Source: Lachnospiraceae bacterium | Lineage (GTDB): Bacteria; Bacillota; Clostridia; Lachnospirales; Lachnospiraceae | Assembly: GCA_030526245.1 (NCBI GenBank) | Contig: JAUNDD010000014.1 | Location: 8,123 to 46,376 of the forward strand | Direction: 5' to 3' | Length of the DNA stretch: 38,254 bases | Shown here: piece by piece, positions 1 through 38,254 of the stretch | How the letters are laid out: each line of letters begins with the position of its first letter | Numbering within the stretch: position 1 is the stretch's first letter | The notes under the pieces: generated by a model | The model's input: the letters and a program-made list of their open reading frames with translations, nothing else | Told to the model about the DNA's origin: nothing | Database searches by the model: none | Program-made: the position numbers and the translations under genes

Positions 1-620
1 CCGGTTCGCGGCGGATATTTTCAAGGTTTCTCACCAGTCTCCGCCGTGCTTGCTCACTCAGAGCCTATCGCTGGCGGAGAATTGGAGCATTTCTTCCTGA
101 GATCCGCCAGGGTTTTCCTTTGGCTCTGGCTCGCGGCGGAGATTTTCAAGGTTTCTCACTGGCCTCCGCCGTGCTTGCTCACTCGTAGCCTGACGCCAGC
201 GGAGAACTGGTGGATTTCTTCCTGGGATCCGCCAGCGTTTTCCTTTGGCTCTGGCTCGCGGCGGATATTTTCAAGGTTTCTCACTGGTCTCCGCCGTGCT
301 TGCTTACTTGTAGCTTGGTGCCGGCGGAGAATTGGTGGATTTCTTCCTGTGAACCGCCAGGTTTTTTCTTTGGCTCCGGTTCGCGGCGGATATTTTCAAG
401 GTTTCTCACCAGTCTCCGCCGTGCTTGCTCTTTGATACTTTGACGCTGGCGGAGAATTGGTAGATTTCTTCCCATGATCCGCCAGCGTTTTTCTTTGGCT
501 CCGGTTCGCGGCGGATCATTTCAAGGTTTCTCACTGGTCTCCGCCGTGCTTGCTCTTTGATACTTTGACGCTGGCGGAGAATTGGAGCATTTCTTCCTGT
601 GAACCGCCGGGTCACTTCGC
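1..620. repeat. Array 1 of 125-bp double-hairpin repeats
   Basis: Five tandem units whose anchor CGCGGCGGA recurs at 7, 132, 257, 382 and 507, an exact 125-bp period. Each unit has two potential hairpins. The first pairs CGCGGCGGA with TCCGCCGTG about 25 bases on, with one G-U. The second pairs GGCGGA with TCCGCC around a conserved GGATTTCTTCC-like loop. Open frames through this stretch follow the repeat period and differ between copies, so no gene is called. The array begins before the window and ends against the rho stop codon. No classic U-tract terminator for rho was found, so the last hairpins may serve as its 3' end. The same family recurs at 14760-15760 and 37985-38254. Confidence 0.93.
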
Positions 621-626
621 TGGCAC

Positions 627-2252
627 TTAGATATGCTTCTGCCGGCGAATTCTTTCCACAAGATCTTCGTTATTGATGGTATGTACGAACATATTCAGGA
701 TGTTTTCCACAGCCTCGTCGCTCTTCATGCCGTTCAAAGCCTTGCGCATAATGTAGACTGCCTCCTGCTCCCGCTCATTAAGGAGCAGATCTTCCCGCCT
801 GGTACCGGACTTTTGGATATCGATGGCCGGGAAGACACGACGCTCGGACAGCTTGCGGTCCAGCACCATCTCCATGTTGCCGGTTCCTTTGAATTCCTCA
901 TACACCACGTCATCCATCTTGCTGCCGGTATCTACCAGGGCCGTGGCCAGGATGGTCAGGCTGCCGCCCTCCCGCATATTTCTGGCTGCGCCAAAGAAAC
1001 GCTTGGGCATGTGCAGTGCCGCCGGATCCAGTCCGCCGGACAGGGTACGGCCGCTGGGCGCCACTGTCAGGTTATAGGCTCTGGCCAATCGAGTGATAGA
1101 GTCGAGCAGAATCGTCACATGCATGCCGTGCTCTACCAGACGCTTGGCTCGCTCGATTCCCATCTCGGATACCTTACGATGATGCTCCGGTGTTTCGTCG
1201 AAGGTGGAATAGAGCACTTCCACATTGTCGCCCACGATGGCTTCCCGGATGTCCGTTACCTCCTCCGGACGCTCATCGATGAGCAGGATCAGGATATGCA
1301 TATCCGGCTCATTTTTCAGAATGGACCGGGCCACATCCTTAAGCAGCGTCGTCTTTCCGGCCTTGGGTGGCGAAACGATCATACCGCGCTGTCCCCGACC
1401 GATGGGCGAGATCAGATCCACAATTCGCATGGAAATATCCTTGCTGCCCCGTTCCATCCGAAGACGCCGGTTCGGGAAGATGGGCGTCATGTCCTCAAAG
1501 TTCATCCGGCGCACGGCCTGCTCCGGTGCCAGACCATTGATGGCCGTCAGGTATAAGAGTGCGCTGTACCGTTCTGTCTGGGCTTTGGCGCGCGTGTGAC
1601 CGGTGACCATGTCGCCGGTCTTCAGGCCAAACTTTCGAATCTGCGACTGTGCTACGTACACATCATTCTCACCAGACAGATAGTTGGCGCTGCGCAGGAA
1701 GCCGTAGCCATCCTGCATGATTTCAAGGATGCCCGTCACGATTTCTCCCATCTGCGGGCGATCTCCCTGCACGCGCTCCTGCTGCGGGCGCTCGTAACGG
1801 TCTCCCTGCACGCGCTCCTGCTGCGGACGTTCATAACGGTCTCCCTGCGCACGTTCCTGCTGCGGGCGTTCGTAGCGCTCTCCCTGCACTCTGTCATTCG
1901 TATAATTTCTGCGCATAAGCTGCTCGCTACGTTCCGCTGCTCCATAGCCCTGACCGCTTCTTCGATTTGCCTGATATTCCCGAGCCTCAGCATTACGCGG
2001 CTGTACATCCTGAGATTCTGCTGCATTCCGGGGCTCGCGTGCTTTTGCCTCCTGAGGCTCATGCATCGCTACTCCCTGGGACTCATATGCCGCTGCCTCC
2101 TGGGGCTCATGCGCCTTCGCCTCCAACGCATCCAGCTCACACATGGCATCGATCAGCTCGCTCTTTTTCATTGTCGATGCATACTTGATCTTTCGATTTT
2201 TTGCAATATCCCGTAAAACGGTCACAGACAGGGTTTCGTATTTTTCTCTCAT
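627..2252 (-). CDS. rho: Transcription termination factor Rho with disordered insertion
   Basis: Hexameric RNA helicase that terminates transcription. Using the chosen start, residues 1-38 match the Rho N-terminal helical domain. Residues 40-167 form a low-complexity Glu/Gln/Arg-rich insertion ending in about three 13-residue repeats ([16 protein letters not shown] period 39 bp at 1762-1890). Residues 169-230 are the cold-shock-like RNA-binding domain, with DGYGFLR. The ATPase follows, with Walker [10 protein letters not shown] near 294-302 and Walker [12 protein letters not shown] near 321-331. The frame stays open upstream to a TTG at 2357. I prefer the ATG at 2252, which gives 541 residues: GGAG lies 5 bases before it, the protein there begins like other Rho proteins, and a terminator-like hairpin lies just upstream. 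The gene is last on its transcript and abuts the repeat array. Confidence 0.96.
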
Positions 2253-2319
2253 ATATTCTCCAGCATTTTCGCTTGCGAAACTATTGTTGTCTTTTCTTTC
2301 CAGCATGTATAAGGCAGTT

Positions 2320-2380
2320 AAAAAATCAGCCTGACTAACATCCTCTACCGGCACCAATCCGCGCTAAAGTCAGGCTGATT
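2320..2380 (-). terminator. Terminator or attenuator upstream of rho
   Basis: A perfect 13-bp inverted repeat pairs 2368-2380 with 2324-2336 across a 31-base loop. On the minus strand it runs directly into a T-tract. It follows the stop of the sigma-like gene (2448) and ends about 70 bases before the preferred rho ATG. I see no convincing promoter between it and rho, so rho may be expressed by readthrough, making this an attenuator. A smaller hairpin (TTTCGC/GCGAAA, 2267-2280) sits just before the rho ribosome site. Confidence 0.7.
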
Positions 2381-2447
2381 GCCTTCCGATCCAGCTGCAC
2401 ATCACATCTGTAAATCCCGCGGATTATTCCATTTTCTGCACATGCGC

Positions 2448-3380
2448 TTACTCTTCCACCTTATTCTCTCCGGACAATCCCAGGATATCCATAATCTCCT
2501 CCATGGGCATTTCAAGGTAGGCTGACAGCTCCTCCGCCGACGGCTTTACACCGAAGTCTTCTTCCATACGCTTAACCGCTTCATGCAGGCTGTTTACCTT
2601 TTTGACCGTGTTGTTGTCTGCCTGGGAGCGTTTGGTCTGCTGATCCAGGGCTTCCTGCATGGCACGGTTGATCTCATTTAAGACATGTGCTTTGTTTGCT
2701 GCCAGAGAGCCGCCCCGTTCCAGGGTATCGAAGGACAGGATCAGACCCATGTTGCCTTCCTGGATCAGATCCTCAACGATGACGCCCTCAGTCTCCATCT
2801 CTCCGGCCATGTCCAGTACCAGCGGCAGGAAGGAGGCGATCAGGCGATTGCGGGCATTCATATCTCCATCGGCCGCTGCCAGAAACAGGATCTCTTCCTC
2901 CTGGGCATCCAACTCCAGAATCTCCGACACATCTTCTACATACTGTTCCAGCACCCGCTTGTGACCGGCATTTTCCTCGTCCTCCGAATCCAGATCCTGG
3001 CTCTCGCCATCTGCGCCTTCTTTGGCTTTGCCATCCGCGCCGGTTTTTCTTCCGTTAGCGCCGGACGATGCATCTCCCGCTTCCGAGGCGGACATCTCGT
3101 CATTCTGCGCATCCTCAGCTGTGCCCTGCGCCTCCCGCTGGGCTTTCGCGGCTTCCGTCAGTCTGCCATACTCACTCTGGCTGCTCTGATCCCGATTCCA
3201 GCCCTCCACGCGGATCATCTGCTCGTTTAAGTACTCGCAGATCATGTCCAGCTGCTCTTCGGTCATCTGTGCATGCGCAAAGAATTCGTTGACCTCCTGT
3301 CTGGTCAGTACGTTGCCTTTCTGCTCAGCCAGCTTTCGGATCTCGCCGAGCATCTCTCGAAATATGATTTTCTGTTCCAT
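2448..3380 (-). CDS. Sigma-70-like protein lacking regions 2.3-2.4 and 4
   Basis: A 310-residue relative of the primary sigma factor that cannot be a normal sigma factor. Residues 1-60 resemble the sigma 1.1-like N-terminus of the RpoD at 35525-36652: both have a MTEEQ/LTEEM element and end in a V-x-G. Residues 65-145 are an acidic Gly/Ser/Ala linker. Residues 147-220 resemble regions 1.2 to 2.2, including [10 protein letters not shown] (204-213), the core-RNAP-binding segment that RpoD has in nearly identical form. The aromatic -10 recognition segment that follows in RpoD (FSTYATWW) is replaced by Ala/Asn-rich sequence. Residues 258-300 resemble region 3, and the protein ends without a region 4 helix-turn-helix. 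The ATG has AAGGAG 9 bases upstream. It may bind core RNA polymerase as a modulator; this is inference. Confidence 0.8.
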   Translation of the reverse strand: MEQKIIFREMLGEIRKLAEQKGNVLTRQEVNEFFAHAQMTEEQLDMICEYLNEQMIRVEGWNRDQSSQSEYGRLTEAAKAQREAQGTAEDAQNDEMSASEAGDASSGANGRKTGADGKAKEGADGESQDLDSEDEENAGHKRVLEQYVEDVSEILELDAQEEEILFLAAADGDMNARNRLIASFLPLVLDMAGEMETEGVIVEDLIQEGNMGLILSFDTLERGGSLAANKAHVLNEINRAMQEALDQQTKRSQADNNTVKKVNSLHEAVKRMEEDFGVKPSAEELSAYLEMPMEEIMDILGLSGENKVEE

Positions 3381-4152
3381 ATGTGTTTTCTCCTTGAATA
3401 TCTATAAATATCGTTCACAAAAATACTTTTCATATGTGTTCACATTCGTAATAAACCCCCCGAACCTCTTGATGTAATGTATCCAAAACGGACCATTTTT
3501 AACAGCACTTTCACGCATTGTGCCGTTTCAACCTCCAATCAACGCAATCGCCGCAGTTTGGCATATCTGCCGCATTTTATGGCATCAGCAGTCCAGTGCA
3601 ACTGTGGTTACAGTAGTTTTTTCGATTTTGTTATTTCTCACAGGGATTTTTATTCGATACATCCTTAAGATGATTTTTTCAGAGCTGTTCTGATATTGTT
3701 TTCCAGTTCGATACTTTTGAAACGCATGTGCCGAGGCACAGATTCTGCGCCCAAACGATCTCGTCAAACGCCTTTGCAGGACAGAATACAGCGAACTGCT
3801 CCAGTATCCAAAAGCTCGCATTTCAGAGGCGCTTTTAGCGGAGGAGAGATCCACGCCTACGGAGACCAAAATGCGAGGGCCTCACCCCGAGCATTTTATA
3901 TATGGTCGTAGTTGGCGTTAGCTCGACGCAGCGTTGCCTCAGCGAGCGTTGGATCTGGACAGGAGCTGTACCTGAACTGTTTCGAAAAGCATGATAATTG
4001 AAAAAAGAAAAGTATTTGTGTACCTTGCGCGCCAGTCAACTGGCGGCATTATTTGCATGTCTGCCGTTTTCATACCAACAGCAAAGATAAATCTGCCGTT
4101 TTCACTGCAAGCAGCTAATAAAGGCTGCCTCTTTCACTACCAGCAGACATAG
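3381..4152. other. Long intergenic stretch without a convincing gene
   Basis: About 770 bases between the sigma-like gene and the PucR-type gene. Short open frames on both strands show no family features. An inverted repeat, CGCCAGT/ACTGGCG, lies at 4030-4045, and a 12-base direct repeat (CTGCCGTTTTCA) at 4061 and 4093. The sequence CATGTGCCGAGGC near 3724 recurs near 25870 in another intergenic region, so part of this stretch may be a decayed dispersed element. The promoter for the sigma-like gene should lie at the left end but could not be fixed. Confidence 0.5.
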
Positions 4153-4182
4153 AAAAGGCTGCCGCATTTTCTGCAGCAGCCT
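4153..4182 (-). terminator. Rho-independent terminator of PucR-type gene
   Basis: Minus-strand hairpin pairing GGCTGCTGCA with TGCGGCAGCC (one G-U), 11 bp counting the closing A-T pair, followed by TTTT. It starts about 12 bases after the stop codon. Confidence 0.88.
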
Positions 4183-4193
4183 CGAAAAGTCAA

Positions 4194-5282
4194 TTAATAC
4201 TCCTGGTTTTCCATGTGACGCATATACTTTACAACCATCAACGCGATCTTGAAGGTGATGGCATCATCGAATATGCGCAGATCCAGCCCGGTGGACTTCT
4301 GAAGCTTGTCCAGGCGGTATACCAGCGTATTACGATGGATGTACAGCTGACGGGAGGTCTCGGAAACGTTCAGGTTGTTATCGAAGAACTTATTAATCGT
4401 CGTAAGGGTTTCTTCATCGAAATCATCCGGCGACTTGTTTTCGAATACTTCCTTGATGAACATTTTACACAGCGGAATCGGAAGCTGATAGATCAGACGG
4501 CCGATACCCAGGGAGCTGTATGCGATGACCTTGCTCTCACTGAAGAAGATCTTGCCGACGTTCAGGGCCAGTCTCGCTTCCTTGTAGGAGCGGGACACGT
4601 CCTTGATCTCGCTTACGATGGTACCGTAGGCGATGACCGCGTCTGCCTTCTTGTCCTCGGAAAGTACATCCAGAATAGAAGCAGCCAGCTCATCCATCTG
4701 CGGATAGCCTTCCTCTTCCTCCAGCTCCTTCACTACGATCACGCTCTTTTCATCCACGGCCGTAATGAAGTTGTTGCTCTTGCTGCCGAAGAGGCTGCGC
4801 ACCAGCTCGATGGAGCTGCTTTCTTTTTCGTGACTGACTTCCAGTATAAATACCACACGCCGAACATCGGTGTCAATGTGCAGTTTCTTCGCACGGTTAT
4901 AGATATCCACCAGCAACAGGTTGTCCAGCAGCAGGTTCTTGATAAAGTTGTCTTTATCGAACCGCTCCTTGTAGGCTACGAGCAGTGTCTGGATCTGGAA
5001 GGAAGCCATTTTTCCTACCATGTACACATCCTCGCTGTTGCCGTTTGCGATCAGAATATATTCAAGCTGACTGTCGTCCGACACCTTAAAGAACTGATAT
5101 CCGGAAATCACCTGGCTGTCCGCCGGTGAATTCACGAAGCCCAGCACGGACTCCCGGAAATTATCGGCCCCCTCAAAGGTTGAAGCCAGCAAAATACCTT
5201 CGGTATCCATTACACACATATCCACCCGACTGATGGTCTTAAGTCCTTCCAGAGTAGTCTGCAAAACCTGATTTGAAATCAT
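4194..5282 (-). CDS. PucR/CdaR-family transcriptional regulator
   Basis: A 362-residue regulator. The N-terminal part has the look of a sugar-diacid-recognition-like sensor, with VDMCVMDTEGILLAST near 20-35. The middle resembles the degenerate GGDEF-like domain of the family. The C-terminus carries the PucR helix-turn-helix, with SETSRQLYIHRNTLVYRLDK and then TGLDLRIFDDAITFKIAL. Family members usually activate genes for uptake or catabolism of sugar acids, purines or amino acids in response to a small ligand; the ligand here cannot be read. Its own promoter and terminator make it monocistronic. The ATG is preceded by AAAGGAGG at good spacing. The neighbouring glutamine synthetase is a possible but unproven target. 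Confidence 0.88.
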   Translation of the reverse strand: MISNQVLQTTLEGLKTISRVDMCVMDTEGILLASTFEGADNFRESVLGFVNSPADSQVISGYQFFKVSDDSQLEYILIANGNSEDVYMVGKMASFQIQTLLVAYKERFDKDNFIKNLLLDNLLLVDIYNRAKKLHIDTDVRRVVFILEVSHEKESSSIELVRSLFGSKSNNFITAVDEKSVIVVKELEEEEGYPQMDELAASILDVLSEDKKADAVIAYGTIVSEIKDVSRSYKEARLALNVGKIFFSESKVIAYSSLGIGRLIYQLPIPLCKMFIKEVFENKSPDDFDEETLTTINKFFDNNLNVSETSRQLYIHRNTLVYRLDKLQKSTGLDLRIFDDAITFKIALMVVKYMRHMENQEY

Positions 5283-5401
5283 GGATACGTTCCTCCTTTA
5301 AACCGCCGGCTCATGCCATTTGCCCGGATAAGCGGCGTTTCTCAAGCATATTTGTTCATGCCGTTCACATATCTATTCGGCCAAAATGAATAACTAGCAT
5401 T

Positions 5402-5430
5402 ATTGTAATGTTTGTCGAGAAAAAAATCAA
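5402..5430 (-). promoter_or_regulatory. Predicted promoter of PucR-type gene
   Basis: Minus-strand TTGATT, 17-base spacer, TACAAT, about 120 bases before the start codon. It fits the housekeeping sigma consensus. Confidence 0.65.
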
Positions 5431-5529
5431 TCCCTTTTGTTACATTTGCACTATGTAATCTTTCGTCTTTGGTTTTGCGTTATGCAGGCTTAACCGTTTT
5501 CGACATTCCCTTTTGGTAAAATTACTCAC

Positions 5530-5566
5530 AAAAAGGCCGCATGCTGATGAATTCAGCATGCGGCCT
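5530..5566 (-). terminator. Terminator of glutamine synthetase gene
   Basis: Perfect 14-bp stem (5553-5566 with 5534-5547), 5-base loop, then a T-run on the minus strand, 13 bases after the glnN stop codon. Confidence 0.95.
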
Positions 5567-5578
5567 GTAAATTTTTGC

Positions 5579-7690
5579 TTACACCTCAAACAGCAGGTCA
5601 CCGTAGGACGGCATGGGCCAGCAGGTCTTATCCACCAGCATCTCCAGCTTATCCACCGGCGCACGCAGCTCTTCCATGGCGGTGCACACTTTGTCATGAT
5701 AGTAAACAGCCTTGTCCCGGCCTTCTTCCATCTCCGACGCAACGCTCTCCACGTCCACCAGTCTGGTCAGGGCTGCATCCGTTTCCTCCAGCAGCGCGCT
5801 GCACTCGGCCAGGATCTTCTCCTGCACCCTGGTGCTGGCACCGGCTTCCTTGATGGTCAGAATGCTCTTGGCCAGGGAGGAGGTGTAGCGGATCACCGCC
5901 GGGATGATCTGCTTGGTGGTGATGTCGATCATGGTGCGGGCTTCGATGTTGATCACCTTGCTGTAGTTTTCGTACTTGATCTCCGCTCTGGAGCGCAGCT
6001 CGCTTTCCGTGTAAACACCGAATTTCTCAAACATCTGAATGGTGCTTTCTTCCAGCAGCATCGGAATCGCATCCACCATGCTCTTGATGTTGGGCAGTCC
6101 GCGGCGCTCGGCCTCTTCGACCCAGTCCTCGCCATAGCCGTTTCCATTGAAGATGATCCGCTGATGCTCATCCAGATACTCACGGATCAGCTCATGCACA
6201 GCGATCTCGAAATCCTCTGCCTTTTCCAGCACATCGCAGGCATCCGAGAAGGACTCCGCCACAATGGTATCCAGCACGATGTTGGCAGATGCGATGGAAT
6301 CCCGGGAGCCCACCATACGGAACTCGAACTTGTTTCCGGTGAAGGCAAAAGGCGAAGTACGGTTGCGGTCCGTGGCATCCTTCTTCAGATCCGGCAGCGT
6401 GGATGCACCGGTACGCAGCACACCGCCGCTGATGCAGCTGGTTGCATTTCCGGTGGCGATCAGCTGAGCCACTACGTCCTCCAGCTGCTCTCCCAGGAAT
6501 ACGGAGATGATCGCCGGCGGTGCCTCCAGTGCGCCGAGACGATGATCGTTTCCAACGTTGGCTGCGGATTCACGCAGCAGGCCGGCATGACGATCTACTG
6601 CCCGCAGGATGCAGGCCAGCACCAGCAGGAACTGGATGTTCTCGTTGGGGATCTTGCCCGGATCGAGCAGATTGATGCCGTCGTCCGTGGTCAGGGACCA
6701 GTTGTTATGCTTTCCGGAGCCGTTCACTCCGGCGAAGGGCTTTTCATGCAGCAGGCACTTCAGTCCCTGCTGACCGGCCACGCGCTTTAAGGTCTGCATG
6801 ACCAGATGGTTGTGGTCTACCGCCACATTGACCTTGTCGTAGATCGGAGCCAGCTCATGCTGGGCCGGTGCTACCTCGTTGTGCTGGGTCTTGGAGGTGA
6901 CGCCCATCTTCCAAAGCTCTTTATTGACTTCCTTCATGAAGCCGCCGATCCGGCGACGGATGCTTCCGAAATAGTGGTCGTCCATCTCCTGACCCTTTGG
7001 CGGCATGGCGCCGAACAGGGTGCGGCCGGTGTAGACCAGATCTTTTCTCTGCTTATATTTCTCCGCGTCCACCAGGAAATACTCCTGCTCGGCACCCACG
7101 GACGGGGTCACCTTGGAGGAGGTGGTGTTGCCAAACAGGCGCAGCAGACGCAGGGCCTGCTCATTGATGGCATCGATGGAGCGCAGCAGCGGTGTCTTTA
7201 AGTCCAGAGACTCGCCGGTGTAGGAGCAGAATGCGGTGGGGATGCACAGGATCGCTCCGGCTTCATCTTCGCGAACAAAGGCCGGCGAGGTGCAGTCCCA
7301 GGCCGTATAGCCTCTGGCCTCGAAAGTGGCGCGCAGTCCACCGGAGGGGAAGGAGGATGCATCCGGCTCGCCCTTGATCAGCTCCTTGCCGGAGAACTCC
7401 ATCAGCACATGGCCATCTTCCTTCGGTGCCGTGATAAAGGAATCGTGCTTTCCTGCGGTCACGCCGGTCAGCGGCTGGAACCAGTGGGTGTAATGTGTGG
7501 CGCCCTTTTCGATGGCCCAGTTCTTCATGGCCTCCGCCACCACTTCCGCTACGATGGGATCGAGTTCCTTACCTTCATCAATGGTCTTGTGAAGCTTCTT
7601 ATAGATTGACTTCGGAAGCCGCTCCTGCATCACGCGGTCGCTGAAAACATTTTCACCGAAGATGTCCGCAATATTGAAGTACTCACTCAT
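5579..7690 (-). CDS. glnN: Glutamine synthetase type III
   Basis: ATP-dependent formation of glutamine from glutamate and ammonia. The 703-residue length fits the large GSIII family and not the roughly 450-residue GSI. The GSIII signature [20 protein letters not shown] spans 106-125. Catalytic-core motifs are [11 protein letters not shown] (198-208), [12 protein letters not shown] (271-282) and [20 protein letters not shown] (314-333), which hold the expected metal, ATP and glutamate ligands. The ATG at 7690 is preceded by a moderate AGGAAAGGG site. The gene stands alone, with a strong terminator and a roughly 280-base upstream region holding two palindromes that may be regulatory. Confidence 0.97.
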
Positions 7691-7978
7691 GTTTGATTTT
7701 CGCCCTTTCCTGGTTTTCTATTCGCCGGGTCTGAGGATCCCTGCTGTGTTTCACTTAAGTGAACGCCCATGCCTGCCGCGGTGTCGACGCAAATGCACGC
7801 CTGTATCTGACGCGGCAGTGTAAAGCTGTCCTCCGCATCGGGAATCCTGCATCGTATCACACCGAAAAGGCATCCCACCTGCGCGGAACGCCTTTTCATA
7901 GATGCGTATTAAGCTACACTAATTTTTTATAAAAATCAAGTGCCTGTATTGGGGCCGGCTGCCGCTCACACTAAGAAC
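7691..7978 (-). promoter_or_regulatory. Upstream region of glnN with two palindromes
   Basis: No gene is seen. TTCACTTAAGTGAA (7750-7763) is a perfect 14-bp palindrome about 60 bases before the start, a plausible operator. GAAAAGGC pairs with GCCTTTTC at 7864-7897 as a leader hairpin without a U-tract on the minus strand. An AT-rich stretch at 7915-7945 could hold the promoter, but no clean -10/-35 pair was found. Confidence 0.4.
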
Positions 7979-8075
7979 GCTGCCGCGCGCGAAACAAATC
8001 GCTTAGCGGCAGCTGTTCAGATACCTGCCCGATTTGACACCGGACCCATAGGAAATTCCTTTCGGAATTTCCTAT
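7979..8075. repeat. Diverged relative of the 104-bp hairpin repeat
   Basis: Three structured parts. A GCTGCCGC/GCGGCAGC stem joins 7979-7986 to 8006-8013. A 28-base core at 8020-8047 matches 24 of 28 bases of the core in the units upstream of rpoD (36730-36757). A perfect 11-bp hairpin with a 4-base loop lies at 8049-8074. It sits just downstream of galM and may act as its transcript end, though no clear U-tract follows. Confidence 0.65.
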
Positions 8076-8102
8076 TAAAGTACAAACAGCCGGATTTCCC
8101 GG

Positions 8103-9167
8103 TTACCGCACGCTGAACTTGTAGATGGTGGTAGTCTCGTAGGTCTCTCCTGCCTTCAGGATCGGCTTGGCAAAGCCCTCCTGGTTGATGGCATTCGGAT
8201 AATACTGGGTCTCCAGGCAGAAACCGCTGCGCTTCTGATATACAGCGCCGCCCTTGCCCGGCATACCTTCCGGTGTAGCTGCGGTGATGAAGTTTCCGGT
8301 GTAGAACTGCACCGCCGGCAGGTCCGTGTAGCATTCCATGCAGATACCCGTTGCCGGGCAGTATACCTCACCGAAGCGGATCACCGGTCCGCGGTCCGGA
8401 CGGATGCAGAAGTTATGGTCATAGCCGCCCACCAGCTTCAGCTGCTCGAAATCGTCCTCGATGCGCTCGCCGATGGTATGCGGTGTGGTGAAGTCCAGCG
8501 GCGTGCCGGCCACCTCTGCCACCTCGCCGGTGGGAATGGCCTTGGAATCGATGACCGGATTGTAATGGGGTGCATTCAGCATGACCTCATGCTGTCCCAC
8601 GCAGCCGCTGTCATGTCCGCCCAGGTTGAAGTAAACATGGTTGGTCAGATTGGCTACGGTATCCTGGTCACAAACCGCCTTGTAAGCCAGCTCCAGACGG
8701 CCCTCTTCGGTCAGGGTGTAGGTGATCTGTGCCTCGAAGTTGCCCGGGAACCCCTGCTGTCCGTCCGCATCCTTCAGCGCAAAGGTAACGGACTGGTCGG
8801 TGATCTCCTTTACATCCCAGAGTCTCTTGCCGAAGTAGTCATTGCCGCTGTGCAGGTTGTTGCCGTTTTCGTTGGCGGTCAGCTGGTAGGTCTTGCCGTT
8901 CAGCTCAAAGGAAGCATTGGCAATACGATTGCCGTTTCGTCCTACCACTGCGCCGAAATGTGCGCCTGCCTCCAGGTATTCTCCCGGGGTATCATAGCCC
9001 AGCGCCACGTCCACCAGGTTCTCATTCTTGTCCTGGAAGATGATAGATACGATGGTGGCACCCAGGTCACTCACAGTCACCTTGGTGTTGGGGCCATCGC
9101 TGATGGTGTACAGATAGGTCATTCTTCCATCCGGCATTGCACCGAATTCTTTTTTTGTTACTGCCAT
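8103..9167 (-). CDS. galM: Aldose 1-epimerase (galactose mutarotase)
   Basis: Interconverts alpha and beta anomers of galactose or glucose, feeding the Leloir pathway. The 354-residue protein has NNLHSG (catalytic-site His near 106), NLTNHVYFNL (His near 177) and FCLETQYYPN with the probable catalytic-base Glu near 319, all expected of the family. The frame is open upstream to 9269, but the ATG at 9167 has AAGGAG 9 bases before it and MAVTKKEF is a natural N-terminus. No other gal genes are nearby. Confidence 0.95.
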   Translation of the reverse strand: MAVTKKEFGAMPDGRMTYLYTISDGPNTKVTVSDLGATIVSIIFQDKNENLVDVALGYDTPGEYLEAGAHFGAVVGRNGNRIANASFELNGKTYQLTANENGNNLHSGNDYFGKRLWDVKEITDQSVTFALKDADGQQGFPGNFEAQITYTLTEEGRLELAYKAVCDQDTVANLTNHVYFNLGGHDSGCVGQHEVMLNAPHYNPVIDSKAIPTGEVAEVAGTPLDFTTPHTIGERIEDDFEQLKLVGGYDHNFCIRPDRGPVIRFGEVYCPATGICMECYTDLPAVQFYTGNFITAATPEGMPGKGGAVYQKRSGFCLETQYYPNAINQEGFAKPILKAGETYETTTIYKFSVR

Positions 9168-9447
9168 GTTGATTATCTCCTTATCATAAATGTATTCTTT
9201 TCTGTCCGTCCGTATTTTTATTGCACTTCTAAACAAAGAAGGGACAGATTTTTTCAAAATATTCAGCACAGATCAGTCAGATCATGCTCTCGCCGGTTTA
9301 GACAGACTCTCCCATACTATGAAATCATGGCACAGTCCAAGAGATTATTCCGACTATCACACGCTTACAGCTTCCACAGACGTTCCCCGGTTCTTTCTTC
9401 TATCATATAACGTTTAGCCGTCTCACCGCCAGGAAATATCTCAGATT

Positions 9448-10410
9448 TCAGTTTCCCTCTTCGTCACCCTCATCGACTTCGTCCCCGGCTTCTTCTTCCC
9501 CGTCATCCAGCAGCTCGGTGGGCTCATCCTCCATCACCAGCGGCAGCGCATGCTGACAGTTCTCGATCTCGCAGCGGGTGTAAGATCCGCCGAATTCGCC
9601 GTCTGTCGTCCAGGAAAGAGGCTCCTCGCTCTCGATCACCAGATGCGAGGTCTTAAAGGTCACCACCTTTTCGTGCTGCACACCGATGAGCAGCATATTC
9701 AGGATTCCGGCCCAGTCCAGCGGGTTCTCCGGCTTTTTGATCAGCGTCACCTCAAACAGGCCATCGTTCAGGGTCACGTCTCCGCCGGTGATGCTCTTAA
9801 AGCCGCCCACCGAGTTGGAGTTGGTCACCAGACCCAGCATGAATTCACCTTCGCCGGTGTACTCATCGCTCTCGATCTTCAGCTTCCAGAATTTCAGCGA
9901 AGGCAGGCGCCGTGCTCCTTCGATGATGTAGGCCGCATGTCCCAGGACATTTTTCATATCCTGATTCGTCTCGTAGGCCACGTCGGTAAAGGCTCCGAAG
10001 GCAGCCACATACACAAAGTAATGATCCGAATTGATGCGACCCACATCGAAATGGTAGACCTGTCCTTTGGCGATGGACACCGCCGCGGCTTTCATCTTTT
10101 TCGGGATGCCCAGGCTGTTGGCAAAATCATTGGTGGATCCCGCCGGAATGTATCCGATGGGGATCTCCCGGCCGTCCCGCATCATGCCCGTCACCACTTC
10201 GTCCAGGGTGCCGTCTCCACCGCTGCACACCACCAGCTCGTAATCGTCCGAGCGGTTGGCCATGATCTCCACGGCATCCTGGGGCTTCAGGGTCGGACGC
10301 ACCGTCACCTCAAAATCATGGGCCGCAAAGGCCTCCAGTACATAGGACAGATGGGTTCGGATCAGGCCCTTTCCAGCCCGCGGGTTGTAGATAAAAAGCA
10401 TCCGTCTCAT
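9448..10410 (-). CDS. Diacylglycerol/lipid kinase of the YegS/DgkB type
   Basis: Predicted soluble lipid kinase of the DAGKc fold. Residues 7-14 are IYNPRAGKG-like and 64-68 are the nucleotide-binding GGDGT. IGYIPAGSTNDFA follows at the expected spacing. Substrate could be diacylglycerol or another lipid and cannot be fixed from sequence. The last 25 or so residues are an unusual run of Glu, Asp and Gly. A GTG at 10422 is in frame, but the AGAGG site is centred for the ATG at 10410, which I chose. Transcribed in the same direction as mgtE, with a 260-base gap. Confidence 0.9.
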   Translation of the reverse strand: MRRMLFIYNPRAGKGLIRTHLSYVLEAFAAHDFEVTVRPTLKPQDAVEIMANRSDDYELVVCSGGDGTLDEVVTGMMRDGREIPIGYIPAGSTNDFANSLGIPKKMKAAAVSIAKGQVYHFDVGRINSDHYFVYVAAFGAFTDVAYETNQDMKNVLGHAAYIIEGARRLPSLKFWKLKIESDEYTGEGEFMLGLVTNSNSVGGFKSITGGDVTLNDGLFEVTLIKKPENPLDWAGILNMLLIGVQHEKVVTFKTSHLVIESEEPLSWTTDGEFGGSYTRCEIENCQHALPLVMEDEPTELLDDGEEEAGDEVDEGDEEGN

Positions 10411-10603
10411 CTTACTTTTCACCTCTTTTTGAAATCACTCAATCTGTGTGACAACAGCCCACCGCTGCGCGTACATACTCTGTCGGAAATCAGACGGGCT
10501 CTCCGCGTACACATCCTGTCCGGATCACAGCGGACACTCGCATGTATTTCCCCGGGAATTTGGGTTGCCGTTCACACGTCATTACAACACTACTCTATAT
10601 GAT

Positions 10604-10638
10604 ATTATACCCGGCAATTCGTAAAAACTGCCGGGTAT
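10604..10638 (-). other. Hairpin between mgtE and the lipid kinase, overlapping a TATAAT
   Basis: A 10-bp stem pairs 10607-10616 with 10629-10638. On the minus strand it follows the mgtE stop codon by about 35 bases but runs into ATAATATC and not a T-run. TATAAT at its edge (10604-10609) could be the -10 of a promoter for the lipid kinase gene, though the -35 region is poor. It may therefore be a weak terminator, a promoter-linked dyad, or both. Confidence 0.4.
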
Positions 10639-10672
10639 TCTTCTTAAATTATTGAAAATTTTGAAACCGGTC

Positions 10673-12031
10673 TCAGCCAACAATGCGAAGCATGTGGGAT
10701 GCCAGCGAGAAGTAGATGACCATCGAGCAGGCATCTACGATGGTCGTAAGCATCGGTGATGCCATCAGTGCCGGGTCCAGCTTCAGTCTCTTGGCCAGCA
10801 TCGGCAGCGTTGCGCCAAGGGTCTTGGCCAGTACGACGGTGATAAACATACTGATGGATACCACTGCGATCACACCGGTGTTGCCCGGGAACTGGATCGA
10901 ACGTACTACAAAGTTGATGGAGGCCAGCAGGGCACCGCAGAGGGTTCCTACCCGCAGCTCCTTCCAGATGACGCGGCCCAGATCGTTCAGGCTCAGATCA
11001 TCTACCGCCAGACCACGGATGACCATGGTACTTGCCTGGGAACCGGAGTTTCCGCCGGTGTCCATCAGGGTCGGGATGAAGCTGACCAGAAGCGGCAGCG
11101 CCGCAAAGGTGGTTTCGTAATGATTTAAGATCATGCCGCTGATCGTGGAGCTGACCATCAGCACCAGCAGCCAGACAATTCGGTTTTTCGCCAGTGTAAG
11201 AACACCGGTCTTCAGATAGGACTTTTCACTGGGCACCATAGCGGCCATCTTTTCAAAGTCCTCGGTGGCCTCCTGCTCCATGACGTCCACGATGTCATCG
11301 ACGGTAACGATACCCACCAGTCGACGCTCCCGGTCTACTACCGGCAGTGCCAGCAGGTCGTACTTACTGAAGTCGAGGGCGACCGCCTCCTGGTCGTCCG
11401 TGGTCAGAGCGCAGATGACGTCGTCGTCCATGATATCCCGGACTACGGTCTCGTAGGGGTGCATCAGCAGATCCTTCAGGGTCACCACGCCCTCCAGCTT
11501 GCGGGACTCATTGATGACATAACAGGTGTAGATCGTTTCCTTGTCCACGCCGTTGGCCCGGATGTAGGCGAAGGATTCCTCGACCGTCATGCTCGGGCGC
11601 AGCGCCACGTACTCGGCTGTCATGATCGATCCCGCACTGTTGTCCGGATACTGCAGATACTGATTGATCAGGGTTCGGGTCTCCGGCGTCGCGTTCTTCA
11701 GAATTCGCTTGACCACGGAGGCCGGCAGCTCTTCCACCATGTCTACCGCGTCGTCGATCGCCAGGTCTTCGATAATGCGCACCAGCTCCCGGTCGGAAAT
11801 GCTGTTAATAATGTGCTGCTGCTCCTCGATCTCCAGGCAGGCAAATACCTCTGAAGACAGATCCTTGGGCAGCAGTCGGAAGATCACCAGCACACGTTCA
11901 GGAGGGAGATCACCTAGTAACTCTGCGATATCCACTTCATTCATATCGCTTAGTTCCTGCTTTAGTGTTTTCAGTTCTCTGGCATTCACCAGATCAATCA
12001 GCCTGTCTTTGCTTTCTTCTGTCATCGACAT
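10673..12031 (-). CDS. mgtE: Magnesium transporter MgtE
   Basis: Mg2+-gated Mg2+ channel. The 452 residues show the usual order. An MgtE N-domain (about 20-130) carries the repeated LPPERV/LLPKDL and ELPASVV/RIL elements. Two CBS domains follow (about 135-255, with IMTAEYVALRP and VVDRERRLVGIVTVDDI). The membrane domain starts near 283, with the signature PTLMDTGGNSGSQAS (320-334) and DPALMASPMLTTIVDA near the end, where the conserved Asp lines the ion path. The start has AAAGGAGG 9 bases upstream. It has its own promoter and a leader of about 250 bases. I looked for an Mg2+ M-box riboswitch and did not recognise one. Confidence 0.97.
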   Translation of the reverse strand: MSMTEESKDRLIDLVNARELKTLKQELSDMNEVDIAELLGDLPPERVLVIFRLLPKDLSSEVFACLEIEEQQHIINSISDRELVRIIEDLAIDDAVDMVEELPASVVKRILKNATPETRTLINQYLQYPDNSAGSIMTAEYVALRPSMTVEESFAYIRANGVDKETIYTCYVINESRKLEGVVTLKDLLMHPYETVVRDIMDDDVICALTTDDQEAVALDFSKYDLLALPVVDRERRLVGIVTVDDIVDVMEQEATEDFEKMAAMVPSEKSYLKTGVLTLAKNRIVWLLVLMVSSTISGMILNHYETTFAALPLLVSFIPTLMDTGGNSGSQASTMVIRGLAVDDLSLNDLGRVIWKELRVGTLCGALLASINFVVRSIQFPGNTGVIAVVSISMFITVVLAKTLGATLPMLAKRLKLDPALMASPMLTTIVDACSMVIYFSLASHMLRIVG

Positions 12032-12292
12032 GTGATTTTTCCTCCTTTCTCTGGGTGTGGTGGATCGATAGTTTCGGTTTTTGTTTTGGACATATCTGTA
12101 AGATGCCGGTTACGGTTTGCACAACGAACAGCAGTGAAGGCTGCCTTTTCGGTTTCAGTCACAACTGGACATATTTGACAAATACGGCCGTGCCCTGTGT
12201 TGCTCTATGCAGATATGATACTGGGCATTAATGACAAATAGTGGAACTTTGTATTGTACATTCCGCCAGTTTCCCATCATGCCAATGTAGTT

Positions 12293-12321
12293 ATTGTAAA
12301 CCCTGACCCTGTCAAGGTCAA
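12293..12321 (-). promoter_or_regulatory. Predicted mgtE promoter containing a dyad
   Basis: Minus-strand TTGACC, 17-base spacer, TACAAT. A near-perfect dyad, ACCTTGAC-AGG-GTCAGGGT (7 of 8 pairs), fills the -35/-10 interval, as in promoters controlled by MerR-family regulators. The spacer here is 17 bases and not the 19-20 usual for that family, so the regulator is uncertain. Confidence 0.6.
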
Positions 12322-12385
12322 CAAAATACCACGCTTTTTTGTTTCTCAATTTCCGCGGGCGGCGGTGGACAGCCCGATCTTGTTA

Positions 12386-12449
12386 CCCTCGGGATTTTGT
12401 CGCGTATGCGGCAAAACACCTCGCGGTATCGAACCGCCTGTACTGCAAC
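12386..12449 (-). repeat. 64-bp dispersed element, copy 1
   Basis: Matches the plus-strand element at 32446-32509 at 56 of 64 positions without gaps. On the minus strand it contains GCGG-TTCGATA-CCGC, which looks like a tRNA T-arm, followed by GAGGTGTTTT. No complete tRNA surrounds it. The rest of the 12322-12744 interval shows no gene. Confidence 0.75.
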
Positions 12450-12744
12450 CCAGCCTTTAACCGTTATATGCCGCGCAACTCCGACCTCGCATTTTTTCGT
12501 CTTGCGTGATACTATATCGATGTCTAACCGGCAGCTTTGCCCACAACCTGTCGGCGTCTCGCGCCATTCCCGGCGCAGACTTCTTCCGACATTATCGTTT
12601 CAGTTCACGCATGAACTGTAACACACTATTTCAAGGAGTTTCACATTTTCTCTAAAGGATGATATTCTTCTCTTTGAGCTTAATATTATGCTTATTTCGC
12701 AGGCTGTTTTTCCCGCCTGACTCAACGAAAGGATTCTTTGTATC

Positions 12745-13566
12745 ATGATTAACACCGTATACACCCCCGTCACCGTCCGGTCTGTGACGCTTGGTCTGGG
12801 GCGCCCGAAGATCTGCGTTCCGCTCACCGGAACCTCTCCGGCCTCCCTGGAACAGCAGCTGAAGGTACTGGCCCAGCTGGATCCCAGGGACTTTGACCTG
12901 ATCGAATGGCGGGCTGATTGCTATGAGCCGCTGAAGGGCTGCTATGCCGGCAGCGACCGCTCGGATATTGTGACCTCCGGTGTGCTGATGGGCGCCGCCG
13001 ATCTGATCCGGCGCTATTTCCCGCAGGTTCCGCTGCTGTTCACCATCCGCACCTCCAATGAGGGCGGCTGTTTTGATGTGACAACGGAGGATTACGCCGA
13101 CCTGAATACCCGGGCTGCTTCGCTTGGTCAGATCGACCTGATCGACGTAGAATACTTTACCATGGGCAGCTCCCTGGCTTCCCTGCTTGGTTCCATTCAC
13201 AGCCTGGGCAAACCGGTGGTACTCTCCAGTCATGACTTTGAGCAGACACCTTCCGACGATGAAATGCTGTCCCGCCTGCAGGCGATGCAGTCCACCGGCG
13301 CCGACATCATCAAGCTGGCTGTGATGCCCCGCTGCAGTCTGGATACCATGCGTCTGATGAACATCACCCACAAAATGCGGCACGAACATGCCACCTGCCC
13401 GCTGATCACCATGTCCATGGGACCGATCGGCGCCATCAGCCGCCTCTCCGGCGAGCTTACCGGCAGCTGCGTCACCTTTGCCGCCGCTGCACAGACCTCC
13501 GCCCCGGGGCAGATGCCCGCCGGGATCGTGCATGAGGTACTGGAGCTGCTGAAGGTGCAGGGGTAA
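12745..13566 (+). CDS. aroD: 3-Dehydroquinate dehydratase, type I
   Basis: Third step of the shikimate pathway. Type I enzymes form a Schiff base, and the residues are visible: Lys190 in DIIKLAVMP, catalytic His163 in SSHDFEQTP, EWRAD at 54-58 and a substrate-binding Arg233 in GAISRLSGE. The 273-residue length fits, with about 20 extra residues before PKICVPLTG. The ATG at 12745 follows an AAAGGA site at slightly long spacing. It pairs with aroE downstream on the same strand; these two are the only plus-strand genes here. No strong promoter was recognised upstream. Confidence 0.96.
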   Translation: MINTVYTPVTVRSVTLGLGRPKICVPLTGTSPASLEQQLKVLAQLDPRDFDLIEWRADCYEPLKGCYAGSDRSDIVTSGVLMGAADLIRRYFPQVPLLFTIRTSNEGGCFDVTTEDYADLNTRAASLGQIDLIDVEYFTMGSSLASLLGSIHSLGKPVVLSSHDFEQTPSDDEMLSRLQAMQSTGADIIKLAVMPRCSLDTMRLMNITHKMRHEHATCPLITMSMGPIGAISRLSGELTGSCVTFAAAAQTSAPGQMPAGIVHEVLELLKVQG

Positions 13567-13610
13567 TCGGGTGTTGCCATGCGGCACTTATTTGGAGCGC
13601 ATCTGTGAGA

Positions 13611-13710
13611 TTGCGTTGCTGCAATTGCTTTGGCGAATTGCACTTCTGTGTTTGCGTTGTTGCAATTGCTTTGCCGAGTTACACTTCTGCAATTGCTTTG
13701 CTGCGAGAAC
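13611..13710 (+). repeat. Short imperfect tandem repeats between aroD and aroE
   Basis: CAATTGCTTTG recurs at 13622, 13663 and 13690 within two near-identical units of about 40 bases plus a partial third. It lies in the 246-base aroD-aroE gap, with no gene or terminator seen. Confidence 0.6.
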
Positions 13711-13812
13711 ATTACGCAGACTCTTTCATTACATTATTGTCATCAATTTCTATATGTCTGCATGTAAAAATTGGTGATTGTTCTTAGTTGTTATGATGAG
13801 GTTTCACCGCTT

Positions 13813-14694
13813 ATGAATACACCACGTGAAATCACCGGCACGACACGCCTCGGCGGTCTTTTGGGTTCTCCGGTGGCCCACTCCCTCTCCCCTCTGATGC
13901 ACAATCTTTCTTTTCGGGAGCTGGGACTTGACTTTGTGTATCTTTGCTTTGACGTAAAAGAAGCGCAGATGCCGTCCATGGCCGCTGCCCTTCGTGAAAT
14001 GAATGTATACGGTTTTAATCTGACCATGCCCTGCAAGCAGGCGATCATCCCCTGTCTGGATGAGCTGTCCGATGCAGCTCGCCTGATCGGCGCCGTCAAT
14101 ACGGTAGTCAACGATAACGGCCGGCTCATCGGCCACAACACCGACGGCATGGGCTTTATGCGCTCGGTTCGCGAGAATGGCTGCGATATCGCCGGCCGCG
14201 AGATGACGTTGCTCGGATCCGGCGGTGCCGCCAGTGCCATTGCGGTGCAGGCTGCCCTGGATGGCGCCAAAGCTCTTCATCTGGCCTGCCGCCGGGGACG
14301 TTCCTGGGGTGCCGCCGAAGAACTGGTCCGCCGCATCAATGAAGGAACCTCCTGTCAGGCCGATCTCATCGAGCTGGCTGATACGACAGCGCTGAAGGAG
14401 CGCCTTGACAATTCTGCCATCCTGGTCAACGGCACCTCTGCCGGCATGTCTCCCAATGAAGAACTGTGCCCGCTGCCGGATACCTCGATCCTGTCTCCGG
14501 AGCTGCTGGTGGGCGATGTGATCTACCATCCGCGCAAAACCAGGCTGATGGCCGAGGCCGAAGCTTTAGGATGCCGTACCTTCAACGGTATGTATATGCT
14601 CCTTTATCAGGGAGCGGCCGCCTTTGAGCTTTGGACCGGGCAGCCGATGCCTGTGGAGGTCGTGCGCCAGGCTTATTTTTCTTCTGAAGCTTGA
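13813..14694 (+). CDS. aroE: Shikimate dehydrogenase
   Basis: NADP(H)-dependent reduction of 3-dehydroshikimate to shikimate. Substrate-binding residues are in place: SLSPLMHN (24-31), catalytic Lys75 in NLTMPCK, GAVNT (93-97) and HNTDG with Asp111. The nucleotide-binding loop GSGGAASA starts near 135. The 293-residue length is typical. The frame is open back to a TTG at 13771, but the ATG at 13813 has TGAGGT 11 bases upstream and begins just before the conserved TRLGGLLGSPV. The gene ends about 65 bases before the second repeat array. Confidence 0.95.
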   Translation: MNTPREITGTTRLGGLLGSPVAHSLSPLMHNLSFRELGLDFVYLCFDVKEAQMPSMAAALREMNVYGFNLTMPCKQAIIPCLDELSDAARLIGAVNTVVNDNGRLIGHNTDGMGFMRSVRENGCDIAGREMTLLGSGGAASAIAVQAALDGAKALHLACRRGRSWGAAEELVRRINEGTSCQADLIELADTTALKERLDNSAILVNGTSAGMSPNEELCPLPDTSILSPELLVGDVIYHPRKTRLMAEAEALGCRTFNGMYMLLYQGAAAFELWTGQPMPVEVVRQAYFSSEA

Positions 14695-14759
14695 TCAAGC
14701 AGTTGTGGCTTGGTTAAGCAGTTGTGGCTTCAAAAGCAGAGAATTTTTCATTTTCTGAT

Positions 14760-15760
14760 TTTGCTCCGCCGTGTGTTTCCCTGTTTTCAGGCTCGCGGCG
14801 GAGCATTTTTTGTTTTCTTGATGTTCTCCGCCGTGCTTGCTTTTTGATACTTCATCGCTGGCGGATCAATGGAGGATTTCTTCCTGTGATCCGCCATACT
14901 CCTTCACTTAATCTGGTTCCGCGGCGGAGAATTCCACTCTTTTCGCTCACCCTCCGCCGTGCTTGTTCTTCGATACGTCATCACTGGCGGATCATTCAAG
15001 GATTTCTTCCTGTGATCCGCCAGGCTCATTCACTTGCTCTGGCCCCGCGGCGGAGATTTTCAACCTTTTCACTCACCCTCCGCCGTGCTTGATTTTTGAT
15101 GCTCTTCGATACGTCATCACTGGCGGATCACTGAAGGATTTCTTCCTATGATCCGCCAGGCTCATTCACTTGCTCTGGCCCCGCGGCGGAGATTTTCAAC
15201 CTTTTCACTCACCCTCCGCCGTGCTTGTTCTTTGATACTTCACCACCGGCGGATCATTCAAGGATTTCTTCCCTCGCTCCGCCAGGCTCATTCATTTGCT
15301 CTAGCTCCGCGGCGGAGAATTCCGACCTTTTCACTCACCATCCGCCGTGCTTGCTCTTCGGTACTTCGTCGCTGGCGGATCATTCAAGGATTTCTTCCTG
15401 TGATCCGCCAGGCTCCTTCACTTGCATTCACTTTCTCTGGTCCCGCGGCAGAGAATTTCAGCCTTTTTGCTCACCCTCCGCCGTGCTTGATTTTTGATGC
15501 GCTTCGATACGTCATCGCCGGCGGATCATTCAAGGATTTCTTCCTGTGATCCGCCAAACTCCTTCACTTGTTCTGGTCCCGCGGCGGAGAATTCCAGCCT
15601 TTTCGCTCACCCTCCGCCGTGCTTGATTTTTGATGCTCTTCGATACGTCATCACTGGCGGATCACTGAAGGATTTCTTCCTGTGATCCGCCATACTCCTT
15701 CACTTACTCTGGTTTCGCGGCGGAGAATTCCAACCTTTTCACTCACCCTCCGCCGTGCTT
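14760..15760. repeat. Array 2 of 126/136-bp double-hairpin repeats
   Basis: Anchors of CGCGGCGGA type at 14794, 14920, 15046, 15182, 15308, 15444, 15580 and 15716, with spacings of 126 or 136. The added 10 bases come from a longer GATTTTTGATGC-type linker in three units and an insertion near 15420 in another. The second hairpin is best formed here: CTGGCGGATCA pairs perfectly with TGATCCGCCAG around an AAGGATTTCTTCCTG-type loop. The array fills the gap between convergent aroE and ftsZ. Copies within it resemble each other more than those of arrays 1 and 3. The open frames it produces are not genes. Confidence 0.93.
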
Positions 15761-15766
15761 GCATTA

Positions 15767-15799
15767 TAAAAAGGGCGCCACGCTTACGCGTGACGCCCT
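15767..15799 (-). terminator. ftsZ terminator
   Basis: 12-bp stem (15788-15799 with 15772-15783, one G-U), 4-base loop, then a T-rich tract on the minus strand, about 20 bases after the ftsZ stop codon. It sits immediately beside repeat array 2. Confidence 0.93.
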
Positions 15800-15818
15800 C
15801 ACTTGTTCAAATATCAGA

Positions 15819-17021
15819 TTAACCTCTTCTCAGGAACTCCGGAATCTGGATATCCTTCTCGGTTACCGTGCTCTCCGGCGTGCGGAGCTGTACGCGGCCA
15901 TTCGAGGTCGTCTGACTCTGTGCCGGCTTCTGTGCCGGTGCAGCGGGTCTGGCCGGTGCAGGTGCTGCCGGCTTCTGAAAGCTGAAGCCACCTGCAGGAC
16001 GGCTCTCCTGTCTGGGATAACGATAATCCGGTGCTACTGCGCGGCGCTGGGGTTTCTTCTCCGGCTTGCCGGCTTCTTCCAGACCGGTAGCGATTACCGT
16101 GATGCTTACCTCGTCCGCATAGGTATCGTCGTACATAGCACCCATAATGATGTTTGCGTTTTCGCCAACCAGCTCTTCCACGTAGGAAGCGGCATCGTTG
16201 GCATCCATCAGAGAGATATCACCGCAGATATTAATGATAACATCGCTGGCACCCTCAATGGTGGTTTCAAGCAGCGGGCTGGCAACAGCCTGCTTAACAG
16301 CCTCAAGTGCCTTGTCATCGCCCTTAGCCTGACCGATACCGATATGAGCAATGCCCTTATCCTTCATAACGGTCTGAACATCAGCGAAGTCAAGGTTGAT
16401 CAGAGCCTCCAGGTTGATCAGGTCCGTGATACCCTGTACGGACTGCTGCAGTACCTCATCCGCCTTCTTCAGTGCTTCCGGCATGGTGGTTCTGCGATCT
16501 ACGATCTCAAGAAGCTTATCGTTCGGGATCACGATCAGTGTATCCACGTTCTCTTTCAGTCTTTCGATACCGGACAGAGCGTTGTTCATACGAACCTTTG
16601 CCTCAAAACGGAACGGCTTGGTTACAACGCCGACAGTCAGGATACCCATTTCCTTGGCAATTCCGGCAACTACCGGAGCAGCACCGGTTCCGGTTCCGCC
16701 GCCCATACCGCAGGTAACAAACACCATGTCTGCTCCTGAGATAGCCTGACGGATGTCTTCCGCGCTCTCTTCTGCTGCCTGCTGACCTACTTCCGGTCTT
16801 GCACCGGCACCAAGTCCCTTGGTTACCTTCTCACCGATCTGAATAACGACCGGAGCCTTACAATTGGTCAGAGCCTGTTTATCCGTATTGATCCCTATAA
16901 ATTCAACGCCGCCGATTGTATCTTCTACCATGCGGTTCACAGCATTGTTACCTGCGCCGCCGACACCGACTACGATTATTTTCGCTGCCGCTTCAATCTC
17001 ATTAGACGTAATTTCTAACAC
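15819..17021 (-). CDS. ftsZ: Cell division GTPase FtsZ
   Basis: Tubulin homologue that builds the Z-ring. The GTPase core has [15 protein letters not shown] near 17-31 and the tubulin signature GGGTGTG at 107-113. A Pro/Ala/Gln-rich linker starts near 320, and the C-terminal peptide IPEFLRR, used by membrane tethers, is intact. Length is 400 residues. The start is GTG at 17021 with AAGGAGG 7 bases upstream. ftsZ ends the division cluster but has its own promoter. No ftsA was seen beside it, so the tether must be encoded elsewhere (SepF is likely in such organisms). Confidence 0.98.
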
Positions 17022-17064
17022 GGTGCTTCCTCCTTATTAATTATTAGCATAGATAATCAGTATT

Positions 17065-17092
17065 ATTATAAGGCAATCCCCCAAAGAATCAA
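17065..17092 (-). promoter_or_regulatory. Strong predicted ftsZ promoter
   Basis: Minus-strand TTGATT, 16-base spacer, perfect TATAAT, about 45 bases before the GTG start. Confidence 0.75.
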
Positions 17093-17119
17093 GAGAAACT
17101 TGCCTTCCCCTTTAAATTC

Positions 17120-17159
17120 ACCGGCAGATGCAGCTCTCACCGGAGCTGCATCTGCCGGT
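17120..17159 (-). other. Perfect 17-bp hairpin between ftsQ and ftsZ
   Basis: Stem 17120-17136 pairs perfectly with 17143-17159 around 6 bases. It follows the ftsQ stop codon by about 100 bases and lies just upstream of the ftsZ promoter. No T-tract follows on either strand, so it is not a standard terminator; it could protect the upstream mRNA 3' end or be a protein-binding dyad. Confidence 0.75.
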
Positions 17160-17259
17160 TTCGGTTGTTTCCGGGTTTGAAATCTCTTATGCCTCAAGCC
17201 GATCTCGTCCCCTGTTTCGGACCGCTCACAGCTCGATCCACCCTGACGATCAGCCTTGC

Positions 17260-18387
17260 TTACTGTGCCAGTTCGCCGGTCATCGGGTCGATGACATTCC
17301 ACCAGGCATCCTTGACGTAGCCGTCTTCGGTGACGGTACATCCGTCGATGGGGTTGCCGTAAGCATCTACTACCTGACCGTTGACCACATGGGCATCGTA
17401 GCGCAGTGTTCCCGACGAGTCGAATACCATGAACGCATCCAGACCGACCTGGCCGCTGCGATCCGGTTCCTGTGTCTCCCCACTGTTCTCGCCAGAGTAT
17501 TCGCCACTGTTTTCACCGGTATATTCACCGCTGTTTTCACCCGTGTATTCACCGCCGTCACCGGTATTCTCCCCGCTGTTTTCGCCGGTATACTCCCCGC
17601 CTTCGCCGGTACCGTCACCACTCTCCGTGTCCGCCGGTACCTCGGTCTGTACCTCTTCCGCCTCCCGGAAGGTGATGGACTCATTCCGGCCGGTAAAGGC
17701 GGTCATGTTCAGGGTGCCCTTTTTGCCGCTGACCTGCTCGTAGATACGTCCCAGATTTGCCACCTTGGCTTCCAGATACTCATTCTGTCCGATCTCAACG
17801 GTCACCGTGCCCAGCTGGATGGTGATGTTCAGGTTGTCATCGAAAGCGATGGCATCCGGCTCCAGCTGCGAATCCTTCATCAGCTGGGAGATGCTCAGCA
17901 CCGTTCGAAGCAGCGCCTCGTTCTCCACCGGAAGCTTCTGGTAAAGCACCGGCTCCGCCATGGAGATACCCGTTACCAGCGGAATATCCTCCAGCACCCG
18001 GTCTCCAATCTCCAGCACGATCGCATCCGAGTCAAAGTATACGTTCTGACCGCCGAACTGAACCCGTCCTGTCAGCACCTTTTCCGACACGTTGATCTTT
18101 ACCTTAGTCGGCGACTGGATCTTTACCTGCACCGTATTCAGATACGGCAGCTGCGAATCCGTCGTCGCATAGCGATACTTAAATCCCAGAAACAGCGTGT
18201 TCCTGGACCAGAAATCCCGCAGGATTCCATCCGAGATCTCCTCGCTGGCGGTGCGCATGTTTCCGGTGACCTCTACCTCCCGCACACGGAACACTCCAAA
18301 CACAACCAGCAGAATGACTGCTATGATGCCGACAGCGATCAGCGTTCCTCTGATCCTGGCCATTCTTTCCTGCCGACGTCTTTTCAT
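17260..18387 (-). CDS. ftsQ: Division protein FtsQ/DivIB with repeat linker and C-terminal extension
   Basis: Bitopic division protein that links FtsI and FtsW to FtsL. Residues 1-13 are basic, 14-33 form the membrane segment, and a POTRA-like domain follows (REVEVTGNMRTASEEI, about 36-105), then the beta domain to about 240. Unusual parts come next. Residues 262-304 are Gly/Glu/Asn/Thr repeats of the type EYTGENSGE, and 314-375 form an extra segment with VVNGQVVDAYGNPIDG and EDGYVKDAWWNVI. That segment resembles the C-terminus of the PBP at 21165-23603. ATG at 18387 with an AGAGGTGA site. It lies in the division cluster after murD. Confidence 0.93.
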   Translation of the reverse strand: MKRRRQERMARIRGTLIAVGIIAVILLVVFGVFRVREVEVTGNMRTASEEISDGILRDFWSRNTLFLGFKYRYATTDSQLPYLNTVQVKIQSPTKVKINVSEKVLTGRVQFGGQNVYFDSDAIVLEIGDRVLEDIPLVTGISMAEPVLYQKLPVENEALLRTVLSISQLMKDSQLEPDAIAFDDNLNITIQLGTVTVEIGQNEYLEAKVANLGRIYEQVSGKKGTLNMTAFTGRNESITFREAEEVQTEVPADTESGDGTGEGGEYTGENSGENTGDGGEYTGENSGEYTGENSGEYSGENSGETQEPDRSGQVGLDAFMVFDSSGTLRYDAHVVNGQVVDAYGNPIDGCTVTEDGYVKDAWWNVIDPMTGELAQ

Positions 18388-18431
18388 CGTATACTCTCAC
18401 CTCTTCTAAATTTATTCCGCTGCGGCTTCCT

Positions 18432-18497
18432 GAAACCCGATTTCGGCCTCCACCGCAGCTTCCCGAAACCCGATTTCGGCCTCCACCGCAGCCTTAC
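18432..18497. repeat. 33-bp tandem duplication between murD and ftsQ
   Basis: GAAACCCGATTTCGGCCTCC recurs at 18432 and 18465, and the copies are nearly identical. Each contains a small GAAA...TTTC dyad. The 154-base gap has no gene; ftsW and murG, often found here, are absent. Confidence 0.7.
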
Positions 18498-18541
18498 CAC
18501 AGCATCTGTCCTTCAGAACAACCTGCGCCGCCTCAATTCAT

Positions 18542-19927
18542 TCAATCCTCCAACGCCTTGACCATGTCCTTAAACACGCGTCCTCTGACCTCATAGCTGG
18601 GGAACATATCCCAGCTTGCGCAGGCCGGGGACAGCAGCACCGCGTCGCCCGGACGTGCCTTCCGGGTGCAGATGGCAAAGGCTTCCTCGAAGCTGTCCGC
18701 CAGCACGATGTTCTCGAAGCCGCAGAGGCGGGCTGTCTCGGCGATCTTTTCTCTGGTCTGACCGATCAGCACCAGCCAGGTCACCTGGCCGTTGAAGGCG
18801 CGGATCCATTCCTCATAGGAGGAGTTCTTGTCATATCCGCCGCCGATGAGCACCGTGGGCCGGTCCATGGCCTGGATTCCCTTGATGGCCGCATCCGGAT
18901 TGGTTCCCTTGGAGTCATTGTAGTAGACGACGCCCTTCTTTTCGGCCACATATTCGATCCGATGCTCTACCGCTGTGAAGGACAGGACCACGTGACGGAT
19001 CTCCTCCTGGGACACTCCGTAGGCCCGGGCCATGGCCACCGCGGTCATGATATTTTCATAATTGTGCAGGCCCGGCAGCTTCAACTGACGGCAGTCGAAA
19101 AGCTTTTCCCGCTGACCGTCCTTCGCAAACCAGATGGCATCCTCATGATAGAAGTAACCGTCGTCCAGCACTCTGGCGGAGCTGAAAAAGACCGCTTTGC
19201 AGTGACAGCTCTTGCCGAATTCCCGCAGCACCTCGTCCTCATAGTTGAGCACGCAGACCTCCTCTTCGGTCTGGTTCATGGTGATGCACTCCTTGACACG
19301 GATGTACTCCTCCATGGTGTGATGGCGATTCAGATGGTCCGGTGTGATGTTTGTGATGGCACTGACCACCGGATGGAACTGATCGATGGTCTCCAGCTGG
19401 AAGGAGCTCACCTCTGCAACAGACACCGTCGCCTCGGTGGACAGCAGCGCTGTCTCGGTATAGGGCTTTCCGATGTTGCCCACCACAAAGACCTGATCGT
19501 TCACCGGCGCGGTCTGCTTTTCGCAGTGATACTTTAAGATCTCACCCAGCAGCGTGGTCGTAGTAGTCTTTCCGTTGGTTCCGGTGATGGCCAGCACATC
19601 GCCGCAGCTGTTCTCGTAGGCCAGCTCCAGCTCGCCCCAGATCTTGATGCCCTGCTCCCGGATCAGATTGACACTCGGCAGATCCGTGGGCACTCCCGGC
19701 GACAGTACCGCCAGTTCCACATCCGCCAGCATCTCCTTCGTCAGCTCGCCGATCTGAACCTCCGCGGTCACTCCCTGGGGCAGCTTGCCCAGCACATCTG
19801 CCGGAGTCAGCTTGGCATTTCCATCGTAGATCACAGGTTTTGCTCCCACCTTGCTGAGCATGGAAGCCGATCCAATACCGCTGATGCCTGCGCCGAATAC
19901 AAGCACCTTCTTATCTCTCAAGTCCAT
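18542..19927 (-). CDS. murD: UDP-N-acetylmuramoyl-L-alanine:D-glutamate ligase
   Basis: Cytoplasmic ATP-dependent addition of D-Glu to UDP-MurNAc-L-Ala in peptidoglycan synthesis. The N-terminal Rossmann-like domain starts VLVFGAGISGIGSA (8-21). The P-loop is GTNGKTT (116-122). ITPDHLNRH supplies metal-ligand residues, and YYNDSKGTNPDA with the LSPACASWDMF motif are typical of MurD and not of MurC, MurE or MurF. The 461-residue length is normal. AAAGGAG lies 6 bases before the ATG. It sits downstream of an internal terminator and has a candidate promoter of its own. Confidence 0.97.
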   Translation of the reverse strand: MDLRDKKVLVFGAGISGIGSASMLSKVGAKPVIYDGNAKLTPADVLGKLPQGVTAEVQIGELTKEMLADVELAVLSPGVPTDLPSVNLIREQGIKIWGELELAYENSCGDVLAITGTNGKTTTTTLLGEILKYHCEKQTAPVNDQVFVVGNIGKPYTETALLSTEATVSVAEVSSFQLETIDQFHPVVSAITNITPDHLNRHHTMEEYIRVKECITMNQTEEEVCVLNYEDEVLREFGKSCHCKAVFFSSARVLDDGYFYHEDAIWFAKDGQREKLFDCRQLKLPGLHNYENIMTAVAMARAYGVSQEEIRHVVLSFTAVEHRIEYVAEKKGVVYYNDSKGTNPDAAIKGIQAMDRPTVLIGGGYDKNSSYEEWIRAFNGQVTWLVLIGQTREKIAETARLCGFENIVLADSFEEAFAICTRKARPGDAVLLSPACASWDMFPSYEVRGRVFKDMVKALED

Positions 19928-19956
19928 ATTTTCTCCTTTTCTATCTTGCTCTCGAT

Positions 19957-19985
19957 TTTATATCGGGCCTCCCGGGAATTTTTAA
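19957..19985 (-). promoter_or_regulatory. Candidate murD promoter
   Basis: Minus-strand TTAAAA, 17-base spacer, TATAAA, about 30 bases before murD and after the terminator. The -35 match is modest (4 of 6). Confidence 0.4.
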
Positions 19986-20018
19986 AGGATCGTCCTATCT
20001 TCCCAGTATATTGAATGC

Positions 20019-20063
20019 AAAAACAGACTGCAGCGTCTATGCAATCACACGCAAGCAGTCTGT
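20019..20063 (-). terminator. Terminator inside the division cluster, between mraY and murD
   Basis: ACAGACTGC (20055-20063) pairs perfectly with 20023-20031, with an inner GCGT/ACGC pairing in the loop, followed by TTTTT on the minus strand. It lies about 115 bases after the mraY stop codon and splits the cluster into mraZ-mraY and murD-ftsZ transcription units, unless read through. Confidence 0.85.
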
Positions 20064-20179
20064 CGATGTCTCATTCATACACAGCTAACCGCTAAGCACG
20101 TCCGACCGCAGCCATTCGTGCTCTCTCTTTCAACTGTCCATGCGCCTTCCGGCCACAGTCAAAACACAGATCTGCCAGC

Positions 20180-21145
20180 TTACAACGCCGCATACGCGAT
20201 CACGCACAGCAGCACCGTCACGATGGTGAACACGGTATCGATCCGGGTCTCGGACCAGCCGCACAGCTCAAAGTGATGATGGATCGGCGCCATCTTGAAA
20301 AAGCGCTTGCCGCCGGTCTTTCTGAAGTAGGTGACCTGGATCATGACCGAAAGCACCTCCACCAGATAGATCAGACCGAAGATCACGATGTAGATGGGCA
20401 TCTGCATCATATAGGCCGCACCGGCGATGAAACCGCCCAGAGCCAGGGAACCGGTATCGCCCATGAACACCTTGGCCGGATGAGCATTATACAGCAGGAA
20501 GCCGAACAGACCACCCACCATGGCAGCGCAGACCGGTTCGATGTTCATGCCCAGCTTCATGGAGCAGGCGAACAGGAAGGCAGCGGTGACGCTGGTGACG
20601 CCGGAGGCCAGGCCGTCCAGACCGTCGGTAAAGTTGGTGCCGTTTACGGTTCCGATCACCACAAAGTACAGCAGCACGGTGCAGAAGATCTTGGCCAGGA
20701 TACCCGACATATCCAGCACCAGTCCGCCGGTAAAGGGGATGCGCAGATCGAAGCAGGCCGGATCGTTGGTCCAGATGTACACCACGAAGATGGTGGTCAG
20801 AATGATCTGGCAGATCATCTTCTGCTTCGGCTTGAAGCCGTCCGAATCCTTTTTGACTACTTTCAGATAGTCATCCACAAATCCGATCAGACCGAAGCCG
20901 ATGGTCAGCACCAGCACCGGAATGATCCGCGGGTTGGAGCCAAGCGCCGGCAGACATCCGACGAGCACCGCCAGCAGAATGCCCAGGCCGCCCATGGTGG
21001 GGGTGCCGGTCTTTTTCAGATGGGCCTGTACCCCTTCCGTGCGCACCGTCTGTCCAAATTTCAGCTTGCGCAGAAACGGGATCAGGATCGGTCCGATTCC
21101 TGCCATCACTGCAAAGCTCAGGAACAAAGCGATGATACTTTTCAT
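20180..21145 (-). CDS. mraY: Phospho-N-acetylmuramoyl-pentapeptide transferase
   Basis: Polytopic membrane enzyme that makes lipid I from UDP-MurNAc-pentapeptide and undecaprenyl phosphate. Family motifs are KKTGTPTMGG near the N-terminus, GFVDDYLKV (Asp-Asp), NGTNFTDGLDGLA, FMGDTGSLALGG and the C-terminal APIHHHFEL. About ten hydrophobic segments are visible, and the 321-residue length is standard. The frame is open to 21193, overlapping the upstream gene, but MKSIIALFLSFA at 21145 is the usual N-terminus and follows GAGGTG closely. Confidence 0.97.
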   Translation of the reverse strand: MKSIIALFLSFAVMAGIGPILIPFLRKLKFGQTVRTEGVQAHLKKTGTPTMGGLGILLAVLVGCLPALGSNPRIIPVLVLTIGFGLIGFVDDYLKVVKKDSDGFKPKQKMICQIILTTIFVVYIWTNDPACFDLRIPFTGGLVLDMSGILAKIFCTVLLYFVVIGTVNGTNFTDGLDGLASGVTSVTAAFLFACSMKLGMNIEPVCAAMVGGLFGFLLYNAHPAKVFMGDTGSLALGGFIAGAAYMMQMPIYIVIFGLIYLVEVLSVMIQVTYFRKTGGKRFFKMAPIHHHFELCGWSETRIDTVFTIVTVLLCVIAYAAL

Positions 21146-21164
21146 TTTCACCTCATCCTTTCTG

Positions 21165-23603
21165 TCAATCTTTCTTAAATTCGTCCAGGTCATCTCCTGT
21201 CACACCGGACCAGATCGTGCCGTCCATGTCCTCTCCCTCCGGCGCGGCCGAGGGCGGAGATGCCATATTCGGATTATCCGTGCCGATCTGAGAACCGCCC
21301 GCGCCCGCCGGCTCGTCCTCACTCTCCACGGTGTCATCCACATGTCCCACCTCGTTCATCACCGCATCAAAGATGGTGCCGTCCTCGGCGATATAGGCGC
21401 CGGCGATCTCGTCGCCGCTGCTGCCCACGATCTTGCCGTCCCGGTTGACGTAGCAGCCGGTGTGGTAATAGCCGTAGGAATCGATGGCATCGAAGGTGGC
21501 GGATTTCTTATTGGGATCCCGCTTGGTCACGATATCCGCCTCGGTAATGCCCAGGAAGCTCAGCAGCTCCGGGGTCACCTCTTCGGTGGGATACAGTCCC
21601 ATGTACGGGAATACTTCCGTTGCGATCTTGCGGAACAGGACCTGAGCGTAGGAGCTGTCCGCCTGCTCATATACATTCGGTTCATCGACGACCACATAGA
21701 TGACCACCTGCGGGTCGTCCATGGGGCAGGCCCCGATGAAGGAGACCAGATATTTACCGCCGGCACGGGTACCCGTTTCCGGATCGATCTTCTCTGCCGT
21801 TCCTGTTTTACCGCCGGTAAGATAGCCCGGCACGGTGGACTTGCGTCCGGTACCTTCCCGGACCGCGGTGGTCAGATACCGGCGCAGCAGAGCGGATACC
21901 GAGGAGGATACCGGCTGCTTGAGCAGCATCTTATCCACGCTCTTTTCCACGCTGCCGTCCGCCGTCTGGATCTGACGGACCATGTGGGGCTGATAGTAAT
22001 AGCCGCCGTTGATGACCGCCGAGAAGGCTGCCAGCTCCTGCACCATACTGATGGTGAAGCCCTGTCCGAAGGAACAGGTAGCCAGCTCTACCTCGTGCAT
22101 GTTGTTGCGGCCGTAGATGACACCGGCGGTCTCGTTGGGCAGGTCGATGCCCGTGGGACGGCCGAAGCCGAAATTCTGCTGATAGTTGGTAAAGTTGGTG
22201 ATGCCCATCCGGGAGGCCACCGTCATGAGTACCACGTTGCAGGAGTTTACGATGCCGTACTCCAGGGTCTCATCCTTATGACCATAGATGTTGTCACACT
22301 TGATGGTGGTATCGGTGATGAACAGACTTCCGTCGCAGTAGAAGTTGTCACCGTCGTACTCGGCACCGCACTCCAGGGCCGACGCCACAGTAATGGGCTT
22401 GAACACGGAACCGGGCTCGTAACTCTCGGAAACACAGAAATTGCTCCACATCCCGTTCAGGGCATCGGAGTACTGCTCACTGGTCATGTTCTTAAGCTGG
22501 GCACCGGAATACAGGCCCGAGGTATTGTAGGGATCATTCAGGTTGTAGGGCGTGTTGGTGGCCATAGCCAGCACCTCGCCGCTGTTGGGATCCATCACCA
22601 CTACGCCGATGTTTTTCGCACCCTGTCCGTTGCTGTCCTCATCTCCGTAGGTGTCGTTGAATTCCTGAATGTATTTTTCCACGATCTGCTGGATGTTCAG
22701 GTCCAGCGTGGTCACGAGCCGGCGTCCGTGCTCGGGCTCGATGGTATTCTTTTCATACTCCAGCTCGGAGTTCAGGTAACCGTACACACGGCCGTCGGTT
22801 CCCTCCAGCATGCTGTTGTAGTAGTTTTCCAGACCGGTCACACCGCCGTCCGCGTTGATGAATCCCACCACGTTGCTGGCCAGGGAATCGTAGGGATAGC
22901 TGCGCTCATAGTAGGTCTCAAACCAGACACCCTGAATATTGTAGCGCGCCTTTTTCAGTGCCTTCAGCACTTCCTCGTCCTGGATCTTCAGACTCTCCTC
23001 ATCCCGGCAGGCCTTGTAATCCTCGAAGGCTTTTTTCTGTTCCTTGGTCACCATCCGGGCGATGATCCGATACTGACTGTCCCGGGTCTCTTCATCTGTA
23101 ATAAAGGTTCGAAGCTTGTCCCGGTCCAGATCAAAGATGGTATCCAGCGCCTCCAGGGTGGGTTCCAGATAATCCTTGTCCTCGTTGATGACCTTACAGT
23201 CCAGGATCACCTTGTAGTACAGGTCGCTCTTGGCCAGGGCAATGCCGTTTCGATCCACGATCTCACCACGTCTGGAGGGCAGGGTCTGGGAATCGAAGCT
23301 CTGCTGACTGAGCACCTTTCGGGCATACTGCTTGCCGTTGGTCACATTGATATAGGTGACGCGGATCAGCAGCAAAAGCAGCGCTAACAAAACAAATGCA
23401 AATGCAGTGCCAAGCCTCATTTGCATTGTGTTTTTAAATCTTCGATTTGGATATCCCCGGAAGTCCTTCTGCATCAAGCGGCTCCAGGCACTGATCTTTT
23501 CCGGCTCCTGGTTCCGGGCTACCGGTCGGATCTGTCGGTTCGAATTCGTTCCTTTTTTTGAATTCGTTCGTTTTTTTGAATTTCTGTTTTTCTTGTCAGC
23601 CAA
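21165..23603 (-). CDS. ftsI: Class B penicillin-binding protein (FtsI/SpoVD type)
   Basis: Septal transpeptidase. An Arg/Lys/Asn-rich cytoplasmic tail (1-62) precedes a membrane anchor (about 64-82) and the dimerisation domain with RRGEIVDRNG (111-120). The transpeptidase domain has all three active-site motifs: S399-V-F-K402, SCN (454-456) and KTG (599-601). No PASTA domain is seen. Instead, residues 700-760 form an unusual segment (DGKIVGSSGDEIAG, EDGTIFDAVMN) resembling the DivIB C-terminus, then an acidic Pro/Ala tail. At 812 residues it is longer than usual. The start is TTG at 23603 with GAAAGGT 8 bases before it. Position between ftsL and mraY favours the vegetative FtsI/PBP2B role over sporulation SpoVD. 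Confidence 0.93.
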   Translation of the reverse strand: MADKKNRNSKKRTNSKKGTNSNRQIRPVARNQEPEKISAWSRLMQKDFRGYPNRRFKNTMQMRLGTAFAFVLLALLLLLIRVTYINVTNGKQYARKVLSQQSFDSQTLPSRRGEIVDRNGIALAKSDLYYKVILDCKVINEDKDYLEPTLEALDTIFDLDRDKLRTFITDEETRDSQYRIIARMVTKEQKKAFEDYKACRDEESLKIQDEEVLKALKKARYNIQGVWFETYYERSYPYDSLASNVVGFINADGGVTGLENYYNSMLEGTDGRVYGYLNSELEYEKNTIEPEHGRRLVTTLDLNIQQIVEKYIQEFNDTYGDEDSNGQGAKNIGVVVMDPNSGEVLAMATNTPYNLNDPYNTSGLYSGAQLKNMTSEQYSDALNGMWSNFCVSESYEPGSVFKPITVASALECGAEYDGDNFYCDGSLFITDTTIKCDNIYGHKDETLEYGIVNSCNVVLMTVASRMGITNFTNYQQNFGFGRPTGIDLPNETAGVIYGRNNMHEVELATCSFGQGFTISMVQELAAFSAVINGGYYYQPHMVRQIQTADGSVEKSVDKMLLKQPVSSSVSALLRRYLTTAVREGTGRKSTVPGYLTGGKTGTAEKIDPETGTRAGGKYLVSFIGACPMDDPQVVIYVVVDEPNVYEQADSSYAQVLFRKIATEVFPYMGLYPTEEVTPELLSFLGITEADIVTKRDPNKKSATFDAIDSYGYYHTGCYVNRDGKIVGSSGDEIAGAYIAEDGTIFDAVMNEVGHVDDTVESEDEPAGAGGSQIGTDNPNMASPPSAAPEGEDMDGTIWSGVTGDDLDEFKKD

Positions 23604-23631
23604 TGTTTTACCTTTCGCCGTACATCATTCC

Positions 23632-24135
23632 TTAGTCCGGAATCTCCTGATACTGCTTTACAAAGTCCTCTTTAGCAGCCTCATAGCTTACGATCTGATC
23701 CTCAAAGGCATAGACCATACCGAGGCGGCTCATGGCCTCTTCCTTGACCTCTTCCAGATTGACGCCGGACATGATCCGGTTGTATTCCTCATCGTTCTCA
23801 CGACGGAGGGATGCGAGTCTGGTCTGGAGTGAGATCACGCTCTTCTGGGTCGTGGTGCACTGATACTGCCGCTTCAGATATCCAACACAGCTGAGCACCA
23901 TGATCGCAGCAACAACGGACAGAAAGAGCATATATCTCAGATTCATGCCCGGAACCTCCACCTTTCTGCGGGCCGGTGCCTGTGCTCTGCTCCCCTGTTC
24001 CTGTCTGCGGACCGGCTGCAGTGCGCGGGCGGTATTTCCCTCTGTCCACACGCCATCAAAACCACCCTGTCTGCGGCTGGTCTGTCCGGTTCCTCTCTTC
24101 GTCATTACCTGAATTTCTGCTCTCTGTGCTGCCAT
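23632..24135 (-). CDS. ftsL: FtsL-like division protein
   Basis: Small bitopic protein that forms the FtsQ-FtsL-FtsB-type complex. A basic Arg/Gln-rich cytoplasmic tail (1-65) leads to one membrane segment (about 67-87), then a coiled coil (about 92-130, with ISLQTRLASLRRENDE) and a short C-terminus. Sequence is poorly conserved in this family, so the call rests on topology and position between rsmH and ftsI. The 167 residues exceed the usual 110-120, mostly in the tail. The ribosome site at the ATG is weak (AGGGAAA), 23 bases after the rsmH stop. Confidence 0.87.
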   Translation of the reverse strand: MAAQRAEIQVMTKRGTGQTSRRQGGFDGVWTEGNTARALQPVRRQEQGSRAQAPARRKVEVPGMNLRYMLFLSVVAAIMVLSCVGYLKRQYQCTTTQKSVISLQTRLASLRRENDEEYNRIMSGVNLEEVKEEAMSRLGMVYAFEDQIVSYEAAKEDFVKQYQEIPD

Positions 24136-24158
24136 TTTCCCTGTTTATCCTATCATTT

Positions 24159-25103
24159 TTATTCCATGCTGATCCGTTCAAAGACCCTGAGCTTGGCGCT
24201 CTTGGATCTTGGATTGTACTCCATCTCTTCCTCTGACGGCAGGATCGGTTTGCGCGTCAGCTGTTTCCCCAGCGGCTTCTGTCCACATACACATACCGGA
24301 AAATTCTTCGGGCAGGTACAGGGGTTCTCCGCTTTCTTAAAGATATTTTTAACGATTCGGTCCTCCAGTGAATGGAAGGTGATCACACAGATCCTGCCTC
24401 TGTCGGAAAGCATATGGATCATGTTCCCCAGTGATTCCTCCAGCACCCGAAGTTCACCGTTTACTTCGATTCGAATTGCCTGAAAAGTCCTTTTGGCCGG
24501 GTGTCCTCCCGTTGCCCGCACCCGGGCCGGAATGGCTGCCTTTATTATTTGAATTAACTCCCCAGTTGTTTCAATTTCATGGTCGGCCCGCGCACTTACG
24601 ATGTGCTTGGCGATGTTGGCGGCGAACCGGTCTTCCCCATAGTCTCGGATGATCTTATACAATTCCTCCTGACTATAACCGTTCACCACATCCCTGGCAC
24701 ATAAGGTCTGCCTCTGGTCCATTCGCATGTCCAAAGGAGCGTCCTCCCGGTAAGTGAAGCCTCTTCCAACCTCATCCAGCTGGTAAGAAGAAACCCCCAG
24801 GTCCAAAATGACTCCATCGACTGATGAAATTCCAAGCCTTTTCAGTTCATCTACCATGTGACAATAGTTATTGCGCACTATCGTTACACGATCTTCAAAG
24901 GGTAAAAGACGTTTTGTCGCCGCTTCGATCGCCGCCGCATCCTGATCGATACCGATCAGCCTGCCCTTGTCCGAAAGCCGGCTGCAGATCTCAAAAGAAT
25001 GTCCGCCGCCGCCCAGTGTGCCATCGACGTATATCCCATCCGGACGGATGTTCAAGCCCTCAATGCACTCATCCAAAAGCACAGAACGATGTTTAAATTC
25101 CAT
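24159..25103 (-). CDS. rsmH: 16S rRNA (cytosine-1402-N4) methyltransferase
   Basis: SAM-dependent methylation of C1402 in the ribosomal P-site. The 314-residue protein starts [17 protein letters not shown], with the SAM-binding motif [11 protein letters not shown] (26-36). [19 protein letters not shown] and the ERFP-replacing [12 protein letters not shown] stretch are typical, as are [10 protein letters not shown] and the C-terminal [14 protein letters not shown] at 25103 with an AGGAGAGGAA site; an upstream in-frame start at 25130 is less likely. Follows mraZ by 149 bases. Confidence 0.97.
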
Positions 25104-25252
25104 TTCTCTTCCTCTCCTCGTCGAAATCAAAGGTCACAGCTCACGCAGTGATCTGTAACGATCATATCACCTTCGCAACACGTCGGCCCTTTGATCTGCC
25201 TTCCTGTTTACCCTGTACTGTCACGTCCCGCAACGGGCCGCCCGTACTGACA

Positions 25253-25693
25253 CTAGATCATCATACCCAGATCTGCCATCTGCTCTGCGATCGCATTCAT
25301 ATCGCTCACATCATTATGCTCATTCCATCTGGTCTTGCTCCAGATTTCTATGCGGCTCAGCATTCCGGCCATCACGATCTCGTTATCCTGGTCCAATCCG
25401 GCAAACTCTCTGAGCGGACCCGGCAGAAGAACTCGTCCCTGCTTGTCCAGAGAAAAAGAGGTGGCACCTGCAGCAAAGAAACGTACAAATCGACGTACGC
25501 CCTCGTTGTTAAGCGGTAATGAGCGCAGCTTTTCTTCGAACTTCTGCCACTCTTCCTGTGTAAAGACAAAGAGACAGCCATCCAGCCCCTTCGTGATCCA
25601 GAACTCGTTCCCCAGCGCTTCCCGGAATTTTGGAGGTACCATCAGCCTGCCTTTGGTGTCCATTGTGTGATTGTATGCACCAGTGAACATCAT
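25253..25693 (-). CDS. mraZ: Transcriptional regulator MraZ
   Basis: First gene of the division cluster and a DNA-binding regulator of its own operon. The 146 residues contain two SpoVT/AbrB-like half-repeats: MDTKGRLMVPPKFREAL near 11-27 and LDKQGRVLLPGPLREFAGL in the second half. MMFTGAYNHT matches the usual MraZ N-terminus. Two adjacent ATGs occur, and the first (25693) is 6 bases after an AAGAAGG site; the frame continues to 25726 without a ribosome site. The operator is visible upstream. Confidence 0.96.
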   Translation of the reverse strand: MMFTGAYNHTMDTKGRLMVPPKFREALGNEFWITKGLDGCLFVFTQEEWQKFEEKLRSLPLNNEGVRRFVRFFAAGATSFSLDKQGRVLLPGPLREFAGLDQDNEIVMAGMLSRIEIWSKTRWNEHNDVSDMNAIAEQMADLGMMI

Positions 25694-25775
25694 AAACTGC
25701 CTTCTTTCATGTGAGCCAAATTCCATTCAATTGGCCCCAGAGAACCTCTTTCAGGGCTTTTTTCAGGTTTTTTGT

Positions 25776-25800
25776 CCCACATTTGACCACTTTTTACCAC
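25776..25800 (-). promoter_or_regulatory. MraZ-binding repeats (MraZ box)
   Basis: Three direct repeats on the minus strand, GTGGT, GTGGT and GTGGG, each separated by exactly 5 bases. This is the known layout of MraZ operators (TGGG/GTGG repeats with 5-base spacers). They begin just after the predicted transcription start, so MraZ bound here would block or modulate initiation. Confidence 0.9.
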
Positions 25801-25810
25801 TTACGAGCTT

Positions 25811-25839
25811 ATTCTAAAGCATATCAGGGGTTTCCGCAA
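25811..25839 (-). promoter_or_regulatory. Predicted promoter of the mraZ cluster
   Basis: Minus-strand TTGCGG, 17-base spacer, TAGAAT, immediately upstream of the MraZ box, giving a leader of roughly 110 bases. Confidence 0.7.
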
Positions 25840-25938
25840 GAGAACGTGCGTTCTTTGGAGTGCTTTTTCACATGTGCCGAGGCGCGGGCTGTACCTGAGG
25901 TCGCTCACGAATGCTCGTTCGTTGCTTGTTATGCCCAC

Positions 25939-25973
25939 AAAAAAGACCCCCGGAGTAAACACTCCGAAGGTCT
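25939..25973 (-). terminator. Terminator after the alarmone synthetase gene
   Basis: 13-bp stem (25961-25973 with 25944-25956, two G-U pairs), 4-base loop, then TTTTTT on the minus strand, 13 bases after the stop codon. Confidence 0.95.
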
Positions 25974-25985
25974 AAAACGTCATAT

Positions 25986-27896
25986 TCAAAGTTTTCCTAT
26001 GGCTGCCCTTCCAGCCTGGGCCAGCACGTTCCACTCGCGCAGCTCGGTGACCAGCTTGTGGTAAAAGGCCTGGCCGCTGCGAACGATGTCGTAGGTACGG
26101 GCGTCGTCCCGGGTCTCCAGGTGACGGCCGAAGGTGCTGTTTTTGATCTCCTCCGGGCCGTAGCTGTCCACGTCGCCGTCGGGCCAGAATACGAAGAGGC
26201 GCGGCATCTGGTCGGCCTGTTCTTTCATGCCGTTTTCGATCAGGATCTCCCGACCGACCTTTGCGTAGCAGGTGAATACGTGGGCGTAGCGCCACACGGT
26301 GCGGGTGAAGTCGGACACGCGGAACTGATCCAGCCACTCTTCATCCATCATGCCCTCCTCGTTTTCGTTGGAAACGATCAGGATGACCGGGAAGGAGCGC
26401 TCTTTATCCCGCAGGGCTCTGGTCACCGGATTGCCCTCCACTTCCTGGATGATCCGGCGGCGGTTGGAGAGCTCGCAGCCGTTGTAGATTCCCACATTGT
26501 CGGTGACGGCCTTGTAGCAACCCGGATAGCTGAAGAAGGATGCCGGGGAACGATCCCGGGTCTCCTCATGGTCCGGCTCGGCGTAGCCGTTATCCACACT
26601 CAGGTAGATACTGCCGTCTTTTTTCCGCAGGAACATCTCCGTGATCCAGATCCGTCCGCCCACATCCAGATCCAGATGACTGATCTGGGCTTTCATCTCC
26701 AGTTCCTGGGGACGGTAATCCACCGATACCCGGTAAGCCAGGCCATCGTTGGAGTAGGTTTCCACATGGGGCGGCATATCCATAAACAGCTCGCCGTATT
26801 TTCCAAGCACCCACCGGTACAGAAGCTCTGCCGACAGCTCGAAGATGGTGCGGCAGTCCCGGCTCGGATTGTCGCCCTTCATGCGGCTGCCATCCACCTT
26901 GGTCTCCATGGAGAAGACACTGTGCCGGGTCAGCGGTGCCAGGTCATAGCGTCTGGTTCCGCCATAGCTGTCCTCCCGGCCGTCGTTGTACACGTCCCGG
27001 GCCTTGAAGACCGCAGTCAGACGCGGATCATGAAAATAGGCTTCGTTGATCAGTGCCACGATGGTATTGACGTTGACCGGAACCCGGCGGGTCCGCTTCA
27101 GCAGCAGCTCCACCAGCTTCCAGCGATCCATTTTGTAGAGGCGCTTGGCCAGGGAGTCCACATTCTCGTCCTGATCCTGCTCCAGAATCTTATCCACCTC
27201 GGGATACAGTCTCGCTTCACCCATCTTCAGGCGGTAATGGCTTCGCAGCATATCCGACCACTGTCTGGATTTGTACAATTCATGGCCCAGATCCTCGAAC
27301 AGGGTGATCATGGACTTGTCGCACAGCTCCAGGGTCGCCAGGATGCTGTTGAAGAAACGGGAAAAGGCCGGATAGGGCTTCCACAGTTCTTCACCCTTGT
27401 AGCGCAGGTCGTGCTCGATCTCGTGCCAGCCCTCAAAGAACATGGTCTTGATCTGTACCTCGAAGGTGTCGTCGATGCTCATGTCCCAGGTCTCCGGCGA
27501 GATCTTGTCCCGCAGATACTTGGGAAGCCGGCAGACACTGTTGAGCTTGGCCGGCTTGAACTCATCCTCGTTGCGTTCCGAGGTGGACCATTCCACCACG
27601 TCAAAGGTATTTTCGATGATGGACCGGCAGATCTGTACATCGTCATCGAAGTACAGGTTGATCCGCACACCCACCAGATCCTGAAGCTTACGGTCATCGC
27701 CGTAATCCTTCAGGCCAAATTTGCGTTCCATGCTGGCGGCTGTTTTGGTTCGGGAGAACACCCGGTGATACAGGCCGCAGGTCTCCAGTCTGTCGGAGAT
27801 GATGCGCTTGAGATCCTGCTCCACCTCCGCCGGTACCCGGACCTTTTCATTCAATTCTTCTCGTGTAAAGATTACTTTTCCTTCCGGAGTTTTCAT
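25986..27896 (-). CDS. Long RelA/SpoT-domain protein with unrecognised C-terminal half
   Basis: 636 residues. The N-terminal 200 residues are a RelA/SpoT nucleotidyl-transfer domain of the small alarmone synthetase type, with no hydrolase (HD) domain. Visible motifs are R49-T-K51-x4-S55-x3-K59, DLVGVRINLYF (73-83), the catalytic Glu in FEVQIKT (145-151) and GWHEIEHDLRYK (156-167), all intact, so (p)ppGpp-type or toxSAS-type pyrophosphate transfer is plausible. Residues 200-290 are helical. Residues about 300-636 match no family I can name; they contain VILIVSNENEE, DFTRTVWRYAHVFTCY and PRLFVFWPDGD, suggesting an alpha/beta domain. Known small synthetases are about 200-260 residues. ATG at 27896 with AGGTGA 8 bases upstream. 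It is last in the folC operon; no obvious antitoxin gene is adjacent. Confidence 0.85.
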   Translation of the reverse strand: MKTPEGKVIFTREELNEKVRVPAEVEQDLKRIISDRLETCGLYHRVFSRTKTAASMERKFGLKDYGDDRKLQDLVGVRINLYFDDDVQICRSIIENTFDVVEWSTSERNEDEFKPAKLNSVCRLPKYLRDKISPETWDMSIDDTFEVQIKTMFFEGWHEIEHDLRYKGEELWKPYPAFSRFFNSILATLELCDKSMITLFEDLGHELYKSRQWSDMLRSHYRLKMGEARLYPEVDKILEQDQDENVDSLAKRLYKMDRWKLVELLLKRTRRVPVNVNTIVALINEAYFHDPRLTAVFKARDVYNDGREDSYGGTRRYDLAPLTRHSVFSMETKVDGSRMKGDNPSRDCRTIFELSAELLYRWVLGKYGELFMDMPPHVETYSNDGLAYRVSVDYRPQELEMKAQISHLDLDVGGRIWITEMFLRKKDGSIYLSVDNGYAEPDHEETRDRSPASFFSYPGCYKAVTDNVGIYNGCELSNRRRIIQEVEGNPVTRALRDKERSFPVILIVSNENEEGMMDEEWLDQFRVSDFTRTVWRYAHVFTCYAKVGREILIENGMKEQADQMPRLFVFWPDGDVDSYGPEEIKNSTFGRHLETRDDARTYDIVRSGQAFYHKLVTELREWNVLAQAGRAAIGKL

Positions 27897-28042
27897 ACGT
27901 TCTTCACCTGCTTTTCACGGGGATCCGTCCTTTTGCCACCTGCCAGTCTCCATCTGGTAATTCAAGATACGAACTACCAGGACCTGTGCAGCTTCAGCAG
28001 ACTGTCCCGCTTTGTTTCGGAACCTGACCGCTCACCCCAGTT

Positions 28043-29611
28043 TTATCCCAGCAGATTGCCGTACATGTCATAGTGCAGACCCGTGTTAGGATCTGTCCAT
28101 GCCACATCCGACCAGCTCCAGGTCTGTCCTCCATCGATGATGGTGACATCGCCTCCGCTCTGACCGCCATCCATGGACGCCTCTCCCTGAGTGCTGTAGC
28201 CGGAAGCCGAGCCGGCATTCCGGTTCGCCGAAATGTAACCGGATACCTCACCGGCTGAATTCGGATACTTCTCGATGAGCTGGTTAAAGCGTTCATCGGC
28301 ATTGGTGCTGTCTCCCAGATTGAAGTAAGCAAAGGCCAGATAGTACAGGGCATTGTAATGATTTGCCTGGTTTCCATCCGGATCTGCCTCCACCGCTGCC
28401 TTCAGCTGGTCTGCCGCCAGTGCGTAATCGCCCTGGACGTAGGCCGTCGTTCCGTTTGTATAATACTGATCAAACATGTAGGCTCCCACATTGCTCTTTA
28501 AGGAGTCATACAGTACTTTTGCGTCGTCTTTGAGCGCCCCTTCATCCAGTCTGCCCAGGGCATCCACGGCGGCTGACTGCTCACCGTTGACATACTGTGC
28601 TGCGATAGCCATCAGCTGACTGGTCTGCTCCACCTGGTTTAAGGCTTCATCGCGCTCCTGGTTGGCGTTTTCCACCGCATTCTCGTAATCGCTGATCTGA
28701 TTTTGCAGATCCTGGAGCTGGGCCGTTCCCGAGGACAGCTGCTGATTGGCATCCGTCACCTGCCGGTTGGCGGCGTGTTGCATCTGCTGCTGCAGGGCCG
28801 GCACGGCCATGAACCAGATGATGGCTCCGCCGAGCAGGGCTCCCAGTACAATATTGATAAAGGTGGCCACCGTTGAGCTGTCGCGGAATGTGGTGGGCGT
28901 AATGATCGTTTCCGTTCCGCTGACGTAGCGGAGTGTTCCGCTGCTCTGCCGCTCCTCGTCATTCTCCCGGCGGTGGCTCCGGCCCGGGCTGGTCCGTCCG
29001 GTGGTCTCCTCCACATGGGTCATGTAGCGAAGGGTGGTGGTGTTGGTGTTATCGATGGCCAGTGCTTTTTTCAGAAGACGTCTGGCCTTTTCGTACTCCC
29101 CGCTTTTCATGTACAGCACGGCCAGCAGCTGCTGTGCCTTCACCAGATGCGGATTGCGGGATACTACTTTTTTCAGTTGCATCACCGCCATGTCCTCATG
29201 CCCCTGCCGGCAGTACTCGATGGACTGGTTGTACTTGCGGATGCTCTGGTTGATGGCATCCAGATTGTTCTTATCGTTCTGCAGCCGGGCGATGTACTGC
29301 TCGGCCAGGTTTCCTTCCGGCATCAGGTTTTTGCTGATGACCCATTCTGTCAGTGCACTGACCGCCTCGCCCGTTTCGTAGTAGCACAGGCCCAGCAGGT
29401 TGCGTGCATCGATGTTTTCCTTGTTAAACTTCAGACTCTGCTTCAGACAGCTGATCGCACCGGACAGGTCCCGGACCTGGGCCTTTTCCAGTCCCCTGTT
29501 ATACAGAAGGTTGGAAATACGACCGATTCGCTTCAGCAGATTGACGTCCGCTCCGCAGCCGACGCAGTAGTCGATGGCCGCCAGCGGCGTGTTGCAGTAA
29601 ATGCATCTCAT
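28043..29611 (-). CDS. Zinc-ribbon and TPR membrane protein
   Basis: 522 residues, function unknown. A four-cysteine zinc ribbon (C3, C6, C16, C19) opens the protein. Tetratricopeptide repeats occupy about 30-200 (for example SGEYEKARRLLKKALAIDN), then a basic linker and one membrane segment (about 248-270). Outside follow a Gln/Asn/Glu-rich coiled coil (about 272-335), a second TPR-like set (about 345-455, with YYLAFAYFNLGDSTNADERF) and a Gly/Ser-rich tail ending WTDPNTGLHYDMYGNLLG. The topology suggests a scaffold joining cytoplasmic partners to the cell envelope. AAGGAG lies 8 bases before the ATG. Cotranscribed with folC and the alarmone synthetase. Confidence 0.85.
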   Translation of the reverse strand: MRCIYCNTPLAAIDYCVGCGADVNLLKRIGRISNLLYNRGLEKAQVRDLSGAISCLKQSLKFNKENIDARNLLGLCYYETGEAVSALTEWVISKNLMPEGNLAEQYIARLQNDKNNLDAINQSIRKYNQSIEYCRQGHEDMAVMQLKKVVSRNPHLVKAQQLLAVLYMKSGEYEKARRLLKKALAIDNTNTTTLRYMTHVEETTGRTSPGRSHRRENDEERQSSGTLRYVSGTETIITPTTFRDSSTVATFINIVLGALLGGAIIWFMAVPALQQQMQHAANRQVTDANQQLSSGTAQLQDLQNQISDYENAVENANQERDEALNQVEQTSQLMAIAAQYVNGEQSAAVDALGRLDEGALKDDAKVLYDSLKSNVGAYMFDQYYTNGTTAYVQGDYALAADQLKAAVEADPDGNQANHYNALYYLAFAYFNLGDSTNADERFNQLIEKYPNSAGEVSGYISANRNAGSASGYSTQGEASMDGGQSGGDVTIIDGGQTWSWSDVAWTDPNTGLHYDMYGNLLG

Positions 29612-29623
29612 GCAGTGATCTCC

Positions 29624-29770
29624 TTACTTCTTCTTATCTCTTTCTTCCTTGATCATCTCCTTCAGGATATCCGTGACATCCGTCAGGTCTCTGCTGTAGA
29701 TAGCATCCTCTGCTTCGTTGACATCCATGCTTGGATGAAATTTTTTCAGTTCTTCTTCGTAATTCAACAT
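29624..29770 (-). CDS. 48-residue small acidic protein
   Basis: A short open frame between folC and the TPR gene, starting MLNYEEELKKFHPSMDVNEA and ending in EERDKKK. It has an AGGGAAG site 8 bases before the ATG, lies 25 bases after the folC stop and ends 12 bases before the TPR gene start, as expected of a real operon member. It is rich in Glu, Asp and Lys, predicted helical, with no membrane segment. Function not recognised; a small partner of a neighbouring product is possible. Confidence 0.8.
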   Translation of the reverse strand: MLNYEEELKKFHPSMDVNEAEDAIYSRDLTDVTDILKEMIKEERDKKK

Positions 29771-29795
29771 ATCTATACTTCCCTGTTCTCTAATC

Positions 29796-31148
29796 TTAGT
29801 GTCCCATCACCTGCTGACCCGCTGCCTCGGCCTTGATCTCCCCTACCAGGTACAGCGAACCCACGCAAAACAGGATTCCCTCCGGATCCCGCAGATTCAT
29901 CGCTTTGCGGAAGGCTTCCCGCACATCCTCCACCACGATGATCTCCGAGGTGGTGTTTTCCCGGAACAGCCGGGCGAATTCCTCAGCCGGTACCGCACGG
30001 TAGCCGCCGATGGAGGTGACCACGATGCTTTCGAAGTTTCCTTCGGATGCAATGCGGCGGATCATCTGCTCATATTCCTTATCGGCCACCGCCGCAAAGA
30101 GCAGGTTGACCTTCTGGGTCTTCTGCACGTACTTGACGGTCTGCAGGAACTGCTCCACACCGTCTGCATTGTGCGCACCGTCCAGCACCACCCCCGGCAG
30201 GATCATTTCCATGCGTCCCTCCCAGGAAGTACGGGCCACGGCCTCCAGCATATCCGCTGTGCGCATCTTCTTATCCTGATCCAGCACTTTGGCTGCCATC
30301 AGTGCCAGAGAGCTGTTGGCCACCTGATAGTCCGCCAGGAACGGCACGTGCACATTCTTGTAATCAAAACAGGTATTGTTCAGCACAAAATCGATGCCCT
30401 CATTGCTGCGGGATACGATCTCCGCCATCTGGGGATAGAAAGGAATGGCCGGTGCATGCATCTGCCGGGCCTTCTCCTCGATCACCGCAGCCGCCTCCCG
30501 GTCATGGGCATCGTAGATCACCGGCACGCCTTCCTTGATGATGCCGGCTTTCTCCCCGGCGATCTCCGCCACGGTATTTCCCAGATATTCCATATGATCC
30601 AGACTGATGGAGGTGATCACGCAGGCATCCGGATGGGCCACGGTATTGGTGGCATCCAGGCGGCCGCCCAGACCGGTCTCCATTACCAGTATATCGATTC
30701 CTCTGTCCGCAAAAACGGTCACGCCCATGGCAAACAGCAGTTCAAAGTAGGTGGCATGGGGAAGCCCGTCCGCCATCATGCTGTCGATGGCCGCCTTGAC
30801 CTTGTTAAAGGCTGTCAGGAATTCCTCATCCGTGATCTCCTGCCGGTTGATCTGGAAGCGTTCGTTGATCTTTACCAGATGGGGTGAGATGAACAGTCCC
30901 GTCTGATAGCCTGCCTTTTCCAGAATCGAGGAAAGGAAGGCACATACCGAACCCTTTCCGTTGGTTCCGGCCACATGGACCACTCTGTACTTTTCTTCCG
31001 GGTTACCCAGTCTGCGGAGCAGCTCTTTTGTGTGCTCCGGTTTGTTCTTTTTTGTAAATTTCGGCACTTCCTCAATATATGCCGCTGCCTGTTCGTAGGT
31101 CATACTGTCTGTTTCTATCCTTACTCTTGTTTTCTTAGTTTTCCGCAT
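29796..31148 (-). CDS. folC: Folylpolyglutamate synthase/dihydrofolate synthase
   Basis: ATP-dependent addition of Glu to dihydropteroate and folates. Mur-ligase-type fold: P-loop GTNGKGS at 61-67, TGLFISPHLVKINERF, METGLGGRLDATN, ITSISLDHMEYLG and LDGAHNADGV are all characteristic. The first 15 residues (basic MRKTKKTRVR) are not typical, and MTYEQAAAYIEEV at residue 16 (ATG at 31103) looks like the family N-terminus; neither start has a strong ribosome site. I keep the longer form with that caveat. Part of the operon running from 32263 to 25986. Confidence 0.95.
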   Translation of the reverse strand: MRKTKKTRVRIETDSMTYEQAAAYIEEVPKFTKKNKPEHTKELLRRLGNPEEKYRVVHVAGTNGKGSVCAFLSSILEKAGYQTGLFISPHLVKINERFQINRQEITDEEFLTAFNKVKAAIDSMMADGLPHATYFELLFAMGVTVFADRGIDILVMETGLGGRLDATNTVAHPDACVITSISLDHMEYLGNTVAEIAGEKAGIIKEGVPVIYDAHDREAAAVIEEKARQMHAPAIPFYPQMAEIVSRSNEGIDFVLNNTCFDYKNVHVPFLADYQVANSSLALMAAKVLDQDKKMRTADMLEAVARTSWEGRMEMILPGVVLDGAHNADGVEQFLQTVKYVQKTQKVNLLFAAVADKEYEQMIRRIASEGNFESIVVTSIGGYRAVPAEEFARLFRENTTSEIIVVEDVREAFRKAMNLRDPEGILFCVGSLYLVGEIKAEAAGQQVMGH

Positions 31149-31285
31149 TTCCGGACACGCGTCCTCACAGGGGGCATCTTGCCGTTTGTACGGTCACATA
31201 TCAACGGTCGGCACACACGCGGCCGACTTCGTCGCCATTTTCTGCACTCCGCACCAAACAGCTTCGCTGCCTTAATATGCCCGGC

Positions 31286-32263
31286 TTACATCTGCGATTC
31301 AATCAGTCCCTGAGCCTGGGCGGCCAGCTCCTCTGCCGGGGTAACGGGTGCGTTCAGTGCCTCCTGGGGAATCTCAAAGCCCGGCTCCTCGTAATAATCG
31401 AAGGTGAAGCTCATGGATGCATCGTCGATGCTCAGAGAGGTGCCAGCCATGTTCAGCTGGCTGGCCAGAAGCTCCATGGCCTTGTCCAGGATCGGTCCCC
31501 AGCTGCTGTCATTGAGATCCAGGGTCATCTGCACCGGCAGACAGGTATCCACCGCTACGTACTCTTCAAAGGATACCACCAGGCCATCCACATAGGGACC
31601 GGCCTTTGCAAGCAGTTCATCGATCACCGCCATCTGCTCCTGTCCGGCATTTCCGGCCAGAGCCATGGCACTCTTGACATACTCCACCATCTGGGAGGCG
31701 GCCATCTGTGCGGTGATCACATAGCACTCGGTGCCGTCGATCTCCTGGGTGGCCTCGGCCAGCACGTAATCCATAGGCAGCTGCATGTTGGACATTTCAC
31801 CGCTTAAGGATCTCTCCACCAGCTCACCGTACTCCGTGCCCTCCTGCACGATGTGCATCCAGGCCGGTGCTTCCGGGTCCGTATCATCCAGCGTGTAGGT
31901 ATCCATGCCATCCGCCGTGATCACCACGTAGGTGTCTGTAATCTCCCGGTTGATGGGGAAGCCCATCAGATTGAGGGTCATGTTTCCGGTCGTGTATACG
32001 CTCATCGGCATGCCCATGGCCGTGTAAACGCCCATCTCCAGCTTACCGCCCACCGGCACGGACTGTTCCTGTCCGTCGCTGCCGGCCACGGTCATGGAAG
32101 CCTGGCCGTTCATCACCAGATCCACGGTCATATTGCTGACCTCACTGGATGCTTTCTGCGCCTGTTCCAGAATCTCCTGAGCCGTCTGTGCGCCGGCTGC
32201 TCCTGCCAGTAATGTTACACCGGCAACGGTAGCTGCCAGCACTTTATTCATATGTTTATTCAT
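31286..32263 (-). CDS. Secreted DUF6612-like protein
   Basis: 325 residues with a signal peptide (1-25, ending in AGA-QTA; no lipobox Cys, so probably cleaved and released or wall-retained). The mature part alternates beta-strand-like stretches, with many Met, Asp and Ser residues, resembling the LolA/LppX-like beta half-barrels annotated as DUF6612 in Clostridia; this is from memory and medium confidence. The ligand is unknown. The ATG at 32263 follows AAAGGAG; the open frame extends to 32356 without a ribosome site. First gene of the probable operon with folC. Confidence 0.78.
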   Translation of the reverse strand: MNKHMNKVLAATVAGVTLLAGAAGAQTAQEILEQAQKASSEVSNMTVDLVMNGQASMTVAGSDGQEQSVPVGGKLEMGVYTAMGMPMSVYTTGNMTLNLMGFPINREITDTYVVITADGMDTYTLDDTDPEAPAWMHIVQEGTEYGELVERSLSGEMSNMQLPMDYVLAEATQEIDGTECYVITAQMAASQMVEYVKSAMALAGNAGQEQMAVIDELLAKAGPYVDGLVVSFEEYVAVDTCLPVQMTLDLNDSSWGPILDKAMELLASQLNMAGTSLSIDDASMSFTFDYYEEPGFEIPQEALNAPVTPAEELAAQAQGLIESQM

Positions 32264-32378
32264 CGCGATCTCCTTTCCGGGATGCTCCCGGTACGTCTTC
32301 ATTAAAATCAGACCCGACAGAATGCTGCCCTTATGCCGTGCGAAATCTGCCCGCAAAAAGGCGCTTTGTCACGTATAG

Positions 32379-32407
32379 AGTATAGCATTCGCCCCATGGA
32401 GTGTCCA
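32379..32407 (-). promoter_or_regulatory. Predicted promoter of the DUF6612-folC operon
   Basis: Minus-strand TGGACA, 17-base spacer, TATACT; both hexamers match consensus at 5 of 6. It lies about 115 bases before the start codon. Confidence 0.72.
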
Positions 32408-32445
32408 TTAAAAATGAATTAAAGTTGCGGTGCCGTCACGCCCCC

Positions 32446-32509
32446 GTTACAGTTCAGGCGGTTCGATTCCGCGAGGTGTTTTACCTCGTATGCGGCAAAA
32501 TCCCGAGGG
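32446..32509 (+). repeat. 64-bp dispersed element, copy 2
   Basis: Opposite-orientation partner of 12386-12449, 56 of 64 identical. Contains GCGG-TTCGATT-CCGC (T-arm-like) and GAGGTGTTTTACCTC (a 5-bp hairpin). No full tRNA can be folded around it. It lies between the cstA terminator and the DUF6612 promoter; the rest of this 440-base gap has no gene. Confidence 0.75.
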
Positions 32510-32649
32510 TGGCAGGCCAAAATCCATTCCAAATTGCCTTTACCTGACGAATGCCACTCTAAATCGCGCTTCGCGAATACGCTCTGTAGCAATATGCCCC
32601 ACCTTTCACGCCGCCCCGACACAGGGCGTACATTCTGACCGAATGAATC

Positions 32650-32681
32650 AAAAAAGGAGCACCCCTTACGGGATGCTCCTT
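32650..32681 (-). terminator. cstA terminator
   Basis: 12-bp stem (32670-32681 with 32654-32665, one G-U), 4-base loop, then TTTTTT on the minus strand, about 20 bases after the cstA stop codon. Confidence 0.95.
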
Positions 32682-32701
32682 GGGAAGGTCATTTGTTTCA
32701 A

Positions 32702-34417
32702 TTATTTGCTCTTCTTCTTGCTCAGAGTCTGAACACCTTCGATTGCCAGAACAACAGACAGAACTACCAGCAGGATACCGATAATGGTCTGTGCCCACGG
32801 ACCCCAGTCAGCGCCACCTGCAGTGATGAGGCCGATCTGGTTCTTGGTGTTGATGATCAGAGAAGAAATGGTAACAACCAGCATGAATGCCATCGGCAGG
32901 ATGAACATCTTGTTGTTCTTGCCGATGTTGCCCAGCCAGGTTGCAACAGCCAGAAGACCAAGAGCTGCCAGCAGCTGGTTAGCAGAGCCAAACAGTGCCC
33001 AGATCTTGCCGTAGCCGTTCATACCAAGCAGTACGCCAAGTACTACGGTGATGATGGTTGCAACATACGGGTTAGCCAGAATCTTCTTGTAGCCGGTAAC
33101 GTTTTCCGGAGTCTCACCCTTGCTGCCATCCAGCCAGAACTCCTGGAACATGAAACGAGCAAGACGAGTTGCTGTATCCAGAGAGGTAAGGCAGAATGCA
33201 GAGTAGGTCAGAACCAGCAGGGTGTACAGAATGTTGTAGGAGCCCGGGATCACGTCGTTTACCATGTGAGCGATACCGCCGCCGAAGATAGCGGTTGCAC
33301 CGGTCAGCTGAGCATCCGGATTAGCTGCGTTCCACTTGTAAGCGTAAGCTACAGCACACAGAGTCAGGACAGCCAGTACACACTCAATGAGCATGCCGCC
33401 GTAAGCGATCGGCTTAGCATCCTTTTCCTTATCCAGCTGCTTGGAGGTGGTACCGGAGGAAACCAGAGAATGGAAACCAGAGATAGCACCGCAGGCGATG
33501 GTGGTGAACAGTACCGGGAACATGAAGGTCTTTCCGCTCGGTCCTTCCGGAGCCATGTTGATGGCAGCCATGCCGTCCATGCTCGGATGAGAAAGGATTA
33601 CACCCAGCAGAGCAATGATCAGCATTGCATACAGAAGGAAGGAAGACAGATAGTCACGCGGCTGAAGCAGGATCCATACCGGAGTTACAGAAGCGATGGT
33701 GATGTAGATACCAACGATCCACATCCATGCGCTCTGAGACAGATAGATCGGATGGAAGTTCAGGCCGATTGCGATGATAGCAACGATACCGAAGATACCC
33801 ATAACGGTAGCCGGTCCCATAGCCATACCCTTACGATATACCAGGATACCGAAGATGATAGCCAGAACGATGAACAGAACGGATACCATAGCTACGCTGG
33901 CCTGGCTGGAGGAAGCAACCTTATCCAGGACGCCTGCCTCGTCATACTTTGCACCGAAGGTAGAAGCTACGATGGATGCGAAAGCAGCTACAACCAGGAT
34001 CAGGGTCAGGTATGCAAAGATGATGAAAAGCTTCTTTGCACGCTTGGACATGTTGGCAGAGATGATCTCACCGATGGACTTACCGCCATGACGAACAGAT
34101 GCAAACAGAGCACCGAAGTCATGTACGCCGCCGAAGAAGATACCGCCGACAAGGATCCACAGTACACACGGAATCCAACCGAACATAGCAGCGCCGATCG
34201 GTCCGGTAATCGGGCCTGCGCCTGCGATGGATGAGAAGTGATGGCCCATCAGTACCGGGGCCTTGGCCGGAACATAGTCCACGCCGTCTTCCATGGTGTG
34301 AGCCGGAGTTTCTCCGCCTTCACCTACGCCCCACTGTTTGCAGAGCCATCCGCCATAGCAGATATATCCGATGAGGAGCACTGCGATGGAGATGATTAAG
34401 AGAACTAAGCTATTCAT
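32702..34417 (-). CDS. cstA: Carbon starvation protein A-type transporter
   Basis: 571-residue polytopic membrane protein of the CstA/BtsT family, whose characterised members take up pyruvate or peptides. Typical motifs: VPAKAPVLMGHHFSSIAGAG and PITGPIGAAMFGW near the N-terminus, GGIFFGGVHDFGALFASVRH, and later ITCGAISGFHSLVSSGTTSKQL-type sequence (TIACGAISGFHSL). About 15 hydrophobic segments are visible. The ATG overlaps the upstream gene's stop codon as ATGA, and its GGAAGGAG site lies within that gene, so the two are translationally coupled. Substrate here is not determined. Confidence 0.95.
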   Translation of the reverse strand: MNSLVLLIISIAVLLIGYICYGGWLCKQWGVGEGGETPAHTMEDGVDYVPAKAPVLMGHHFSSIAGAGPITGPIGAAMFGWIPCVLWILVGGIFFGGVHDFGALFASVRHGGKSIGEIISANMSKRAKKLFIIFAYLTLILVVAAFASIVASTFGAKYDEAGVLDKVASSSQASVAMVSVLFIVLAIIFGILVYRKGMAMGPATVMGIFGIVAIIAIGLNFHPIYLSQSAWMWIVGIYITIASVTPVWILLQPRDYLSSFLLYAMLIIALLGVILSHPSMDGMAAINMAPEGPSGKTFMFPVLFTTIACGAISGFHSLVSSGTTSKQLDKEKDAKPIAYGGMLIECVLAVLTLCAVAYAYKWNAANPDAQLTGATAIFGGGIAHMVNDVIPGSYNILYTLLVLTYSAFCLTSLDTATRLARFMFQEFWLDGSKGETPENVTGYKKILANPYVATIITVVLGVLLGMNGYGKIWALFGSANQLLAALGLLAVATWLGNIGKNNKMFILPMAFMLVVTISSLIINTKNQIGLITAGGADWGPWAQTIIGILLVVLSVVLAIEGVQTLSKKKSK

Positions 34418-34980
34418 TTGAATCTCCTTCCAATAATGGGAATACGTTTTTTACGCTTTATTGAGGGATAAAGCGCTTTTTTCAAAAATTCCGCTGTGTT
34501 CTTTCCAGGAGCATTGGATGCCACGAACTCCTTCCCCGTGTCCACGACAGCCGTATGGATCTCCATCCAGCCCTTCAGCGAAAATTGAAAACTTTTGCGG
34601 AAACGGTATTTTTTCAATGCTTCTACCGCTTCTGGCTGCGCGTTCTGACAAAAGAATACAGCCACCACATTGGAACTCATATGCCCGGCTACCGGATCTA
34701 CCTTGGCTTCTCCCAGCTCCTTCGCCTGCGCCATGCAGGTCTCAAACAGCTCAGCCGTCAGCTCCGGAACGGAATAGATGAACACATACTCATGTTTATC
34801 AGCGGACCACATCTCTGCCTTTCGGATCAGCATGTAGCCTGTCTCGTGCTCGTGATAATCCGCGGTGGCTACCAGCGGAGCCTTCGTCTCATCCATACGC
34901 TCGATGTCGTAATAGACGGAATAGGATCTGAGCACCTTTTCGATCTGTTCATCGGCGAGAACCATCTGTTGTTTCTCCAT
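34414..34980 (-). CDS. Unrecognised protein coupled to cstA
   Basis: 188-residue soluble-looking protein with no signal peptide or membrane segment. It has alternating strands and helices (YMLIRKAEMWSADKHEYVFI; ELTAELFETCMAQAKELGEA) and a very basic end (IKRKKRIPIIGRRFK). I do not recognise the family. The stop codon overlaps the cstA start by 4 bases, so equimolar or ordered synthesis with the transporter is likely, suggesting a regulatory or accessory role. The ATG has AAGGAGG 6 bases upstream. Confidence 0.85.
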   Translation of the reverse strand: MEKQQMVLADEQIEKVLRSYSVYYDIERMDETKAPLVATADYHEHETGYMLIRKAEMWSADKHEYVFIYSVPELTAELFETCMAQAKELGEAKVDPVAGHMSSNVVAVFFCQNAQPEAVEALKKYRFRKSFQFSLKGWMEIHTAVVDTGKEFVASNAPGKNTAEFLKKALYPSIKRKKRIPIIGRRFK

Positions 34981-35079
34981 TCTTCCTCCTTGTTATCTGT
35001 GATCGGAACGCCTGATCCCGGGACGTTTGGAACCGTTACCAGAAGCCTAATCACAAATGCAATAAAAACGCACGGTACT

Positions 35080-35108
35080 ATAGTATCCCTTTTCTTTTGA
35101 AAGTTCAA
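35080..35108 (-). promoter_or_regulatory. Predicted promoter of the cstA operon
   Basis: Minus-strand TTGAAC, 17-base spacer, TACTAT, about 100 bases before the first gene. The -10 lies in the 10-bp palindrome TACTATAGTA. Confidence 0.55.
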
Positions 35109-35235
35109 TCTTCGTTTTTCGAAAAAGCTAAGAAATTTAATAAAATTTATCGTTTTTTGGGGTGTTTTAATCGTTTAAGGGGGCTTCAGCCTCCTTGTTC
35201 GATCGTATATCAGGCTATATATCAGATTGATTAGC

Positions 35236-35296
35236 GTGTCATTAAGTCACACCTCCTCTTTCATGCAAGCATGAAGCGGAGGTGTGGCTTTTGACA
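35236..35296. repeat. Long-hairpin repeat, copy 1
   Basis: A roughly 61-base element folding almost end to end: CACACCTCC...GGAGGTGTG and an inner TTTCATGC/GCATGAA stem around AA. It repeats in the same orientation at 35412-35473, 176 bases on. It lies in the 540-base rpoD-cstA gap, which holds no gene. Confidence 0.8.
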
Positions 35297-35411
35297 TTTC
35301 ATTTAAGGTGTCGTGAGTGATTACGGATTGCTGCGTGCTGCGCACTCCCGCAATCCTGTCCGCCATTCGCAATCCTCGGGGCCCCTCCCCCGCTTCTTGC
35401 TCATGTCGGGC

Positions 35412-35473
35412 GTGTCATTAAGCCACACTTCCACTTTCATGCAAGCATGAAGTGGAGGTGTGACTTTTGACAC
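35412..35473. repeat. Long-hairpin repeat, copy 2
   Basis: Same element as 35236-35296, here with an outer GTGTCA/TGACAC pair as well. Several differences between the copies preserve pairing, for example CCAC facing GTGG here. Confidence 0.8.
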
Positions 35474-35489
35474 TGTAATCACAAAGAGG

Positions 35490-35515
35490 CTGCACCTCCC
35501 CAAAGGGAAGTGCAG
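35490..35515 (-). terminator. Probable rpoD terminator hairpin
   Basis: 11-bp stem (35505-35515 with 35490-35500, one G-U) with a 4-base loop, 10 bases after the rpoD stop codon. The following tract, CCTCTTTG, is only moderately U-rich; the long-hairpin repeats follow. Confidence 0.7.
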
Positions 35516-35524
35516 ACTCACTAA

Positions 35525-36652
35525 TCAGGTCAGGAAATCCTTCAGACGCTTGCTTCTGGTCGGATGACGCAGCTTGCGCAGTGCCTTGGCTTCGATCTGA
35601 CGAATACGCTCACGGGTTACGTTGAACTCACGTCCAACCTCCTCCAGCGTACGGGAACGTCCGTCCTTCAGACCGAAACGCAGCTCGACTACCTCGCGCT
35701 CACGGGGTGTCAGAGACTGCAACGCAGCGGCCAGCTCTTCACGCAGCATCGAGAACGCAGCAGAGTCTGCCGGTGACATCACCGTATCGTCCTCGATGAA
35801 ATCGCCCAGATGGCTGTCGTCCTCCTCACCGATCGGCGTATCCAGGGATACCGGATCGCGGGAGATTTTCAGCACCTCGCGCACACGGGATACCGGCACA
35901 TTCAGCCGCTCTGCCACTTCTTCCGGGGTCGGTTCACGGCCCAGCTCCTGCAGCAGCTGACGGGTCATGCGCAGCGTTTTGTTGATCGTTTCCACCATAT
36001 GGACCGGTACACGAATCGTACGACCGGTGTCCGCGATACCGCGGGTAATGGCCTGACGGATCCACCAGGTTGCATAGGTTGAAAACTTGTAGCCCTTTGT
36101 ATAGTCGAACTTGTCAACCGCCTTCATCAGACCCATGTTTCCTTCCTGGATCAGATCCAGGAACGGCATGCCGCGGCCGACATACTTCTTAGCGATACTG
36201 ACAACCAGACGCAGGTTTGCCTCCGTCAGTTTCTTCTTCGCGTATTCATCGCCCTGCTCCACACGTTTGGCCAGTTCTACCTCTTCTTCACTGGTCAGCA
36301 GCGGAACATTACCGATCTCTTTCAGATACATTCGAACCGGATCTTCTGTGCTTACACCCTCGAGTACATCCGTATCGCTGACAATTTCTGTCTCTTCCTC
36401 CTCTGAGGCAATGATGTCATCGTCGGGTTCGATCAACAGATCATCCGTTTCTTCTCCCATTGTCTTGCCCTGGAGTACATCCACGTTGCGCTTTTCAAGA
36501 TATTCCAGTACTTCGTCGATCATCTCTTCGGTCAGTTCCATACCTTCAAACGCTTTAAGAACTTCGTCATATTCCAGCGTATTCTTTTTGGACTTTGCAA
36601 GCTCCGTCAGAGACGCCAGATTTTTCAGAAATTTTTCCTGAGCTTCACCCAT
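35525..36652 (-). CDS. rpoD: RNA polymerase primary sigma factor
   Basis: Housekeeping sigma-70 (SigA-type), 375 residues. Sigma 1.1-like N-terminus (1-62) and an acidic linker come first. Region 1.2 follows ([18 protein letters not shown]), then region 2 with [19 protein letters not shown] and the -10-recognising [20 protein letters not shown]. Region 3 follows, then region 4 with [20 protein letters not shown], which reads the -35. AAGGAGAG lies before the ATG. The gene is usually next to dnaG in related bacteria, but here a glycosyltransferase lies upstream and no dnaG is in the window. The leader of about 260 bases is highly structured. Confidence 0.98.
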
Positions 36653-36683
36653 ATTGCTCTCCTTCCTTCAAGCATTTGTTTCA

Positions 36684-36890
36684 GGACAAAGCGTGCTATG
36701 CACGCTAGCCGCTCTGCGGCGTTTGTCCGGATACTTGCCCGATTTTACATCGGGCCCGTTGGAATTCCGTTATGAATTTCAACGAAAGGACAAAGCGTGC
36801 CATGCACGCTAGCCGCTCTGCGGCGTTTGTCCGGATACTTGCCCGATCTTGCATCGGGCCCGTTGGAATTCCGTTATGAATGTCCAACAA
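36684..36890 (-). repeat. Two tandem 104-bp structured units in the rpoD leader
   Basis: Units start at 36684 and 36788. Each can fold, on the minus strand, into three parts. A hairpin GTTG..CAAC is followed by GCCCGAT/ATCGGGC. Then a three-way junction is closed by GGACAAA/TTTGTCC, holding GCCGC-AGA-GCGGC and GCGTGC-ATA-GCACGC hairpins. Most differences between the two units fall in loops. A diverged relative occurs at 7979-8075, so the unit is a dispersed element and not rpoD-specific. Confidence 0.85.
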
Positions 36891-36919
36891 AACAGCCTGC
36901 GCATAAACTACGCAGGCTG
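36887..36919 (-). terminator. Hairpin and T-tract between the glycosyltransferase and rpoD
   Basis: Perfect 9-bp stem (CAGCCTGCG with CGCAGGCTG, 36893-36919), 9-base loop, then TTTTG on the minus strand. It can end the glycosyltransferase transcript. Because the predicted rpoD promoter lies immediately upstream, the hairpin would also sit at the very 5' end of the rpoD mRNA. Confidence 0.75.
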
Positions 36920-36921
36920 AT

Positions 36922-36950
36922 ATTTTACCACACATATTTCTTAATGTAAA
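36922..36950 (-). promoter_or_regulatory. Predicted rpoD promoter with extended -10
   Basis: Minus-strand TTTACA, 17-base spacer, TAAAAT, with TGG directly before the -10 (extended -10 type). Transcription would start at about 36915-36918, at the edge of the 36893-36919 stem. Confidence 0.7.
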
Positions 36951-37065
36951 TGTCTTTTTTGTATTATTTTTTCTCAAAGTCCGCCCTCGATCCGACAAAT
37001 CGTTCGATCTGCACGACACTTGCCGCCGTCTTTCCTCGGTCACAACTCACTCGGCAAACCGCAAC

Positions 37066-37977
37066 TCACTGCTTCCAGTATCCCGGATTCATGGTCAGCT
37101 TCTCAATCATCCGATCCGGCAGTTTCCGGTAGGCTTTGCCCAGCTTATAGCCGATGAGCTTGCAGCCGGTCTGCCAGAAAAGCTTCGGCAGATAGATCAT
37201 CTTGCCATTCTTTGACAGATACCGGATCTGGCTGGTCACCATCTTCAGACCTTCCTTCTCCGAGCTGACGCTTTCAAAGATGCCCGGATACTGAGCCTGG
37301 GACACGCCCAGATCAAAATTGCGGCGCAGCTGCTGCAGTCCGCTGTAGCTGTGTGAATGAATCACCTGCGCTTCCGGTTCATACACTACCGCATAGCCGG
37401 ATCGCACTGCCCGGCCCGCCAGGATCATGTCCTCATTGAAGATCACATGCTTTTCAAAACCGCAGAGCCGCTCGTAGATGCTGCGCCGGTAAGCCGCACA
37501 CACATCCGAGCAGAAGAAGGTCTTGATACCCAGCCGGGGCAGGTCATCCGCGGTCTTCTTCCGGCGGATCTGTCCGTAATTGAAGGACCGGGAATAACGC
37601 TCCAGAGGATCCGCTCCGGGTGCCGGCAGCTGTCTGGCGTAAACACAGGCCACATCCTCCTCGGCAAAATCAGCCATCAGCTCCTCAATCAGGTATTCAT
37701 CCTTGGGTACCGCATCCTGGGTCATGAACAGCATCACATCCGTATCACACAGCTCCGCTGCCATGGCTCTGGTTCCGCCGTGGTCAAACTCCTCCGGCCG
37801 GATGTGTACCACCTCGGCTCCTGGATAGTGCTGCAAAGCCTGGGGTCTGAACCACTCTTCACCGGTGTTGACGACCAGCACCCGCTCCGGCTGCTGCCGC
37901 TGCAGAGCCAGCATCCGCAGGATGCGGTCAAATCGCTCATCCGGTTTATATGTCAGTATGATCACCGTTAATGTCAT
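37066..37977 (-). CDS. Family 2 glycosyltransferase, rhamnosyltransferase-like
   Basis: 303-residue cytoplasmic enzyme with a GT-A fold, probably acting in polysaccharide or wall-glycan synthesis. TVIILTYKPDERF (4-16) starts the nucleotide-sugar domain; FDHGGTRAMAA (64-74) and MTQDAVP (85-91) resemble the rhamnosyl-type GT2 group, and FNEDMILAGRAV carries the probable catalytic-base acidic residues. Donor and acceptor are unknown. The frame extends to 38028 within the repeat array, but the ATG at 37977 with TAGGAG 8 bases before it is the clear start. That ribosome site lies in the edge of repeat array 3. The upstream gene lies outside the window. Confidence 0.92.
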   Translation of the reverse strand: MTLTVIILTYKPDERFDRILRMLALQRQQPERVLVVNTGEEWFRPQALQHYPGAEVVHIRPEEFDHGGTRAMAAELCDTDVMLFMTQDAVPKDEYLIEELMADFAEEDVACVYARQLPAPGADPLERYSRSFNYGQIRRKKTADDLPRLGIKTFFCSDVCAAYRRSIYERLCGFEKHVIFNEDMILAGRAVRSGYAVVYEPEAQVIHSHSYSGLQQLRRNFDLGVSQAQYPGIFESVSSEKEGLKMVTSQIRYLSKNGKMIYLPKLFWQTGCKLIGYKLGKAYRKLPDRMIEKLTMNPGYWKQ

Positions 37978-37984
37978 GCACACT

Positions 37985-38254
37985 CTCCTACCCTGGCTCG
38001 CGGCGGAGTTTTTCGCGCTTTTTGTCATCCCTCCGCCGTGCCTGCTCTATGATACTTCATCGCTGGCGGATCGTTTAGAGATTTCTTCCCTCGCTCCGCC
38101 CGGCATTTTCTCCTGCCCGGGCTCGCGGCGGAGTTTTTCGCGTTTTTCCTTATCCCTCCGCCGTGCCTGCTCTATGATACTTCATCGCTGGCGGAGCATT
38201 TGAGGATTTCTTCCCTTGCTCCGCCCGGCATTTTCTCCTACCCTGGCTCGCGGC
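37985..38254. repeat. Array 3 of 125-bp double-hairpin repeats, cut by window end
   Basis: Anchors CGCGGCGGA at 37999 and 38124, and CGCGGC at 38249, period exactly 125. Same design as arrays 1 and 2, but with array-specific sequence such as TTTTTCGCG in the first loop. In the second unit the stem reads GGCGGAGCA/TGCTCCGCC where array 2 has GGCGGATCA/TGATCCGCC, a paired change. The array continues beyond the window. Confidence 0.92.

Follow-up and report, generated by a model that had tools for sequence, protein, structure and literature searches.

Tandem hairpin arrays oriented with GC skew in a gut Lachnospiraceae genome

Arrays of a short hairpin, GGCGGA-N24-TCCGCC, occur in the genome of an uncultured gut Lachnospiraceae bacterium, and nearly all of them are oriented in the same manner with respect to GC skew. 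We lean, with moderate confidence, toward regarding these arrays as a non-coding, non-autonomous, untagged DNA repeat of the REP/BIME-like kind that is amplified locally and oriented by replication, with lagging-strand single-stranded DNA as the probable, inferred route. The element acts like tandem REP arrays, yet by the features tested it is no member of the tagged REP families.

The source genome is a MAG of 1,508,271 bp distributed over 35 contigs and 60% complete. The stretch of DNA analyzed, hereafter referred to as the window, comprises 38,254 nucleotides within contig C25. The best named match to the FtsZ encoded therein, 83% identical across the length of the protein, belongs to a Lachnospiraceae MAG. 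A Clostridiales-1 RNA (RF01699; 131 bits, Rfam) is located outside the arrays at window positions 35318-35481 on the minus strand.

Organization of the repeat unit

A preliminary description of this DNA placed arrays at 1-620, 14760-15760, and 37985-38254, and three arrays are indeed present there. The relevant features of the window, with genes assigned on the basis of Pfam, are as follows.

1..608, plus strand: array 1, ten hairpins with starts from 10 to 573, types A and B alternating, spacing 63/62
627..2357, minus strand: rho, right neighbor of array 1, 3' end toward the array
13771..14694, plus strand: aroE (shikimate dehydrogenase), adjoining array 2 on the left
14735..15754, plus strand: array 2, 16 hairpins, the first degenerate, spacing 62, 63, or 73, between the convergent aroE and ftsZ
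14986..15021, plus strand: example of a B hairpin with a GGATTTCTTCC center; RNA fold z -6.7 on this strand and -5.4 on the other
15049..15084, plus strand: one of the A hairpins, with CGC before it and GTGC after it
15085..15121, plus strand: A-to-B linker of 37 rather than 27 bp (spacing 73 rather than 63), judged by eye to be an imperfect tandem duplication of 10 bp
15771..15800, minus strand: terminator-like stem-loop with a T-run, between ftsZ and array 2
15819..17021, minus strand: ftsZ, adjoining array 2 on the right
37066..37977, minus strand: family 2 glycosyltransferase, left of array 3, 5' end toward the array (start picked by eye; the longest open reading frame would begin at 38028, within array 3)
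38002..38254, plus strand: array 3, four hairpins, spacing 63/62, running to the contig end

The basic unit is a single 36-nt hairpin with a central TTT that repeats every 62, 63, or 73 bp, the monomer being formed by the 36-bp hairpin and a linker of ~27 bp. There are 25 exact GGCGGA-N24-TCCGCC sites in the window, whereas every other spacer length between 4 and 60 taken together yields 1 site. With up to two arm mismatches allowed and 4 singleton matches left out, the window contains 30 clustered hairpins (10, 16, and 4 in arrays 1, 2, and 3, respectively), or ~15 dimers, in keeping with the earlier count of at least 14 complete units. The hairpins alternate as two types, A and B, and thus the 125-bp double-hairpin unit originally described is a dimer: its periodicity is real, but the monomer is one hairpin per ~63 bp, and 125 is the sum of 63 and 62 in an A + B pair. 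The 126- and 136-bp spacings reported for array 2 likewise represent 63+63 and 63+73 dimers, to which a single case of 73+73 can be added. Type A hairpins are preceded by CGC and mostly followed by GTGC, whereas type B hairpins are mostly preceded by CT or CC and often followed by AGG. The loop GGATTTCTTCC, first thought to be conserved in all units, is often found in B hairpins; those of type A have other loops, and only the TTT center is common to both. A trimer with a period of 199 bp (63+63+73) is observed at C25:1043-2165.

Eight further hairpins (C25:7517-7990) are positioned to the left of array 1, separated from it by a 100-N assembly gap that closes right where the window begins. Array 3 probably continues into contig C21, as judged from the near-identical units there.

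Copy number and spacing across the genome

A search of the whole genome for GGCGGA-N24-TCCGCC yielded 79 exact sites versus 3 for the reversed control, and 104 versus 13 when one mismatch was allowed. A covariance model was built from 80 distinct hairpins, and the genome search with it scored 150 of 1,241 candidates. It identified 99 hairpins at E <= 0.01, all in arrays, on contigs C1, C3, C5, C10, C21, C25, C29, and C35. The arrays number 12 (that on C35 counted once), and they fall between called genes wherever genes were called on both sides, many of them having one side at a contig end. Eight of the 12 extend to a contig end and two are interrupted by 100-N gaps, and therefore the value of 99 is a lower bound. 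The expectation of hundreds of units per genome is not substantiated, the 99 matches corresponding to ~50 dimers in the assembled 60%.

The start-to-start steps between hairpins are strikingly uniform. For 98 hairpins in 12 arrays there are 86 steps, namely 62 bp (21 cases), 63 bp (51), and 73 bp (9); of the remaining five, three are C35 steps of 125/126 that span a degenerate slot, and two cross the 100-N gaps. The arm boxes were also chained, with up to one mismatch and steps of 20-60 bp only, a count that covers array 1 to the right of its N gap and part of the C35 array. Within hairpins the arm-to-arm distance is 30 in 87 of 89 cases, the two others being 29 and 40. The 79 distances between hairpins are 33 (49 cases), 32 (20), 43 (9), and 23 (1). 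The boxes thus recur every ~31.3 bp, which is near three helical turns. The length changes observed amount to 1 or 10 bp, whereas the linker sequences vary among arrays. Taken together, the 1- or 10-bp steps and the ~31.3-bp recurrence are suggestive of a constraint at the level of the duplex, but few of the changes look independent. Note that counts of 13 array stretches arise because the orientation count divides the C35 array in two and the box-chaining count divides an array at the N gap; the arrays remain 12.

Homogenization within arrays

Copies had been proposed to be more alike inside an array than from one array to another, and this proved to be so for both hairpin types. For type A the identity is 0.863 within arrays versus 0.697 between them, and for type B the corresponding values are 0.779 and 0.645; in neither case did any of 500 label shuffles reach as high. 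Identities between A and B hairpins are 0.538 in the same array and 0.551 in different arrays, so A and B are not converging. These comparisons employed 95 hairpins (up to two arm mismatches and up to one in the TTT) with the types set by a simple foot rule, which assigns the C35 hairpins, as well as hairpin three of the trimer, to type B and thereby lowers the B identities. The within-array excess supports the local amplification or homogenization suggested at the outset, and the unit that is copied or homogenized is the dimer or, in one array, the trimer.

The C35 array, L134:5751-6290 (G000:C35), contains degenerate B slots, one with its right arm displaced by 10 bp. This array inverts at a hairpin arm with the 63-bp step kept.

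Orientation with respect to GC skew

The array strand, defined as that carrying TTTC, is the C-rich strand, opposite the G-rich strand, in 12 of the 13 array stretches on eight contigs. The sole exception is the inverted tail of the C35 array, which consists of two hairpins. GC skew was measured with the arrays masked on all eight contigs (for C35, from 92 kb of 248 kb), and the eight 95% block-bootstrap intervals all exclude zero. The G-rich strand was taken as the leading strand, the direction of the fork being deduced from the GC skew of a MAG that is itself fragmented. Contigs C29 (0.007), C25 (-0.029), and C21 (-0.036) have a weak third-position skew. Arrays sharing a contig share one skew value and hence are not independent tests. 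The similarity of their units suggests that the end of C25 and the start of C21 may be one array, and the end of C1 and the start of C29 another, in which case the tally would become 10/11.

On six of the contigs the G-rich strand carries most of the genes. On C29, a short and mixed contig, they are even in number, and on C3 there are 12,009 coding bases against the skew versus 7,544 with it. The C35 and C3 arrays follow the skew despite called neighbors on the opposite strand (on both sides for C35 and the only one for C3), and accordingly transcription alone does not explain the orientation. Such orientation is also not general to bacterial repeats, since a G-rich repeat in Xanthomonas, unlike the one described here, is reported to have no leading/lagging preference (PMC4692102).

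Other hairpin families

Two other families of hairpin repeats in the genus show a similar behavior; the GGCGGA hairpin and these 104-bp and 86-bp families are mutually unrelated. The 104-bp family has several stem-loops per unit and is represented in the window by two tandem copies at 36683-36881. There are 45 matches in the genome and none in 12 same-genus genomes. All 43 of the non-overlapping matches in the stretches examined (E <= 0.01, unmerged) are oriented alike with respect to GC skew, a count that leaves out matches elsewhere such as C27:5023 and C15:26849. The former, which is weak and partial, runs in the direction opposite to that of the strong match on C27. When matches within 300 bp were merged at E <= 1e-6, as was done for the locus counts of both families, 33 of 33 loci were found to follow the skew, whereas only 24/31 shared the prevailing relation to the left gene and 23/30 that to the right gene.

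The 86-bp family occurs in another genome of the genus, G004, with two stem-loops per unit, often in tandem, as at L165:4030-4227 (G004:C2). Its 59 matches there include some that are reverse-strand echoes of palindromes. Across 30 G004 stretches, 41 of 43 loci follow the skew, with which gene direction in this genome is mostly confounded (left 38/41, right 39/42). Two further tandem repeats were noted: a 57/117-bp, intergenic-looking repeat in another same-genus genome at L202:3422-3684 (G010:C1), and a 152-bp repeat (L074:3337-3776; 2.9 copies) located upstream of ftsZ in a MAG of Candidatus Scatomonas.

Distribution and relationship to known families

The GGCGGA hairpin appears to be private to this genome. 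The covariance model matched none of 12 same-genus genomes, only the genome itself and one chance match among 397 genomes of the family, and only the genome itself among 391 of the class; the family and class samples overlap, include the source genome, and were searched with stricter filters (14-15 candidates scored per genome). The chance match, at 28 bits (G145, L139), was so regarded since it lies within an apparent, coding-like protein repeat. The exact-arm pattern is present in 17 of 60 relatives at 0-4 sites each versus 0-3 for the control. A B-hairpin pattern gave no match in named genomes (GTDB 220), in a search that is blind to arrays lacking B loops and may omit near-window records. 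TRF revealed other tandem repeats, but none with this hairpin unit, at 80 ftsZ loci of named relatives (periods >=40) and in 40 stretches (642 kb) from seven same-genus genomes.

The arrays of the window have no Rfam match at gathering cut-offs. At E <= 1, array 2 gives PyrG_leader with 25.9 bits (cut-off 65) and BjrC68 with 15.7 (39), both far below, and a structured RNA family of Rfam 15 was rejected as an identity, no array score reaching a gathering cut-off. Array 2 has no match among plasmids and phages, nor did one pattern with 20 fixed bases in IMG/VR. The first impression that no named family has this layout therefore stands as far as names in these collections are concerned, although the layout itself has a precedent in the tandem REP arrays described in PMC3116915. 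The open-licence literature searched yielded no paper that describes the GGCGGA hairpin repeat or an orientation rule shared across a genus. CRISPR loci are similar in having a partly palindromic 36-bp repeat at regular spacing, but they contain unique spacers, whereas the linkers between the hairpins are repeated here, and thus the layout is not CRISPR-like, as had been recognized from the beginning.

With 99 matches the hairpin is, like a REP, a short extragenic palindrome in high copy number. The closest likeness is to the tandem REP arrays (GI/GIII) of Pseudomonas fluorescens SBW25, in which two palindrome types alternate in tandem at fixed spacings (PMC3116915); this comparison is of layout as described rather than of sequence. 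Five of the SBW25 arrays, at ~2 Mbp, are all forward and six, at ~4 Mbp, are reverse, such that array orientation differs between the two sides of the genome (PMC3116915). Each of the three SBW25 REP groups is near a RAYT gene and also forms REPINs (PMC3116915), and no such link was found here. The BIME/REP systems with RAYT in E. coli and others share with the present arrays regularly spaced extragenic palindromes in modules and ~100 copies (PMC2817692). BIMEs, which are also characterized by binding of gyrase, IHF, or Pol I, alternate in REP orientation, whereas the central TTT indicates a single orientation for A and B; the GT[AG]G head and flanking RAYT of those systems (PMC2817692) were not found for the hairpins described here. 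The GTAG and CGTC superfamilies are likewise 20-40 bp palindromic repeats in high copy, but they are tagged (PMC3733652). Within 8 nt of the arms, GT[AG]G occurs in 0/95 hairpins on the TTTC strand and in 6/95 on the other, and a CGTC tag by the stem in 1/95 and 0/95, respectively. Intergenic stem-loop families restricted to single species are common according to a 40-genome survey, the main text of which does not contain the words "tandem," "orientation," or "replication" (PMC2267715).

A single Y1_Tnp (RAYT-like) gene above the Pfam cut-off is located 13 kb from the nearest array. The covariance model shows no hairpin near it, and it is on the model that this absence rests, because the similarity search used seeds of 9, which exceed the 6-base arms. 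A perfect 17-bp palindrome lies beside this gene at L017:13961-13995 (G000:C3), with more copies on C3, C10, and C15, and is possibly its true partner repeat. The notion of a rayt gene flanked by the array palindromes was thus rejected for the one gene found, which adjoins a different palindrome; in a MAG that is 60% complete another rayt gene could be missing. Y1_Tnp matches are present in 10 of the 12 same-genus genomes, none of which has GGCGGA hairpins.

Pairing and folding

The GGCGGA/TCCGCC arms are near-invariant and, since they hardly vary, are uninformative for or against pairing. Pairs 6-47, 7-46, 8-45, and 15-38 (alignment numbering) are altered on both sides in some copies, which largely reflects the difference between A and B. 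The cells with two-sided change number 50 versus 30.5 in shuffles (0/500 as high), whereas the pairs showing such change number 4 versus 4.1. The evidence for the conserved pairing originally claimed is weak and mixed, being favorable by the first measure and not by the second. RNAalifold, applied to all 80 hairpins, kept three near-invariant pairs and gave no covariation. When ten TTTC-strand hairpins were folded singly, five had z values of -2.2 to -6.7 and five of 0 to -1.4; pairing outside of the arms is therefore uneven. One of two reverse-strand folds was nearly as good (z -5.4). Pair 7-46 is a G-T in 39 of 95 hairpins and pairs on the TTTC strand only. The stabilities of the DNA hairpins on the two strands are nearly equal, at -9.43 versus -9.30 kcal/mol (n=95; 46 stabler on one strand and 42 on the other), and unequal hairpin stability is accordingly an unlikely cause of the orientation and was set aside.

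A terminator scan of array 2 located one terminator-like site only, that belonging to ftsZ and outside of the array. Sites with a stem and T-run number 3 versus 1.9 in shuffles for array 1 and 2 versus 1.0 for the C35 array. Both of these counts are near shuffle level, and the scanned arrays (1, 2, and C35) were not assigned to the intrinsic terminators.

Proposed mechanism and alternative explanations

Inside each array it is the dimer of the diverged monomers A and B that is copied and homogenized. According to the explanation that we favor, new copies would be generated and mobilized from DNA left single-stranded at one side of the fork, presumably the lagging-strand template. Two IS200/IS605 (Y1) transposases act on the lagging-strand template (PMC6006769), and this property, together with our orientation results and the orientation of the SBW25 arrays, leads us to suggest that the present arrays grow and spread via single-stranded DNA at the fork. 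Slippage, or template switching from one hairpin arm to another, could account for local growth. The arms may act as switch points, the C35 array flipping at an arm with its 63-bp spacing unchanged. Dispersal might be carried out by an ssDNA-processing enzyme of the HUH/Y1 type, either acting in trans or missing from the assembly; no mobilizing enzyme tied to the GGCGGA repeat was found in the 60%-complete MAG. A broader proposal is possible but doubtful, namely a genus-wide rule by which unrelated, species-private hairpin repeats would be actively locked to one replication strand. Such locking could come about through a shared ssDNA machine confined to insertion or copying on the lagging-strand template, or through a function that reads fork direction and is signaled by helically phased arrays.

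Given the regular spacing, the arrays might instead be a phased platform in duplex DNA, in which GGCGGA boxes of alternating orientation serve as binding sites for gyrase, a nucleoid protein, or a directional translocase and are kept for chromosome organization, as proposed for BIME-2, which binds gyrase (PMC2817692). A box every ~31.3 bp matches three turns of 10.4-10.5 bp, the boxes are near-invariant as expected of a protein site, and the 10-bp insertions in the A-to-B and B-to-A linkers of array 2 look separate by eye, with a third in the trimer array. Linker lengths inherited within arrays, however, explain most of the regularity, the independent changes being few and judged by eye; the distances derive from chained steps of 20-60 bp only, and the C35 array holds a 40/23 pair. 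Gyrase and nucleoid proteins are conserved, yet the repeat is found only in this genome, and we consider such a platform unlikely. A role at the RNA level, with the TTTC strand giving rise to mRNA 3' hairpins, terminators, or a repeat RNA, would accommodate the five stable folds, the G-T pair specific to that strand, and the excess of two-sided cells. It fits poorly with the other five folds, the nearly as stable reverse strand, the three pairs devoid of covariation, the lack of an Rfam match at cut-off, terminator-like sites near shuffle level in array 1 and C35 and, in array 2, limited to that of ftsZ. Moreover, the strand tracks GC skew where skew and called genes disagree, and an RNA-level element is therefore quite improbable.

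The orientation could also be the outcome of a filter acting on a passive satellite, wrong-way copies within a replichore being lost through harmful inversions. One rule across three unrelated families is what a general filter would give, and the copies do homogenize locally. Loci of the 104-bp and 86-bp families, on the other hand, are mostly 1-4 merged matches of ~100 bp, which is short for homologous inversion, and the 43/43 count shows no remnant of recent wrong-way insertions, such that this explanation is highly improbable. Mobilization of a REP family by the RAYT-like transposase of the genome itself is scarcely tenable: the Y1_Tnp gene is present and scores over the Pfam cut-off, but no model match lies nearby, a different palindrome adjoins it, and the GT[AG]G foot is missing from the TTTC strand and rare (6/95) on the other.

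Implications

The usual explanation of REP-like repeats invokes a tagged foot together with a partner RAYT, and neither was found for this repeat. That tandem REP arrays can have opposite orientations on opposite sides of a chromosome is already known from SBW25 (PMC3116915). The part worth pursuing is the near-strict orientation to GC skew, which is common to two other unrelated families. Arrays of this type break assemblies, as is evident from the contig ends and N gaps, and thus they are probably undercounted in MAGs. This repeat makes the origin and spread of bacterial palindromic repeats testable in a new setting: if single-stranded DNA at the fork is the route, the orientation should be fixed at insertion.
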